From: Aquipuribacter nitratireducens
GTDB taxonomy: Bacteria; Actinomycetota; Actinomycetes; Actinomycetales; JBBAYJ01
Assembly (NCBI RefSeq): GCF_037860835.1
Contig: NZ_JBBEOG010000002.1
Span: 372,001 to 436,000 of the forward strand
Reading direction: 5' to 3'
Length of the DNA stretch: 64,000 nucleotides
Part shown: one piece after another, positions 1-64,000 of the stretch
Layout: each line of letters starts with the position of its first letter
Numbering within the stretch: position 1 is the first letter of the stretch
Notes under the pieces: model-generated
The model's input: only the letters and a program-made list of their open reading frames with translations
The model's database searches: none
What the model was told of the DNA's origin: nothing
Position numbers and translations under genes: made by a program

Positions 1-7
1 GGATCTG

Positions 8-2239
8 TCACCCCACGAGCGCCTCCTCCGGCGTCTCCGCACGGTGCCGCGGCTGCGGGACGACAGCGACGGCGGCGGGCTCCTCCCGCAGGCCGTAGCG
101 CTCCCACCAGCGGGCGAGCGGACCCGGCGCCCACCAGTTCGCGGACCCGACGAGCCGCATCGTCGCCGGCACCAGCAGCGCCCGGACCACCGTCGCGTCG
201 AGGAGCAGCGCGAAGGCGAGCCCCAGTCCGATCATCTGGATGAACGTGACGTCGCCGAGCATGAACCCGCCGACGACGAGGCCGAGGAGCAGGGCGGCCG
301 CCGTCACGATGCCGCCGGTGCGCTGCAGCCCGTTGGCGACCGCGGTCGTGTTGTCACCGGTGGCGTCCCACTCCTCCCGCATGCGGGAGAGGAGGAAGAC
401 CTCGTAGTCCATCGACAGCCCGAACGCGATCGCGACGATGACGACGAGCTGGCTCGTCTCGAGGAAGCCCGTCTCGGTGAAGCCGAGCACACCGGAGAGG
501 TTGCCCTCGCCGAACGCCCACACGAGCACCCCGAACGTGGCGGCGATCGTCGCGGTGTTGAGCAGCGCCGCCTTGACGGGCAGCAGGACCGAGCCGAAGG
601 CCCAGAACAGCAGCAGGAGCTCGGCGACGACGACGAACCCGACGGCGAGGGGGAGCCGGTCGGTGATGACGTCGAGCCGGTCGACGAAGTACGCGGTGTC
701 GCCGGTCACGAGGACGTCGACGCCGTCGACGGACACGTCGCGGAGGTCCGTGACGAGCTCGCGGGAGGCGGCGGAGAAGGGGTCCGAGTCGGCCAGCGGC
801 ACCGACAGGCGGACCGCCGTGCCGGACGTCGCCTCGACGCGCGCCGGCGTGCCGGCGGCGGCCTCGACGGCGTCGACGACGGCCGCCTGCTGCGTCGCGT
901 CGAGTGCCGAGCCGTCGGCGCCGACGGCGACGACCTGGGCGGCGTCGGTGGACAGCCACGGCAGCTGCTCGTCGACCGTCTCGGCGGCCTGTCGCGACTC
1001 GGCCCGCTCGGGCAGGGCCCGGACGTCGACCCCGCCGAGGCGCAGGTCGGCGACCGGGGCGACGAGGACGGCGAGCAGCGCGACGACGCCGACGACCACC
1101 ACGACCGGGCGGCGCATCACCCCGCGGGCGATGCGGGCCCACGCCCCGTCGGTGCGGTCGGCCCCGGCGCGGGTGCCGCGACGGAACGGCAGACCGACCG
1201 CGTCGACGCGCCTGCCGAGCAGCCGCAGGATCGCGGGGAGGACCGTGAGGGCCGCGAGCATGGCGAGCACGACGGCGGCGATGGCCCCGGTCCCGAGCGA
1301 GCGGACGAACATGAAGGGGAAGAACAGCATCGCCGCCAGCGACACGGCGACCGTCAGCCCGGAGACGAGGACGGTGCGTCCCGCCGTCGTGAGCGTCGCC
1401 TCGAGGGCGTCGGGCACGGGCCGGCCGGGCGTCAGCTCCTCGCGGAAGCGGGCGACGAGCAGGAGGCCGTAGTCGACGGCGAGGCCGAGCCCCAGTGCGG
1501 TGATGACGTTGACGCTGAAGATGCTGACGTCGGTCACCTCGCCGATCAGCGACACCATCCCGAAGGCCCCGACGATCGCGAACGCGCCGATGGCGAGGGG
1601 CAGCGACCCTGCGACGAGCCCCCCGAGGAACACGACGAGCAGCAGCAGGACGATCGGCACCATGACGCCCTCGGCGAGGGCGAGGTCGGCGCCGACCTGG
1701 CGGCTGATGTCGGCGTTGACCGCGGCGAGACCCCCGCGCCGGGTCTCGAGCGGGGACGGCGCGACGAGGTCGTCGGCGACCTCCTCCGCGTAGACCGCGG
1801 ACCGCTCGGCGTCGTCCTCGCCGACGAGGCGGACGAGCGCGACGACGGTCGTGCCGTCCGCGGAGACCAGCCCCGTCGCCGCCGGATCGGGCGCCGCCAG
1901 GGGGTTGACGACCTCGTCGACGACGTCCGCGTGCTCGGCGACGACGTCGTCGAGCGTCTGCGTGACCGCGTCGGCGAACTCCGGGTCCGCGACGGTCCGT
2001 CCGGGGCTGGTGTACGTCACGAGGACGTCGACGTCGGTGCGGCCGAGCTCCTCGGTGGAGACGGCGGCGGCGACCGACGACTCGCTGCGGGCGTCGTCGA
2101 AGCCGCCGTCCGTCGCCTTCCCGAAGAGTCCTCCGCCCATGGCGAAGGCGCTCCAGGCCGCGAGCGCGAGGGCGAGCCCCGCGAGGACCAGCACGAGGAC
2201 GGGGCGGCGGGAGATCCCGCGAGCCAGGGCAGACAACAT
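8..2239 (-). CDS. MMPL/RND-family membrane transporter
   Basis: Predicted inner-membrane RND-superfamily exporter of the MMPL (MmpL-like) type, moving lipids or hydrophobic compounds by proton motive force; the substrate cannot be told from sequence. The 743 residues show the duplicated layout: TM1 near residue 15, an extracellular domain to about 190, a block of five TM helices (about 190-345), a second copy starting near 375 with its own extracellular domain, and a final TM block (about 535-700) followed by a charged tail. The ATG is preceded by a GGAGG Shine-Dalgarno six bases upstream. It diverges from a TetR regulator across a short gap rich in GTGAAC/GTTC motifs, so it is probably that regulator's target. 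Family call is firm, substrate unknown. Confidence 0.92.
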   Translation of the reverse strand: MLSALARGISRRPVLVLVLAGLALALAAWSAFAMGGGLFGKATDGGFDDARSESSVAAAVSTEELGRTDVDVLVTYTSPGRTVADPEFADAVTQTLDDVVAEHADVVDEVVNPLAAPDPAATGLVSADGTTVVALVRLVGEDDAERSAVYAEEVADDLVAPSPLETRRGGLAAVNADISRQVGADLALAEGVMVPIVLLLLVVFLGGLVAGSLPLAIGAFAIVGAFGMVSLIGEVTDVSIFSVNVITALGLGLAVDYGLLLVARFREELTPGRPVPDALEATLTTAGRTVLVSGLTVAVSLAAMLFFPFMFVRSLGTGAIAAVVLAMLAALTVLPAILRLLGRRVDAVGLPFRRGTRAGADRTDGAWARIARGVMRRPVVVVVGVVALLAVLVAPVADLRLGGVDVRALPERAESRQAAETVDEQLPWLSTDAAQVVAVGADGSALDATQQAAVVDAVEAAAGTPARVEATSGTAVRLSVPLADSDPFSAASRELVTDLRDVSVDGVDVLVTGDTAYFVDRLDVITDRLPLAVGFVVVAELLLLFWAFGSVLLPVKAALLNTATIAATFGVLVWAFGEGNLSGVLGFTETGFLETSQLVVIVAIAFGLSMDYEVFLLSRMREEWDATGDNTTAVANGLQRTGGIVTAAALLLGLVVGGFMLGDVTFIQMIGLGLAFALLLDATVVRALLVPATMRLVGSANWWAPGPLARWWERYGLREEPAAVAVVPQPRHRAETPEEALVG

Positions 2240-2313
2240 GGGGATCCTCCGTAGACGATGTTCGTTTCGGTGAACGGTGTTCTCGACCGCCGTCGTGAAC
2301 TATGCTCTCGCTC
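2240..2313. promoter_or_regulatory. Divergent promoter/operator between transporter and TetR gene
   Basis: This gap holds GTGAAC at 2270-2275, 2295-2300 and 2314-2319, a perfect inverted repeat GAAC-ggt-GTTC at 2272-2282, and GTTC at 2260-2263 facing GAAC at 2272-2275. TATGCT at 2301-2306 lies seven bases before GTG 2314, fitting a -10 box of a leaderless tetR transcript. The palindromic GAAC/GTTC elements are the likely TetR-family operator, so autoregulation is inferred. Confidence 0.55.
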
Positions 2314-3051
2314 GTGAACACTGTCAACACATCGGAGGTGCGTTCTCCGGTCGTGCCCCGTCGGGACCGCCTGCGGGCGGCGACCGAGGCCGAGATCGTG
2401 ACGACGGCCCGGGAGCTGCTCGTCGAGGGCGGGCCGGCCGCCGTGACGGTGCGCGAGGTCGGGCGGCGCATGGGGATGACGGCGTCGGCGCTCTACCGCT
2501 ACGTCGACGGACTGGACGGTCTCGTCGACCGCCTCGCGGCGTCCTTCTTCGACGAGCTGACCGAGGCGCTGCAGGACCGGCTCACGGGCTCGGGGACGGC
2601 TGACGACGCCGGTGTCGGTGAGGCGCTGCTCACCGCCAGCCGCGCGTTCCGGGACTGGTGCGTCGCCCACCCGGCGGAGTTCGCGCTGATGTACGGCAGC
2701 GGCGTCCACCAGCTCGAGTCGGGCTGCCCGCGCACTGAGGCGGCGGGCGGGCGCTTCGGCCAGGTCTTCCTCGGGCTGCTCGTCGACGGGCTCGGTCGGG
2801 GCGCTGCGGCACCGCCCACGACGGCGCCCGCGGGCCCCGACGTGTTCGACGTCCTCCCGGGTCCGCTCGGCGAGCGCTTCGCCCGGGCCTGGGTCCGGCT
2901 CCTCGGCGTCGTCATGGTCGAGGTGATCGGCCGGCTCGGGCACACCGGCGCCGACCCCGAGGTCGTCTTCGAGGCGGAGATGGCCGACTGCGCCCGTGAC
3001 ATCGTGCAGGTGCTGCAGGACCAGCGGGAGGGCGCGCCCGATCGGGCGTGA
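2314..3051 (+). CDS. TetR/AcrR-family transcriptional regulator
   Basis: One-component DNA-binding repressor, 245 residues. The N-terminal TetR helix-turn-helix spans roughly residues 15-65 (core GMTASALYRYVDG), followed by an all-helical ligand-binding and dimerisation domain resembling the WHG-type TetR C-terminal domain. GTG 2314 is chosen because a TATGCT -10-like box sits seven bases upstream; an ATG at 2302 and a GTG at 2353 (with GGAGGT at 2334-2339) are alternatives. It diverges from the MMPL transporter and probably represses it. The inducer is unknown. Confidence 0.9.
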   Translation: MNTVNTSEVRSPVVPRRDRLRAATEAEIVTTARELLVEGGPAAVTVREVGRRMGMTASALYRYVDGLDGLVDRLAASFFDELTEALQDRLTGSGTADDAGVGEALLTASRAFRDWCVAHPAEFALMYGSGVHQLESGCPRTEAAGGRFGQVFLGLLVDGLGRGAAAPPTTAPAGPDVFDVLPGPLGERFARAWVRLLGVVMVEVIGRLGHTGADPEVVFEAEMADCARDIVQVLQDQREGAPDRA

Positions 3052-3099
3052 GCGGGACCGGTCCGCGACCACCCCCACCCCCGTGTCCGGCGGTCCTGA

Positions 3100-3105
3100 C
3101 ACACT
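3100..3105 (+). promoter_or_regulatory. -10-like box of hom
   Basis: CACACT ends seven bases before the GTG start of hom, and no Shine-Dalgarno is visible, so leaderless transcription of the thr operon is inferred. Confidence 0.4.
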
Positions 3106-3112
3106 GCGGCGC

Positions 3113-4417
3113 GTGGAACCCGTCCGAGTCGCCCTCCTCGGCTGCGGCGTCGTCGGCTCCGAGGTCGCCCGGCTGCTCCGCGAGCAGCACGACGACCTCG
3201 CCGCACGCGTCGGGGCACCGCTGGAGCTCGTCGGCATCGCCGTGCGCCGGCCGGAGCGCGAGCGGCCGGGCGTCGACCCGTCGCTGCTCACCGCGGACGC
3301 CGAGGACCTCGTCCGCCGCGCCGACGTCGTCGTCGAGGTCGTCGGGGGCATCGAGCCGGTCCGCTCGCTGCTCCACGAGGCGTTCCGCCACGGCGCGGGG
3401 GTCGTGACGGCCAACAAGATGCTCCTCGCCGAGCACGGGCCCGAGCTCTTCGAGGCCGCGCGCGCCGCCGACGTCGACCTCTACTACGAGGCCGCCGTCG
3501 CGGGCGCGATCCCCCTCATCCGACCGCTGCGCGAGTCGCTCGCCGGGGACCGGGTGCGCCGCTTCCTCGGCATCGTCAACGGGACGACGAACTACGTCCT
3601 CGACCAGATGGACACGACCGGCGCGGGCTTCGCCGACGCCGTGGAGCGCGCCCAGGCGCTCGGCTACGCCGAGGCGGACCCCACAGCGGACGTCGAGGGC
3701 TACGACGCCGCCAGCAAGGCCGCCATCCTCGCGAGCCTCGCCTTCCACACCCGGGTGCCCGGCGACGCGGTCCACCGCGAGGGCATCACCGGGGTGACGG
3801 CCGCCGACGTCGCGGCGGCCGCCCGGCTCGGCTGCGTCGTCAAGCTGCTCGCCATCGGGGAGCGCGTGCCGGCCGGCGCCGACGGCGGCCCGGAGGGGGT
3901 GACGGTGCGGGTGCACCCGGCGTTCGTGCCGCGCAGCCACCCCCTGGCCGGTGTCCGCGGACCCTTCAACGCGGTCTTCGTCGAGGCCGAGGCCGCGGGC
4001 GAGCTCATGTTCTACGGACCCGGCGCCGGCGGCACACCGACAGCCGGTGCCGTCCTCGGCGACGTCGTCGCCGTGGCCCGCCACCGCGTCCACGGCGGTC
4101 GCGGCCCGGGGGAGTCGGCGTACGCGGACCTCCCGGCGCTGCCGATGTCGCGTGTCCTGACGCGCTACCACGTGCGGCTCGAGGTCGCCGACCGGCCGGG
4201 TGTGCTCGCGCGCGTCGCCGACGCGTTCGCGGCGCACGGCGTGTCGATCGAGCAGGTGCGGCAGCAGGCCGTCGGCGAGGGCCCCGACCGCACCGCGGAG
4301 CTCGTCGTCGTCACGCACGTCGCCCCCGACACCTCGTTGAGCGAGACCGTCGAGGACCTCGCGCACCTCGACGCGGTGCTCGACGTCACCTCCGTCATGC
4401 GCGTCGAGGGGGAGTGA
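3113..4417 (+). CDS. hom: Homoserine dehydrogenase
   Basis: Catalyses NAD(P)H-dependent reduction of aspartate semialdehyde to homoserine in threonine/methionine synthesis. The 434 residues begin with a Rossmann nucleotide-binding motif ([15 protein letters not shown], residues 6-20). The catalytic domain carries [11 protein letters not shown] and the [13 protein letters not shown] signature. A C-terminal ACT domain ([17 protein letters not shown]) is typical of the feedback-regulated Gram-positive form. GTG 3113 is chosen because the Rossmann strand begins immediately after it; the frame runs further upstream without homology. The stop overlaps the thrC start, giving the order hom-thrC-thrB. 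Confidence 0.96.
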
Positions 4418-5499
4418 TGGCGGCTCCCTGGCGCGGTGTCATCCCCGAGTACCGCGAGCGGCTCCCGCTCGTCGGTGCGCTCGCCCCCGGCTCCCGCGAC
4501 GTCACGCTCGCGGAGGGCGGCACGCCGCTCGTGCCGGCACCTGCTCTGTCGGAGCGGCTCGGCTGCGAGGTCCGGCTCAAGGTCGAGGGCTGCAACCCGA
4601 CGGGCTCCTTCAAGGACCGCGGGATGACGACCGCTATCACGGTCGCCGTCGCCGGCGGCGCGCGGGCCGTCGTGTGCGCGAGCACCGGCAACACCTCCGC
4701 CTCGGCGGCCGCGTACGCGACGGCAGCCGGCCTGCGCTGTGCCGTGCTGGTGCCGGACGGGAAGATCGCGATGGGAAAGCTCGCCCAGGCCGTCGCCCAC
4801 GGCGCCACGCTCCTGCAGGTCGACGGCAACTTCGACGACTGCCTCACCGTCGCGCGGAAGCTCTCCGAGGCCTACCCCGTCGAGCTCGTCAACAGCGTCA
4901 ACCCCGCGCGCATCGAGGGGCAGAAGACGGCGGCCTTCGAGGTCGTCGACGTGCTCGGTGACGCCCCGGACGTCCACTGCCTGCCCGTGGGGAACGCCGG
5001 CAACATCACGGCGTACTGGAAGGGCTACACCGAGTACGCCGACGACGGACCCGCCACCCGGCGTCCCCGCATGTGGGGGTTCCAGGCCGCCGGCGCCGCG
5101 CCCATCGTCAAGGGGCACCCGGTCGACCAGCCCGAGACCATCGCGACGGCCATCCGGATCGGCAACCCCGCGAGCTGGGAGCAGGCCGTGGCCGCCCGCG
5201 AGGAGTCCGGCGGGGTGATCGAGGCCGTCACCGACGAGCAGATCCTCGCCGCGCACCGGTGGCTGTCCGCCCGCGAGGGCGTGTTCGTCGAGCCCGCGTC
5301 GGCCGCCGGGGTGGCCGGCCTCCTGCAGCGGCACGCGGCGGGGCAGGTCGACCCCGGCCAGCGCATCGTCGTCACCGTCACCGGCCACGGTCTCAAGGAC
5401 CCGCAGTGGGCCCTGCGCGGCGAGGACGGCACGCCCGTGCAGCCGGTGCGCGTGGGCTCCGACACCGTCGAGGTCGCGGGCGCCCTGGGGCTCGCGTGA
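4417..5499 (+). CDS. thrC: Threonine synthase
   Basis: PLP-dependent enzyme converting O-phosphohomoserine to L-threonine in the cytoplasm. The 360 residues are a fold-type II protein with the PLP lysine in GSFKDRG (K66) and the phosphate-binding loop near [13 protein letters not shown]. This is the short form usual in Actinobacteria. The hom stop (TGA 4415-4417) overlaps this ATG in TGATG; a GTG directly before it at 4414 is equally possible. The 3' end overlaps thrB by four bases, so the three genes are translationally coupled. Confidence 0.96.
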
Positions 5500-6455
5500 C
5501 GCAGGGGCACCGGGCGCTCGCCGCCGCCCGCGTCCGCGTCGACGTCGCCGGGTCGTCGGCGAACCTCGGGCCCGGCTTCGACGCCGTCGGCCTCGCCCTC
5601 GAGCTCCGCGACGTCGTCGAGACCCGCTGCACGCCCGCGAGCGACCCGCAGGCGCCGCGCACCTCGGTGCACGTCTCGGGCGAGGGCGCGGGCGAGGTGC
5701 CGACCGACGACCGGCACCTCGTCGCGCGCTGGGTGCGGGGCGGGCTCGCCGGCCTGGGCGCGGGCGCGGACCACCTCGACCTCGACCTCACGTGCCGCAA
5801 CGCCGTGCCGCACGGGCGTGGCCTCGGCTCGTCGGCGACCGCCGTCGTCGCGGGCCTCCTCACGGCGTGGACGCTCGTCCACGGCGAGGCCGAGCAGGCC
5901 GGCGCTCTCACGCGCGCGGGGTGGCTCGTGTCGAGCTCCGCCGCCGCGGAGGGCCACGGCGACAACGCCGCGGCCAGCGTGCTCGGTGGGGCCGTGCTCG
6001 CGTGGGCCGACGCCGGTGGCTACCGCGCGGTCCCGCTCGAGGTGTCCGACGGGCTGGCGCTCGTCACGTGCGTGCCCGGGGAGGTGCTGCTCACCGACGT
6101 CGCCCGGGCCCTGCTGCCGGCGACGGTGCCGCACGCGGACGCCGCCTTCACCGGGGCGCGTGCCGGGCTCCTCGTCCACGCCCTGCGGGGGCACGCCGAC
6201 CTGCTGCTGGCGGCCACGGAGGACCGGATCCACCAGTCCCAGCGCTCCGGCGCCATGCCCGGCAGCGCGGAGCTGCTGGCGGCCCTGCGCGCCGAGGGCG
6301 TGGCGGCGTGCGTGTCGGGGGCCGGCCCGTCCCTGCTGTGCCTCGGGTCCACCGCCGCCACGGTGCAGCAGGTCGCGGACACCGTCGCGCCCGGCGCCTG
6401 GCAGGTCGACGCACGTCCGGTCGGGGGACCCGCTCGGGCGGAGGTGCTCGGCTGA
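5496..6455 (+). CDS. thrB: Homoserine kinase
   Basis: GHMP-superfamily kinase that phosphorylates homoserine with ATP to give the ThrC substrate. Evidence over 319 residues: the N-terminal substrate loop [19 protein letters not shown], the GHMP ATP-binding motif [16 protein letters not shown], and a C-terminal glycine-rich motif near [14 protein letters not shown] 5496 overlaps the thrC stop in GTGA. The stop codon lies inside the loop-stem boundary of a strong hairpin (6441-6462) that may end the operon. Confidence 0.95.
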
Positions 6456-6470
6456 GCACCTCCGGGTGCT
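6441..6470 (+). terminator. Two mutually exclusive hairpins at the thrB end
   Basis: GAGGTGCTC (6441-6449) and GAGCACCTC (6454-6462) form a perfect 9-bp stem with a 4-nt loop straddling the thrB stop. AGCACC (6455-6460) can instead pair with GGTGCT (6465-6470), giving a 6-bp stem that uses part of the same strand. There is no U-tract. It may act as the thr-operon terminator or as a switch upstream of rho. Confidence 0.5.
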
Positions 6471-6488
6471 ACCGTTCGTCGTACGACG
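6467..6488 (+). promoter_or_regulatory. rho: Candidate rho promoter with palindrome
   Basis: TGC-TACCGT (6467-6475) reads as an extended -10 box. A perfect 12-bp palindrome, CGTCGTACGACG, follows at 6477-6488, close to the expected transcription start. This leaves a leader of about 150 nt before rho. No clear -35 is visible. Confidence 0.35.
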
Positions 6489-6629
6489 GGGGTCTCTCAC
6501 GACACCGTTCCCGTCGTTCTCGCAGCCGGCAGAAGCCGTTCCGACAGGATCGTCCGCCCTGCGGCTGCCCCAGACCGCCGTGCCCGTCACGAGGCCGGCG
6601 GAGCAACGGAATCCGAAGGAAGGACCTTC

Positions 6630-8708
6630 GTGACAGACACCCACGACGCCGTGGCCAGCGTGCCCGGCGCACCGGCGGGCACGGCCGACCTCGGCCGACT
6701 CAAGGTGGCCGAGCTCCAGGCCGTCGCCGCCCGCCTCGGCATCAGCGGGGCCGGCCGCATGCGCAAGGCCGAGCTGCTCGCCGCCGTCCGTGAGCGCACC
6801 GACGGTGGCGCACCGACCCGCAACGGTGCGGGCGAGCGTGCTCCCCGGCGCCGCGCCGAGGCCCCGGCGACCGGGGCCCCCGCCGACGGGGACGACCGTC
6901 CCGCCGCCCCTGCGGGCGACGACCGGTCCGACGCCCCGGCGGAGCCGACGCTGCCCCAACCCGCCCGCGCCCGCGAGGCGAGCGACGACCGGGACGCGCG
7001 CGGCGACCGGGACGACCGCGCCGACGAGCGTCGCGCCTCGCAGAGCCGCGCCCGCCGCCGGGCGCAGCTCGACGCCGAGGCCGCCGTGCAGGAGGCCGTC
7101 CTCAAGGCCGAGCCGATCCTGCCCGACCTCCCACCGCGCGGGGAGGACACCGCCCAGCGTCGGCAGACCGCCCGGCAGGAACGCCTCGCTCGGCTGCGCG
7201 AGCGCACCCAGGACCAGCGGGCTCAGGACCAGCGGGGTCAGGACCAGCGGGGCCAGGACCACCAGCGTGGTCAGGACCACCAGCGTGGTCAGGACAACCA
7301 GCGTGGTCAGGAAAACCAGCGCGGCCAGGACGACCAGCGCGGCCCGCAGCAGCCGGAGTCCCGTGACCAGCAGCGCGACCAGGACCGCGACGACCGTGAC
7401 GGGCGCGGTCCGGACGCCGGCCGCGACGACTACGACGACGAGCGCGGCAGCAGGCGCCGCCGCGGCCGCAACCGCCAGCGCGACAAGCGCGAGCGCCAGC
7501 GCGGCGACAACGAGCCGGACGTGCGCGAGGACGACGTGCTCGTGCCGGTGGCCGGCATCGTCGACATCCTCGAGAACTACGCCTTCGTCCGGACGAGCGG
7601 CTACCTGCCCGGCCCGCACGACGTCTACGTCTCGCTCGGTCAGGTGAAGAAGTACGGCCTGCGCAAGGGCGACGCCGTCGTCGGGCAGGTCCGTCAGGAG
7701 CGCCCCGGCGAGGAGCGTCGGCAGAAGTACAACGCCCTCGTCCGCGTCGACACCGTCAACGGCACCTCCCCGGAGGACGCCCGCGGCCGCGACGAGTTCG
7801 GCAAGCTGACGCCGCTGTACCCGCAGAGCCGGCTGCGGCTGGAGTCCGAGCCGGGCCAGCTGACGACGCGGATCATCGACCTCGTCGCGCCGATCGGCAA
7901 GGGCCAGCGGGGCCTCATCGTGTCCCCGCCGAAGGCGGGCAAGACCCTCGTCCTCCAGGCGATCGCGAACGCCATCACGCGGAACAACCCGGAGTGCCAC
8001 CTCATGGTCGTCCTCGTCGACGAGCGACCGGAGGAGGTCACCGACATGCAGCGGACCGTCAAGGGCGAGGTCATCGCCTCGACCTTCGACAGGCCCGCGG
8101 ACGACCACACGACGGTCGCCGAGCTCGCGATCGAGCGGGCGAAGCGGCTGGTGGAGCTCGGTCACGACGTCGTCGTGCTGCTCGACTCCATCACGCGCCT
8201 CGGTCGCGCCTACAACCTCGCCGCGCCGGCGAGCGGGCGCATCCTGTCCGGCGGTGTCGACTCCAGCGCCCTCTACCCGCCCAAGCGGTTCTTCGGCGCG
8301 GCCCGCAACATCGAGAACGGGGGGTCGCTCACCATCCTCGCGACGGCCCTCGTCGAGACCGGCTCGAAGATGGACGAGGTGATCTTCGAGGAGTTCAAGG
8401 GCACGGGGAACATGGAGCTGCGCCTCTCGCGGCAGCTCGCCGACAAGCGCATCTTCCCCGCGGTCGACGTCAACGCCTCCGGCACCCGTCGGGAGGAGAT
8501 CCTCCTCGCGGCCGACGAGCTGAAGATCATGTGGCAGCTGCGGCGGGTGCTCGGTGCGCTGGACGCGCAGCAGGCCGTCGAGCTGCTCCTCGACCGGCTC
8601 CGCAAGACCCGGTCGAACACCGAGTTCCTCCTCACCGTCGGCAAGACCGCCCCCGGGCACACCAACGGCCACCACACGGGCCAGCACGGGAATCACGACG
8701 ACGACTGA
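6630..8708 (+). CDS. rho: Transcription termination factor Rho
   Basis: Hexameric RNA-dependent ATPase/translocase that ends transcription. At 692 residues it is much longer than the E. coli protein (about 420) because of an actinobacterial-type insertion. Residues 15-60 are the Rho N-terminal SAP-like domain (LGRLKVAELQAVAARLGI). About residues 60-300 are low-complexity Arg/Asp/Gln-rich sequence with QDQRG/QDHQRG repeats. The cold-shock-like primary RNA site follows (GIVDILENYAFVRTSGYL), then the RecA-like ATPase with Walker A PPKAGKT and VLVDERPEEVTDM. GTG 6630 has an AGGAAGGA Shine-Dalgarno. The long intergenic leader suggests autoregulation, as known for rho elsewhere. Confidence 0.97.
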   Translation: MTDTHDAVASVPGAPAGTADLGRLKVAELQAVAARLGISGAGRMRKAELLAAVRERTDGGAPTRNGAGERAPRRRAEAPATGAPADGDDRPAAPAGDDRSDAPAEPTLPQPARAREASDDRDARGDRDDRADERRASQSRARRRAQLDAEAAVQEAVLKAEPILPDLPPRGEDTAQRRQTARQERLARLRERTQDQRAQDQRGQDQRGQDHQRGQDHQRGQDNQRGQENQRGQDDQRGPQQPESRDQQRDQDRDDRDGRGPDAGRDDYDDERGSRRRRGRNRQRDKRERQRGDNEPDVREDDVLVPVAGIVDILENYAFVRTSGYLPGPHDVYVSLGQVKKYGLRKGDAVVGQVRQERPGEERRQKYNALVRVDTVNGTSPEDARGRDEFGKLTPLYPQSRLRLESEPGQLTTRIIDLVAPIGKGQRGLIVSPPKAGKTLVLQAIANAITRNNPECHLMVVLVDERPEEVTDMQRTVKGEVIASTFDRPADDHTTVAELAIERAKRLVELGHDVVVLLDSITRLGRAYNLAAPASGRILSGGVDSSALYPPKRFFGAARNIENGGSLTILATALVETGSKMDEVIFEEFKGTGNMELRLSRQLADKRIFPAVDVNASGTRREEILLAADELKIMWQLRRVLGALDAQQAVELLLDRLRKTRSNTEFLLTVGKTAPGHTNGHHTGQHGNHDDD
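7209..7343 (+). repeat. In-frame tandem repeats inside rho
   Basis: Three 15-bp units (QDQRA/QDQRG) at 7209-7253 are followed by five 18-bp units (QDHQRG, QDHQRG, QDNQRG, QENQRG, QDDQRG) at 7254-7343. All unit lengths are multiples of three, so copy-number slippage would change the length of the disordered RNA-binding insert without breaking the frame. Confidence 0.9.
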
Positions 8709-8733
8709 GGCATTGACCAGGCCGTGACGCCGG

Positions 8734-8753
8734 AGCCGCTGGTCCCAGCGGCT
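8734..8753 (+). terminator. Hairpin downstream of rho
   Basis: AGCCGCTG and CAGCGGCT form a perfect 8-bp stem with loop GTCC, 25 nt after the rho stop. No U-run follows, so it may be a weak terminator or an RNA-stabilising hairpin. Confidence 0.45.
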
Positions 8754-8765
8754 GCGCGGATGCGT

Positions 8766-8771
8766 CACACT
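8766..8771 (+). promoter_or_regulatory. Candidate -10 box of rpmE
   Basis: CACACT lies about 69 bases before the rpmE ATG, implying a leader of roughly 60 nt. The assignment rests only on similarity to the same hexamer in front of other genes here. Confidence 0.3.
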
Positions 8772-8839
8772 GGTCCCCGACCGGTCCCGGTTCACGTGCC
8801 CGTTGCACGACCCGGCGACCACCAGAGCGAGGAGACACC

Positions 8840-9058
8840 ATGAAGTCCGACATCCACCCCGAGTACGTCACCACCACCGTGACGTGCACGTGCGGCAACA
8901 CCTTCACGACCCGCAGCACGGCGCAGAGCGGCAAGATCAACGCCGACGTCTGCAGCCAGTGCCACCCCTTCTACACCGGCAAGCAGAAGCTGCTCGACAC
9001 CGGTGGCCGCGTCGCGCGCTTCGAGAAGCGCTACGGCAAGAAGGCCGACGCCAAGTAG
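8840..9058 (+). CDS. rpmE: 50S ribosomal protein L31 (zinc form)
   Basis: Large-subunit ribosomal protein of 72 residues. It keeps the zinc-binding cysteines (CTCG near residue 16 and CSQC near residue 37), so this is the C+ form, which serves as a zinc store; the zinc-independent paralogue is not in the window. The HPFYTGKQK signature identifies L31. A GAGGAG Shine-Dalgarno sits five bases before the ATG. It is flanked by a hairpin after rho and a strong terminator-like hairpin downstream, so it is probably transcribed alone. Confidence 0.97.
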
Positions 9059-9066
9059 GACCCGTC

Positions 9067-9104
9067 GACGGCGCCCGTCCCGCACCCGCGGGGCGGGCGC
9101 CGTC
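9067..9104 (+). terminator. Terminator-like hairpin after rpmE
   Basis: GACGGCGCCCG (9067-9077) pairs perfectly with CGGGCGCCGTC (9094-9104), an 11-bp GC-rich stem starting eight bases after the rpmE stop. As often in high-GC actinobacteria it lacks a U-tract. Confidence 0.65.
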
Positions 9105-9133
9105 GTCGTGAGGCGAGGGAGACAGCACCGACC

Positions 9134-10243
9134 GTGAGCGCCGACGAGCGTGGAGCAGCAGACGTTCCCGCCGACCTGGCGGCCGTCCGGCCGCTGCTCG
9201 ACGAGCACGCGGAGCTCGAGGCCGCGCTCGGCGACCCGGCCGTCCACGCCGACCCCGCACAGGCGCGCCGCCTCACCCGCCGCTACGCCCAGCTCGGCCG
9301 GGTCGCCGCCGCGCACCGGGACTGGGCGTCGGCGAGGGAGGACCTCGCGACGGCGCGCGAGCTCGCGGCCGAGGACCCCGACATCCGCGCCGAGGTGCCT
9401 GCTCTCGAACTCGCCCTTGCGGAGGCGACGGAGCGGCTGCGGACGCTGCTCGTGCCGCGGGACCCCGACGACGACCGCGACGCCATCGTCGAGGTCCGGG
9501 CGGGGGAGGGCGGTACCGAGTCCGCGCTGTTCGCCGCGGAGCTCGTCCGCATGTACCAGCGGTGGGCGGAGCGGCACGGCTGGCGCACCCAGCTGCTCGA
9601 CACGACGTGGGCCGACCTCGGGGGTGTGAAGGCCGCGACGCTCGCGGTCGCCGCTCCGGAGGGCGCGTACGGGATGCTGCGGCACGAGGGCGGCGTCCAC
9701 CGCGTGCAGCGAGTCCCGGTGACGGAGTCCGCGGGCCGGATCCACACCTCCGCCGTCGGCGTGCTCGTGTCGCCCGAGGCGGAGGACGTCGAGGTCGACC
9801 TCGACCCCGCCGACCTTAGGGTGGACGTCTTCCGTTCGAGCGGACCCGGCGGGCAGAGCGTCAACACCACCGACTCCGCGGTCCGCATCACCCACCTGCC
9901 GACCGGCACGGTCGTCAGCTGCCAGAACGAGAAGTCGCAGCTGCAGAACCGGGAGCAGGCGCTGCGGGTGCTGCGGGCGCGGCTGCTCGCCGACGCCCGC
10001 GCCGCGGCCTCCGACGCCGCGTCGCAGGCACGGGCCGCGCAGGTGCGCACCGTCGACCGCTCCGAGCGGGTCCGCACGTACAACTTCGGCGAGAACCGCG
10101 TCGTCGACCACCGCAGCGGCTACAAGGCGTACAACCTCGACCAGGTGCTCGACGGCGACCTCGACCCGGTCGTCGACAGCCTCGTGCAGCTGCGGACGCG
10201 GGAGGCCCTCGCCGCGGCGAGCGAGGCCGGTGCGGGCGCGTGA
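9134..10243 (+). CDS. prfA: Peptide chain release factor 1
   Basis: Recognises UAG/UAA in the ribosomal A site and triggers peptidyl-tRNA hydrolysis. The 369 residues have the class-I release-factor layout. The codon-recognition tripeptide region reads [13 protein letters not shown], giving the RF1-type P-x-T (PVT). The catalytic GGQ is in [17 protein letters not shown], whose glutamine is the substrate of PrmC encoded immediately downstream. The GTG start overlaps nothing upstream; the stop overlaps prmC by four bases. Confidence 0.96.
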
Positions 10244-11157
10244 GCCTCGTCGAGGACCTCGCCCGCGCTGTCGCGACGCTCCAGCACGCCGGCGTGGCGA
10301 CGCCGCGGGCGGACGCCGAGCTCCTCGCCGCCCACGCCGCGGGCACCGACCGGGGCGGGCTGCAGCGCCTCGTCGTCCTGCGCGCCGGCTGGCCGGACGG
10401 CGCCGGCGAGCGCTTCGCCGCCCTCGTCGACGAGCGCGCGGACCGGGTGCCGCTCCAGCACCTCACGGGCACGGCGGGGTTCCGGGGGCTCGAGCTGGCG
10501 GTCGGCCCGGGCGTGTTCGTCCCGCGACCGGAGACCGAGGTGCTCGCCCAGGTGGGGCTCGAGGCCCTGCCCGGCGACGGCACCCTCGCGGTCGACCTGT
10601 GCACGGGCTCCGCGGCGGTCGCGCTCGCCCTCGCCCTCGAGGGCGGGGCGCGCGTCGGTGCGGTCGAGCACGAGACCGCCGCGCACGCGTGGGCGCAGCG
10701 CAACGTCGCGGCGCTCGGTGCCGGGCGGGTGCGGCTCGTCCACGGTGATGCGACCCGCCCCGACCTCGTCGCCGCCGCCCTGCCCGAGCACGCCGGGGCG
10801 TGCGCCGTCGTCACGGCCAACCCGCCCTACGTGCCGGACGACGCCGTGCCGCGCGACCCCGAGGTCGCCGAGCACGACCCGCCCGCCGCGCTGTACGGCG
10901 GACCCGACGGCATGCGGGTGCTGGCCGGCTGCGTCCGGACCGCCGCGGTCCTGCTCCTGCCGGACGGCCTCCTCGCCCTCGAGCACGGCGAGGACCAGGC
11001 GGCCGACGTCGCGGCCGTGCTGCGCCGCGAGGCGCCCGAGGGCGGGTCGTGGGACGACGTCCGCCACCACGTCGACCTCACGGGCCGGACGCGGGTGACG
11101 ACCGCCCGGCTCCGCGGCCCGGCCGCCTCCGGGGACCTGGGAGGATCGAGCGCGTGA
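10240..11157 (+). CDS. prmC: Release factor glutamine N5-methyltransferase
   Basis: SAM-dependent enzyme (HemK family) that methylates the GGQ glutamine of RF1/RF2. In 305 residues it has the helical N-terminal substrate-binding domain, the SAM motif around [16 protein letters not shown], and the diagnostic NPPY catalytic motif (TANPPYVPD). The GTG start overlaps the prfA stop in GTGA and the stop overlaps the next gene, so prfA-prmC-tsaC are translated as a coupled unit. Confidence 0.95.
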
Positions 11158-11846
11158 GCCGCACCTTCGACTGCTCGGCGCCCCGGGAGCGCGAACGGGG
11201 GCTGGCCGCCGCCGCGGCCGCCGTCGCGCGCGGGGCCCTCGTTGTCGTCCCGACCGACACGGTCTACGGCGTCAGCGCCGACGCCTTCCAGCCGGACGCC
11301 GTCGAGGCGCTCCTCGCCGCCAAGGGTCGCGGGCGCGACGCGGCGCCGCCCGTCCTCGTCGGCGACCCGACGGGACTCGACGGCCTCGCGACGCAGGTGC
11401 CGATGTACGCCCGCGACCTCGTCGAGGCGTTCTGGCCCGGCGGGCTCACGGTCGTGCTGCCCGCCCAGCCGACGCTGGCGTGGGACCTCGGCGACACCGG
11501 CGGCACCGTCGCGCTCCGGATGCCGCTGCACCCCGTCGCGCTCGAGCTGCTCGCGCGCACCGGGCCGCTCGCGACGTCCGGTGCCAACACGGCCGGCTCA
11601 CCCGCCGCCCTGTCGGCGGGGGAGGCCCACGGCATGCTCGGCGACTCCGTCGCCGTCTACCTCGACGGCGGTGCGTGCCTCGACGAGCGCGCCTCCACCA
11701 TCGTCGACTGCACGGGGGAGGCGCCGCGCGTGCTGCGCGACGGTGCGATCCCGCAGCACCTGCTCGAGGAGGTCGTCCCCGACGGGTGGGACGACGAGGA
11801 CGCGGCGTCCCGGACGGCCGCGAGCGACGAGGAGGTCCCCGCATGA
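11154..11846 (+). CDS. tsaC: L-threonylcarbamoyladenylate synthase (Sua5/YrdC/TsaC)
   Basis: Makes threonylcarbamoyl-AMP from threonine, bicarbonate and ATP for the t6A37 modification of ANN-decoding tRNAs. The 230 residues are one YrdC fold: the KRXR-like RNA/nucleotide site is represented by AKGRGRD, with VVPTDTVYGVSADAF and the LATSGANTAGSPA motif. It lacks the C-terminal Sua5 domain, so it is the short form. GTG 11154 overlaps the prmC stop, with GGGAGGAT as Shine-Dalgarno inside prmC. The stop overlaps the next ATG. Confidence 0.93.
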   Translation: MSRTFDCSAPRERERGLAAAAAAVARGALVVVPTDTVYGVSADAFQPDAVEALLAAKGRGRDAAPPVLVGDPTGLDGLATQVPMYARDLVEAFWPGGLTVVLPAQPTLAWDLGDTGGTVALRMPLHPVALELLARTGPLATSGANTAGSPAALSAGEAHGMLGDSVAVYLDGGACLDERASTIVDCTGEAPRVLRDGAIPQHLLEEVVPDGWDDEDAASRTAASDEEVPA

Positions 11847-12301
11847 GCGACCAGCCCTACGCGGACCCCGACGGCCCGGCCCCCCGCCCCGTCGGCGAGG
11901 GCGGGCTCGCGCTGCGGGCGGCGCTCCGCCGGGCGGTGCGCCTCGCGGCGCTCGTGTGCGCCGCGGCCGCGGCCGTCACCGCCGCCGTCGCCGGCCTCCT
12001 CGTCGGTGCGCCCGGGGTGTGGGGGGCGCTGATCGGGTTCGCCGTCGCGCTCGCCTTCCTCGGCACGACCGCGCTCGTCGGCGCGCGGGTCGCCGGCGGG
12101 GACCCGGTCGTCGTCGCGGGCTGGGTGCTCGGGTCGTGGCTCGTCAAGGTCGTCGTCGTCGGGCTCGTCCTGTGGGGGCTGCGCGGCCTCGACTTCTACG
12201 ACCCCGTCGCGCTCTTCGTCGGCATCGTCGTCGGCATGGTCGCGACGCTCTACGCGGAGTACCGGGCCCTCACGACGGCCCGTGTGCCGTACGTCGGCTG
12301 A
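11843..12301 (+). CDS. Small membrane protein upstream of the ATP synthase operon (AtpI-like)
   Basis: A 152-residue integral membrane protein with four predicted TM helices (about residues 35-60, 62-82, 92-112 and 120-140) and a short polar N-terminus. Its place directly before atpB and its size match the ATP synthase protein I (AtpI) position, which aids c-ring assembly or Mg2+ handling in other bacteria. Sequence conservation with AtpI is not obvious, so the role is inferred from context. The ATG overlaps the tsaC stop (ATGA). The wecA-like gene found between tsaC and the atp genes in many actinobacteria is absent here. Confidence 0.75.
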   Translation: MSDQPYADPDGPAPRPVGEGGLALRAALRRAVRLAALVCAAAAAVTAAVAGLLVGAPGVWGALIGFAVALAFLGTTALVGARVAGGDPVVVAGWVLGSWLVKVVVVGLVLWGLRGLDFYDPVALFVGIVVGMVATLYAEYRALTTARVPYVG

Positions 12302-13572
<1,271 letters not shown>

Positions 13573-13573
<1 letters not shown>

Positions 13574-14196
13574 TGTCCCTCGCACCGATGGCCGTGCTCG
13601 CGGTGGAGGGGGCCGAACGTCCGGTCCTCCTCCCCGCGTACTACGACATCATCTGGTCGGCGGTCGTCTTCGTCGTCCTGTTCGTCCTGTTCTGGCGCTA
13701 CGTTCTGCCGACGTACCTCAAGGTGCTCGACGAGCGGAGCGCGAAGATCCAGGGCGGCCTGGAGAAGGCGGAGCGGGCGCAGGCCGAGGCCGACGCGAAG
13801 CTGCAGGAGTACAGCGACCAGCTCGCCGAGGCGCGCGAGGAGGCCGGCCGCATCCGCGAGCAGGCTCGAGGCGAGGGCGCGGCGATCATCGCCGAGATGC
13901 GCGGGCGCGCCCAGGCCGAGGCCGACCGCGTGACCGAGCAGGCGAAGCGGCAGATCGAGGCCGAGCGGCAGCAGGCGCTCGCCCAGCTGCGCGGCGAGGT
14001 GGGTCGCCTCGCGGTGGACCTCGCCGGTCGCGTGGTCGGGGAGTCGCTGGAGGACGAGGCGCGCCAGCGCCGGGTCGTCGACCGCTTCCTCGCCGACCTC
14101 GAGGCCGAGCAGGGCACCGGCGCCACGAGCACCACGAGCACCACGAGCACCACGAGCACCACGAGCACCACGAGCACCGGCAGCGGGACGGTCTGA
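13573..14196 (+). CDS. atpF: F1Fo ATP synthase subunit b
   Basis: Peripheral-stalk subunit of 207 residues: one N-terminal TM helix (about 25-45), then a long charged helix rich in Ala, Glu, Arg and Gln (about 55-175) that dimerises and reaches subunit delta. The last 30 residues are unusual, a Ser/Thr tail made by six 9-bp repeats and ending GSGTV; the b subunit normally ends near the delta-binding helix. Start and stop overlap atpE and atpH (TGATG), so translation is coupled. Confidence 0.95.
14123..14176 (+). repeat. 9-bp microsatellite at the atpF 3' end
   Basis: Six perfect copies of CCACGAGCA encode a (Ser-Thr-Thr)n tail of subunit b, 20 bp before its stop. Because the unit is 9 bp, slippage would lengthen or shorten the tail in frame. 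Perfect identity implies recent expansion. Confidence 0.95.
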
Positions 14197-15017
14197 TGCG
14201 CGGGGTCAGCCGCACCAGCCACGCCGAGGTCGCCGAGCGGCTCGAGGCGCTGCTCGACCGCACCCCGGACGCCGCGGCCCGGACCCGGCTCGGCGAGGAG
14301 CTCTTCGCCGTCACCGACCTCCTCGACTCCTCGGTGTCGCTGCGCCGTTCCCTCACCGACGCCTCCCGGCGCGGGGAGGACAAGGCACGGCTCGTCGAGC
14401 GGCTGCTCGGCGGCAAGGTGAGCGCCGACGCCGTCGACCTGCTCTCCGGCGCCGTGCGCGCCCGCTGGAGCGAGGCGCGCGACCTCGCGGCCTCCACGGA
14501 GCTCCTCGGGGTCGACGCCGTGCTCGCGGCCGCGGAGGCCGAGGGACGGCTCGACGCCGTCGAGCAGGAGGTCGACCGGGCCGGGCAGCTGCTCGCCGGG
14601 GACCGCGGCGTCCGCTCCGCGCTGTCCCGGCGGGAGGGCACGGCCCGGGCGAAGGCCCGGCTCGTCGAGCGGCTCGTCGGCGGTGCGCTCGGCGAGGAGT
14701 CGCGGGTGCTCGTCACGCGCATGGCCGCGCACCCGCGCGGTCGCCGCCCCGAGGACGCCTTCGAGCTGGTCTCGCGGGCCGCGGCCGAGCGACGTCAGCG
14801 CCTCGTGGCGCGCGTCACCGTCGCGACCTGGCCCACCGACGAGCAGCAGCAGCGGCTCGTCGCCGCGCTCAGCAGCGCCTACGGGCGGACCGTGCGGCTC
14901 GCAATCGACGTCGACCCCGACGTCGTCGGCGGGATGCGCGTGCAGGTGGGCGACGAGGTGCGGGACGGCACCGTCGTCCGGCGCCTCCACGCCGCCGCCG
15001 AGCAGCTGGGCCGCTGA
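14196..15017 (+). CDS. atpH: F1Fo ATP synthase subunit delta
   Basis: Stator subunit linking the F1 crown to the b stalk. Its 273 residues match the longer actinobacterial delta, compared with about 177 in E. coli. The family C-terminal signature is visible in RLAIDVDPDVVGGMRVQVGDEV. N-terminal helices bind alpha. The ATG overlaps the atpF stop (TGATG). A 57-nt gap with a fresh GAGGAG Shine-Dalgarno separates it from atpA. Confidence 0.93.
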   Translation: MRGVSRTSHAEVAERLEALLDRTPDAAARTRLGEELFAVTDLLDSSVSLRRSLTDASRRGEDKARLVERLLGGKVSADAVDLLSGAVRARWSEARDLAASTELLGVDAVLAAAEAEGRLDAVEQEVDRAGQLLAGDRGVRSALSRREGTARAKARLVERLVGGALGEESRVLVTRMAAHPRGRRPEDAFELVSRAAAERRQRLVARVTVATWPTDEQQQRLVAALSSAYGRTVRLAIDVDPDVVGGMRVQVGDEVRDGTVVRRLHAAAEQLGR

Positions 15018-15074
15018 GGCGCCCGACCACAGACCTGACCCACCACACCCGAGACAGCACCTGAGGAGCACGAG

Positions 15075-16715
15075 ATGTCCGAGCTGACCATCCGTCCGGA
15101 GGAGATCCGCGACGCGCTCGACGAGTTCGTCCGCTCGTACGAGCCGACCGGTTCGTCGACCGAGGAGGTCGGCCGTGTCGTCGAGGCCGGTGACGGCATC
15201 GCGCAGGTCGAGGGCCTGCCGGGCGTCATGGCGAACGAGCTCGTCCGCTTCGACGACGAGAACGGGACCCTGGGCCTCGCCCTCAACCTCGACGTGCGCG
15301 AGACCGGTGTCGTCGTGCTCGGGCCCTTCGGCCACATCACCGAGGGCCTCGAGGTCCGCCGGACGGGCGAGGTCCTGTCGGTCGCGGTCGGCGACGGCTA
15401 CCTCGGCCGCGTCGTCGACCCGCTCGGCAACCCGGTCGACGGTCTCGGCGAGATCCAGACGGAGGCCCGGCGCGCGCTGGAGCTCCAGGCGCCGTCGGTC
15501 ATGGCGCGCCAGGAGGTCCGCGAGCCCCTCCAGACGGGCGTCAAGGCGATCGACGCCATGACCCCCATCGGTCGCGGTCAGCGCCAGCTCATCATCGGCG
15601 ACCGCCAGACGGGCAAGACCGCCGTCCTCATCGACACGATCATCAACCAGAAGGCGAACTGGGAGTCCGGCGACCCCAGCAAGCAGGTCCGCTGCATCTA
15701 CGTCGCGATCGGGCAGAAGGGCTCGACCATCGCCTCGGTGCGCGGTGCCCTCGAGGACGCCGGCGCGCTGGAGTACACGACGATCGTCGCGGCCCCCGCC
15801 TCGGACCCCGCGGGCTTCAAGTACCTCGCGCCGTACACCGGCTCGGCCATCGGCCAGCACTGGATGTACGCCGGCAAGCACGTCCTCATCGTGTTCGACG
15901 ACCTGTCGAAGCAGGCCGAGGCGTACCGCGCGGTGTCGCTGCTGCTGCGCCGCCCGCCGGGCCGCGAGGCGTACCCCGGCGACGTCTTCTACCTGCACTC
16001 CCGTCTCCTCGAGCGCTGCGCGAAGCTGTCCGACGAGATGGGCGCGGGGTCCATGACGGGCCTGCCGGTCATCGAGACGAAGGCGAACGACGTGTCGGCC
16101 TTCATCCCGACCAACGTCATCTCCATCACCGACGGGCAGTGCTTCTTCGAGTCCGACCTGTTCAACGCGAACGTGCGCCCCGCCATCAACGTCGGCATCT
16201 CGGTGTCGCGCGTCGGCGGTGCCGCCCAGGTCAAGGCGATGAAGTCGGTCTCCGGCTCGCTCCGCACCTACCTCGCGCAGTACCGCGCCCTCGAGGCGTT
16301 CGCGATGTTCGCCTCCGACCTCGACGCCGCGTCCCGGGCGCAACTGTCCCGCGGTGAGCGCCTCGTCGAGCTGCTCAAGCAGCCGCAGTACACGCCCTTC
16401 CCCGTCGAGGAGCAGGTCGTGTCGATCTGGGCCGGCACCACCGGCAAGCTCGACGACGTCCCGACCGAGGACATCCGCCGCTTCGAGACGGAGTTCCTCG
16501 ACCACCTCCGCCGCAACGAGATCGCGCTGCCGGCGATCCGGGAGACGGGCAAGCTCGAGGACGACACGACCGCCGCGCTCGAGCGCGAGATCGAGGACTT
16601 CAAGAGCACGTTCCGCGGGGGCGACGGGCACGCGATCAACGCGCCCGGCCACGAGGAGTCCGAGCCGATCGACGAGGACGACGTCAACCAGGAGCAGATC
16701 GTCCGCCGCCGCTGA
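15075..16715 (+). CDS. atpA: F1Fo ATP synthase subunit alpha
   Basis: Non-catalytic nucleotide-binding subunit of the F1 hexamer, 546 residues. It has the beta-barrel crown (about 30-95), Walker [11 protein letters not shown], the alpha-subunit signature [22 protein letters not shown], and the arginine-finger region in that segment. The C-terminal extension after the helical bundle (about 515-546) is acidic, as known for some actinobacterial alpha subunits, where it restrains ATP hydrolysis; that role here is inference. Shine-Dalgarno TGAGGAGCA. Confidence 0.97.
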
Positions 16716-16718
16716 GGC

Positions 16719-16742
16719 GACCTGACGACCTGACGACCTGAC
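16719..16742 (+). repeat. 8-bp tandem repeat between atpA and atpG
   Basis: Three perfect copies of GACCTGAC plus a partial GACC fill most of the first half of the 56-nt gap. The repeat precedes the atpG Shine-Dalgarno and could alter spacing or mRNA structure if copy number changes; no function is known. Confidence 0.8.
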
Positions 16743-16771
16743 GACCGGGACAAGAAGGAGGACGCAGCCCG

Positions 16772-19171
<2,400 letters not shown>

Positions 19172-19172
<1 letters not shown>

Positions 19173-19450
19173 TGGCGCTGCGCGTCGAGCTCGTCGCGGC
19201 GGACCGCCAGGTGTGGTCCGGCGAGGCGAGCATGGTGTCGGCCCGTACCCCGGACGGGTCGCTCGGCGTGCTCGCGGGCCACGAGCCCTTCCTGTCGCTG
19301 CTCGCCGACGGGCCGGTCTCGGTCGTGCCCGTCGACGGGTCGCGGATCGTCGCCGAGGTGTCGAACGGGTTCCTCTCCGTCGACCACGACCTCGTGACCG
19401 TCGTCGCCCAGCACGTCGACGTCTCGCAGGGCCGGACCGAGGACCAGTAG
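19172..19450 (+). CDS. atpC: F1Fo ATP synthase subunit epsilon (short form)
   Basis: Rotor subunit binding gamma and the c-ring. Only 92 residues: the N-terminal beta-sandwich is complete (LRVELVAADRQVWSGEA through GFLSVDHDLVTVVAQHVD), but the C-terminal two-helix domain that inhibits ATPase activity in many bacteria is missing, since the protein ends about eight residues after the last strand. There is no frameshifted helix domain downstream, so this looks like a natural short form, not a broken gene. Last gene of the operon. Confidence 0.94.
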
Positions 19451-19488
19451 GGCGGGGGACGGCGACGGACGCGCTGCTCGGGCCCTTC

Positions 19489-19941
19489 GTGGCCACGACC
19501 TGGCGCTCGTCGCTGCCCCCCGAGGCGTTCGTCCTCGTCGCGCTCGGCGTCGTCGTCGCGCTCGTTCTCGCGCTCGTCCTGCGGTGGCGGCACGTGTCGC
19601 GCGGGCTCGGGGCGTTCCGCTGCTACGTCCGTCTGCCCGGGTCCGCGGGCGCCCTGGGACGCTGGCGCCGCGGTGCCGCCCGGTTCGACACGCACGAGCT
19701 CCGGTGGTTCCCGACGTGGATGCCGTTCGCGTCGCGCGGGCTCTGCATGGAACGCAGCGCCCTCGAGCTGTTCGGCCGCTGGACCGCGGGCGAGGGTGAC
19801 GTCGTCCCCGACGGGCTCACCGTGCTGCGGGGCAGTCTCGGTCGTCGCGACGTCGAGCTCGCGGTACCCGCCTCGTCCGCCGCGGCGCTCGTGCTGTGGG
19901 TGGAGTCGGGACCGCCGGGACGCAACGTCAACGTCGCCTGA
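19489..19941 (+). CDS. DUF2550 membrane protein
   Basis: Conserved actinobacterial protein of about 150 residues, typically encoded right after atpC. One N-terminal TM helix (about residues 12-34) is followed by a soluble domain with the family-like pattern FRCYVRLPG, GRWRRGAARF and LRWFPTWM. Function unknown; proximity to atpC is conserved but no link to ATP synthase is proven. GTG 19489 is the best start because no ATG precedes the TM segment in frame; there is no strong Shine-Dalgarno. Confidence 0.8.
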   Translation: MATTWRSSLPPEAFVLVALGVVVALVLALVLRWRHVSRGLGAFRCYVRLPGSAGALGRWRRGAARFDTHELRWFPTWMPFASRGLCMERSALELFGRWTAGEGDVVPDGLTVLRGSLGRRDVELAVPASSAAALVLWVESGPPGRNVNVA

Positions 19942-19960
19942 CGACGCCGCCGCCGTCGTC
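19940..19960. terminator. Hairpin between convergent genes
   Basis: GACGACG (19940-19946) pairs with CGTCGTC (19954-19960). The 7-bp stem sits in the 36-nt gap between two converging genes and could serve both strands. Confidence 0.5.
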
Positions 19961-19977
19961 CCCGCCGGGACAGACGG

Positions 19978-20604
19978 TCACCCGGTCGCGGTCTGCCGCC
20001 CGCCCCCGGGCTGCCACATGACGTCGCCCACGTCGCGGTTGGCGTACCGCGCGAGGACGAACAGCAGGTCGGAGAGCCGGTTGAGGTACTGCGCGGTGAG
20101 GACGTTGACCCCGCCGGCGCCGTCCTCGGCGGCGACGGCCTCGCTGCCGTAGCGCTCGAGCGCCTCCCACGTCGCGCGCTCGGCCCGCCGCACGACCGTG
20201 CGCGCGGTGTGGAGCCGGGCCGCCGCGACCGTGCCGCCGGGCAGCACGAACGAGCGGAGCTTCGTCAGGTCGGCGTTGAAGGTGTCGATGGCCTGCTCGA
20301 GGTCGGCGACGTACGCCTCGGTGACGCGCAGCGGCGGGTACTCGTGGTGCGGTCGCAGTGGCGTGCACAGGTCCGCGCCGACGTCGAAGAGGTCGTTCTG
20401 GACGCGCACGAGGACGTCGACGACGTCGGGCCCGAGACCGTCGCGCGACTCGCCCGCGAGCGCCTCGCCGATCGCGCAGTTGGCCTCGTCGGTGTCGGCG
20501 TATGCGACCAGACGGGGGTCCGTCTTGTGGGTGCGGGTCATGTCGCCGAGGTCCGTCGTGCCGGCGTCGCCGGTCTTCGTGTAGATGCGCGAGAGGATGA
20601 CCAC
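19978..20604 (-). CDS. Cob(I)alamin adenosyltransferase (PduO-type)
   Basis: Transfers the 5'-deoxyadenosyl group of ATP to cob(I)alamin, making the AdoCbl cofactor needed by acyl-CoA mutases such as the one at 37.2 kb. The 208 residues contain the PduO-type ATP-binding N-terminus SRIYTKTGDAGTTDLGD and the helical-bundle motifs RAERATWEAL and LNRLSDLLFVLARYAN. GTG 20604 is chosen over upstream extensions because TACGGT ends six bases before it and homology begins there. Confidence 0.94.
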   Translation of the reverse strand: MVILSRIYTKTGDAGTTDLGDMTRTHKTDPRLVAYADTDEANCAIGEALAGESRDGLGPDVVDVLVRVQNDLFDVGADLCTPLRPHHEYPPLRVTEAYVADLEQAIDTFNADLTKLRSFVLPGGTVAAARLHTARTVVRRAERATWEALERYGSEAVAAEDGAGGVNVLTAQYLNRLSDLLFVLARYANRDVGDVMWQPGGGRQTATG

Positions 20605-20610
20605 GCGCTC

Positions 20611-20616
20611 ACCGTA
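20611..20616 (-). promoter_or_regulatory. -10-like box of the adenosyltransferase
   Basis: TACGGT on the minus strand, six bases before GTG 20604. Only 40 bp separate it from the divergent promoter at 20657. Confidence 0.5.
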
Positions 20617-20656
20617 GCCGCGGCCCCCTGGTCTCGCCGGGCCGGTGCCGGGGGCG

Positions 20657-20662
20657 CACACT
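20657..20662 (+). promoter_or_regulatory. -10-like box of the DUF2007-like gene
   Basis: CACACT, six bases before GTG 20669. Confidence 0.4.
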
Positions 20663-20668
20663 GATCGC

Positions 20669-20998
20669 GTGCCGGCGTGGGAGAGCTACAGCTTCGCCTT
20701 CGGGCCGCTCGCGGCCCTCGTGGTGCTGGCCGTGCTCGTCGTGCTGCTGCGCTGGACGTTCTCCCGGGGCCGGTCGGTCGTCGAGCGGCGCTCGCGTCCC
20801 GGCGCGGAGGACGAGTACGGCCTGCTCGTCCCCGTCGCGCGGCCGGCGACGTTCGTGGAGGCGGAGGTCCTCCGCCAGCGCCTGCTCGCGCACTCCATCC
20901 GGGCGACCCTGGCCCCGACCACCGAGGGACCGCGCGTCATGGTGTGGCCGCAGGACCTCGACCTCGCGCGCTCGGTGCTCGCCACCGACGGGCGCTGA
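20669..20998 (+). CDS. Small membrane-anchored DUF2007-like protein
   Basis: A 109-residue protein with one N-terminal TM helix (about residues 7-27), a basic stretch, and a soluble C-terminal domain whose pattern TFVEAEVLRQRLLAHSIRATL and DLDLARSVL resembles DUF2007 (putative prokaryotic signal-transducing, PII-like fold). Function unknown. It diverges from the adenosyltransferase and converges on nucS. GTG 20669 is chosen from the -10-like box spacing. Confidence 0.75.
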   Translation: MPAWESYSFAFGPLAALVVLAVLVVLLRWTFSRGRSVVERRSRPGAEDEYGLLVPVARPATFVEAEVLRQRLLAHSIRATLAPTTEGPRVMVWPQDLDLARSVLATDGR

Positions 20999-21035
20999 GG
21001 CCCCGGGCGCTCGGGCAGACGCTCGGGACGGGCGC

Positions 21036-21728
21036 TCAGAACAGGCGCGCGGTCGGGTCGTCGCGGCCCGAGAGGGCGACGTAGTCGACGACGACGCAGT
21101 CGATGCCGCGGTCGGAGGCGAGGACGCGTGCCTGCGGCTTGATCTCCTGCGCGGCGAACACGCCCCGGACCGGTGCGAGGAGCGGGTCGCGGTTCATGAG
21201 CTCGAGGTAGCGCGTCAGCTGCTCGACGCCGTCGATCTCGCCGCGACGCTTCACCTCGACGGCGACGTGCGCGCCCGTGGCGTCGCGCAGGAGCAGGTCG
21301 ACGGGCCCGATCGGCGTCATGTGCTCGCGGCGCACCAGGCGGTAGCCGGCGCCGAACGTGTCGACGTGCTCGGCGAGCAGCCGCTGGAGGTGCGCCTCGA
21401 CACCGTCCTTCACGAGGCCGGGGTCGACGCCCAGGTCGACGCTGTGGTCGTGGAGGACCTCGTGGACCACGACGCGCAGCTCGTCGTCGGACCTGCGGGC
21501 CCGGACGCGCCACACCTCCGTGGCGCCGGCCGGGTCGGAGTCCGCGGGCGCCTCGACCGTCGTGGCGCACGGCGGGGACATCCAGTTGAGCGGCTTGTAC
21601 GACCCGCCGTCGGAGTGGACGAGGACCGAGCCGTCGGCCTTGAGCACGAGCAGCCGCGCGGCCGGGGGGAGGTAGGCGTCGAGCCGCCCCGAGTATGTCA
21701 CCTCGCACCGCGCCACCACGACCCGCAC
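21036..21728 (-). CDS. nucS: Mismatch-specific endonuclease NucS (EndoMS)
   Basis: Endonuclease of the non-canonical mismatch repair found in Actinobacteria lacking MutS/MutL; it cuts both strands at G-T, T-T and G-G mismatches. The 230 residues have the N-terminal dimerisation/DNA-binding domain ([24 protein letters not shown]) and the C-terminal RecB-like nuclease domain with GPVDLLLRD and the catalytic [20 protein letters not shown]. The C-terminus DPTARLF resembles the beta-clamp-binding tail of the family. GTG 21728 matches the family N-terminus. Confidence 0.95.
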
Positions 21729-21734
21729 CCCGGC

Positions 21735-21740
21735 AGCGTA
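21735..21740 (-). promoter_or_regulatory. -10-like box of nucS
   Basis: TACGCT on the minus strand, six bases before GTG 21728. Confidence 0.5.
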
Positions 21741-21779
21741 GGTGCCGTACCCGGCGGGCAGGCACCGGCCCGGGTGCCG

Positions 21780-21785
21780 GACACT
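21780..21785 (+). promoter_or_regulatory. -10-like box of the zinc-ribbon gene
   Basis: GACACT, six bases before GTG 21792. Confidence 0.35.
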
Positions 21786-21791
21786 GGTGCG

Positions 21792-22160
21792 GTGGCCCGA
21801 CGAGCACCCCGCGGCGGCGGACGGACGGCCCGCGGCCTGTCGAAGTGGCAGCGGGCCGCCCTCGACCGCGCGGCGGCCGAGCGGGACGACGGCGCGGGCG
21901 ACGCGCGCGGCGCGGGCGGCTGGGCGGGCGTCGGGGGTGAGACGGTCGAGCACCACCGCGACGGGACCTGGCACGTGCGACGGCTGCCGGGCGGGGACAA
22001 GCCGTACACGTGCCCGGGCTGCGGGCACCAGGTCGCCGCGGGGGCCCCGCACGTCGTCGCGTGGCCCGCCGAACGGCCTCTGCTCGCCCCCGACGCGCCG
22101 TCCGCGAGGCGGCACTGGCACACGGTGTGCTGGCAGCAGCGCGCCCGGGCCGGCCGCTGA
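21792..22160 (+). CDS. Small zinc-ribbon protein divergent from nucS
   Basis: A 122-residue protein with a basic N-terminus, a linker, and a C-terminal metal-binding motif: CPGC near residue 79, then HVVAWP, and RRHWHTVC near residue 112, together a C-x2-C ... H-x-x-C set. Similar proteins in streptomycetes are loosely called ATP/GTP-binding proteins, but no P-loop is visible here. Function unknown; the divergent nucS hints at DNA metabolism, purely by context. The start is set by the -10-like box. Confidence 0.7.
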
Positions 22161-22186
22161 GCGCACCGCCCGCGTCCTCGCCTCGG

Positions 22187-22192
22187 TAGCGT
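22187..22192 (+). promoter_or_regulatory. -10-like box of the alpha/beta hydrolase
   Basis: TAGCGT, seven bases before GTG 22200. It favours 22200 over the in-frame GTG at 22191. Confidence 0.5.
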
Positions 22193-22199
22193 GCCGGTC

Positions 22200-23003
22200 G
22201 TGACCTCCCCGCCTCCTGGCCAGCTCGAGACCGTCGTCACCGCCGCGGAGGGACCGGTGGAGATCGGGCCGACGACCCGGCTCCCGGCCCGTCGAGAGGA
22301 CGTCGAGCTCCACACCCCCGACGGGCTCCGGCTCGTCGGCGAGCTCGCCCTGCCGCCCGAGCGGGACCCCGTCGCGACGCTCGTCACCCTCCACCCCCTG
22401 CCGACCCACGGCGGGTACATGGACAGCCACGTGTTCCTCAAGGCGTCGTGGCGGCTGCCGGCGCTCGCCGACGTCGCCGTCCTGCGATTCAACCTGCGCG
22501 GCGTCACGAGCCCCCGGGGCACGAGCGAGGGCCGCTTCGACTCCGCCCGCGGCGAGGCGAACGACGTCGCGGCCGCCCTGGCGTACGCCGAGGACCACGA
22601 GCTCCCGCACGTCGCGGTCCTCGGCTGGTCGTTCGGCACCGACCTCGCGCTCATGCACGCCCGGGCACCGGTCGTCGAGCGCCTCGTGCTGCTGTCGCCC
22701 CCGCTGCGCTTCAGCACCGACGACGACCTCGCGTTCTGGGCGGGCGACGGCCGCGACGTCCTCGCGCTCGTGCCCGAGCACGACGACTACCTGCAGCCGG
22801 CGGAGGCCCGGCGCCGCTTCGCCGCCGTCCCCCAGGCGCAGGTGGTCGGCGTCGACGACGCCAAGCACCTGTGGGTCGGCGAGCCGCACGTGCGGACGGT
22901 CCTCGACCGCGTCGTGGCCGCGGTGGTGCCGGGGGCGGGTCCGCTCCCGACGTCGTGGGACGGGCCGTACGAGCGCGTCACCACGCGCGTGCGCCGGGGC
23001 TGA
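22200..23003 (+). CDS. Alpha/beta hydrolase
   Basis: Cytoplasmic serine hydrolase of 267 residues. The nucleophile elbow is GWSFGTD (near residue 142), the oxyanion region is [15 protein letters not shown], the catalytic acid is probably the aspartate of [10 protein letters not shown], and the histidine is in DDAKHLW. The sequence resembles the YfhR/dienelactone-hydrolase-like group that includes alpha/beta hydrolases without an assigned substrate. The gene stands alone between the zinc-ribbon gene and the convergent AI-2E family gene. Confidence 0.85.
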
Positions 23004-23023
23004 GCCGCGTTCCGGGGAGGTCG

Positions 23024-24292
23024 TCAGCGCGACTCCTGCCGCGGGTAGACGACCTCCTTCACGACCAGGAGGATCGTCGCGGCGAGGGGGATCGCGACGA
23101 GGGCGCCGATGAGCCCGAGCAGGGACCCGCCCACCAGCGCCGCCACGACGGCGAGGGTGCTCGGCACCGCGACGGTGCGGGCCATGATGCGCGGCAGGAT
23201 CACGTAGTTCTCCACCTGCTGGTAGACGAGGAACCACACCGCGAGCACGATCCCGTCCGACAGGTCCCCGAGCGCCGCCACGGTGCACGCGAGCACGGCG
23301 CCGATCGTCGCGCCGATGAGCGGGATGAGGCCGAAGACGCCCACGGCGAAGGCGAGCGCGACGGAGTAGCGCACGTCGAGCACCGTCATGACGACGAAGG
23401 CGAGGAGGCCGTTGAGCGAGGCGACGCCCAGCTGCCCGAGCACGTACCCGCCCACGCGGCGCTGCGCCTCCTCCCCGATCCGCTGGACCCGCTCGCGGCG
23501 GCTGAGCGGGACGAGCCGGTAGACGCCCGCCGTCACGCTGCGCAGCGACGCGAGGAAGTACAGCGTGAGGACGAGCACGAGCAGGACGCTGAACACGCCG
23601 GTGATGACCGCCCGGCCGGCCCCGAGGACGCCGCCGAACAGCGCGTCGATGGTCGTGCTGCTCCGCAGCCGGTTCTCCAGCTCGGTGTTGATGCGCTCGA
23701 AGAGCCCGAACTGCGCGTCCAGGGACTGCGCCACCTGGCTCTGCTCGATCCGCCGGGCGTAGAACGGGGAGACCCGGATGAGCTGGCTGCCCTCCTCGAC
23801 GACGAGGGGGGCGACGGCGGCGATGAAGCCCCCGACCGCCCCGAGCAGCAGGACGAAGGTGACCGCCACGGCGGCCGGACGCGGGAGCCGGTGCCGCTCG
23901 AGGAAGGTGACGAAGGGGTCGAGGCTCAGCGCGAGGAACAGCGAGGCGAAGACGAGCGTGACGATCTGGCCCGCCTGCACGACGGCCTGCACGAGGGCGA
24001 TCGCGAGCAGCACCCCGAGCGCGCCCACGAAGCCGAGGGCGAACGCCGAGGCACCGCTCGGGCGGGGCCGTGACATCACGTCGACGACGCGGTGCGTCGC
24101 CTCCGGGCCGCGGGCCCCCAGCGCGGTGACGGGATCGGCTGCGGGATCGGCTGCGGGGTCGGCGGGAGCGCGCGAGGCGTCGTGACCTTCGGGGCTGCGG
24201 TGCTCGTCCCCCGCCGCGTGCGCGCCCCCGGGCGCCGCCTCGGGCGACCCCGACGGGGGTGCCGACGCGGCACCGGCGCGCGTGCTGCTCAC
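23024..24292 (-). CDS. AI-2E family transporter
   Basis: Polytopic inner-membrane protein (PF01594-type; TqsA/YdiK/YhhT-like) with about eight TM helices in residues 75-410. Members export autoinducer-2 or work as Na+/H+ antiporters; the true substrate here is unknown. The first 70 residues are a charged Ala/Pro/Asp-rich cytoplasmic extension including a short ADPAADP repeat. GTG 24292 is chosen because TACCGT lies seven bases upstream; an internal ATG near residue 72 would remove only the extension. Confidence 0.88.
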
Positions 24293-24299
24293 ACCGTCG

Positions 24300-24305
24300 A
24301 CGGTA
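24300..24305 (-). promoter_or_regulatory. -10-like box of the AI-2E family gene
   Basis: TACCGT on the minus strand, seven bases before GTG 24292. It supports the long N-terminal extension being translated. Confidence 0.5.
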
Positions 24306-24329
24306 GCCCGGCGGCGTGCGGACCGGGGG

Positions 24330-25712
<1,383 letters not shown>

Positions 25713-25817
25713 GCGGGCTCCTGGGTCCTCAGGGTGGTCGGTGCGGGCGGTGACGGGGCTGCACCCGAGGGTAGTCGGGCGCACCCCGTCGGCGGCATCC
25801 CCCGGACGCGCGGTCGT

Positions 25818-25832
25818 GCCGGTGCCACCGGC
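25818..25832 (-). terminator. Small hairpin after the epimerase gene
   Basis: GCCGG and CCGGC flank a 5-nt loop two bases downstream of the epimerase stop on the minus strand. The stem is short and there is no U-tract. The remainder of the 121-nt gap to the coiled-coil gene shows only that gene's AGGAG site. Confidence 0.3.
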
Positions 25833-25833
25833 G

Positions 25834-26334
25834 TCACGGCAGCGCCCCGACGGGCTCGACGAGCTCCACGAGGACCCCGCCGCAGTCCTTGGGGTGGGCG
25901 AACACGACCCGGCTGCCCCCGGTGCCCCGACGAGGCGTGTCCGACAGCACCCGCACCCCCCGACCCCGCAGGTGGGCGGCGGCCGCCTCGACGTCGACGA
26001 CCCGCACGGCCAGCTGCTGCAGGCCGGGACCGCTGCGGTCGAGGAAGCGGGCGATCGGCGACGTCGGGGACGTCGGCGCGAGCAGCTGCACCAGGGTGGC
26101 CCCGCGGCCGGCGTCGGGCGCCGCGACCATCGCCTCGTCGACCTGCTGCTCGTCGTTGCGCTCCCGGTGCGTGCACACGAGGCCGAGGACGTCGGCGTAC
26201 CAGCGCAGCGCCTCGTCGAGGTCCGCCACCGCGACCCCGACGTGGTCGACGCCGAGCACGCCCGGGAGCCCCGCGAGCGCGCCCCCCGCGGCCGTCGCCG
26301 CGCCGTCGTGGCCCGTGTCCTCCGCTGCTCCCAC
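25834..26334 (-). CDS. Methylmalonyl-CoA epimerase
   Basis: Vicinal-oxygen-chelate metalloenzyme that interconverts (2S)- and (2R)-methylmalonyl-CoA. In 166 residues it shows two VOC modules: [19 protein letters not shown] with the first metal histidine and TLVQLLAP, then [17 protein letters not shown] and a C-terminal metal glutamate in VLVELVEP. The DCGGVLVEL ending is typical. GTG 26334 is chosen because TACCGT lies seven bases upstream; GTG 26343 would add three residues. It diverges from the thiolase. Confidence 0.9.
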
Positions 26335-26341
26335 GCCCGTC

Positions 26342-26347
26342 ACGGTA
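26342..26347 (-). promoter_or_regulatory. -10-like box of the epimerase
   Basis: TACCGT on the minus strand, seven bases before GTG 26334. It lies only 16 bp from the oppositely oriented thiolase box. Confidence 0.45.
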
Positions 26348-26363
26348 ACCCGCGCCCGAGGGC

Positions 26364-26369
26364 TAGCGT
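26364..26369 (+). promoter_or_regulatory. -10-like box of the thiolase
   Basis: TAGCGT, seven bases before ATG 26377. The 42-bp gap between the two starts leaves no room for a Shine-Dalgarno leader. Confidence 0.5.
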
Positions 26370-26376
26370 GGGGGCC

Positions 26377-27597
26377 ATGGCCTCCGTCATCGTCGCCGGC
26401 GCCCGCACCCCGATGGGGCGCCTCCAGGGATCCCTCTCCTCCCTCACCGCCCCGCAGCTCGCGGGCGCGGCGATCCGCGGGGCCGTCGAGCGGTCCGGCA
26501 TCGCTCCCGACGAGGTCGACCACGTCGTCATGGGGCAGGTGCTCCAGGCCGGGGTGGGGCAGTCGCCGGCCCGGCAGGCGGCCGTCGCCGGGGGGCTGCC
26601 GATGACCGTCCCCGCGACGGCCGTCAACAAGGTGTGCCTGTCCGGGCTGCACGCGGTCGTCGTCGCCGACCTCATGATCCGCGCGGGCCTCGCCGACGTC
26701 GTCGTCGCCGGCGGCACGGAGTCGATGTCGCAGGCGCCCCACCTGCTGCCGGGCAGCCGACGCGGCCACACCTTCGGCGACGTCGCCCTCCTCGACCACA
26801 TGGCGTACGACGGGCTGCGCGACACCTTCACCGCCCAGGCGATGGGCGGGCTCACCGACGCGGCCAACACCCCCGGGACGACGGAGCACGCCGGCCGCGC
26901 GACGTTCACCCGGGAGCAGCAGGACGCCTTCGCCGCCCGCTCGCACCAGCGCGCCGCGGCGGCGTGGAAGGACGGCCGCTTCGCCGACGAGGTGGTGGCG
27001 GTCGCGGTGCCGCAGCGCAAGGGCGACCCGCTCGTCGTCACCGAGGACGAGGGCGTCCGGCCCGACACGACCGTGGAGTCCCTCGCCCGGCTCCGCCCGG
27101 CGTTCCGTGCCGACGGCACCGTGACGGCCGGCTCCGCGTCGCAGATCTCCGACGGCGCCGCCGCGCTCGTCGTCGCCCGCAAGGAGCTGGTCGAGGAGCG
27201 CGGGCTGCCGTGGCTGGCGGAGGTAGGGGAGAGCGGCAGCGTCGCGGGCCCGGACTCCACCCTCCAGACCCAGCCGTCGGCCGCGATCCGGGCCGCGTGC
27301 GCCCGCGCCGGCGTCGACGCCGCCGCGCTCGACCGCTACGAGATCAACGAGGCGTTCGCCGTCGTCGGGCTCGCGTCCGTGGCGGACCTCGGCCTGCCGG
27401 ACGAGGTCGCCGACGCCCGGGTCAACGTCAACGGCGGCGCCATCGCCCTCGGCCACCCGATCGGCATGTCGGGGGCGCGGCTGCTCCTCACGCTCGCCCT
27501 CGAGCTGCGGCGCACCGGCGGCGGGGTCGGGGCCGCGGCCCTGTGCGGCGGTGGCGGGCAGGGCGACGCCCTGCTCCTCCACGTCCCGCGGGCCTGA
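26377..27597 (+). CDS. Acetyl-CoA C-acetyltransferase (thiolase)
   Basis: Condenses two acetyl-CoA to acetoacetyl-CoA, or the reverse thiolysis. The 406 residues carry the acyl-accepting cysteine C87 in [11 protein letters not shown], the NEAF motif ([10 protein letters not shown]), the [10 protein letters not shown] histidine motif and the catalytic CGGGGQGDA at the C-terminus. Length is usual. The stop overlaps the meaB start (TGATG), placing the thiolase in one operon with the mutase chaperone. Confidence 0.95.
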
Positions 27598-28580
27598 TGC
27601 CGGCACGTTCCCGGCGGAGCCGTCGACTCGACGTCCCCGCCGAGCTCGCGGCCGCCCGGGAGGGGTCGCACCGCGCGGTCGCGCGCCTGGTGTCGGTCGT
27701 CTCCGACGGCGGCCCGCAGCTGCGCGAGGTCGTGGCCGCCCTCGCCGACGGCTCGGGTGACCAGGCGTGGGTCGTCGGGGTGACCGGGTCCCCCGGCGTG
27801 GGGAAGTCGACGACCGTCGCCGCGCTCGTCACCGCGCTGCGCGAGGAGGGCGCGCGGGTCGGCGTCCTCGCGGTCGACCCCTCCTCGCCCTTCTCGGGCG
27901 GTGCGCTCCTCGGCGACCGCGTCCGCATGGGCGTCCACGCCCTCGACCCCGGGGTGTACGTGCGCTCGATGGCCTCGCGAGGCCACCTCGGTGGCCTCGC
28001 GGCCGCGACGCCCCAGGCGGTCCGTGTGCTCGAGGCGGCCGGGGTCGACGTCGTCGTCGTCGAGACCGTCGGGGTGGGGCAGAGCGAGGTCGAGGTCGCG
28101 GGCCTCGCCGACACCACGGTCGTGCTGCTCGCCCCGGGGATGGGCGACGGGGTCCAGGCGGCCAAGGCCGGCATCCTCGAGGTCGCCGACGTGCTGTGCG
28201 TCAACAAGGCCGACCGGGACGGCGCCGACGCGACCGTCCGGGAGCTCCGGCAGTCGGTCGCGCTCGGCGCGGACGGCCGGGCGCCGGGGGACTGGCGGCC
28301 GAGCGTCGTGCGGAGCGTCGCCGCGGGCGGCGACGTCGCCGAGCTCGTCGACGCGGTCCGGGCGCACCAGCGGTGGGCGCGCGAGCACGACGCGGTCGTC
28401 CCCCGGCGGCTGCGCCGCGCCGCGGCCGAGGTCAGCGCCATCGCCCTGGCCCGGCTCCGCCGGACCTTCGGCCAGCCCGGCGAGGGCGGGCTGCTCGACG
28501 ACGTCGCCGGTGAGGTCGCGGCCGGCCGCCTCGACGCCTTCACCGCCGCCGACCGGCTCGTCGCGGAGGTCGAGGGCTAG
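27597..28580 (+). CDS. meaB: MeaB/ArgK-type GTPase, acyl-CoA mutase chaperone
   Basis: G3E-family P-loop GTPase that gates AdoCbl delivery to, and protects, B12-dependent acyl-CoA mutases. In 327 residues: Walker A GVTGSPGVGKST, VDPSSPFSGGALLGDRVRM, the switch/Walker B region VVVVETVGVGQSEVEV, the base motif NKAD and a C-terminal helical dimerisation arm. It is the partner expected for the mutase at 37.2 kb and the adenosyltransferase at 20 kb, though unlinked to both. Its TAG stop is part of the -10-like box of the next gene. Confidence 0.95.
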   Translation: MPARSRRSRRLDVPAELAAAREGSHRAVARLVSVVSDGGPQLREVVAALADGSGDQAWVVGVTGSPGVGKSTTVAALVTALREEGARVGVLAVDPSSPFSGGALLGDRVRMGVHALDPGVYVRSMASRGHLGGLAAATPQAVRVLEAAGVDVVVVETVGVGQSEVEVAGLADTTVVLLAPGMGDGVQAAKAGILEVADVLCVNKADRDGADATVRELRQSVALGADGRAPGDWRPSVVRSVAAGGDVAELVDAVRAHQRWAREHDAVVPRRLRRAAAEVSAIALARLRRTFGQPGEGGLLDDVAGEVAAGRLDAFTAADRLVAEVEG

Positions 28581-28583
28581 CCT
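28578..28583 (+). promoter_or_regulatory. -10-like box overlapping the meaB stop
   Basis: TAGCCT begins with the meaB TAG stop and ends six bases before GTG 28590. Confidence 0.4.
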
Positions 28584-28589
28584 CGGCGC

Positions 28590-28901
28590 GTGCTCGTCGC
28601 CTTCTCCCTCGCCCCGTCCACCGCCGCCCCGGACGGCTCCGTGTCCGAGGCCGTCGCCGAGTGCGTGCGCCTGGTCCGCGCCTCCGGCCTGCCCAACCGC
28701 ACCGACGCCATGTTCACGACCCTGGAGGGCGAGTGGGACGAGTGCATGGACGTCGTCCGACGCTGCGTCGACACGCTCGCGGCGACGGCGCCGCGGGTGT
28801 CGCTCGTCCTCAAGGCGGACGTCCGGCCGGGCCGCAGCGGCGAGCTCGACGGCAAGGTCGAGCGGCTCGAGGCGGCGATCGGTCGCGCTGCGGCCGGGTG
28901 A
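28590..28901 (+). CDS. Thiamine-binding protein (MTH1187/YqgV family)
   Basis: Small ferredoxin-like-fold protein of 103 residues with the family pattern: VAFSLAPS at the N-terminus, VSEAVAECVRLVRASGLPN, then AMFTTLEGEWDECMDVVRRC and VSLVLKADVRPG. The family binds thiamine or related molecules as oligomers; cellular role unclear. Nine bases separate it from meaB, so read-through is possible despite its own promoter-like box. A 14-bp hairpin follows. Confidence 0.88.
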   Translation: MLVAFSLAPSTAAPDGSVSEAVAECVRLVRASGLPNRTDAMFTTLEGEWDECMDVVRRCVDTLAATAPRVSLVLKADVRPGRSGELDGKVERLEAAIGRAAAG

Positions 28902-28909
28902 GGGGGACG

Positions 28910-28950
28910 GGGTCGCGGCCGGTGGGCAAGGGGACGACCGGCCGCGACCC
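28910..28950. terminator. Bidirectional terminator
   Basis: GGGTCGCGGCCGGT (28910-28923) pairs perfectly with ACCGGCCGCGACCC (28937-28950) around a 13-nt loop. The 14-bp stem occupies most of the 52-nt gap between converging genes, serving both the thiamine-binding gene and the EAL gene. Confidence 0.75.
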
Positions 28951-28953
28951 GGT

Positions 28954-30420
28954 CTAGCAGGCGGCTGCCTCCCGGCTGCCGAGGAAGGGCCCTGCGGCCT
29001 CGCCGAACAGGCTCGGCAGGGCCGGGGCGTCGTCGCCGAAGTCGATGGGCGCCACCGCGCCGCCGTCGAGGACCGGGCCGAGCCGGCCGGACCCCTCGAG
29101 CTGCTCGGCGCCGACGGGGCGCTGGAAGTGGTAGCCCTGCGCCTTGTCGCAGCCGAGTCCCCGCAGCACCCCCGCCTGACGCGGGGTCTCCACGCCCTCC
29201 CCGACGACGTCGAGCCCGAGGCCACGCGCGAGCCCCACGACCGACTCGACGAGCAGGGCGTCCCGGCGGTCGACGCCGAGGCCCCGGACGAAGCTCCGGT
29301 CGATCTTCAGGCGGGTGACGGGGAAGCTCTGCAGGTAGCTGAGCGTCGAGTACGCGGTGCCGAAGTCGTCGAGGGCGAGGCCGACGCCGAGCGCCCGCAG
29401 CTCGTCGAGCTGTGCGAGGGTCCACTCGTCCCCGGACTGCAGGAGCACGGTCTCGGTCAGCTCGAGGGTGAGGGCGCCGGCGGGCAGGCCGCTGCGGTCG
29501 AGGGCGTCGGCGACGAGCTCGGCGAGGCAGCCGCGGGCGAGGTGGTGCCCCGAGACGTTGACCGACAGCTCGAGGTCGGCGGCGTCGGGGCGCGTGCGCC
29601 GCCAGTGCGCCACCTGGCTGCACGCCTCCTCGAGGACGAGGGCGTCGAGCGCGAGGACCACGTGGTCGGCCTCCGCCTGCGGGAGGAAGGCGGCGGGGGG
29701 GAGCAGGCCGAGGTCGGGGTGCTCCCACCGGACGAGCGCCTCCACCCCGACGAGCGCGCCGTCGTCGAGCGAGACGATGGGCTGGTAGTACGGCACGAAC
29801 TGGCCCGACGCGAGCCCGTCGGCCACGTCGAGGACCCCGGCCAGGTCGTGCGTCCGTCCGTCGGCGGCCGGTTCCGCCGCGGGAGCGGGGCGCGCTGGGA
29901 CGACGGCCGGGGTGCCGGGCAGGTCGGCGTGGAGCCGGACGAGGTGGGACTCCGCGACGGTCGCGAGCTCGCCGAGGGCGTCCCGGAGGTCGTCGGAGAG
30001 CTGGAGGACCCCCGCGTCGACGACGCAGAGGGCCCCGAGGGGCAGTCCCCCCGGGCCGTGGAGGGGGATGCCGTGGTACGACCGCACGCCGGCGGCGACC
30101 ACGGGACCGTCGGCGAACCGCTCGTCGCACGTGAGGTCGGCGAGGTGGAGGGGGGCGTCGTGGGCGACCGCCCACGCGCACATCGCGTCCTCCCGCTGCA
30201 GGGGCTCGCGACCGGTCCCGGTGGCGGCGACGACCCGGACGGTCGACTCGTCGACGAGGGTCACCATCGCCCCGCCGGCACCCGTGGTCCGCGCCGCCAG
30301 CGACGTGAGCGCGTCGAGGACCGTGTCCTCGGCGCCCACGACCGCCCGCGTCGCACGGACGCCGGCGACGCGGGCCGACTCCGCGGGGTGGAGGGGGACG
30401 AGGGCCTGTCGCCGGCTCAC
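28954..30420 (-). CDS. GAF-EAL cyclic-di-GMP phosphodiesterase
   Basis: Predicted cytoplasmic enzyme hydrolysing c-di-GMP to pGpG, 488 residues. A GAF sensor domain covers about residues 10-155 (MVTLVDESTVRVVAATG, SYHGIPLHGPGGLPLGALCVVD). The EAL domain covers about 180-430 with all expected catalytic elements: GVEALVRW, SVNVSGHHL, ELTETVLL, LALDDFGTAYST, KIDRSFV, GEGVET and QGYHFQRP. No GGDEF domain. GTG 30420 overlaps the stop of the upstream unknown gene (GTGA). It is the last gene of a leftward signalling operon and its probable output. Confidence 0.93.
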   Translation of the reverse strand: MSRRQALVPLHPAESARVAGVRATRAVVGAEDTVLDALTSLAARTTGAGGAMVTLVDESTVRVVAATGTGREPLQREDAMCAWAVAHDAPLHLADLTCDERFADGPVVAAGVRSYHGIPLHGPGGLPLGALCVVDAGVLQLSDDLRDALGELATVAESHLVRLHADLPGTPAVVPARPAPAAEPAADGRTHDLAGVLDVADGLASGQFVPYYQPIVSLDDGALVGVEALVRWEHPDLGLLPPAAFLPQAEADHVVLALDALVLEEACSQVAHWRRTRPDAADLELSVNVSGHHLARGCLAELVADALDRSGLPAGALTLELTETVLLQSGDEWTLAQLDELRALGVGLALDDFGTAYSTLSYLQSFPVTRLKIDRSFVRGLGVDRRDALLVESVVGLARGLGLDVVGEGVETPRQAGVLRGLGCDKAQGYHFQRPVGAEQLEGSGRLGPVLDGGAVAPIDFGDDAPALPSLFGEAAGPFLGSREAAAC

Positions 30421-30848
30421 GCCGTCACCGCCGTCGGGCGGGTCACCGTGGCCGGTGGGCACACGCACGTCGAGCCGTCGAGGCCGAGGCCGCGCAGGTG
30501 CCGGGCCAGCGACGTACGGGTCAGCCGGCGGCGGGGGAGCGTGGAGTCGACCGCGGGGTCCGGCTCGTCGAGGCGGAGGTCGCTGATGCTCAGCAGGTGC
30601 GTCGAGATCGTCCGGGGGAGGCGCTCGCGCAGCGGGCCCGCGGGGGTGCGCGCCGGGTCGAGGGCGACGACGAGCCGGGTCGTCCCGGACCCGGACGCGA
30701 GCCACGTGAGGAGGTGGGAGCCGCGCGCGAGGCCGAGCGGCAGCAGCAGCGGGGGCGTGGCGTGACGCACGAGCGCGCGGACGTGGGCGTCCGGGTGCAC
30801 GACGACGAGCCGCGGGCGGCACGCGCACGAGACGACGTCGAGGTCCAC
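30417..30848 (-). CDS. Unknown protein coupled to the EAL gene
   Basis: A 143-residue soluble protein that I do not recognise. It is Leu/Arg/Thr-rich with cysteines at both ends (SCACRP near residue 7 and CVCPP near 128), a hydrophobic centre around LLLPLGLARGSHLLTWLASG, and no TM helix. Evidence for reality: it overlaps the EAL start by four bases and has actinobacterial third-position bias throughout. CACAGT ends seven bases before its GTG. Position between response regulator and phosphodiesterase suggests a signalling or regulatory part. Confidence 0.65.
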   Translation of the reverse strand: MDLDVVSCACRPRLVVVHPDAHVRALVRHATPPLLLPLGLARGSHLLTWLASGSGTTRLVVALDPARTPAGPLRERLPRTISTHLLSISDLRLDEPDPAVDSTLPRRRLTRTSLARHLRGLGLDGSTCVCPPATVTRPTAVTA

Positions 30849-30941
30849 GCCGGTGACTGTGTCCCCACGACCTGTCGGGAACCTGAGGCGCTGCGCCGAA
30901 CGGGTGACGCCGGGGGGGTCGCGACACGTCGGCCGGCGACG

Positions 30942-31607
30942 TCAGCCCAGGCGGTAGCCGACGCCCCGGACCGTGCGCAGGACCGACGTGTCGAAGGGGC
31001 GGTCGAGCTTGCCGCGCACCCCCGAGACGAGGACGTCGAGGGCGTTGTCCGTGACGTCGCTCGCGAAGTCCCACAGGGTGGCCGCGATGGTGTCGCGCGA
31101 GACGACGCGGCCCCCGTGGCGGGCGAGCAGCTCGACGAGGGCGTACTCGCGGCCCGCGAGCGGCACGTCACCGCCCTGCCGCGTCACCGTCCGCGCGGTC
31201 GGGTCCACCACGACGTCCGCGACCTCGTACCGCAGCTGCACCGCGCGGTCGGCGCGCCGACCGAGGGCGCGCAGCCGGGCCTCGAGCTCGGCGAGGTGGA
31301 ACGGCTTGGGCAGGTAGTCGTCGGCGCCGGCGTCGAGGCCCTCGACACGGTGCGCCAGCGCGCCGCGGCCGGTCAGCATGAGGACGGGCGTGTGGTCGCC
31401 GCCCGCGCGGAGGGTTCGGCAGACGTCGATGCCGTCCCGCCCCGGCAGGTCGACGTCGAGCACGACGACGTCGTAGTCCTGCTCCCCGGCGAGCCACAGC
31501 GCCTCCTCGCCGTCGGCGACGAGGTCGGCGACGTGGCCCTCCTCCTGGAGGCGCGCGAGCAGCAGCGGCCCCAGGTCCGGGTCGTCCTCCACGAGCAGGA
31601 GCCTCAT
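30942..31607 (-). CDS. OmpR-family response regulator
   Basis: Two-component transcription factor of 221 residues. The receiver domain (1-115) has the acidic pair E7-D8-D9, the phospho-acceptor D51 in VVVLDVDLPG, a conserved threonine in VLMLTGRG and the lysine in LPKPFHL. The C-terminal winged helix (about 125-220) contains LAGREYALVELLARHGGRVVSRD and LRTVRGVGYRLG. The ATG overlaps the stop of the hybrid kinase, so kinase and regulator are made together. Targets unknown; the downstream unknown and EAL genes are candidates. Confidence 0.95.
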   Translation of the reverse strand: MRLLLVEDDPDLGPLLLARLQEEGHVADLVADGEEALWLAGEQDYDVVVLDVDLPGRDGIDVCRTLRAGGDHTPVLMLTGRGALAHRVEGLDAGADDYLPKPFHLAELEARLRALGRRADRAVQLRYEVADVVVDPTARTVTRQGGDVPLAGREYALVELLARHGGRVVSRDTIAATLWDFASDVTDNALDVLVSGVRGKLDRPFDTSVLRTVRGVGYRLG

Positions 31608-33892
31608 CGGCGCAGCAGCTCTTCGCAGGCGGCGACGAGCTCGCCGGGCCGGAACGGCTTGGCGAGGACCGGCCCGTCGAGGTCCTCGAGCAGGTCGGGG
31701 CGGCCGGACACCAGCAGCACGGGCAGCGCGGGCAGCTCTGCCGCGAGCGAGCGGCGCAGCGCGTGCCCGTCGGAGGGGGGCATGTGGAGGTCGGACACGA
31801 CGAGGTCGAGCGAGGGACCGAGGGAGCGTGCAAGCAGGAGGGCGTCGTCGGCGCCCGCGGCGGTGACGACGTCGTGCCCCGCGGCGCGCAGCGTCTCGGC
31901 GACGACCTCGAGCACGTCGGGGTCGTCGTCGACGACGAGCGTGCGGACCACGGCGCCGGCCGCGCGGGTCGACGCGGTGCCCGGGCTGCGACCCGGACCA
32001 CCCGTGGTCACCTCCCCCCCGCCGGCCCGCTGCTGGACCGAGACCAGGGGAACGAGGAGCGTGAAGGCCGTGCCGACGCCGCGCTCGCTCGTCACCCGCA
32101 GGTCCCCTCCGCTCTGCCGGGCGATGCCGATGGCGGTGGACAGCCCCAGCCCGTGGCCCCCGCTGCGCTCGCGCGTGGTGAAGAACGGTTCGAAGCAGCG
32201 GCGCGCCGTCTGCTCGTCCATGCCCGTCCCGTCGTCACGCACCTCCAGGGCGGCGTAGCGGCCCGGGGGCAGCCGCAGGTCGTCGCGGCCCACCTCCCGC
32301 ACCTCGGCCGCGACGGCGACCGTCCCGCCGGCGGGGAGCGCGTCGCGTGCGTTGAGCACGAGGTTGAGGAGGACCTGCTGCACCTGCGTCTGGTCCGCCC
32401 GCACCGGGAGGGCGGGCAGGGCGGCGACGACGAGGCGGACGTCGTGGGGCAGCAGCCGTCGGCATAGGTCGCTCAGGTCGTGGACCGCTGCGGCGAGGTC
32501 GAACTCGGTGGCCTCGAGCTCCTGGCGGCGGGCGAAGGCGAGGAGCCGGTCGACGAGGTCCCCGGCCCTGGCGACCGCCCGGTGGATGCCGTGGAGGTGC
32601 CGCACCGCCGTCCCGTCCGTGGCGACGTGCGTCTCGAGGAGGTCGGCGTACCCCGTCACCGCGGCGAGGACGTTGTTGACGTCGTGGGCCACCCCGCCCG
32701 CGACGGACCCCACCGCCTCGAGCCGCTCGGCGTCGACGAGGCGTTCCTGCAGCGCCCGGAGCGCGGTCATGTCCCGGAGGATCACGGCTGCCGTGCGTCC
32801 GCCGCGCAGGATCGTGAAGCTCGCGACGACCGGGACGCGCTGCCCGTCGGGGCGCCGGAGCTCCCCGTCGATCTCGAACGCCGTCCGGCCCTGGGACACG
32901 GCGGACCGGATCCCCTCGAGCCAGCCGGGCAGGTCCGCGACGAGGTCGCGGGTGTCGGCGGCGAGGACACGCTCGGGTGACAGCCCGAGCATCTGGGCGA
33001 ACGCGTCGTTGCACTCCACCACCCGGTGCGTGGGCTCGTCGAGCAGCGCCTGACCGAGCGTGGTGGCCGCGAACATGTCGCGGTACAGCTGCCGGCTCGC
33101 CGCGAGCTCGGCCTCGGCCCGCTTCTGCTCGCTGATGTCGGTGTGGATGGCCGCGACCCCGACGAGCAGTCCGTCGCGGCCGTAGACGGGGAAGCGGTTG
33201 GCGAGGTAGCTGCGGCGCGTGCCGTCGCCGGTGACGACCTCCTCCTCCGTCGTCACCGGCACCTGTCGGACGGCCACCTGCAGCGCGGCCTCGTGCTTCT
33301 GCCGGCCCACCGGGCCGGGGAACACCTCGGCCGCGGTGCGCCCGAGCAGCGCGGACACCGGGAGCCCGGCCTGCGCGGCGGCGGCGTCGTTGGCGAAGAG
33401 GTAGCGGCCGTGGTCGTCCTTCACCGCGACGCCCGCCGGCGCCCGGCTCACGAGCTGGGTGAGGACCTCGACGCTGCGCAGGTCGGAGCTCGCGTGCCGC
33501 CGTTCCTCCGTCACGTCGACGAAGAGGATCATGATGCCGACCTCGCACGGGAGGATGCGGCTGCGGAACCACCGGTCCCACGGTTCCCAGTAGTCGTCGA
33601 CGACCTCGGCCTCGCCGGTGGCGAGGACCCGGGAGTACGCCTGCTCGAAGCGCCCGCCGATCGAGTCCGGCCACACCTCGCGGTAGTCGCGCCCGAGGAG
33701 GTCGGCGGGCGTCAGGCCGAGGCTCCGGGCGCCGTGGGGGTTGACGTAGCGGTACCGCCAGTCGTGACCGAGCACGACGAGCCCGAAGTCGACCTCCTCC
33801 CACACCTCCGCGAGCACGCCGAGCGGCCCGGCCTCCGCGCCGGGGACCCCTCCCCGGCGCACCGGCTCACCCTGTGCAGGTCCCTGCGGCAC
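31604..33892 (-). CDS. Hybrid PAS histidine kinase with C-terminal receiver
   Basis: Soluble sensor kinase of 762 residues with no TM helix. Three PAS domains lie at about 25-130, 140-260 and 265-380. A HisKA domain follows with the phospho-histidine in GGVAHDVNNVLAAVTGYADLLE, then a HATPase domain (N box LLNLVLNARDALP; G boxes DDGTGMD and GGHGLGLS) and a receiver (phospho-acceptor in VVSDLHMPP). It belongs to the VAHDxNN hybrid-kinase group. GTG 33892 is supported by TAGCGT six bases upstream. A phosphorelay to the next gene would need an Hpt domain, not seen here. Confidence 0.93.
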   Translation of the reverse strand: MPQGPAQGEPVRRGGVPGAEAGPLGVLAEVWEEVDFGLVVLGHDWRYRYVNPHGARSLGLTPADLLGRDYREVWPDSIGGRFEQAYSRVLATGEAEVVDDYWEPWDRWFRSRILPCEVGIMILFVDVTEERRHASSDLRSVEVLTQLVSRAPAGVAVKDDHGRYLFANDAAAAQAGLPVSALLGRTAAEVFPGPVGRQKHEAALQVAVRQVPVTTEEEVVTGDGTRRSYLANRFPVYGRDGLLVGVAAIHTDISEQKRAEAELAASRQLYRDMFAATTLGQALLDEPTHRVVECNDAFAQMLGLSPERVLAADTRDLVADLPGWLEGIRSAVSQGRTAFEIDGELRRPDGQRVPVVASFTILRGGRTAAVILRDMTALRALQERLVDAERLEAVGSVAGGVAHDVNNVLAAVTGYADLLETHVATDGTAVRHLHGIHRAVARAGDLVDRLLAFARRQELEATEFDLAAAVHDLSDLCRRLLPHDVRLVVAALPALPVRADQTQVQQVLLNLVLNARDALPAGGTVAVAAEVREVGRDDLRLPPGRYAALEVRDDGTGMDEQTARRCFEPFFTTRERSGGHGLGLSTAIGIARQSGGDLRVTSERGVGTAFTLLVPLVSVQQRAGGGEVTTGGPGRSPGTASTRAAGAVVRTLVVDDDPDVLEVVAETLRAAGHDVVTAAGADDALLLARSLGPSLDLVVSDLHMPPSDGHALRRSLAAELPALPVLLVSGRPDLLEDLDGPVLAKPFRPGELVAACEELLRR

Positions 33893-33898
33893 GTGATC

Positions 33899-33904
33899 AC
33901 GCTA
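33899..33904 (-). promoter_or_regulatory. -10-like box of the hybrid kinase operon
   Basis: TAGCGT on the minus strand, six bases before GTG 33892; presumed promoter of the kinase, regulator, unknown and EAL operon. Confidence 0.5.
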
Positions 33905-33984
33905 GGGCGTGACCGCCCCGGAGCACAGCGTGCTCGCCCGGTACCCGCGCGCGGCCACCCGTCCGGCGGGGGAGGATGCCCGCC

Positions 33985-34833
33985 ATGACCGAGCCTGCCG
34001 CCGACCTCGCCGCCACGCCCGACGTACCCGCCGGACCGGCGGACGCGCCGCCCAGGCGGACGACCGGGGACCTCGCCCGTGCTGTGGCCGTCGTCGTCAC
34101 CGCGGTCGCGCAGGTGGCCGGCAGCCCGCTCGGGACCGCGCTGGCGGGAGGCACGTCCGTCGCGGACGTCTCCGACCGCTACGCGACCGTCGTGACGCCG
34201 GCCGGGTACGCGTTCGCCGTCTGGGGGCTCATCTTCACCGCGTGCGCCGCGTGGGCGGTGTACCAGACCCTGCCCGCGCAGCTGCCGCGCGACGTCCACC
34301 GCCGCACGGGCTGGTGGCTGGCGGCGGCCTTCGCCGCCAACACGGCGTGGGAGCTCGTGTTCCCGCAGGACGGCACCGCCGTCCTCGTCGCGCAGGTGCT
34401 CATCGTCGTCGTCGTCGTGACGGCCGCCGTGGCTGCGGCGCGGCTGCAGGCACCTCCTCCGCACGGCCTCGACCGGCTGCTGCCGGGGGTCGTCGCCCCC
34501 CTGCTGCTCGGCTGGGTGACGTTCGCGACGGTCGCGAACACCGCCATCTCCGGCGTCTACCTGGGCGCGCCGCAGGAGGGCGCCCTCGCCCGGGGCGCGG
34601 GCATCGTCGCTCTCGTGGCCGCCGCGGCGGTCGTCCTGGACGTCGGCCTGCGGCTGCGGTCGGGGACGCTGCCGTTCGTCGGTGCCGCCGCGTGGGGGGC
34701 GGCCGGCGTCGCCGCCGCGGACCCCGCGCCCGTCGTCACGGCCGCCGCGTGGTTCGCCGTCGTCGTCATGCTCGCGGCCGTGCCGGTCCAGCTGTGGCGC
34801 ACCCGTGACCCGGGTCGGACGCTCCTCGCGTGA
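33985..34833 (+). CDS. TspO/MBR-like membrane protein
   Basis: Integral membrane protein of 282 residues with about seven TM helices. The segment VTPAGYAFAVWGLIFTACAAWAVYQTLP and later NTAWELVF resemble the tryptophan-rich sensory protein/TspO family, which binds porphyrins and other hydrophobic ligands, though this protein is longer than typical TspO (about 160). GGAGG at 33971-33975 supports ATG 33985; the ATG at 33976 lies too close. It diverges from the hybrid kinase. Family assignment moderate, function unknown. Confidence 0.7.
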   Translation: MTEPAADLAATPDVPAGPADAPPRRTTGDLARAVAVVVTAVAQVAGSPLGTALAGGTSVADVSDRYATVVTPAGYAFAVWGLIFTACAAWAVYQTLPAQLPRDVHRRTGWWLAAAFAANTAWELVFPQDGTAVLVAQVLIVVVVVTAAVAAARLQAPPPHGLDRLLPGVVAPLLLGWVTFATVANTAISGVYLGAPQEGALARGAGIVALVAAAAVVLDVGLRLRSGTLPFVGAAAWGAAGVAAADPAPVVTAAAWFAVVVMLAAVPVQLWRTRDPGRTLLA

Positions 34834-34866
34834 CCCGGCGGTGCGAGGCCGGGCGCGTCGCGACCG

Positions 34867-37059
34867 TCAGAGGACGACCTCGACGAGCGGGGTGAGCGAC
34901 ACCGCGTCGAGGACCGTGAGCGTCCGCTCGGGTCCCTCGACCGGACGACCCTCGTCCGCTCCCGGCCAGCGCTCGCCCGACACGACGACACGGTCCCCGC
35001 TGCTCGCGAGCCCGTGCACCCAGCCGTCCTGTCCCAGCACCCACTCGCCGGTCTCCGCGAGGGTGCCGTCGGTGGCGACGCGGACGGCGACGAGGCCGCT
35101 CGACCAGCCGACCGCGCTCGTCCGGTCCAGCGGCACCAGCGCCGTCCGGAGGTCGGGCAGGTAGGCGAAGCGGCGGCTGTCCTGCTCGACGGAGCTCGTC
35201 GCGTCCGGCCACACCAGCCGGTCGACGTCGGTCGGGTCGGCGAGGTCGCGGACGTCGTAGGTCTCCGCCTTTGCGCCCGAGAGCACGCCCTCGGCGTCGC
35301 CCTCCTGGCCGACCCCGAGGAGGAGCCCGTCGCCGACGGGGTGGAGGTAGCCGGAGTAGCCCGTCACCTTCAGCTCCCCGAGGACCCGCGGGTCGGTGGG
35401 GTCGGCGAGGTCGACGGTGTAGAGCGGGTCGGTCTGGCGGAAGGTGACGACGACGGCGAGGTCGTCGAACCAGCGCAGGGACCGGATCTGCTCGCCGGGG
35501 CCGAGGCCGTCGACCCGGCCGACCTCGACCAGGCGGGTGCCGTCCTCCTCGAGGACGACGACGCTCGAGGAGGTGCCCGCCTCGCCGCCGTCGAGCGTCG
35601 TGCCGACCCGGAGCCGGCCCTCGTGGGCGTCCATGGCCCACTGCCCGAGCAGCCACCCGTCGACCTCGCCCGAGCCGAGGTACGTGACGTCCCCGCGCTC
35701 GGAGGTGTCGAAGCCGTGGAGCTCCGTCGTGACGCGCGGTGCCGCCGTCTCCGTGTCGTCGACGGCGACGCCGAACGGGACGGGCCCGCCCCACAGCCAC
35801 CCGCCGCGCGTCGTCGCGACGTACAGCCGGTCGGTCGAGGCGTAGACGTAGGAGCCGTCGGCGCTCACGGCCGTCGTCGCGCTCAGCGGGTCCTCGGCCG
35901 CGGGGTCGAGCGTGAGGACCGCGACGGTGCCGAGGCCGGCGTCACCGGACGGGTGGTGCACGGCGTCGCACGGCAGCGGGCTGAGCGCGGCCGTGCCGTC
36001 GTCGCCGCGCTCGACGAGGTCGGGCAGCCACGTCGAGAGGTCCGCGGTCTCGACGATCGCGCGGTTGCGTCGCTCGGCCTCCGCCTCGGCCTCGGGGGGC
36101 ACCGAGCCGTCCGGGCCGGTGGCGCGGGCGGCCGCCGGCGCGTCGGGGTCCTGCGCGACGGTCCACGGGTCCGTGGTGCGCAGCACGGGCGTGCTCGTCA
36201 CGACGAGCCGGACGACGCCGTCGGCGGCGCGGGCGGACACGGTCGAGCCCTCGACCTCCACGGTGTCGACCACCCGGGGTGAGCGGGGGTCGGCGACGTC
36301 GACGACCGTCGCGGTCGTCGTCACCGACCCCGGCCATGGCATGAGATCGACGCTCGCGCCGCCCGCCACGCCGCCCGTCGCAGGACCGTCCTCCACGGGG
36401 ACCGGCAGCGACGCTGAGCCGAGCACGACGACGTGGTCGCCGACGACGAGGAGGTCCCCGAACCACCGTCCGGGCGCCGGGAAGACCATGTCCGAAGCGG
36501 CGTCGTCCAGCCCGCCGGTCCCGCCTGCGCCTGTCCCGCCGTGCGACGCCGGGTCGGCGGCCGGCGCGAGCCGCACGCGGCCGACGACCGCACCCGCCGC
36601 CGTGTCGACGACGACGAGCTCCTCACCGACCACCGTCACGGCGAGGTCCGACCCGCTGCCGAGCAGCTTGAGCGGTGCCGGCTCGTCGACCCCCTCCTCC
36701 TGCACGTTGGTCCCTGTGCCCGAGGTCCCGACGGCGTCCCCGGTCCGAGCCGCGCCGTCGGCGGCCGGCGCCGCGGCCGCGCTGTCCTCCATGACGGCCA
36801 CCCCGCCGCCCACGGAGTCGTCGCCCGGACCGCCGAGCCCGTACGGACCCGTGTGGGCGAGGGCCGTGTCGCGGTACCAGCCGAGGAGCTCCTCGCACGA
36901 GCCGAACGGTTCGAGGCCGGCCGCCGCCGCCTCGGGCGCACGGGCGACGTCGACGACGGCGACGCCCGCCGCGACCGCCAGGGCCGCGGTGAGACCCGCG
37001 GCGAGGCGGGCACCACGGCGGCGGCGTGCGGTGCGGGGGGTGGCGGTGTGCTCGTCCAC
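34867..37059 (-). CDS. Secreted or membrane-anchored beta-propeller protein
   Basis: A 730-residue extracytoplasmic protein. The N-terminus has a basic cluster (RTARRRRGARLA) and one hydrophobic segment (about residues 17-40), then FGSCEELLGWYRDTA and a Gly/Ala linker. TNVQEEGVDEP followed by repeated beta-blades such as LAVTVVGEELVVVDT and the YVYASTDRLYVATT type matches the beta-propeller domain family of Actinobacteria and Archaea, function unknown. GTG 37059 is chosen because GGAGG lies five bases upstream; an earlier ATG (37134) has none. It diverges from the mutase gene. Confidence 0.85.
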   Translation of the reverse strand: MDEHTATPRTARRRRGARLAAGLTAALAVAAGVAVVDVARAPEAAAAGLEPFGSCEELLGWYRDTALAHTGPYGLGGPGDDSVGGGVAVMEDSAAAAPAADGAARTGDAVGTSGTGTNVQEEGVDEPAPLKLLGSGSDLAVTVVGEELVVVDTAAGAVVGRVRLAPAADPASHGGTGAGGTGGLDDAASDMVFPAPGRWFGDLLVVGDHVVVLGSASLPVPVEDGPATGGVAGGASVDLMPWPGSVTTTATVVDVADPRSPRVVDTVEVEGSTVSARAADGVVRLVVTSTPVLRTTDPWTVAQDPDAPAAARATGPDGSVPPEAEAEAERRNRAIVETADLSTWLPDLVERGDDGTAALSPLPCDAVHHPSGDAGLGTVAVLTLDPAAEDPLSATTAVSADGSYVYASTDRLYVATTRGGWLWGGPVPFGVAVDDTETAAPRVTTELHGFDTSERGDVTYLGSGEVDGWLLGQWAMDAHEGRLRVGTTLDGGEAGTSSSVVVLEEDGTRLVEVGRVDGLGPGEQIRSLRWFDDLAVVVTFRQTDPLYTVDLADPTDPRVLGELKVTGYSGYLHPVGDGLLLGVGQEGDAEGVLSGAKAETYDVRDLADPTDVDRLVWPDATSSVEQDSRRFAYLPDLRTALVPLDRTSAVGWSSGLVAVRVATDGTLAETGEWVLGQDGWVHGLASSGDRVVVSGERWPGADEGRPVEGPERTLTVLDAVSLTPLVEVVL

Positions 37060-37154
37060 GGTGGCCTCCAGGGTCTGCTGGGGATGGGACGCACCGGCCC
37101 GCTCCGCGGTTCCGTACGCTGGCGGGGACGACATCGCGGTCGGCAGGAGGGCAC

Positions 37155-38855
37155 ATGGACGCGCGCGCACGGTGGCAGGCCAGGTACGAGCAGGCCGAGC
37201 AGGCCGGCAAGGTCCGCGAGGCCGACTTCACGACGCTGTCGGGCGTCGAGGTCGACCCCGTCTACGGACCGCCGGGGGACGAGGTCGACCCGCGCATCGG
37301 GTGGCCGGGGGAGTTCCCGTTCACCCGGGGGCTCTACCCCACGGGCTACCGGGGACGCGCGTGGACCATCCGGCAGTTCGCCGGCTTCGGCAACGCCGAG
37401 CAGTCGAACGAGCGCTACAAGATGATCCTGCGCCACGGCGGGGGCGGGCTCAGTGTCGCCTTCGACATGCCGACCCTCATGGGGCGTGACTCCGACGACG
37501 CCCGCAGCGTCGGCGAGGTCGGGCACTGCGGCGTGGCGGTCGACTCCGCGGCCGACATGGAGGTGCTGTTCGCCGGCATCCCGCTCGACGAGGTCACGAC
37601 GTCCATGACGATCTCGGGCCCGGCCGTCCCCGTGTTCTGCATGTACCTCGTCGCGGCGGAGCGCCAGGGCGTCGACACCCGCGTGCTCGACGGGACCCTG
37701 CAGACCGACATCTTCAAGGAGTACATCGCGCAGAAGGAGTGGCTGTTCGCCCCCGAGCCGCACCTGCGCCTCATCGGGGACCTCCTCGAGCACTGCGCGG
37801 CGGAGGTGCCCCGCTTCAAGCCCGTGAGCGTCTCCGGCTACCACATCCGCGAGGCGGGCTCCACGGCGGCGCAGGAGCTGGCGTTCACGCTCGCCGACGG
37901 CTTCGCCTACGTCGAGCTCGGCCTGTCGCGGGGGCTCGACGTCGACGTGTTCGCGCCCGGTCTGTCGTTCTTCTTCGACGCCCACATCGACCTCTTCGAG
38001 GAGGTCGCGAAGTTCCGCGCCGCCCGCCGCATCTGGGCGCGGTGGCTCCGGGACCGCTACGGCGCCACGACGGAGCGGGCGCAGTGGCTGCGGTTCCACA
38101 CGCAGACCGCCGGGGTGTCGCTGACGGCCCAGCAGCCGTACAACAACGTCGTCCGGACCGCGGTCGAGGCGCTCGCCGCCGTGCTCGGCGGCACCAACTC
38201 CCTCCACACCAACGCCCTCGACGAGACCCTGGCGCTGCCGAGCGAGCAGGCCGCGGAGATCGCGCTGCGCACGCAGCAGGTCCTCGCCGAGGAGACCGGC
38301 GTCGCGAACGTCGCCGACCCGCTCGGCGGCAGCTGGTACGTCGAGGCGCTCACCGACCGGCTCGAGGCGGAGGCCGAGCGGGTCTTCGCGACGATCGAGG
38401 CGATGGGCGAGGCCGGTCGCGACCGCGACGCCGACGGCCGGGTGCACCACGAGATCGGCGCCATGACCTCCGGCGTGCTGCGCGGCATCGAGGACGGCTG
38501 GTTCCTCTCCGAGATCGCCGACGCGTCCTTCGCCTACCAGACGGCGCTGGAGAAGGGCGACAAGCGGGTGGTGGGCGTCAACTGCCACACCGGGTCGGTC
38601 ACCCGTCCGCTGGAGATCCTCCGGGTGGGCCACGAGGTGGAGACGGAGCAGGTCGCGGCCCTGCGCACGCGTCGCCGCGACCGCGACGACGCGCGTGTCC
38701 GGGGGGCCCTCGACGCCATGGTGGCGGCCGCCCGGGACGGCTCCAACCTCCTGCCGCCCATGCTCGAGGCGTGCCGGGCCGAGGCGACCCTCGGTGAGAT
38801 ATGCGACGCCCTGCGCGCGGAGTGGGGGGAGTACACCGAGCCGGCGCGCTTCTGA
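37155..38855 (+). CDS. Acyl-CoA mutase large subunit (IcmA/methylmalonyl-CoA mutase type)
   Basis: AdoCbl-dependent radical mutase, 566 residues covering only the substrate-binding TIM barrel; the C-terminal B12-binding domain (DxHxxG) is absent and must be a separate subunit not in this window. Family motifs: WTIRQFAGFGNAEQSNERYK, GGLSVAFDMPTLMGRDSDD, SVSGYHIREAGSTA, FRAARRIWARW and LGGTNSLHTNALDE. At the position where methylmalonyl-CoA mutase has arginine (VRNTY) this protein has glutamine (IAQKEW), as in isobutyryl-CoA mutase IcmA, so methylmalonyl-CoA may not be the substrate. AGGAGG lies four bases before the ATG. Confidence 0.9.
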   Translation: MDARARWQARYEQAEQAGKVREADFTTLSGVEVDPVYGPPGDEVDPRIGWPGEFPFTRGLYPTGYRGRAWTIRQFAGFGNAEQSNERYKMILRHGGGGLSVAFDMPTLMGRDSDDARSVGEVGHCGVAVDSAADMEVLFAGIPLDEVTTSMTISGPAVPVFCMYLVAAERQGVDTRVLDGTLQTDIFKEYIAQKEWLFAPEPHLRLIGDLLEHCAAEVPRFKPVSVSGYHIREAGSTAAQELAFTLADGFAYVELGLSRGLDVDVFAPGLSFFFDAHIDLFEEVAKFRAARRIWARWLRDRYGATTERAQWLRFHTQTAGVSLTAQQPYNNVVRTAVEALAAVLGGTNSLHTNALDETLALPSEQAAEIALRTQQVLAEETGVANVADPLGGSWYVEALTDRLEAEAERVFATIEAMGEAGRDRDADGRVHHEIGAMTSGVLRGIEDGWFLSEIADASFAYQTALEKGDKRVVGVNCHTGSVTRPLEILRVGHEVETEQVAALRTRRRDRDDARVRGALDAMVAAARDGSNLLPPMLEACRAEATLGEICDALRAEWGEYTEPARF

Positions 38856-38919
38856 GCCGCCGCTCGGCCGTCATGGCCCCGCCACGCCGCGCCTGCGCCG
38901 GAGGAGGCGCCCCCGCGCC

Positions 38920-38925
38920 TATCCT
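38920..38925 (+). promoter_or_regulatory. -10-like box of the membrane protein/lipoprotein pair
   Basis: TATCCT, nine bases before ATG 38935; the spacing is slightly longer than at the other genes. Confidence 0.35.
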
Positions 38926-38934
38926 CGCCGACCG

Positions 38935-39558
38935 ATGGTCCCTCGCGCGGTCCCGACGACGGTGGTGGCACTCGGGCTCGCCCTGGTCGTCGCCGGCGTC
39001 GTCATGCTCACCCTCGCCGCGCCGCCGCAGCGGGTGGGCGGTCCGCTGCCGACCGCCGGCGGGCTCGTCGTGTCCGACCCCGGCGTGCTCGCCCTCACCG
39101 GCCGGCCCGTGACCGTGGCGGTCGAGGGCGGGGGCGCCGGCACCGGGGTGTTCCTCGGGCGCGAGGACGAGGTGCGGGCGTGGCTCGGTGGGGCCTCGTA
39201 CACGCGGCTCACGGGGGTGGCCGCGATCGACCGCCCGGCCGTCGAGGCCGTGGCGGGCGGCGGCGGCGCGCCCGACCCGGCGGAGGCGGACGTGTGGCAG
39301 CGGGAGGCGACGGGCCCGGGCGCCGAGCTGCGGGTCGAGGGGGCCCGGCCCACGGACGTCGTCGTCGTCGCGGCCGGGGACGGCGGGACCGCCGAGGTCG
39401 TGTGGGACCGACCCGCCCGGCACCCCGGTGCCTGGCCGCTCGTCGCGGGCGGTGCGCTCCTCGCGGCCGTCGGCCTGCGCTGGCTCGTGGTGCTCAACCG
39501 TCGCCTCGCACGGCGGAGGCGGTCCGTGCGAGGCGCAGGGGCGGGGGTGCGCCGGTGA
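38935..39558 (+). CDS. Two-TM membrane protein with extracytoplasmic domain
   Basis: A 207-residue protein with TM helices at about residues 8-30 and 165-188 enclosing an extracytoplasmic domain of about 130 residues (GGLVVSDPGVLALTGRPVTVAVEG, DVVVVAAGDGGTAEVVWD), ending in an Arg-rich cytoplasmic tail. Similar two-gene units (membrane protein plus lipoprotein) occur at the equivalent place in streptomycetes. Function unknown. The stop overlaps the lipoprotein start (GTGA). Confidence 0.75.
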   Translation: MVPRAVPTTVVALGLALVVAGVVMLTLAAPPQRVGGPLPTAGGLVVSDPGVLALTGRPVTVAVEGGGAGTGVFLGREDEVRAWLGGASYTRLTGVAAIDRPAVEAVAGGGGAPDPAEADVWQREATGPGAELRVEGARPTDVVVVAAGDGGTAEVVWDRPARHPGAWPLVAGGALLAAVGLRWLVVLNRRLARRRRSVRGAGAGVRR

Positions 39559-40763
39559 TCCCGGCGGGCGTGCGCGCCGTGGCCCTCGCGGCGGCTGTCG
39601 TGCTGGCGGGCGCCGGGCTCGCGGGCTGCGCGGGCCTTCCGGTGGCGGAGCCGCCGCCCGTGCCCGCGACGACGGCGGAGCCCCCGGGTGTCGTGACGGC
39701 GGGCCAGGCCGCGCGGGTCCGCGCGGAGGTGGTGGCCCGGCTGCGGTCCGCTGTCGCCGCCGGTGACCCGGAGGCCGTCCGTGCCGCCGCCACGGGACCT
39801 GCGCTCGACGTGGCGCTCGCGTCCATGCCCGAGGGAGACGCCCGGACGTCGGCTCCTGCGTCGGCTCCTGCGTCGGCTGCTGCGTCGGCTGCTGCGTCGG
39901 CTGTTGCGTCGGCTCCTGCGTCGGCTCCTGCGTCGGCTCCTGCGTCGGCTCCTGCGTCGGCGTCGGCGGTGCCGAGCGAGCCGCAGGAGCCCGCGGTCGT
40001 CGAGCCGGCGAGCGTCCTGTCGCCGCGGCTCGAGGGCTGGCCGCGCTGGTTCGCCACCGTCACGGCGCCCGAGGGCGCCGGGACGCTGCCGGTCGTCGAC
40101 GTCCTCGTGTCCGAGGACCCGCGCTCCCCCTACCGGCTGTGGGGCAGCGCGACGGTGCTGCCGGGGCAGACCGTCCCCGCCCTCGACGCCGCCGGCACGG
40201 GGTCGCCCGCGCTCGACGTCGTCCCGGACGAGGCCCTCGCAACCGACGTGCCGGACGGGGACGGGGACGAGGACGCCGTGGCGGACGCGGCCCTGCGTCG
40301 CGCGCTCGCCCAGCTGCTGCCGGGGTACGTGTCCGTCCTCGGCTCCGGCGACACGAGCCCGGTGGCCGCGGCGTTCGCCCCCGACCGGTTCGTCCGGGCC
40401 ACGCAGACGCGCGCCGCCGCGGAGCGGGCCGCCGTCGGGTCGCTCGGCGGTGTCACCGTCGCCCACGGTCCGTGGCTACCGGTCGACGACGGGGTCGACG
40501 TGCTCGGTGGCCCGACCGGGACCCTGCTGGCGGCGCGGACGGCGACCGGGGACGTGCTGACCGTCACGGCCGTCACCTCCCGCGCGCAGGCGACGCCTCG
40601 CCCCGGGGCGGGTGAGGTCCGGGCGCTGCCCCCGGCGGACGGCGGAATCGAGCAGGACGGTGGTGCGTTGTCCGTGCGGACGGTCGCGGTGCTCGTCCAC
40701 CTCGTCCCGGCCGAGCGCGGGGCGGTCGAGCTCCTCGCCGTCGGCGAGGCGCCCGCGACCTGA
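39555..40763 (+). CDS. Repeat-rich lipoprotein
   Basis: Predicted surface lipoprotein of 402 residues: basic start, hydrophobic signal segment and lipobox LAGC (cysteine near residue 25). After a Pro-rich stretch comes a short helical region and then an Ala-Ser-Ala-Pro repeat (about residues 98-137) encoded by nine 12-bp units. The C-terminal domain (about 150-400) has the pattern WPRWFATVTAPEG, VLVSEDPRSPYRLWGSA and VLLAARTATGDVLTVTAV. Coupled to the upstream membrane protein. Function unknown; the repeat is a likely flexible wall-spanning linker. Confidence 0.8.
   Translation: MIPAGVRAVALAAAVVLAGAGLAGCAGLPVAEPPPVPATTAEPPGVVTAGQAARVRAEVVARLRSAVAAGDPEAVRAAATGPALDVALASMPEGDARTSAPASAPASAAASAAASAVASAPASAPASAPASAPASASAVPSEPQEPAVVEPASVLSPRLEGWPRWFATVTAPEGAGTLPVVDVLVSEDPRSPYRLWGSATVLPGQTVPALDAAGTGSPALDVVPDEALATDVPDGDGDEDAVADAALRRALAQLLPGYVSVLGSGDTSPVAAAFAPDRFVRATQTRAAAERAAVGSLGGVTVAHGPWLPVDDGVDVLGGPTGTLLAARTATGDVLTVTAVTSRAQATPRPGAGEVRALPPADGGIEQDGGALSVRTVAVLVHLVPAERGAVELLAVGEAPAT
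39849..39956 (+). repeat. 12-bp tandem repeat in the lipoprotein gene
   Basis: Nine contiguous 12-bp units of the form TCGGCTNNTGCG (six TCGGCTCCTGCG, two with GC and one with GT in place of CC) encode the Ala-Ser-Ala-Pro linker. All changes keep the reading frame and most keep Ala or Pro/Val. Confidence 0.95.
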
Positions 40764-40859
40764 GCCGGTCGCGGTCCGTCGCCGCGGCCGCGCGGGACGT
40801 GGCACGCTGCGGTGCGGGCAGTGACCGCACCCGAGAGATCCTTCGAGAGGACCAGCACG

Positions 40860-41807
40860 ATGACCCAGCCGTCCGGCCTCAACCTCCGAGGCGCCGTGGA
40901 CCTGACGGCCCTCGCCCGCCCCCAGGGCGCGCCCACCGGCGCAGCGGCCCCCGGCGGAACCCCCGGGCCCGGCTCCACCGGGGTCGTCGTCGACGTCGCG
41001 GAGGCCGACTTCGAGGCCGTCCTCCAGCAGTCCCTCACCGTCCCGGTCGTCGTCGACCTGTGGGCCGAGTGGTGCGGCCCCTGCAAGCAGCTGTCTCCGG
41101 TGCTGGAGAAGCTCGCCCGCGAGTACGAGGGTCGCTGGCTCCTGGCGAAGGTCGACGTCGACGCCAACCCCCGCATCGCGCAGGCGTTCCAGGTGCAGTC
41201 GATCCCGATGGTCGTCGCCCTGCTCAAGGGCCAGCCGGTGCCCCTGTTCACCGGCGCCGTCCCGGAGGCCCAGGCCCGGCAGGTCCTCGACGAGCTGCTC
41301 CGGGTGGCCGAGCAGAACGGGGTCACCGGCAGGGTCGAGACCGGGCAGGAGCCGCAGGAGGACGAGGTCGCGGCAGAGCCGCCCCTGCCGCCGCTGCACG
41401 CCGAGGCCGCCGAGGCGTTCGAGCGCGGCGACTACGCGGCCGCCGCCCGTGCGTTCGAGCGCGCGCTCGCGGAGAACCCGGCCGACGCCGACGCGACGGC
41501 GGGTCTCGCCCAGGCCCACCTGTTCGAGCGGGTGTCCGCCGTGCCGCAGGCCGTCATGGCCGGTCTCGCCGAGGCGGCGGCCGCCGACCCCGGCAACGTC
41601 GAGGCGAACCTCGCCGTCGCGGATCGCGACCTGTTCGGGGGGCACGTCGAGGACGCGTTCGCCCGGCTCGTCGAGCTGGTGCGGCGCACCGCCGGCGAGG
41701 AGCGCGCCGCCGTGCGGACCCGGCTCGTCGAGCTCTTCGAGGTGGTCGGCACGGGCGACCCGCGCGTGGTGAAGGCGCGGGGCGCCCTCGCGAGCGCCCT
41801 CTTCTGA
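40860..41807 (+). CDS. Thioredoxin-TPR protein (CnoX/YbbN-like)
   Basis: Cytoplasmic co-chaperone-like protein of 315 residues. A thioredoxin domain (about 45-150) keeps the redox motif WCGPC (WAEWCGPCKQLSPVLEKLA) and the cis-proline in SIPMVVALLKG. A TPR-like C-terminal half (about 175-315; AAEAFERGDYAAAARAFERALAENPAD) follows. The layout matches CnoX, which protects substrates and hands them to chaperones. The N-terminal 40 residues are Gly/Pro-rich. GAGAGGA precedes the ATG. Confidence 0.92.
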   Translation: MTQPSGLNLRGAVDLTALARPQGAPTGAAAPGGTPGPGSTGVVVDVAEADFEAVLQQSLTVPVVVDLWAEWCGPCKQLSPVLEKLAREYEGRWLLAKVDVDANPRIAQAFQVQSIPMVVALLKGQPVPLFTGAVPEAQARQVLDELLRVAEQNGVTGRVETGQEPQEDEVAAEPPLPPLHAEAAEAFERGDYAAAARAFERALAENPADADATAGLAQAHLFERVSAVPQAVMAGLAEAAAADPGNVEANLAVADRDLFGGHVEDAFARLVELVRRTAGEERAAVRTRLVELFEVVGTGDPRVVKARGALASALF

Positions 41808-41819
41808 GGGAGCCCGCCG

Positions 41820-41834
41820 GGCGGGCGGCCCGCC
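41820..41834. terminator. Hairpin between convergent genes
   Basis: GGCGGG and CCCGCC form a 6-bp stem with loop CGG in the 36-nt gap between the thioredoxin-TPR gene and glgB. A CCCGCC at 41813-41818 offers an alternative pairing. Confidence 0.4.
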
Positions 41835-41843
41835 GCCCCCCGC

Positions 41844-44057
<2,214 letters not shown>

Positions 44058-44144
44058 GCGCCCCATCCTGCCCAGCCTGCGGGGAGGGTCAAACGGTAGG
44101 CGAGTCGCGGGGGGTCCGCGACGGTCCTGCCGGCGCGGTCGGGC

Positions 44145-44150
44145 TAGCGT
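44145..44150 (+). promoter_or_regulatory. -10-like box of the cobalamin-binding-like gene
   Basis: TAGCGT, six bases before GTG 44157, in the 99-nt gap diverging from glgB. Confidence 0.5.
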
Positions 44151-44156
44151 GAGGGC

Positions 44157-45065
44157 GTGCCGCAGCCGTCGCGCGTCGTCTCGCTCCTGCCGTCCGCGAC
44201 AGAGATCGTGTACGCGCTCGGCGCCGCCGACCGGCTCGTGGGCGTCACCTACGAGTGCGACCACCCCGCCGACGCGCGCACGGACAACGCGGTCGTCGTC
44301 GGCGGCGCCGACACGAGCGGCATGACGCCCGCGGAGATCGACGCCCGGGTACGGGCGATGGCGGCGGCGGGGGAGGACCTCTACACGCTGCAGGAGGGTG
44401 CCTTGCGGGGCCTGCAGCCCGACCTCGTCCTCACGCAGGACCTGTGCCGGGTGTGCGCCCTGCCCTCCGACGTCGTCGACGACGCCCTCGCCCACCTCGG
44501 CTGCTCCGCCGACGTCGTCGCGCTCGACCCCGCCTCGCTCGACGACGTCGTCCTCTCGGTCCTCGACGTCGCGAGGGCGCTCGACGTCGTCCCGGCGGGG
44601 GAGGAGCTCGTCGCCGCGCTCCGGGCACGGCTCGACCGGGTCGCCGCCACCGTCGCCGGACGGCCGCGGCCCCGCGTCGCCGTGCTGGAGTGGGTCGACC
44701 CGCCGTTCACCGCGGGGCACTGGGTGCCCGACCTCGTGGTCGCCGCGGGCGGGCAGGAGGTGCTCGGCGCGCCTGGTGCCCGATCGGTGACGACGACGTG
44801 GGACGAGGCGGTCGCGGCCCGACCCGACGTCGTCCTCGTCGCGCCGTGCGGGTACCACCTCGACGGCGCCGTCGAGCAGGGCGGCGCGGTCGTCACCGAG
44901 CTGGCGCGCCGCGGCTGCGACGCCGCCGTGTGGGCGCTGGACGCCGACGGTCTCGTGGTCCGCCCCGGCCCACGTCTGGTCGACGGCGTCGAGGCGCTCG
45001 CGGGTGTCCTCCACCCGGACGTCGTGGGTGCCCCCGACCCCGGCGCCGCGCGCCGCCTGCGCTAG
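44157..45065 (+). CDS. BtuF-like cobalamin-binding-fold protein without signal peptide
   Basis: Class III periplasmic-binding-protein fold, 302 residues: [78 protein letters not shown]. It starts directly with the binding domain and has no signal peptide or lipobox, and no ABC permease or ATPase is nearby, so it is probably cytoplasmic. Relatives are annotated as cobalamin-binding or ABC substrate-binding proteins; ligand uncertain. Its TAG stop lies two bases before the first 31-bp repeat. Confidence 0.82.
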
Positions 45066-45067
45066 AG

Positions 45068-45222
45068 GTCTGCGTTTCTGTCGACGTCTGGCCCGGACGT
45101 CTGCGTTTCTGTCGACGTCTGCGCGAGACGTCTGCGTTTCTGTCGACGTCTGCGCCAGACGTCTGCGTTTCTGTCGACGTCAGTGCCGGACGTTGGCGTT
45201 GGTGTCGACGTGTGCTTCGGCG
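45068..45222 (+). repeat. Left array of 31-bp repeats flanking the DUF559 gene
   Basis: Five units of exactly 31 bp. The 18-bp core GTCTGCGTTTCTGTCGAC starts at 45068, 45099, 45130 and 45161, all four identical. A decayed fifth core at 45192 (GTTGGCGTTGGTGTCGAC) matches 14 of 18. Each core is followed by a different 13-bp spacer. The array ends at 45222, directly against the stop codon of the DUF559 gene, and begins two bases after the stop of the neighbour. Spacers pair with core edges, e.g. GACGTCTG-CGC-CAGACGTC. Confidence 0.95.
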
Positions 45223-46119
45223 TCAGGAGAGCAGGCGGCCGGGAGCGGGCCCGAGGACCACGCGCTGCAACTGTCCGATGAGGGCCGCTCGAGGGCCCTT
45301 CATCATCGGCGAGTTCACCTGGAGCACGCGCCAACCGAGGTCGCGCAGCTCGTTGTGGCGCCGGATGTCGACCGTCTGCCGGTCGCGGTCGAGATGGTCG
45401 AGTCCGTCGTACTCGGCGCCCGCGCGCAGCTCGGGCCAGCCCAGGTCGAGGCGAGCGACGACCTTGCCCGCCCTATCGCGGACTGGGCACTGCACGACGG
45501 GAGCGGGCAGGCCGGCATCGACGGCGATCAGGCGCAGCTCCGATTCCGGAGGTGAGTCCACTCCGTCCCGGACCAGCTCGATGACCCGGCGGGCGCGTTC
45601 GAGACCGTCGAGCCTGTGCACGACGTCCAGGAGGAGGAGCAGCTCGGCCCGGGTGCAGGACGACCACCGAAGGACGGCGTCGACCTCGGCGACCGACCGG
45701 CGCTCGTCGGAGTCCGGCCTGTTGAGTGCTCGTGCCAGATCAAGCGCCGTCCACGCGGGGCTCGCGGTGCGCCCGTAGTCACCCGCGAGCACGACCTCGG
45801 TGCCCGGGCTGAGCCGGTGCGGCGTCACCTCGTCCCGACGTCGGGGCAGACTGCCGTCGAAGCCGGCCGAGACCGACTCGGCCGCCGATGCGATCCTCGC
45901 GCCCCAGATCCATGCAGCGCTGTGCGCGGTGAAGACGGCGCGTGGGGACCGACGGCGGTAGCCGAGAGTCAGCGTGCCGTGATCGACGGGCTGCTCCGCC
46001 CCTATGCGCACTCCGTGCATCACCCGGCGGAAGCCACTCCCGTAGACCGTCGACGGCGGCAACTCGGTCAGCAGGTCCTGTGTGGCGACGGGTCCACGCA
46101 CACCGAAGGAAGGGCGCAT
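45223..46119 (-). CDS. DUF559 (Vsr-like fold) nuclease-family protein
   Basis: A 298-residue protein with an N-terminal winged-helix-like region similar to AbiEi antitoxin-type proteins (VATQDLLTELPPSTVYGSGFRRVMHGV) and a C-terminal DUF559 domain of the very-short-patch-repair/PD-(D/E)xK fold. Candidate active-site residues are E192/E194 (PPESELRL), D225 (ARLDLGWPE) and E236 with D238 (AEYDGLDHL), followed by NELRDLGWRVLQV. Cellular function of the family is unsettled. ATG 46119 is used; ATG 46137 would add six residues. No partner gene is adjacent; inverted repeat arrays bracket it. It interrupts the usual glgB-mak neighbourhood, suggesting insertion. Confidence 0.85.
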   Translation of the reverse strand: MRPSFGVRGPVATQDLLTELPPSTVYGSGFRRVMHGVRIGAEQPVDHGTLTLGYRRRSPRAVFTAHSAAWIWGARIASAAESVSAGFDGSLPRRRDEVTPHRLSPGTEVVLAGDYGRTASPAWTALDLARALNRPDSDERRSVAEVDAVLRWSSCTRAELLLLLDVVHRLDGLERARRVIELVRDGVDSPPESELRLIAVDAGLPAPVVQCPVRDRAGKVVARLDLGWPELRAGAEYDGLDHLDRDRQTVDIRRHNELRDLGWRVLQVNSPMMKGPRAALIGQLQRVVLGPAPGRLLS

Positions 46120-46137
46120 GGGCCGAGCGCACCTCAT

Positions 46138-46224
46138 GGTGGTTCGGGTCGCCGCCCGCTGGACGTGAGGCTGTGGACGACGTCGCCAGCCGAAGGGCTG
46201 TGAAGACGTCGGTGGCGCGCGCAG
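46138..46224 (-). promoter_or_regulatory. Probable promoter region of the DUF559 gene
   Basis: The 87 bp between the gene start and the right repeat array hold no ORF and no clear -10 or Shine-Dalgarno. The promoter must lie here or within the repeats, making repeat-dependent control possible. Confidence 0.25.
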
Positions 46225-46366
46225 GTCGACAGGCGAGCGGCCGTGCCGTGCAGACGTCGACACGAATGCAGACGTACGGCGCGTATGTCGACACGAGTGC
46301 AGACGTAGGGCACGACCGTCGACACGAATGCAGACAGACAGCACGGTTGTCGACAGAAACGCAGAC
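46225..46366 (-). repeat. Right array of 31-bp repeats, inverted to the left array
   Basis: Reading the minus strand from the outside, cores lie at 46366-46349 (identical to the left-array core), 46335-46318, 46304-46287, 46273-46256 (GTCTGCATTCGTGTCGAC or GTCTGCACTCGTGTCGAC) and a decayed one at 46242-46225 (12 of 18). The 31-bp period is exact. As on the left, the decayed unit is nearest the gene. The array ends 12 bp from the maltokinase stop. Confidence 0.93.
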
Positions 46367-46378
46367 GGGCGGGGCGGG

Positions 46379-47712
46379 TCAGAGGAGGCGCTCGACGGCC
46401 GCGAGCGGGATGCGCAGCCACGACGGGCGGTTGCGCGCCTCGTACACCACCTCGTAGAGCGCCTTGTCGAGCTCGAGCGCGCGGAGGAGGACGTCGTCCT
46501 CGCGGGGGTCGCGACCGGCGACGGACCCGTAGCCGCCGCAGAACGCGTCCCGCGCCTCGGCCGCCCACGCGTCCGGGTCGGTACCGGGGGAGCCCGCGCC
46601 GGTGACGGCGTCGTGGCCGGCGGCGTAGTCGAAGGAGCGCAGCACACCCGCGACGTCGCGCAGCGCGAGGTCGGGGAGGACGCGCTCGGCGAGCGGGCGC
46701 AGCGGCTCACCCTCGAAGTCGAGGAGCACCCAGCCGCGACCGGGCGCGTGCAGCACCTGACCGAGGTGGAGGTCGCCGTGGACACGCTGCAGCGCGGGCA
46801 GGTCGGGCAACGAGGCCAGCGCGGCCTCGTGCCGCTGCAGGGCCCCGTCGTGGGGTGCGAGCTCGGCGACCGCGTGGCGCGCCCACGCCGACCGCGACCG
46901 CAGGGTCGCGACGGTCCGGTCCCGGGCGGCGTCGTCGACGTCGACCGTGCCGAAGGCGTGCGCGAGGTCGAGGTGGACCCGGGCGACGGCCTCCCCGAGA
47001 CCGCGGGCCTGCTCGGCGAAGGAGTCGCCCGCGCGGAGGGCGGCGAGGGCGACCCGCCACGCGTCCTCGGAGCCCGCGAGGAACTCCACGGCCACCGCGA
47101 GGTGCCCCGACACGGTCGACCCGTCCGCCAGGGTCCAGCTCCCGCTCGACCAGCCGCGCAGGGCCGGCGTGGCCGACGCGCCCTCGCGCGTGAGGCCCGC
47201 GAGCACCTCGACGTCCGGGTTCGCCCCGGGGTGGAGGGTGCGGAACACCTTGACGATCGACGGCGGCTCGCCGGACACGATGATGCTCGTGTTCGACTGC
47301 TCGCCGCTGAGGACCTTCGCCGGTCCCCGGGCCACGCCGTCCCCGCCCTCGGGCACCTCGAACGCGTCGAGGAGCGCCGCGACGTACGCGGGGTCGTGGG
47401 GGCCGTCGTACACGTGACGCGTGCCGTCGGCGCCCTCGAGCGCGCCGACGAGCGCCGCCTCGGCGTCCTCCCGCGGCTCGCGTCGCCCCACGAGCGGCAC
47501 CTGGACCACGTCGACCCGGTCCCCGGAGTCGAGGGCGACGACGTGCACCGTCACCTGCGCGTCGCCGTCCACGGACGCACCCGGCAGGTCCCACGCCGCC
47601 AGCGGGCGCAGTCCCACCCCGCGTCCCTTCGCGGGGTACCAGCGCTGTCGCGGCATCCACGCGTGGAGCACGTGCTCCAGCGCCGCCGACCACGGCAGGG
47701 CGACGGCGCCCG

Positions 47713-47716
<4 letters not shown>
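46379..47716 (-). CDS. mak: Maltokinase
   Basis: Phosphorylates maltose with ATP to maltose-1-phosphate, the GlgE donor (Pep2/Mak). The 445 residues have an aminoglycoside-phosphotransferase-like kinase fold: N-cap WMPRQRWYPAKGRGV typical of maltokinases, catalytic loop VHGDLHLGQVLHA, and metal-binding VLLDFEGEPLRP. GTG 47716 overlaps the treS stop by four bases, so the two are coupled; in many actinobacteria treS and mak are fused or adjacent. Confidence 0.94.
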
Positions 47717-49473
<1,757 letters not shown>

Positions 49474-49483
49474 GAGGCTCCTC

Positions 49484-51583
49484 TCAGTGGGCGCGCACGG
49501 CGAAGACGTGCGCCGTCGCGTGGTAGGGGTCGAGGCGGACGTAGTTCGACCCCGCCCACGAGTACGACTGCCCGCTCAGGAGGTCGTGGACCACGTACGA
49601 CGCGTGCGGGGGCAGCCCGAGGGTCGTCGTGTCGACGTGGACCATCGTCTCCCGCGCGGCGTGAGGGTCGAGGTTGACGACCGTCAGCACCGTGTCGGCC
49701 TTCCCCGTCGGGGAGTGCTCGGCCGGCACGTGGCGGGAGTAGGCGATGACGGCGTCGTCCTCGGTCTGGTGGAAGACGATGCCGCGCAGCCGCTGCAGCG
49801 CCGGGTGCTCCTTGCGGATCTCGTTGAGCCGGGTGAGGAGCGGTGCGAGGGAGCGGCCCTCCCGCTCGGCGGCCGCCCAGTCCCGGGGGCGGTACTCGTA
49901 CTTCTCGTTGTCGATGTACTCCTCCGCGCCCGGCCGGGCCACGTGCTCGCCGAGCTCGTAGGCGGCGTAGATGCCCCAGCTCGGCACGAGCGTGGCCGCG
50001 AGCACGGCCCGCAGGCGGTGGGCGGCGGGCCCGCCGTACTGGAGGAACGCGTGGAGGATGTCGGGCGTGCTGGGCCAGAAGCTCGGGCGCATGTAGTGCG
50101 CGGAGACGGTCGCGAGCTCGGTGACGTAGTCGGTGAGCTCCTGCTTCGAGGTCCGCCACGTGAAGTACGTGTACGACTGCTGGAACCCGACCTTGCCGAG
50201 GGTCCGCATCATCTGCGGCCGGGTGAACGCCTCCGCCAGGAAGATGACCTCCGGGTGCTCGGCGTTGACGCGGCCGATGAGCCACTCCCAGAACTCGACG
50301 GTCTTCGTGTGGGGGTTGTCGACCCGGAAGACGGTGACCCCGCGGGAGATCCACAACTCGAGGAGCCGCAGCGACTCCGCGTAGATGCCCTCGGGGTCGT
50401 TGTCGAAGTTGACGGGGTAGATGTCCTGGTACTTCTTCGGCGGGTTCTCCGCGTACGCGATCGAGCCGTCGACGCGGGTGGTGAACCACTCGGGGTGGTC
50501 GGTGGCCCACGGGTGGTCCGGCGCGCACTGGAGGGCGAAGTCGAGGGCGACCTCGAGGCCGACCTCCTTCGCGCGGGAGACGAAGTACGCGAAGTCGTCC
50601 TCGTCGCCGAGGTCGGGGTGGATGGCGTCGTGGCCGCCCTCCGCCGCGCCGATCGCCCACGGCGATCCCGGGTCGCCCGGCTGCGGGTCGAGGGTGTTGT
50701 TGCGGCCCTTGCGGTTGATGCGCCCGATGGGGTGGATCGGCGGCATGTAGATGAAGTCGAAGCCCATGGCCGCGACCGCGGGGAGGCGCTCGGCGGCGGT
50801 GCGGAGGGTGCCCGACACCCACTGCCGGTTCTCCTCGTCGTAGTGCGCGCCCTCGGAGCGGGGGAAGAACTCGTACCACGCGCTGAAGAGGGCCCGCTCG
50901 CGCTCGACACGCAGCCGCAGGGGCGCGGAGGCGGTGACGAGGTCGAGGACGGGGTAGCGGTCGACGACGGCGTGCACCTCCGGGCCGACGCCGGGCGCCA
51001 GGCGCGCCTCGACCGGGCGGGCGGGGTCCTGCAGCGCGGCGACGGCGTCGTGGCAGACCTCGGCGGCGGGGCGGTCGCCCGCGGCCTCCGCGAGGGCCGC
51101 GGCGCGCTGCAGCACCGGCACGCCCTCGGCGAGCATGACCTCGACGTCGACGCCCGCGGCGACCTTGACGGTCGCGGCGTGCTCCCACGTCGCCCACACG
51201 TCGGAGGCGCCCTCGACGTGGAACGTCCAGTCGCCGGTCGCGTCCGGGACGACCCACGCCCCGAACCGGTCGGAGCCCGGCGCCAGCTCGTGCATGCGGA
51301 CGCGCGCGGCCTCCCGCCCGTCCGGCGCGGTCAGCACCGCGTACGCGGCGACGGCGTCGTGGCCCTCGCGGAACACCGTGGCCTCGACCGGGACGGCCTC
51401 GCCGACGACGGCGCGGGCGGGCCAGCGGCCGTCGTCCACGCGGGGCGTGACGTCGAGGACGGGGATGCGGCCGACCTGGCGCCCGGAGAGGTCGACGGGT
51501 GGTCGCACGGGTTGCGGTGGTTCGACGGTCCCGGCGGCGCGGGGCTCGCGGGAGGGGCGGGCGGACGTCGGGTCGGCAGCCAC
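49484..51583 (-). CDS. glgE: Alpha-1,4-glucan:maltose-1-phosphate maltosyltransferase
   Basis: Elongates alpha-1,4-glucan with maltose-1-phosphate. The 699 residues match the family: an N-terminal beta-domain (about 40-150), a dimerising helical insert, a GH13_3 barrel with IYMPPIHPIGRINRKGRNN, nucleophile aspartate in GVTVFRVDNPHTK and acid/base glutamate in VIFLAEAFTRPQMM, and a C-terminal beta-sandwich. GTG 51583 is supported by TACGGT seven bases upstream and by the short Pro-rich lead before homology; the open frame extends far upstream without homology. Confidence 0.95.
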   Translation of the reverse strand: MAADPTSARPSREPRAAGTVEPPQPVRPPVDLSGRQVGRIPVLDVTPRVDDGRWPARAVVGEAVPVEATVFREGHDAVAAYAVLTAPDGREAARVRMHELAPGSDRFGAWVVPDATGDWTFHVEGASDVWATWEHAATVKVAAGVDVEVMLAEGVPVLQRAAALAEAAGDRPAAEVCHDAVAALQDPARPVEARLAPGVGPEVHAVVDRYPVLDLVTASAPLRLRVERERALFSAWYEFFPRSEGAHYDEENRQWVSGTLRTAAERLPAVAAMGFDFIYMPPIHPIGRINRKGRNNTLDPQPGDPGSPWAIGAAEGGHDAIHPDLGDEDDFAYFVSRAKEVGLEVALDFALQCAPDHPWATDHPEWFTTRVDGSIAYAENPPKKYQDIYPVNFDNDPEGIYAESLRLLELWISRGVTVFRVDNPHTKTVEFWEWLIGRVNAEHPEVIFLAEAFTRPQMMRTLGKVGFQQSYTYFTWRTSKQELTDYVTELATVSAHYMRPSFWPSTPDILHAFLQYGGPAAHRLRAVLAATLVPSWGIYAAYELGEHVARPGAEEYIDNEKYEYRPRDWAAAEREGRSLAPLLTRLNEIRKEHPALQRLRGIVFHQTEDDAVIAYSRHVPAEHSPTGKADTVLTVVNLDPHAARETMVHVDTTTLGLPPHASYVVHDLLSGQSYSWAGSNYVRLDPYHATAHVFAVRAH

Positions 51584-51590
51584 GGGACCG

Positions 51591-51596
51591 ACCGTA
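51591..51596 (-). promoter_or_regulatory. -10-like box of the glgE-treS-mak operon
   Basis: TACGGT on the minus strand, seven bases before GTG 51583. Confidence 0.5.
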
Positions 51597-51750
51597 CCGA
51601 GACCGGGCGTGGCGCGGCACGTCAGCGACTCCCCGTCGCCGGCAAGGTGTGCCGTGCCTGCCCGGTTTACGCAACACGGACCACGGCTAAACGGCCTCTG
51701 ACCTGCGGATTCGTCCGCGCGTCGGGGTGTCGGAAACGCGTCGGGGTCGC

Positions 51751-51756
51751 TACCGT
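51751..51756 (+). promoter_or_regulatory. Candidate -10 box of the DUF1540 gene
   Basis: TACCGT predicts transcription from about 51763 with a leader of nearly 40 nt carrying the AGGAGG site. The remaining 150 bp toward glgE contain no further clear element. Confidence 0.35.
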
Positions 51757-51799
51757 CGTCTGCGTCCGCTCGTCTGACGTCCCGTCCGCAGGAGGACCC

Positions 51800-52096
51800 A
51801 TGCCCGTCGGTGCCGCGCTCCCCATCGTCCACTCGTGCGAGGCGACGTCGTGCGCCTACAACGGCGAGCACCACTGCCACGCCGCCGCCATCACCATCGG
51901 CAACAGCGGCTCCGCCGCGTGCGAGACGTTCCTGCCCGCGGACGCGCGCGGCGGCACCGAGTCCGGCGACGCGCAGGTCGGCGCCTGCCACGAGGCGGGC
52001 TGCGTGCACAACGAGAACCTCGAGTGCACCGCCGAGGAGATCGACGTCGACACCTCCGGCGCGAGCGCGGTCTGCCTCACCTTCGCGGCGCGCTGA
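51800..52096 (+). CDS. DUF1540 cysteine-rich protein
   Basis: A 98-residue protein made of two DUF1540-type metal-binding modules: HSCEATSCAYNGEHHCHAA...CETF (about residues 11-43) and GACHEAGCVHNENLECTAE...CLTF (about 61-95), each with four cysteines. Probably zinc-binding; function unknown. AGGAGG five bases before the ATG indicates a leadered, well-translated mRNA, unlike its divergent neighbour glgE. The gene precedes glgP at a 48-nt distance. Confidence 0.88.
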   Translation: MPVGAALPIVHSCEATSCAYNGEHHCHAAAITIGNSGSAACETFLPADARGGTESGDAQVGACHEAGCVHNENLECTAEEIDVDTSGASAVCLTFAAR

Positions 52097-52130
52097 CCCG
52101 TCCCGCCCGCCGGGGTGACCGGCGAGCGCA

Positions 52131-52136
52131 TACGCT
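52131..52136 (+). promoter_or_regulatory. -10-like box of glgP
   Basis: TACGCT, eight bases before GTG 52145. Confidence 0.4.
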
Positions 52137-52144
52137 CCCTGCAC

Positions 52145-54724
52145 GTGAGAGCAATCCGGCGCTTCACCGTCCGCACCGTGCTGCCCGAGCCCCTCGCGCC
52201 GCTCGGCGAGCTCGCGCTCAACCTTCGCTGGTCGTGGCACACCCCGACCCGTGACCTGTTCGCCTCCCTCGACCCGCGCAAGTGGGAGGCCGCCCGCCAC
52301 GAGCCCGCGCGCATGCTCGGGCTGCTCACGCCCGAGGAGCTGCAGGTCCTCGCCGAGGACGCCGCCCTCGTGCGCCGGGTACGCGCCGCGGCGGAGGAGC
52401 TGCACGGGTACCTCACGAGCGACCGGTGGTACCAGCGGCAGCAGGACGTGCCGGCGTCCATCGCGTACTTCTCGCCGGAGTTCGGCATCGCGGCGGCCCT
52501 GCCGCAGTACTCCGGGGGCCTCGGCATCCTCGCCGGCGACCACCTCAAGTCCGCCTCCGACCTCGGCGTGCCCGTCGTCGGTGTCGGGCTGTTCTACAAG
52601 ACCGGCTACTTCAAGCAGTCCCTGAGCCGCGACGGCTGGCAGCAGGAGACCTACCCCGTCCTCGACCCCGACGGCCTGCCGCTGTCGCTGCTGCGCGAGG
52701 AGGACGGCGCCCCCGCGGTGGTGACGGTCGGCCTGCCGGGCGGGCGCACGCTGCGCGCGCACGTGTGGCGCGCGCAGGTCGGGCGGGTGCCGCTGCTCCT
52801 CCTCGACTCCGACATCCCGGGCAACGACGAGCGGGCGCGCACGGTGACGGACCGGCTGTACGGCGGCAGCAAGGAGCACCGGCTCCAGCAGGAGATGCTC
52901 CTGGGCATCGGCGGCGTGCGGGCCCTGCGGCTGTTCTCCCGGCTCACCGGCGCGCCGGAGCCCGAGGTCTTCCACTCCAACGAGGGCCACGCGGGCTTCC
53001 TCGGGCTCGAGCGCATCCGCGAGCACGTCGAGGCCGGCCTCGAGTTCGACGAGGCGCTCGAGGCGGTGCGCGCGGGCACGGTCTTCACTACGCACACCCC
53101 CGTGCCCGCGGGCATCGACCGCTTCGGCCGGGACCAGATCGAGACGTACTTCGGCGGCGACAACGGCGTCGACGGCGTCCCGGTGGGCAAGGTGCTCGCG
53201 CTCGGCGCCGAGGACTTCGACGGCGGCGACCCCAGCGTCTTCAACATGGCCGTGATGGGCCTGCGTCTGGCGCAGCGCGCCAACGGGGTGTCCCGCCTCC
53301 ACGGGGTCGTGAGCCGCGACATGTTCGAGGGTCTCTTCCCGGGCTTCGACGCCACCGAGACGCCCATCTCCTCCATCACGAACGGCGTCCACGCGCCGAC
53401 GTGGGTGGACGACCGCGTCGTCGCGCTCCTCGCCGAGCAGGGCGGCGTCGTCGGCGACGGCTCCGACAAGGGCGCCGTCGACTGGTCGGCCGTCGAGCGG
53501 GTCCCCGACGAGGCCCTGTGGGCGCTGCGCCGCACGCTCCGCGAGCAGCTCGTGCAGGAGGCGCGGCGCCGGCTGCGGCGCTCGTGGCTGCGGCGCGGTG
53601 CCTCTCCCGCCGAGCTCGGGTGGGTCGACGACGCGCTCGACCCCGACGTCCTCACGATCGGCTTCGCGCGCCGGGTGCCGACGTACAAGCGGCTCACCCT
53701 CATGCTGCGGGACCCGGAGCGGCTCAAGGCCCTGCTCACCCACCCGACCCGCCCGGTGCAGCTGCTCATCGCCGGCAAGTCCCACCCCGCCGACGAGGCG
53801 GGCAAGCGGCTCATCCAGCAGGTCATCCGCTTCGCCGACCAGCACGACGTGCGCCACCGCATCGCGTTCCTGCCGAACTACGACATCGCGATGGCGCAGT
53901 CGCTGTACCCGGGCTGCGACGTGTGGCTCAACAACCCGCTGCGCCCGCTCGAGGCGTGCGGTACGTCGGGGATGAAGGCCGCGCTGAACGGCGGGCTCAA
54001 CCTGTCCATCCTCGACGGCTGGTGGGACGAGTGGTTCGACGGCGAGAACGGCTGGGCGATCCCCACCGCCGACGGTGTCGACGACCCCGACCACCGCGAC
54101 GACCTCGAGGCCGCGGCGCTCTACGACCTCGTCGAGACGTCCGTCGCGGCCCGCTTCTACGACCGCGACGAGGCCGGCCTGCCGCGCCGGTGGCTGCAGA
54201 TGGTGCGGCACACGCTCGCGACGCTCGGGCCGAAGGTCCTCGCCGACCGCATGGTCGCCGACTACGTCGGGGAGCTGTACGCGCCGGCCGCCGTCGCCTC
54301 GCGCGAGCTCGACGGGACCCCGGACCACGCGGGGGCACGCGAGCTCGCGGCGTGGAAGCAGCGCGTGCTCCAGGGCTGGCACGCCGTCCGCGTCGACCAC
54401 GTCGAGTCCGGCGACGTCGCCGACTCCCCGCAGGTCGGTGACCCGCTGCGGGTCGACGCGTACGTGAGCCTCGGCGGCCTCGACCCGGACGACGTCGACG
54501 TCCAGCTGGTCCACGGCCGGGTCAACGACGCCGACTCCCTCACCGACGTCCGCTTCGAGCCGCTGGCGCACGCCGAGGCGTACGAGGGCGGGCGGCACCG
54601 CTTCTCGGCGACGCTCGAGCTGCGCCGCACCGGCCCGTTCGGGTACACGGTGCGGGTGCTCCCGCGCCACGACGCGCTGTCGTCGGTCGCCGAGCTCGGG
54701 CTGGTTGCCAACGCGGGCTCCTGA
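52145..54724 (+). CDS. glgP: Alpha-glucan (glycogen) phosphorylase
   Basis: PLP enzyme releasing glucose-1-phosphate from alpha-glucan ends. The 859 residues are of the actinobacterial/Thermotoga-like type with an N-terminal DUF3417 domain (RTVLPEPLAPLGELALNLRWSWH). Further motifs are YFSPEFGIAAALPQYSGGLGILAGDHLKSASDLG, HSNEGHAGFLGLERI and the PLP lysine in CGTSGMKAALNGGLNLSILDGWWDE. GTG 52145 matches family N-termini starting RAIRRFTVRTVLP. Last gene of the GlgE-locus block. Confidence 0.95.
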   Translation: MRAIRRFTVRTVLPEPLAPLGELALNLRWSWHTPTRDLFASLDPRKWEAARHEPARMLGLLTPEELQVLAEDAALVRRVRAAAEELHGYLTSDRWYQRQQDVPASIAYFSPEFGIAAALPQYSGGLGILAGDHLKSASDLGVPVVGVGLFYKTGYFKQSLSRDGWQQETYPVLDPDGLPLSLLREEDGAPAVVTVGLPGGRTLRAHVWRAQVGRVPLLLLDSDIPGNDERARTVTDRLYGGSKEHRLQQEMLLGIGGVRALRLFSRLTGAPEPEVFHSNEGHAGFLGLERIREHVEAGLEFDEALEAVRAGTVFTTHTPVPAGIDRFGRDQIETYFGGDNGVDGVPVGKVLALGAEDFDGGDPSVFNMAVMGLRLAQRANGVSRLHGVVSRDMFEGLFPGFDATETPISSITNGVHAPTWVDDRVVALLAEQGGVVGDGSDKGAVDWSAVERVPDEALWALRRTLREQLVQEARRRLRRSWLRRGASPAELGWVDDALDPDVLTIGFARRVPTYKRLTLMLRDPERLKALLTHPTRPVQLLIAGKSHPADEAGKRLIQQVIRFADQHDVRHRIAFLPNYDIAMAQSLYPGCDVWLNNPLRPLEACGTSGMKAALNGGLNLSILDGWWDEWFDGENGWAIPTADGVDDPDHRDDLEAAALYDLVETSVAARFYDRDEAGLPRRWLQMVRHTLATLGPKVLADRMVADYVGELYAPAAVASRELDGTPDHAGARELAAWKQRVLQGWHAVRVDHVESGDVADSPQVGDPLRVDAYVSLGGLDPDDVDVQLVHGRVNDADSLTDVRFEPLAHAEAYEGGRHRFSATLELRRTGPFGYTVRVLPRHDALSSVAELGLVANAGS

Positions 54725-54767
54725 CCCCACGGCACGTGCGCGGCTGAGGAGCGGCGCGCTGCGCTGA

Positions 54768-55532
54768 TCAGGACGGCGGCGACCCGGAGTCGCCGCCCTG
54801 GGCGGCCACCTCGGCGGCGGCGCGGGCTGCTGCCTCCGGTTCGAGGTAGCGTCCGCCGCGGACCACGGGCACGAGGTCGTCATCGAGCTCGTACACGAGG
54901 GGCATGCCCGTCGGGACGTTGAGGTGTGGCACCTCGTCCGGCGTCATGGCGTCCAGGTGGGACACCAGGGCGCGGAGGGAGTTGCTGTGCCCCACCACCA
55001 GCGGGACCTGCCCGGCTCGCAGCTGGGGGACCAGCACCTGCTCCCAGTGGGGGAGCAGGCGCGAGACGACATCGGCGAGGCTCTCCGTCCGTGGTGTCTG
55101 CTCCGGCGACAGGTCGCGGTAGCGAGGGTCGCAGAGCAGCTCGGCGTGCGCTGCCGGGCTGCGCGGAGGGGGCGCGACGTCGTAGGAGCGTCGCCAGGCG
55201 CGGTACCGCTCGTCGCCGTGCTCGGCTCGCACGGCGCTGCGCTGGTGGCCCTCCAGTGCCCCGTAGCAGCGTTCGTTGAGGCGCCACGAGCGGTGGACGG
55301 GCAGCCAGGCCCGCCCTGCCGCGGTCACCGTGATCGCACCTGTCCACGCCGAGCGGGTGAGCAGGGAGGTGTGCAGGACGGTGGGGAGCAGGCCCGCGTC
55401 GGCCAGCAGCCTGCCCGCGCGGTGCGCCCGCTGCTCCCCGTCCGGGGTGAGGTCCACGTCGACCCAGCCAGCGAACCGGCCGGCGGCGTTCCACGCGCTC
55501 TGGCCGTGGCGGAGCAGCAGCAGGGTGGGCAC
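54768..55532 (-). CDS. gpmA: 2,3-bisphosphoglycerate-dependent phosphoglycerate mutase
   Basis: Histidine-phosphatase-superfamily enzyme interconverting 3- and 2-phosphoglycerate. The 254 residues contain the phospho-histidine motif LLLLRHGQSAWN, WVDVDLTPDGEQRA, LNERCYGALEGHQRS and VVGHSNSLRALVSHLD. GTG 55532 lies just before the RHG strand. Several conserved positions are less typical (GRFAGWVDVDLTPDG), and the position in the accessory stretch suggests a second, possibly acquired, copy; an alternative is a related phosphatase. Confidence 0.85.
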   Translation of the reverse strand: MPTLLLLRHGQSAWNAAGRFAGWVDVDLTPDGEQRAHRAGRLLADAGLLPTVLHTSLLTRSAWTGAITVTAAGRAWLPVHRSWRLNERCYGALEGHQRSAVRAEHGDERYRAWRRSYDVAPPPRSPAAHAELLCDPRYRDLSPEQTPRTESLADVVSRLLPHWEQVLVPQLRAGQVPLVVGHSNSLRALVSHLDAMTPDEVPHLNVPTGMPLVYELDDDLVPVVRGGRYLEPEAAARAAAEVAAQGGDSGSPPS

Positions 55533-55663
55533 CTGAGGATCCTGCTGCAGCCGCCGTCCGGCGGCTCGTCCTGGTTCGGCGCTCCGTCGCCGCGTGAGAA
55601 TCCGACAACAGATCGTCCCCCGGGGCAGGCACGGCGCTCGTGGCATGTCGCATCGGGCCGTGT

Positions 55664-55669
55664 CACACT
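55664..55669 (+). promoter_or_regulatory. -10-like box of the vapBC pair
   Basis: CACACT, six bases before ATG 55676. The 143-nt gap toward gpmA shows no other clear element. Confidence 0.4.
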
Positions 55670-55675
55670 TGCCCG

Positions 55676-55918
55676 ATGGATGCCACGCTCGTGCTCGGAC
55701 AGCAGGGCCGTCTTGTCATCCCTGCCGACGTGAGGGCCGCCCTGGGACTGGCTCCCGGTGACCGTCTGCACCTGCACCTGGCGGGACGCCGGCTCGTCCT
55801 GGAGCGTCAGCAGGACGCCGCCGCAGAGCTGCGGGGCTTCGCCGCCTCGGTGCCTGCCTCCCGCTCCCTGGTCGAGCAGCTCCTCGCCGAGCGGCGTGAG
55901 GCAGCAGCCCGCGAATGA
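55676..55918 (+). CDS. vapB: AbrB/MazE-type antitoxin (VapB)
   Basis: An 80-residue swapped-hairpin DNA-binding antitoxin: [31 protein letters not shown] is the AbrB/SpoVT fold, followed by a helical tail (residues 45-80) that would block the toxin. Start set by the -10-like box. It overlaps the toxin gene by four bases (ATGA), the usual antitoxin-first order, and probably represses its own promoter. Confidence 0.9.
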
Positions 55919-56295
55919 CCGTGCTCGACGCGTCTGCGGTCCTCGCCCTCCTGCACGACGAAGCCGGCGCGGACATGGTCATGGCTGTCCTGCCCGGCTC
56001 GCTGCTGGGGGCAGCCAACCTGGCCGAGGTCATCGGCAAGCTGGTCGACGAGGACGTCGACCCCGCGCGGCTGCGGGAGCTGCTCGGTGCCGCAGGCGTG
56101 CGGGTGGAACCAGTGACCGAAGCCGATGCCGAGCTCGCGGGCGCCATGCGAGGCCTCCCCGGCGGTCGTTCGCTGTCCCTCGGGGACCGCTGCTGCCTCG
56201 CCCTGGCGGTCCGCAGCGATCCGCCGCAGGTCCTCACGGCGGACCGGGCCTGGGCGGACCTCGACGTCCCGGTCGACGTGCGACTGGTCCGGTAG
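55915..56295 (+). CDS. vapC: PIN-domain ribonuclease toxin (VapC)
   Basis: A 126-residue PIN-domain RNase, toxin of the pair. All four acidic residues are present: D5 ([11 protein letters not shown]), the glutamate in [12 protein letters not shown], the aspartate in [12 protein letters not shown] and the aspartate in LTADRAW. Target RNA unknown (tRNA or rRNA in known VapC). No truncation, so the module looks functional. Confidence 0.92.
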
Positions 56296-56309
56296 CGGAT
56301 CGGTATCCG
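56296..56309 (+). terminator. Small hairpin after vapC
   Basis: CGGAT and ATCCG form a 5-bp stem with loop CGGT immediately after the vapC TAG. Weak support. Confidence 0.3.
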
Positions 56310-56353
56310 GTGAGCCGGTGCCGCGTTCTCGAACGCTCCCTGAGTTCGGGTCG

Positions 56354-56737
56354 TCAGCGCCCCCACAACTCCATCTGCAACGACGCGAACGCCAGGAACG
56401 GCAGGAGGAGTAGGACGTTGACCAGCGAGATCAGACAGGCGGGGCGGAGCCATGGCGCCCGGCGACGCACCGCCATCACAGTCAGAGGTGCAGCGAGCAT
56501 CGCCATCGGACCCGCCGCAAGGACTGCCCAGAACGAGGCGACAAAGAGCCAGGCGGAGGCCAGGAGCATCGACCCGGCGTAGAGCGCGACCGACAGCAAC
56601 CAGGGCGCCGCCAGCAGCGCCGTCGCCATGAAGCCCGAGCGCAGCACCCGGTCGTCTCGCCGCGACCCCAGCGGCGCGGAGGGCGCCATGGGCACACTCG
56701 TCATGGCCGAGCCCCTACGAACGAACGTGCACTTCAT
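56354..56737 (-). CDS. Small membrane protein, unknown
   Basis: A 127-residue protein with three TM helices (about residues 36-58, 62-88 and 100-122) and a basic loop AVRRRAPWLRPA. I do not recognise a family. ATG 56737 is chosen because GGGAGG lies four bases upstream; ATG 56755 has no such site. Codon bias is weaker than in core genes, as in the neighbouring accessory genes. Confidence 0.6.
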   Translation of the reverse strand: MKCTFVRRGSAMTSVPMAPSAPLGSRRDDRVLRSGFMATALLAAPWLLSVALYAGSMLLASAWLFVASFWAVLAAGPMAMLAAPLTVMAVRRRAPWLRPACLISLVNVLLLLPFLAFASLQMELWGR

Positions 56738-56867
56738 CGGTCCTCCCTCTCGCATCAGCGTGCACGAGCAGCACCGTCTGCATGGCCCTGTTCGTGACGT
56801 TCATCCGCGAGGGCGTTGGTCCCAGCAGGGGATGGCTAGCTGGCGATCGTTCGCGAGGCGTTGCTGA

Positions 56868-57095
56868 TCACTCCTCATGGCGTCGACGAGCTCCCCGGCC
56901 CGATGTGGGGTAGCCAGGCAAACCCGCCAGGTACCAGATCACGACCACGATCAGTGGCAGCGCAAGCAAGCCCCACTGCGGCCCCGCCTGCAGAGCCAGG
57001 ATCGCGATGACGAGGAGGCCTACGCCTACCAAGATCAGTACATGGTCGCTGCCTCTCACGACTGATGAGCCAGAACGCTCGACCTGAATCGGCAC
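56868..57095 (-). CDS. Small two-helix membrane protein, possibly frameshifted
   Basis: Up to 75 residues with two adjacent TM helices (DHVLILVGVGLLVIAILALQAG and WGLLALPLIVVVIWYLAGL) and a basic C-terminus. The start is unclear: GTG 57095 has no Shine-Dalgarno. A second frame on the same strand (from ATG 57186 to 56875) opens with another plausible TM helix, MSDAVALLLLVAAFASFG, then loses membrane character where this frame begins. Two overlapping genes or one frameshifted three-helix gene are both possible. Confidence 0.45.
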   Translation of the reverse strand: MPIQVERSGSSVVRGSDHVLILVGVGLLVIAILALQAGPQWGLLALPLIVVVIWYLAGLPGYPTSGRGARRRHEE

Positions 57096-57444
57096 TTGAC
57101 CGCAGCCTCGGCCACTGTCGGTACCCGTCCAAGCCGAACGACGCGAACGCAGCCACGAGGAGGAGCAACGCGACGGCGTCCGACATACCCACCACCTTGC
57201 CCGATCACCGGCGGGGTAGATGGGGGCCCGACTACCGAAGACTGACCGGTCAAGCGCTCAGCCGGCGACCGACTCCGCCTCCCGTCGCACCTGGGTCCCG
57301 CCGAGGATCGGCACGCTCCGCATGCCGATCCGCATGCGGGGCGGCGTCAACCGGCGGACGAGGGCGGCGCTGGCCGGCATGGTCGAATCCCTCGACGAGT
57401 GGCCGCTCCGCCGGACGGCGCCAGCGTTCGGGCACCATGAGTCG

Positions 57445-57861
57445 GTGAGGGACTCGCACGTAGGGGCCGGGGAGGGGGAGGCTCATTCGACGGGCACGCG
57501 GCCTGCGCTCCCGCGGTCCTGGGAAACGGCCGTCCTGTCGTTGTTGCTCGGTGTCCCCCCGGGCGTGCTGGCAGCGTTCTGGTTGGACTACTGGATGGGC
57601 GAGCAGAGGGCACGGGCGCTTTCTCCAGACGACTACGCGCTGTACGACCCCCACGGCTATGTGCTGGTGTTCGGGTCCCTGCTCCTCCTCGGCCTGGTCC
57701 TGCTGGCCGGTCTCGCGCTCCTGCCGTGGACGCTGCGGCTCGCCCGCCGTCGCGTACGGGCCGTCTGGCTCCCCGTGGCCTTGAACGCCATCGATCTTCT
57801 GCCGCTGCTTGGCCTGGCACTGCTTCTTCTCGCTGCGTTGTCGGCGCCTTTTCGCCCATGA
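57445..57861 (+). CDS. Small membrane protein, unknown
   Basis: About 138 residues with three TM helices (LLSLLLGVPPGVLAAFWLDY, VLVFGSLLLLGLVLLAGLALL and IDLLPLLGLALLLLAALS) and a polar loop GEQRARALSPDDYALYDPHGY. GTG 57445 is chosen because CACCAT ends six bases before it and the upstream in-frame stretch (back to 57220) is Arg-rich with no homology or membrane character. No family recognised. Confidence 0.5.
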   Translation: MRDSHVGAGEGEAHSTGTRPALPRSWETAVLSLLLGVPPGVLAAFWLDYWMGEQRARALSPDDYALYDPHGYVLVFGSLLLLGLVLLAGLALLPWTLRLARRRVRAVWLPVALNAIDLLPLLGLALLLLAALSAPFRP

Positions 57862-58014
57862 GGCGGGCGGTACCTTGCCCGCACAGGCATCGGCTACCGG
57901 CGACGGCGTCTCGTTCTGATGCGGGGGTGGTGATGGCGGCTAGAGGGTTGCGCTTCGGCGGACGATGCTCCCGGCACCGTGGTCAGCATGGCTACGGCGA
58001 GGGAGGATGTCCGC

Positions 58015-58563
58015 ATGGCGGAGCGTCGCGGGGGGCGCCGGGCTCGTACGCCCACGGCGGCTGAGCTGAAGGCTGAGCGTCGCACGCGTGCAGCCGTGCT
58101 CGTCAGCCTCGGATTCCTGTCGCTTCTCGGAGTCGTCTTCCTGCTCGGCGCAGTGGACAGCGTCCGAGACGAACGCGCCTTCGAGGCGGGGGTCGCCCGG
58201 ACGACTGCGACGGTGCTCTCCATCGACTACGAGCGCCGTACCCCTGTAGTTCAGCTGCGCTTCGAGACGCGTGGAGGCGGTGTTGTCGAGGCTGCCACCA
58301 AGGAGTTCACACCGCCGGAGGGCGATTACCGGCTGCTCGCCGAGGGGGACTCGCTAGACGTCATCTACCAGCTCGACGCGCCGGCTCGAGTCCGCGCGGT
58401 CGAGTGGTCCGAGCAGTACTGGCATGCGTGGGAACTGGGGCTGCTGGGCGCCTTCTTTCTGCTGTTGGCCTGGGGGCCGTTCGCTGTTGACATGCTGGCG
58501 CGGGTATGGGCGGCTGCCCGCGGGTCCCAGGCCGAGTGGGTCAACGACGCCTCGGCGGAGTGA
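58015..58563 (+). CDS. DUF3592-like membrane protein
   Basis: A 182-residue protein with TM helices at about 26-48 and 138-160 enclosing a beta-rich domain typical of DUF3592: TATVLSIDYERRTPVVQLRFETRGG and EGDSLDVIYQLDAPARVRAVEW. Function unknown; such proteins are often near toxins or secretion genes. ATG 58015 has GGGAGG eight bases upstream, better than the ATGs at 57988 or earlier. Confidence 0.72.
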   Translation: MAERRGGRRARTPTAAELKAERRTRAAVLVSLGFLSLLGVVFLLGAVDSVRDERAFEAGVARTTATVLSIDYERRTPVVQLRFETRGGGVVEAATKEFTPPEGDYRLLAEGDSLDVIYQLDAPARVRAVEWSEQYWHAWELGLLGAFFLLLAWGPFAVDMLARVWAAARGSQAEWVNDASAE

Positions 58564-58655
58564 CAGCAAAGCATCTAGTCCGAGGATGTCGGCGTCCAGG
58601 CTGCTTGCCGTCCCGCTCACTGATCCAGTAGCGGACACGGCTGGCCGGCCGATGG

Positions 58656-58661
58656 AACACT
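58656..58661 (+). promoter_or_regulatory. -10-like box of the small zinc-finger gene
   Basis: AACACT, six bases before GTG 58668. Nothing else is visible between 58564 and 58655. Confidence 0.35.
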
Positions 58662-58667
58662 CAGGGC

Positions 58668-58949
58668 GTGCGGAACTGCGAGAAGGCGTTCCACCCGGAC
58701 CAGGCGTCCGCCCGTGCCGCGCTCTCCAGCATCCAGCAGAAGGCCGCCAGGAAGGACAAGCAGCGCCGGCTCCCTGTCCGGGTCTACCCGTGCGATTTGT
58801 GCGACGGCTGGCACCTCACGGCGCAGCCAGTGGACGGCCGAACGCCGCCGTGGGACCGCGACCCAGAGTGGGTCCGCCCGAACGGCACGGCGCACCTCCA
58901 GCAGCGGTCCGCCGCGGTCGTCACTGCGGCACGTCGACGACGCAAGTGA
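58668..58949 (+). CDS. Small zinc-finger-like protein
   Basis: A 93-residue basic protein. The pattern RNCEKAFHPDQASARAALSS ... YPCDLCDGWHLTAQ (one cysteine, then C-x2-C with a following WHLT) is found in small proteins of actinobacterial phages and accessory regions, function unknown; metal binding through the cysteines and histidine is likely. The tail is Arg-rich. The GTG start is set by the -10-like box. Confidence 0.6.
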   Translation: MRNCEKAFHPDQASARAALSSIQQKAARKDKQRRLPVRVYPCDLCDGWHLTAQPVDGRTPPWDRDPEWVRPNGTAHLQQRSAAVVTAARRRRK

Positions 58950-59082
58950 GACAGAGCAGGGTTAGCACGCACGGGTTCCCGTTCGGCCGTCTGGCGCTGC
59001 CTGACCGCTGTGGCCCCGCGCCGAAGGTGACATATTGCCGGTAGCCAACCGGCTGCCGGCTACGTTCAGATCGCGGTCGGGC

Positions 59083-59478
59083 TCAACTGTGAGGCGCACT
59101 CTGAGCACCCTCAAGCATGCGGCAGAACCAGTCAGCCGTGTCCTGTAGATCGTGGTCTGTGCCTGGCGTGTAGAGAGCACAGATGACAGCCCGAACGAGG
59201 TAGTCGCCCCGCCGGTTCGTGGCGACGTCGGTCCCGTTCTTCCGCTTTAGGTACTCCCAGCAAGCAACTCGAGCAGATGTGAGCTCCTCTGGACTGCTCT
59301 GCCCCTGGTTCCAATAGCGCTGGGCCACGGCCATCGCGTCAGCGCCCACCGTGGGCATTCGGGTTGTCCAGCGCGCTAGGTCCTGCAGCATCGCCTGGCT
59401 GAGGAACACCAGCGGAGGGCGGCCCGAAGCGGCAGCGTCCTCGGCGGCCGCCTTTACTGCCTCCGCAGGGTCCAGCAC
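59083..59478 (-). CDS. Unknown soluble protein
   Basis: A 131-residue helical protein: DPAEAVKAAAEDAAASG, LVFLSQAMLQDLARWTTRMPTVGADAMAVAQRYWNQG, then WEYLKRKNGTDVATNRRGDYLVRAVICALY and WFCRMLEGA. No family recognised. GTG 59478 is chosen because TAGAGT lies seven bases upstream on the minus strand. Base composition is lower in GC than core genes. It is the last gene of the accessory stretch before glgX. Confidence 0.55.
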   Translation of the reverse strand: MLDPAEAVKAAAEDAAASGRPPLVFLSQAMLQDLARWTTRMPTVGADAMAVAQRYWNQGQSSPEELTSARVACWEYLKRKNGTDVATNRRGDYLVRAVICALYTPGTDHDLQDTADWFCRMLEGAQSAPHS

Positions 59479-59485
59479 CCCTGCG

Positions 59486-59491
59486 ACTCTA
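59486..59491 (-). promoter_or_regulatory. -10-like box of the unknown gene
   Basis: TAGAGT on the minus strand, seven bases before GTG 59478. Confidence 0.45.
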
Positions 59492-59688
59492 CGGTCGAAG
59501 GCGGCTCCCGCGACGCGCCCTGCCCACGAGCAATTCAGGGTCGTGGGCCCTTGTGGCGATCCGGTCGAGTGGTCGCCCTCCCACCTGGCGCGCTCCCGCA
59601 GGCGGCGCCCTGGTTGTCCCCATAGCCGACCCTCCTCCGGGAACACCGACAGGCGATCGCCGATCGACCTGCGAGGACTCCCGCTCGT

Positions 59689-59711
59689 CCTGACAGACCT
59701 GTCCGGTCAGG
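59689..59711 (-). terminator. Hairpin downstream of glgX
   Basis: CCTGAC (59689-59694) pairs with GTCAGG (59706-59711), with an inner GACAG/CTGTC alternative. It lies 36 nt beyond the glgX stop. The rest of the 268-nt gap (59479-59746) holds no ORF; a 10-bp palindrome GGCGATCGCC near 59652 is the only other structure seen. Confidence 0.35.
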
Positions 59712-59746
59712 CGTCCCGCAACGGGTCGCCGTACGGCGACGCCGCC

Positions 59747-62056
59747 TCAGCTCCGGACGACCCGCAGGAGCGTGAGGCTCCGGGACTCGACCGTCACCCG
59801 CTCCCCGCCGCGCAGGTCGGCGGGGCCCGCGCCCGCGTGACCGCCGGGACCGGTCGGCCACGACGGGCGCTCCTGGACCGACGACCACACGCGCCGGTAG
59901 CCCGCCGCCCACGGCGCCTCCGGCAGCTGCACCTCGCGGGGGTGCGCCCCGCCGTGGACCACGACGAGGAACGACTCCGCCCGCACCGGGTCCCCGACGT
60001 CGTCGCGCTCGAGCAGGTGCTCCGCGACGCCGTCGCCGTTGAGGAACGCCAGCAGCGTGCGACGCCACGGATCCGCCCACGCGGCCTCCGACACCTCCTC
60101 GCCGTCTCCGTCGAACCAGCCGATGTCCCGGGTGCCGTCGGGGCGCTGCCGGGGTCGGTCGCCGAAGTGGCGGTCCTGCCGCAGGACCGGGTGCGCCGCG
60201 CGGAGCCCGACGAGGAACCGCGTCGTCTCCACGAGGTCGCGCTGCCACGGCTGCAGGTCCCAGTCCGTCCACGTCGTCGGGTCGTCGAGGCAGTAGCCGT
60301 TGTTGTTGCCGAGCTGCGTGCGCCCCAGCTCGTCGCCCGCGAGCAGCATGGGCACACCCGCGGACAGCAGCAGGGTCCCGAGCAGGGCGCGCAGCGACCG
60401 CCGCCGCTCCAGCAGGACGGCGGGGTCGTCCGTGGCCCCCTCGTGGCCGTGGTTCCACGACAGGTTGTGCCCGTGCCCGTCGCGGTTGTCCTCGCCGTTG
60501 GCCTCGTTGTGCTTCCGGTCGAACGACACGAGGTCGGCGAGGGTGAACCCGTCGTGGGCGGTCACGAAGTTGACGCTCGCCGTCGCGTCGCGGGAGCCGC
60601 CGCGCCGCCGGCCGCCGAAGACGTCCTCGGAGCCGGCGAGCCGGGTCGCGAGGTCCCGCACGCCAGGTCCCGGGCGGCCCTCGAGCTCTGCCCGCGACCC
60701 CTCGAGCCAGAACGCGCGCACGCCGTCGCGGAACCGGTCGTTCCAGTCGGCGAAGGGGACGGGGAACTGCCCGGTGCGCCACCCGTACGGGCCGACGTCC
60801 CACGGCTCCGTTACGAGCTTGACGTCGCGCAGCACGGGGTCGGTGCGGGCGGCGACGAGGAACGGGTGGTCGCGGTCGAATCCGCCGACCCCCTGGTCGT
60901 CGTCGTGGCGGCGGGCTAGCGCCGGCGCGAGGTCGAAGCGGAACCCGTCGACGCCCATCTCGCGGACCCAGTACCGCAGCGAGTCCAGGGCGAGGCGCGT
61001 GACCTCCGGGTGGGACAGGTCGAGCGTGTTGCCGGTGCCGGTGACGTCGAGGTAGCGGGCCCCGGCGGTGCGGTAGTAGAGGGCGTTGTCGAGACCCCGG
61101 AAGCTCAGGGACGTGCCACCGTCCCCGCCCTCGCACGTGTGGTTGTAGACGACGTCGAGCCACACCTCGAGCCCGGCGGCGTGCAGCGTGCGGACGGCGT
61201 CCCGGAACTCCTCGACCGCGGCCGCGGCGTCCCCGCCGGCGCGCACCGCGGCGCTGTAGCGCGGCTCCGGGGCGTGGAACGACAGCGTGCTGTAGCCCCA
61301 GTAGTTGACCCCGCCGCGCTCGGCCAGCCCCGGCTCCGCGGTGCTCGCGTGCACGGGCAGGAGCTCGACCGCCGTGACGCCGAGCGCGAGGAGGTGCTCG
61401 ACGACGGCGGGGTGAGCGAGGCCCGCGTACGTCCCCCGCAGGGGGCCGGGCACACCCGGGTGGCGCATGGTGAGACCGCGGACGTGCGCCTCGAGGACGA
61501 CGGTCCGCGACCACGGGGTCCGGGGGCGACCCGCGTCGAGGGCCGCGACGCCCGCCGCGTCGAGCGGGGCCGTCACGACGCCGAACGGCACGTCGCCGAG
61601 GGAGTCGAGCGGGCTCGGCACGTCGCTCGCGCGGCCGTGGTCCCGGACGTGGTCGAACAGGGAGGCGCCGAACCGGACGGGACCGTCGAGCGCCCGCGCG
61701 TACGGGTCGACGAGCGCCTTCGCGGGGTTGTACCGCAGCGCGGCCGCGGGCTCCCACGGCCCGTGCGCCCGCAGCACGTAGCGGTCGCCCTCGAGAAGGC
61801 CCTCGACCCAGCCGTGGTGCACCGTGCCGGTGCGTCCGGGCAGGCGCACGCGGTGCTCCCGCCGCCCGCCGGGCGCCCGGGGGTCGGCGCGGACGACGCA
61901 CACCTCGACGGCGTCGGCGTGGTCGGCGACCACCGCCACCGTCGAGCCCCGGGGCCCGGGTACCACCCCCAGCGGGAACGGCCGGGCGTTGCCGGTCGCG
62001 CGCAGCGGCGGGGCGGAGGCGTCGTGGAGCACGGGGTGCAGTCTGCCCACCCGCAC
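59747..62056 (-). CDS. glgX: Glycogen debranching enzyme (GlgX-type isoamylase)
   Basis: GH13 enzyme cleaving alpha-1,6 branches left by GlgP. About 769 residues: N-terminal CBM48-like domain (RPFPLGVVPGPRGSTVAVVADHADAVEVCVV), barrel motifs LDVVYNHTCEG, the nucleophile aspartate in GVDGFRFDLAPALARRH, the acid/base glutamate in LVTEPWDVGPYGW, FVTAHDGFTLADLVSFDRKHNEANGE and LGNNNGYC. The start is uncertain: GTG 62056 is used; the frame is open to an ATG at 62092, which would overlap the divergent hydratase start in CATG. Confidence 0.93.
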   Translation of the reverse strand: MRVGRLHPVLHDASAPPLRATGNARPFPLGVVPGPRGSTVAVVADHADAVEVCVVRADPRAPGGRREHRVRLPGRTGTVHHGWVEGLLEGDRYVLRAHGPWEPAAALRYNPAKALVDPYARALDGPVRFGASLFDHVRDHGRASDVPSPLDSLGDVPFGVVTAPLDAAGVAALDAGRPRTPWSRTVVLEAHVRGLTMRHPGVPGPLRGTYAGLAHPAVVEHLLALGVTAVELLPVHASTAEPGLAERGGVNYWGYSTLSFHAPEPRYSAAVRAGGDAAAAVEEFRDAVRTLHAAGLEVWLDVVYNHTCEGGDGGTSLSFRGLDNALYYRTAGARYLDVTGTGNTLDLSHPEVTRLALDSLRYWVREMGVDGFRFDLAPALARRHDDDQGVGGFDRDHPFLVAARTDPVLRDVKLVTEPWDVGPYGWRTGQFPVPFADWNDRFRDGVRAFWLEGSRAELEGRPGPGVRDLATRLAGSEDVFGGRRRGGSRDATASVNFVTAHDGFTLADLVSFDRKHNEANGEDNRDGHGHNLSWNHGHEGATDDPAVLLERRRSLRALLGTLLLSAGVPMLLAGDELGRTQLGNNNGYCLDDPTTWTDWDLQPWQRDLVETTRFLVGLRAAHPVLRQDRHFGDRPRQRPDGTRDIGWFDGDGEEVSEAAWADPWRRTLLAFLNGDGVAEHLLERDDVGDPVRAESFLVVVHGGAHPREVQLPEAPWAAGYRRVWSSVQERPSWPTGPGGHAGAGPADLRGGERVTVESRSLTLLRVVRS

Positions 62057-62090
62057 GGGGACCGGCAGGACCGGTGGCAGGATCGGGCCC

Positions 62091-62942
62091 ATGCCCGACG
62101 TCGAGACGCTCGCGTGCGGCCCGCACGTCCAGTGGGAGACCGCCCCGCACGACCCGGCCCACGGTGACCCCCACGCAGGGGCCGGCGACGCCGACTGGGT
62201 GATCGGCACCGTCCGCCTCGTGCGGCCGCCGATGAACCCCATCGGGGCGAGCATCCGCGACGGCGTCGCCGAGGCCGTCCGCCACGCGCGCGCCGACGCG
62301 CGCGTCCGCGGGGTCGTCGTCACCGGCGGCGACGTCTTCGCCGCGGGCGCCGACATCAAGGAGATGGCGGGCATGGGCATGCGCGACGTTCTCCGGCTCG
62401 CCGCCGACCTGCAGGGCGCGCTCGACGACGTCGCCGGGCTGCCGGTCCCCACCGTCGCCGCCGTCAGCGGGTTCGCGCTCGGCGGCGGCTTCGAGCTCGC
62501 GCTCGCGTGCGACCACCGGGTGCTCGACGAGGGCGCCCGCGTCGGCCTCCCGGAGATCACCCTCGGCCTCGTCCCGGGCGCCGGCGGCACGCAGCGCCTC
62601 GCCCGGCTCGTCGGCCCCGGGCGGGCGAAGGACCTCGTGTGGACCGGGCGCATGGTGAACGCGGCCGAGGCGCTCGAGCTGGGTCTCGCCGACGAGGTGG
62701 CCCCCGCCGGGACGGCGGAGACCGCGGCCAGGGCCCGTCTCGCGCGGTACGCGACGGCCGCCCAGGTCGCCGTCGCCGCGGCGAAGCAGGCCGTCGACGC
62801 GGGCCTCGACGGCTCGCTCGCGGAGGGGCTGCAGCTGGAGCGCGGCCTGTTCGCCGGCCTCTTCGGCACGCGGGACGCCCAGGCCGGCCTGCGCTCCTTC
62901 GTCGAGCAGGGCCCCGGCAAGGCCGTCTTCGAGGGGAGCTGA
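62091..62942 (+). CDS. Enoyl-CoA hydratase/isomerase family protein
   Basis: Crotonase-fold enzyme of 283 residues, likely hydrating enoyl-CoA in beta-oxidation. The oxyanion-hole motif is FAAGADIKEMAGM, and catalytic glutamates sit in ALGGGFELALACD and LPEITLGLVPGAGGTQRL, both present as in true hydratases. The first 40 residues are an unusual His/Asp/Ala-rich lead; GGCAGGA nine bases before ATG 62091, or the box CAGGAT seven bases before it, supports this start. Two bases separate it from the methyltransferase gene. Confidence 0.9.
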   Translation: MPDVETLACGPHVQWETAPHDPAHGDPHAGAGDADWVIGTVRLVRPPMNPIGASIRDGVAEAVRHARADARVRGVVVTGGDVFAAGADIKEMAGMGMRDVLRLAADLQGALDDVAGLPVPTVAAVSGFALGGGFELALACDHRVLDEGARVGLPEITLGLVPGAGGTQRLARLVGPGRAKDLVWTGRMVNAAEALELGLADEVAPAGTAETAARARLARYATAAQVAVAAAKQAVDAGLDGSLAEGLQLERGLFAGLFGTRDAQAGLRSFVEQGPGKAVFEGS

Positions 62943-62943
62943 C

Positions 62944-63945
62944 GTGGGCGACGACACCCCGGGCGACACGCCGGAGGAGACCCCGCGTCCTGCGGCCACG
63001 GAGGCCGAGGTCGAGGCCGCGTGGCACGACACCGACCTCGCGCAGGTGCTCTACCACGACTGGGAGTCCGGCACCTACGACGACAAGTGGTCGATCTCCT
63101 TCGACGAGCGGTGCATCGACTTCGCCTCGGCCCGGTTCGCCACCACCCTCGGTCCCGCCGCGGCGGCAGCCCCGAAGCCGTTCGGCCGCGCGCTCGAGAT
63201 CGGGGCCGGGACCGGCTTCTTCTCCCTCAACCTGCGCCAGGCCGGCTGGCTGGAGGAGGTCGTCGTCACCGACGTCTCCGCCGGGATGGTCGACGTCGCC
63301 CTCGAGCACGCCCGCAGGCTCGGGTTCCCCGACGGCGAGGGCGGGGTGAGCGGCCAGGTCGCCGGCATCACCGAGCTGCCCTTCGACGACGCCTCCTTCG
63401 ACCTCGTCCTCGGTCACGCCGTCCTCCACCACGTCCCCGACGTCGAGGCGGGCCTGCGCGAGTGCCTGCGCGTGCTGCGTCCCGGCGGCCGGTTCCTCTT
63501 CGCCGGGGAGCCGACGGTCGTGGGCGACCGCTACGCCCGTGCCCTGGGGCGCGCGACGTGGGCCGTGACCACCCGCGTCACGCACCTGCCGCCGTTCCGC
63601 GAGCGCTGGGCGCGCAGCAAGGAGGAGCTCGACGAGTCCTCGCGCGCCGCCGCGCTCGAGGCGGTCGTCGACCTCCACACCTTCCACCCCGGCGACCTCG
63701 CCCGGACCGCCCTCCGTGCGGGTGCCGTCGACGTCACGACGGCGACGGAGGAGCTGCTCGCGGCGTTCCTCGGCTGGCCCGTGCGGACCTTCGAGGCCGC
63801 CGTCAACCCCGAGCGGCTCGGGTGGGGCTGGGCGATGTTCGCCTACCGGGGCTGGCAGCGGCTCGGGCGCGTCGACCGCGTGCTGTCGAAGGTCCTCCCG
63901 CAGGGCGTGTTCTACGACGTCGGGGTGACCGGCACGAGACCCTGA
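62944..63945 (+). CDS. Class I SAM-dependent methyltransferase
   Basis: A 333-residue protein with a UbiE/type-11 methyltransferase domain: SAM-binding motif I in ALEIGAGTGFFSLNLRQ, motif II aspartate in VVVTDVSAGMVDVA, and ELPFDDASFDLVLGHAVLHHVPD with LRPGGRFLFAGEP. The N-terminal motif WHDTDLAQVLYHDWESGTYDDKWSISFDERC is shared with a conserved actinobacterial methyltransferase group; the substrate is unknown. GTG 62944 follows the hydratase stop by one base, so the two are co-translated. Confidence 0.9.
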   Translation: MGDDTPGDTPEETPRPAATEAEVEAAWHDTDLAQVLYHDWESGTYDDKWSISFDERCIDFASARFATTLGPAAAAAPKPFGRALEIGAGTGFFSLNLRQAGWLEEVVVTDVSAGMVDVALEHARRLGFPDGEGGVSGQVAGITELPFDDASFDLVLGHAVLHHVPDVEAGLRECLRVLRPGGRFLFAGEPTVVGDRYARALGRATWAVTTRVTHLPPFRERWARSKEELDESSRAAALEAVVDLHTFHPGDLARTALRAGAVDVTTATEELLAAFLGWPVRTFEAAVNPERLGWGWAMFAYRGWQRLGRVDRVLSKVLPQGVFYDVGVTGTRP

Positions 63946-63973
63946 CCCGGGCCCGACGGCCCCGGACATGACA

Positions 63974-63997
63974 GGTCTCTCACCCACATGAGAGACC
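63974..63997 (+). terminator. Hairpin after the methyltransferase
   Basis: GGTCTCTC (63974-63981) pairs perfectly with GAGAGACC (63990-63997) around an 8-nt loop, 28 bp after the stop; the window ends three bases later, so a U-tract cannot be judged. Confidence 0.5.
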
Positions 63998-64000
63998 CCC

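What the first reader, a model, noticed from the sequence alone, without database searches (positions are those of the whole stretch)
45068..46366. DUF559 nuclease gene bracketed by inverted arrays of five 31-bp repeats
A single nuclease-fold gene is enclosed by two arrays with an exact 31-bp period and an 18-bp core GTCTGCGTTTCTGTCGAC. The arrays are mirror images: five units each, the decayed unit next to the gene on both sides, the outermost cores identical. They abut the stop codons on the left side (gene stop at 45223; neighbour stop two bases before 45068) and lie 12 bp from the maltokinase stop on the right. The whole behaves like a 1.3-kb islet. It may be a nuclease-mobilised or nuclease-controlled repeat element, analogous in logic to REP/RAYT pairs but with a different enzyme, or a solitary defence gene with its recognition array.
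Basis: partly seen in the sequence, partly recalled or inferred. Interest (0 to 1): 0.8.

Follow-up and report, generated by a model that had tools for sequence, protein, structure and literature searches.

The report
Nuclease gene bracketed by own repeats
A bacterial DNA-cutting enzyme gene sits between two inward-facing rows of short DNA repeats, and its relatives in many actinobacteria do the same, each lineage with its own repeat, which in some genomes has spread to dozens or over a hundred other places.

Summary
In detail: a solitary nuclease gene (45223-46119, -) lies between two inward-facing five-unit arrays with a 31-bp period. The "1.3-kb mobile islet" reading is not supported. The gene sits at the same treS-mak-X-btuF-glgB site in two congeners, one of which lacks this core, and the core forms 11 further array clusters in the genome.

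The idea that nuclease and repeat belong together survives and reaches beyond this window. Among 155 distinct homologous loci, 81 carry strong inverted repeats across the two flanks (score >=18). Of 595 control genes, taken from the 80 named loci, none does. The motif covaries with the protein. Tandem periods fall near multiples of 10.4 bp. In three genomes one such motif has 87-142 copies, often as hairpin pairs.

The protein models as an AbiEi-type DNA-binding module fused to a Vsr/I-Bth0305I-type nuclease. I read this as a REP/RAYT-like enzyme-repeat pair built on an unrelated enzyme. Binding is likely and mobilisation possible; neither was shown. Against it: two repeat-rich genomes without a detected cognate gene, 37 of 155 loci without clear repeats, weak dispersal in Micromonosporaceae, and no clean insertion junction.

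The parts
45068..45211 (+). left array: five 31-bp units (18-bp core + 13-bp spacer), pointing toward the nuclease gene, starting 2 bp after the btuF-like stop codon
45223..46119 (-). solitary AbiEi-Vsr fusion nuclease (borderline DUF559/MTES_1575 by Pfam), 298 aa; residues 1-184 AbiEi-like fold, 187-293 Vsr-type nuclease fold
46225..46366 (-). right array: five 31-bp units, pointing toward the nuclease gene, starting 12 bp after the maltokinase stop codon; outermost core perfect, innermost decayed
44157..45065 (+). flanking gene, periplasmic binding protein (PF01497); the left array follows its stop
46379..47716 (-). flanking gene, maltokinase (Mak_N_cap); the right array follows its stop

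Best explanation
The gene and its two arrays are one enzyme-repeat unit of a family found across many actinobacterial genera. The protein is an AbiEi-type DNA-binding module fused to a Vsr/EDxHD-type nuclease. Its cognate sites are short motifs, often repeated in tandem at whole helical turns, bracketing its own gene (SHOWN by sequence: bracketing, inward orientation in the window and in one clade, covariation with the protein, phasing). The protein most likely binds these sites cooperatively on one face of the DNA and so controls its own locus (INFERRED from the AbiEi fold, published AbiEi/Rv2827c binding to promoter inverted repeats, and the phasing). In some lineages the same motif has spread to tens or over a hundred intergenic sites as inverted hairpin pairs or tandem arrays (SHOWN as distribution). 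I propose that nicking or cutting of the sites by the cognate nuclease drives their copying and tandem expansion, as is thought of RAYTs and REPINs (INFERRED, unproven). In the window each array follows the stop of one of the two flanking genes and both face the nuclease gene, which gives the mirror symmetry.
For: Cross-flank inverted repeats (score >=18): 34 of 73 DUF559-family loci vs 0 of 595 other genes in the same loci (near-duplicates included); with duplicates dropped 31 of 64 vs 0 of 415, and at >=16 36 of 64 vs 0 of 110 control genes with >=100 bp intergenic on both sides; 81 of 155 distinct loci at >=18 in the enlarged set, 79 of 153 without the window and its G001 ortholog. Motif similarity follows protein similarity: Mantel r 0.52, 0 of 2000 permutations reach it. 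In one clade of 29 members, 28 have inverted repeats >=16 and 14 have TGATCATG facing inward on both sides, against 2 with any outward copy; members with this motif lie at several loci without shared neighbour genes. Tandem periods sit near multiples of 10.45 bp, also after dereplication (n=35, R 0.50, p 1e-4). GTGATCATGCAC has >=7 copies in 8 of 248 genomes; 6 of these 8 hold a clade member vs 14 of the other 240, Fisher p 3e-6. Dispersed sites that I picked are intergenic in 19 of 20 (G006) and 19 of 20 (G024). Fold. Conserved acidic and histidine residues in 110 homologs: E192 110, D225 108, E236 106, D251 104, H242 95. Own genus: 36 array clusters, 35 intergenic, 24 of 32 oriented ones sense with the upstream gene.
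Against: G034 (142 copies) and G201 (12 copies) are repeat-rich with no clade member found at the thresholds used; the three G034 DUF559 genes fetched carry other motifs. 37 of 155 loci have no cross-flank repeat, inverted or direct, at >=15, among them the window's own G002 ortholog (inverted score 13). 14 of 20 clade genomes have fewer than 7 copies of that exact 12-mer. In Micromonosporaceae the spread is weak and partly within control counts; G103 has only the four bracketing copies of AGAGTGGCTAT. No clean insertion junction was found. A similar bracket in G000 surrounds a small secreted-protein gene with no nuclease (L061). Paired change in the spacer hairpin is not significant (245 of 2000 shuffles). 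The window protein itself has no AbiEi match in PADLOC, only a weak ZorE one (E 0.0075). No binding or cleavage data exist.
Confidence: 0.6

Rival explanations
1. The repeats are only operators: the protein is a solitary AbiEi-like autorepressor with a nuclease tail, and dispersed copies are a regulon or relics without mobility.
For: AbiEi fold; AbiEi and Rv2827c bind inverted repeats in their own promoters (PMC7319586, abstract); helical phasing fits cooperative binding.
Against: Repeats also lie downstream of the gene. In the window's genus the arrays are mostly between convergent genes or in tandem gaps (17 of 36 clusters convergent, 16 tandem, 3 divergent), not at promoters. Copy number reaches 142 per genome, and the fetched G034 sites are hairpin pairs in 5 of 6.
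Confidence: 0.25
2. A solitary defence nuclease whose arrays mark or titrate the enzyme on the chromosome; foreign DNA carrying the motif would be cut.
For: One PADLOC AbiEi model matches 83 of 110 homologs; nuclease fold.
Against: The two neighbours in the window are a periplasmic binding protein and maltokinase, not a defence partner; no test of anti-phage action was possible; it gives no reason why the motif should be dispersed at 3' ends.
Confidence: 0.1
3. The repeats are an independent REP-like or terminator-like family that favours 3' ends, and the nuclease gene lies between two arrays by accident.
For: In G000 and G001 32 of 36 array clusters are not beside the nuclease gene, and L061 shows the same bracket around another gene.
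Against: Family-wide bracketing against 0 of 595 controls, motif-protein covariation, and clade-specific motifs at non-syntenic loci.
Confidence: 0.05

Closest known systems
REP/REPIN elements with RAYT (Y1 HUH) transposases
   Same: Enzyme gene flanked by short repeats; repeats dispersed between genes as inverted pairs; different repeat per enzyme lineage (RAYT side: passages of PMC3116915).
   Different: No Y1_Tnp in the three genomes of the genus. The enzyme is an AbiEi-Vsr fusion. Many of the flanks are phased tandem arrays. A GTAG or CGTC tag was not tested for.
CGTC-tagged REPs without a known transposase (PMC3733652)
   Same: Dispersed palindromic repeats lacking a known HUH partner; REPs in general lie mostly downstream of genes.
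   Different: That paper reports them in five phyla, does not use the word Actinobacteria in its main text, and found no enzyme partner (abstract and passages read).
AbiE type IV toxin-antitoxin antitoxin (AbiEi, Rv2827c)
   Same: Fold of residues 1-184 (6y8q, Z 10.8); the known members bind inverted repeats in their promoter (PMC7319586, abstract).
   Different: No toxin gene beside it in the window; nuclease domain fused; repeats on both sides and dispersed.
EDxHD homing endonuclease I-Bth0305I / Vsr mismatch nuclease
   Same: Fold of residues 187-293 (3r3p Z 12.6; 1cw0 Z 10.8, 27% identity). The label EDxHD for I-Bth0305I is recalled.
   Different: Repeats flank a free-standing gene; the DNA-binding module is AbiEi-like; homing was not tested.

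Membership tests
REP/RAYT (REPtron) | Y1 HUH tyrosine transposase encoded in the genome | tested here: not met
   PF01797: 0 of 3 genomes of the genus (G000-G002); the search rings in 5 of 14 control genomes
REP/RAYT (REPtron) | enzyme gene flanked by the repeats | tested here: met
REP/RAYT (REPtron) | repeats dispersed between genes as inverted pairs | tested here: met
   hand-picked G006, G024 and G034 sites; in the window's genus mostly tandem arrays, with clear inverted pairs at 3 sites
REP/RAYT (REPtron) | mobility of the repeats | tested here: inconclusive
   one empty-site comparison, junction too diverged; 1 orthologous pair among 20 G006 and 20 G024 sampled sites, at a blastn limit of 1e-20
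AbiE type IV toxin-antitoxin | AbiEi-type fold | tested here: met
   6y8q Z 10.8, rmsd 6.2 over 175 residues; a PADLOC AbiEi model in 83 of 110 homologs, but not in the window protein
AbiE type IV toxin-antitoxin | adjacent AbiEii nucleotidyltransferase toxin | tested here: not met
   both neighbours in the window have other Pfam families; same gene order by predicted genes in L088 and L100. Other homologs' neighbours were not scanned
EDxHD/Vsr-type nuclease | Vsr-like catalytic fold | tested here: met
   3r3p Z 12.6, rmsd 2.5 over 94; 1cw0 Z 10.8, rmsd 2.2 over 99
EDxHD/Vsr-type nuclease | known catalytic residues in place and active | tested here: inconclusive
   conserved E192, D225, E236, D251, H242; not matched residue by residue to the known active sites, activity not tested
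Homing endonuclease | cuts the allele that lacks it and is copied in | not testable with these tools
   needs a cross or a cleavage assay
Insertion sequence with TIRs | target duplication and multiple near-identical copies | tested here: inconclusive
   the window gene's best other match in its own genome is 42% identical; target duplications were not examined

The most novel reading that the evidence does not exclude
A new class of bacterial enzyme-repeat replicators: AbiEi-Vsr fusion nucleases copy and spread their own helically phased recognition repeats through actinobacterial genomes, doing with a Vsr-type nuclease what RAYTs are thought to do with HUH chemistry.
Probability: 0.4. Interest if true: 0.95.

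Novelty: categorically new. Interest (0 to 1): 0.85.

Why it matters
Repeat families without a known mobilising enzyme are an open puzzle (CGTC REPs, PMC3733652). Here a common but unexplained kind of gene (DUF559/MTES_1575 with an AbiEi module) is tied to its own repeats by bracketing, orientation, helical phase and covariation. If the nuclease moves the repeats, it is a second, independent solution to the REP/RAYT problem. If it only binds them, it still gives many of these proteins a predicted DNA target that can be read from the gene's flanks. Either way a large uncharacterised family becomes directly testable.

Tried and rejected
Rejected: CRISPR (18-bp core with semi-conserved 13-bp spacers; two Rfam matches, both far below the gathering scores). 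Rejected: recent 1.3-kb insertion (gene at the same site in G001 and G002). Rejected: RAYT partner in this genus. Not borne out: RNA hairpin by covariation of the spacer. Led nowhere: two-unit pattern in genome contigs, 0 hits (records of the own or very near genomes may be left out); the islet in plasmids by blastn, none; empty-site alignment too diverged. In some searches I took all loci as + strand, so flanks and reading frames were partly misplaced; redid this with correct strands and replace them. Structural matches lower (nucleotidyltransferases, TnsA, AbaSI) were not pursued. Rows dropped before counts: 7 of 80 loci with short flanks; 13 duplicates and 6 with short flanks; single hits with 3 or more mismatches.

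Literature: 10 searches answered; I saw no title or abstract opening among those listed that links DUF559/AbiEi-type nucleases to flanking repeats. The library holds only open PMC papers and no full bioRxiv, so absence there is not absence in print. PMC3733652: outline with abstract, and passages. PMC7319586: outline with abstract. PMC3116915: passages. No whole paper was read.

Full report
WHAT IS THERE. The window holds two arrays of five 31-bp units around one gene. The units face the gene from both sides. The left array starts 2 bp after the stop of a PF01497 gene, the right array 12 bp after the stop of maltokinase. The core is far above chance (7 matches with up to 3 mismatches, 0.11 expected).

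NOT AN ISLET. The exact core is found in 1 of 99 genomes, the window's own, with 11 copies. With up to 3 mismatches it has 37 matches in G000, 81 in G001 and 2 in G002; the reversed control gives 1, 0 and 0. In the window and 42 fetched loci I counted 36 array clusters (2 in the window, 11 elsewhere in G000, 23 in G001), dropping single hits with 3 or more mismatches: 35 are intergenic, 17 between convergent genes, 16 in tandem gaps, 3 divergent. Of the 32 with one orientation, 24 read sense with the gene upstream, starting 0-85 bp after its stop, and 8 do not. Four of the 36 flank the nuclease gene (two in the window, two in L088); by the coordinates no other DUF559-family match lies within about 7 kb of an array. 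G001 has the orthologous gene between arrays at the same site. G002 has the gene at the same site without this core, but with another inverted motif on both sides; the 2 exact matches to that motif among its 13 matches in G002 are at this locus. By my later measure the G002 locus stays below threshold (13).

THE FAMILY TEST. That G002 result led me to test other homologs. I collected 80 named loci and compared the 400 bp upstream with the reverse complement of the 400 bp downstream. Seven had flanks too short. Score >=18: 34 of 73 DUF559 loci, 0 of 595 other genes in the same loci; direct repeats >=18: 35 of 73 against 5 of 595. still held near-duplicates; with these dropped and a stricter choice of control genes it is 31 of 64 against 0 of 415. 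To answer the objection that orphan genes have roomier flanks, I kept controls with at least 100 bp intergenic on both sides: at >=16, 0 of 110, against 36 of 64. With loci from relatives added, 174 loci gave 161 distinct, 155 with usable flanks: 81 inverted at >=18, 95 at >=16, and 118 with an inverted or direct repeat at >=15, a level that 11 (inverted) and 14 (direct) of the 595 controls also reach. No controls were drawn for the added loci. Repeats were inverted-only in 25, direct-only in 10, and both (hairpin-like) in 70. The association is strong but not universal: 37 of 155 show nothing at >=15.

MOTIF FOLLOWS PROTEIN. Among the 95 loci at >=16, motif similarity and protein similarity correlate (Mantel r 0.52; 0 of 2000 permutations). 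Much of this comes from close pairs; below 45% of the self score r is 0.20. In the clade around L048 (29 members, E <=1e-40), 28 have inverted repeats at >=16. Fourteen carry TGATCATG inward on both sides; of the other 15, nine show a GATC-containing variant by eye and the rest other motifs or none; 2 of 29 have any outward copy. In a 14-locus subset some share neighbour genes (L313, L315, L365; L316, L345, L348; L342, L343) and others do not, so the motif goes with the protein at several unrelated loci.

PHASING. Tandem periods in the flanks cluster near 20-21, 31-33 and 40-42 bp. 73 of 155 loci reach the tandem score used. After dereplication by protein similarity the phase at 10.45 bp remains (n=47, 35, 29; p 0.0003, 0.0001 and 0 of 20000 jittered sets). 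Whole helical turns suggest that proteins bind the units on one face of the DNA. Nearby trial periods score as well or better, so I rely on the phase being near zero at 10.4, not on the peak.

DISPERSAL. GTGATCATGCAC occurs 87, 104 and 142 times in G006, G024 and G034 (copies at the gene included), 7 times in G018 and 0-3 times in the other 55; the reversed control is 0 in all 59 genomes. In 248 genomes, 8 have seven or more copies, a threshold chosen after seeing the counts; 6 of these 8 and 14 of the other 240 have a clade member (Fisher p 3e-6, not corrected for kinship). G034 and G201 are exceptions. I fetched 20 G006 and 20 G024 sites, chosen by hand from the listings and so leaning to clustered hits: 19 and 19 are intergenic, 16 and 16 contain an opposed pair. 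In Micromonosporaceae the evidence is weaker. GGAGGCCACTAC has 3-25 copies in the seven genomes whose fetched locus carries it and 0-14 in the other 18, with a reversed control of up to 5. AGAGTGGCTAT has 4-13 copies in four genomes fetched through loci of this type (one, G100, has a one-base variant at its own locus) and 0-5 in the other 21, control 0-1; in G103 all four are the bracketing copies. The other genomes may hold unseen cognate genes.

THE PROTEIN. The AlphaFold2 model has mean pLDDT 94.7. Residues 1-184 match AbiEi (6y8q, Z 10.8, rmsd 6.2, 175 residues) and 187-293 match the I-Bth0305I catalytic domain (Z 12.6, rmsd 2.5, 94) and Vsr (1cw0, Z 10.8, rmsd 2.2, 99). Foldseek alone gave no match at E <=0.001; its best was Rv2827c (E 0.0024). 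Of 110 homologs (of 145 available, chosen by me for spread), 96 match MTES_1575 and 65 DUF559 at E <=0.01; the window protein matches neither at that level. E192 is invariant; D225, E236, D251 and H242 are conserved in 108, 106, 104 and 95. Published AbiEi proteins bind inverted repeats in their own promoters (PMC7319586, abstract). tblastn with the window protein finds 5 of 72,556 plasmid records and 1 of 50,697 phage records.

MECHANISM. Shown: bracketing, covariation, phasing, dispersal, fold of the model. Inferred: the protein binds its own motif. Speculative: the nuclease drives copying and array growth. The 3' location can be explained by tolerance of insertions there, as for REPs; that is general knowledge, not a test. 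A clean filled/empty pair is still missing.

TAXONOMY. It belongs to the same order as G043, whose contigs 11 and 21 have the same lengths (106,861 and 42,297 bases) as two contigs of an uncultured Pseudokineococcus.

Noticed in passing
L061:5762-6402 (G000 C2 149761-150401): Same inverted bracket of 31-bp arrays around a small secreted-protein gene with no nuclease; the G001 counterpart (L083) shows cores on one side only.
   Followed up: partly
G034 (L394-L399): 142 copies of GTGATCATGCAC in the genome; five of the six fetched sites are compact hairpin pairs, four of these five between convergent genes; no clade nuclease at E<=1e-10: an orphan repeat family.
   Followed up: partly
L316 and L358 (G009): Two paralogous nucleases, 73% identical, each with inward GTGATCATGG arrays in one genome: gene and arrays seem duplicated together.
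   Followed up: no
L062:5218-5266: Perfect inverted pair of the window core (18 bp, 13-bp spacer) inside the end of a predicted gene.
   Followed up: partly
window 39847-39961 and 14123-14178: Short-period tandem repeats (12 bp x 9.6, 96% matches; 9 bp x 6.2, 100% matches) apart from the arrays.
   Followed up: no
L392 (G034 C88): Another DUF559-family gene with long direct repeats (score 85) of a GTGATCA-containing motif on both sides.
   Followed up: no
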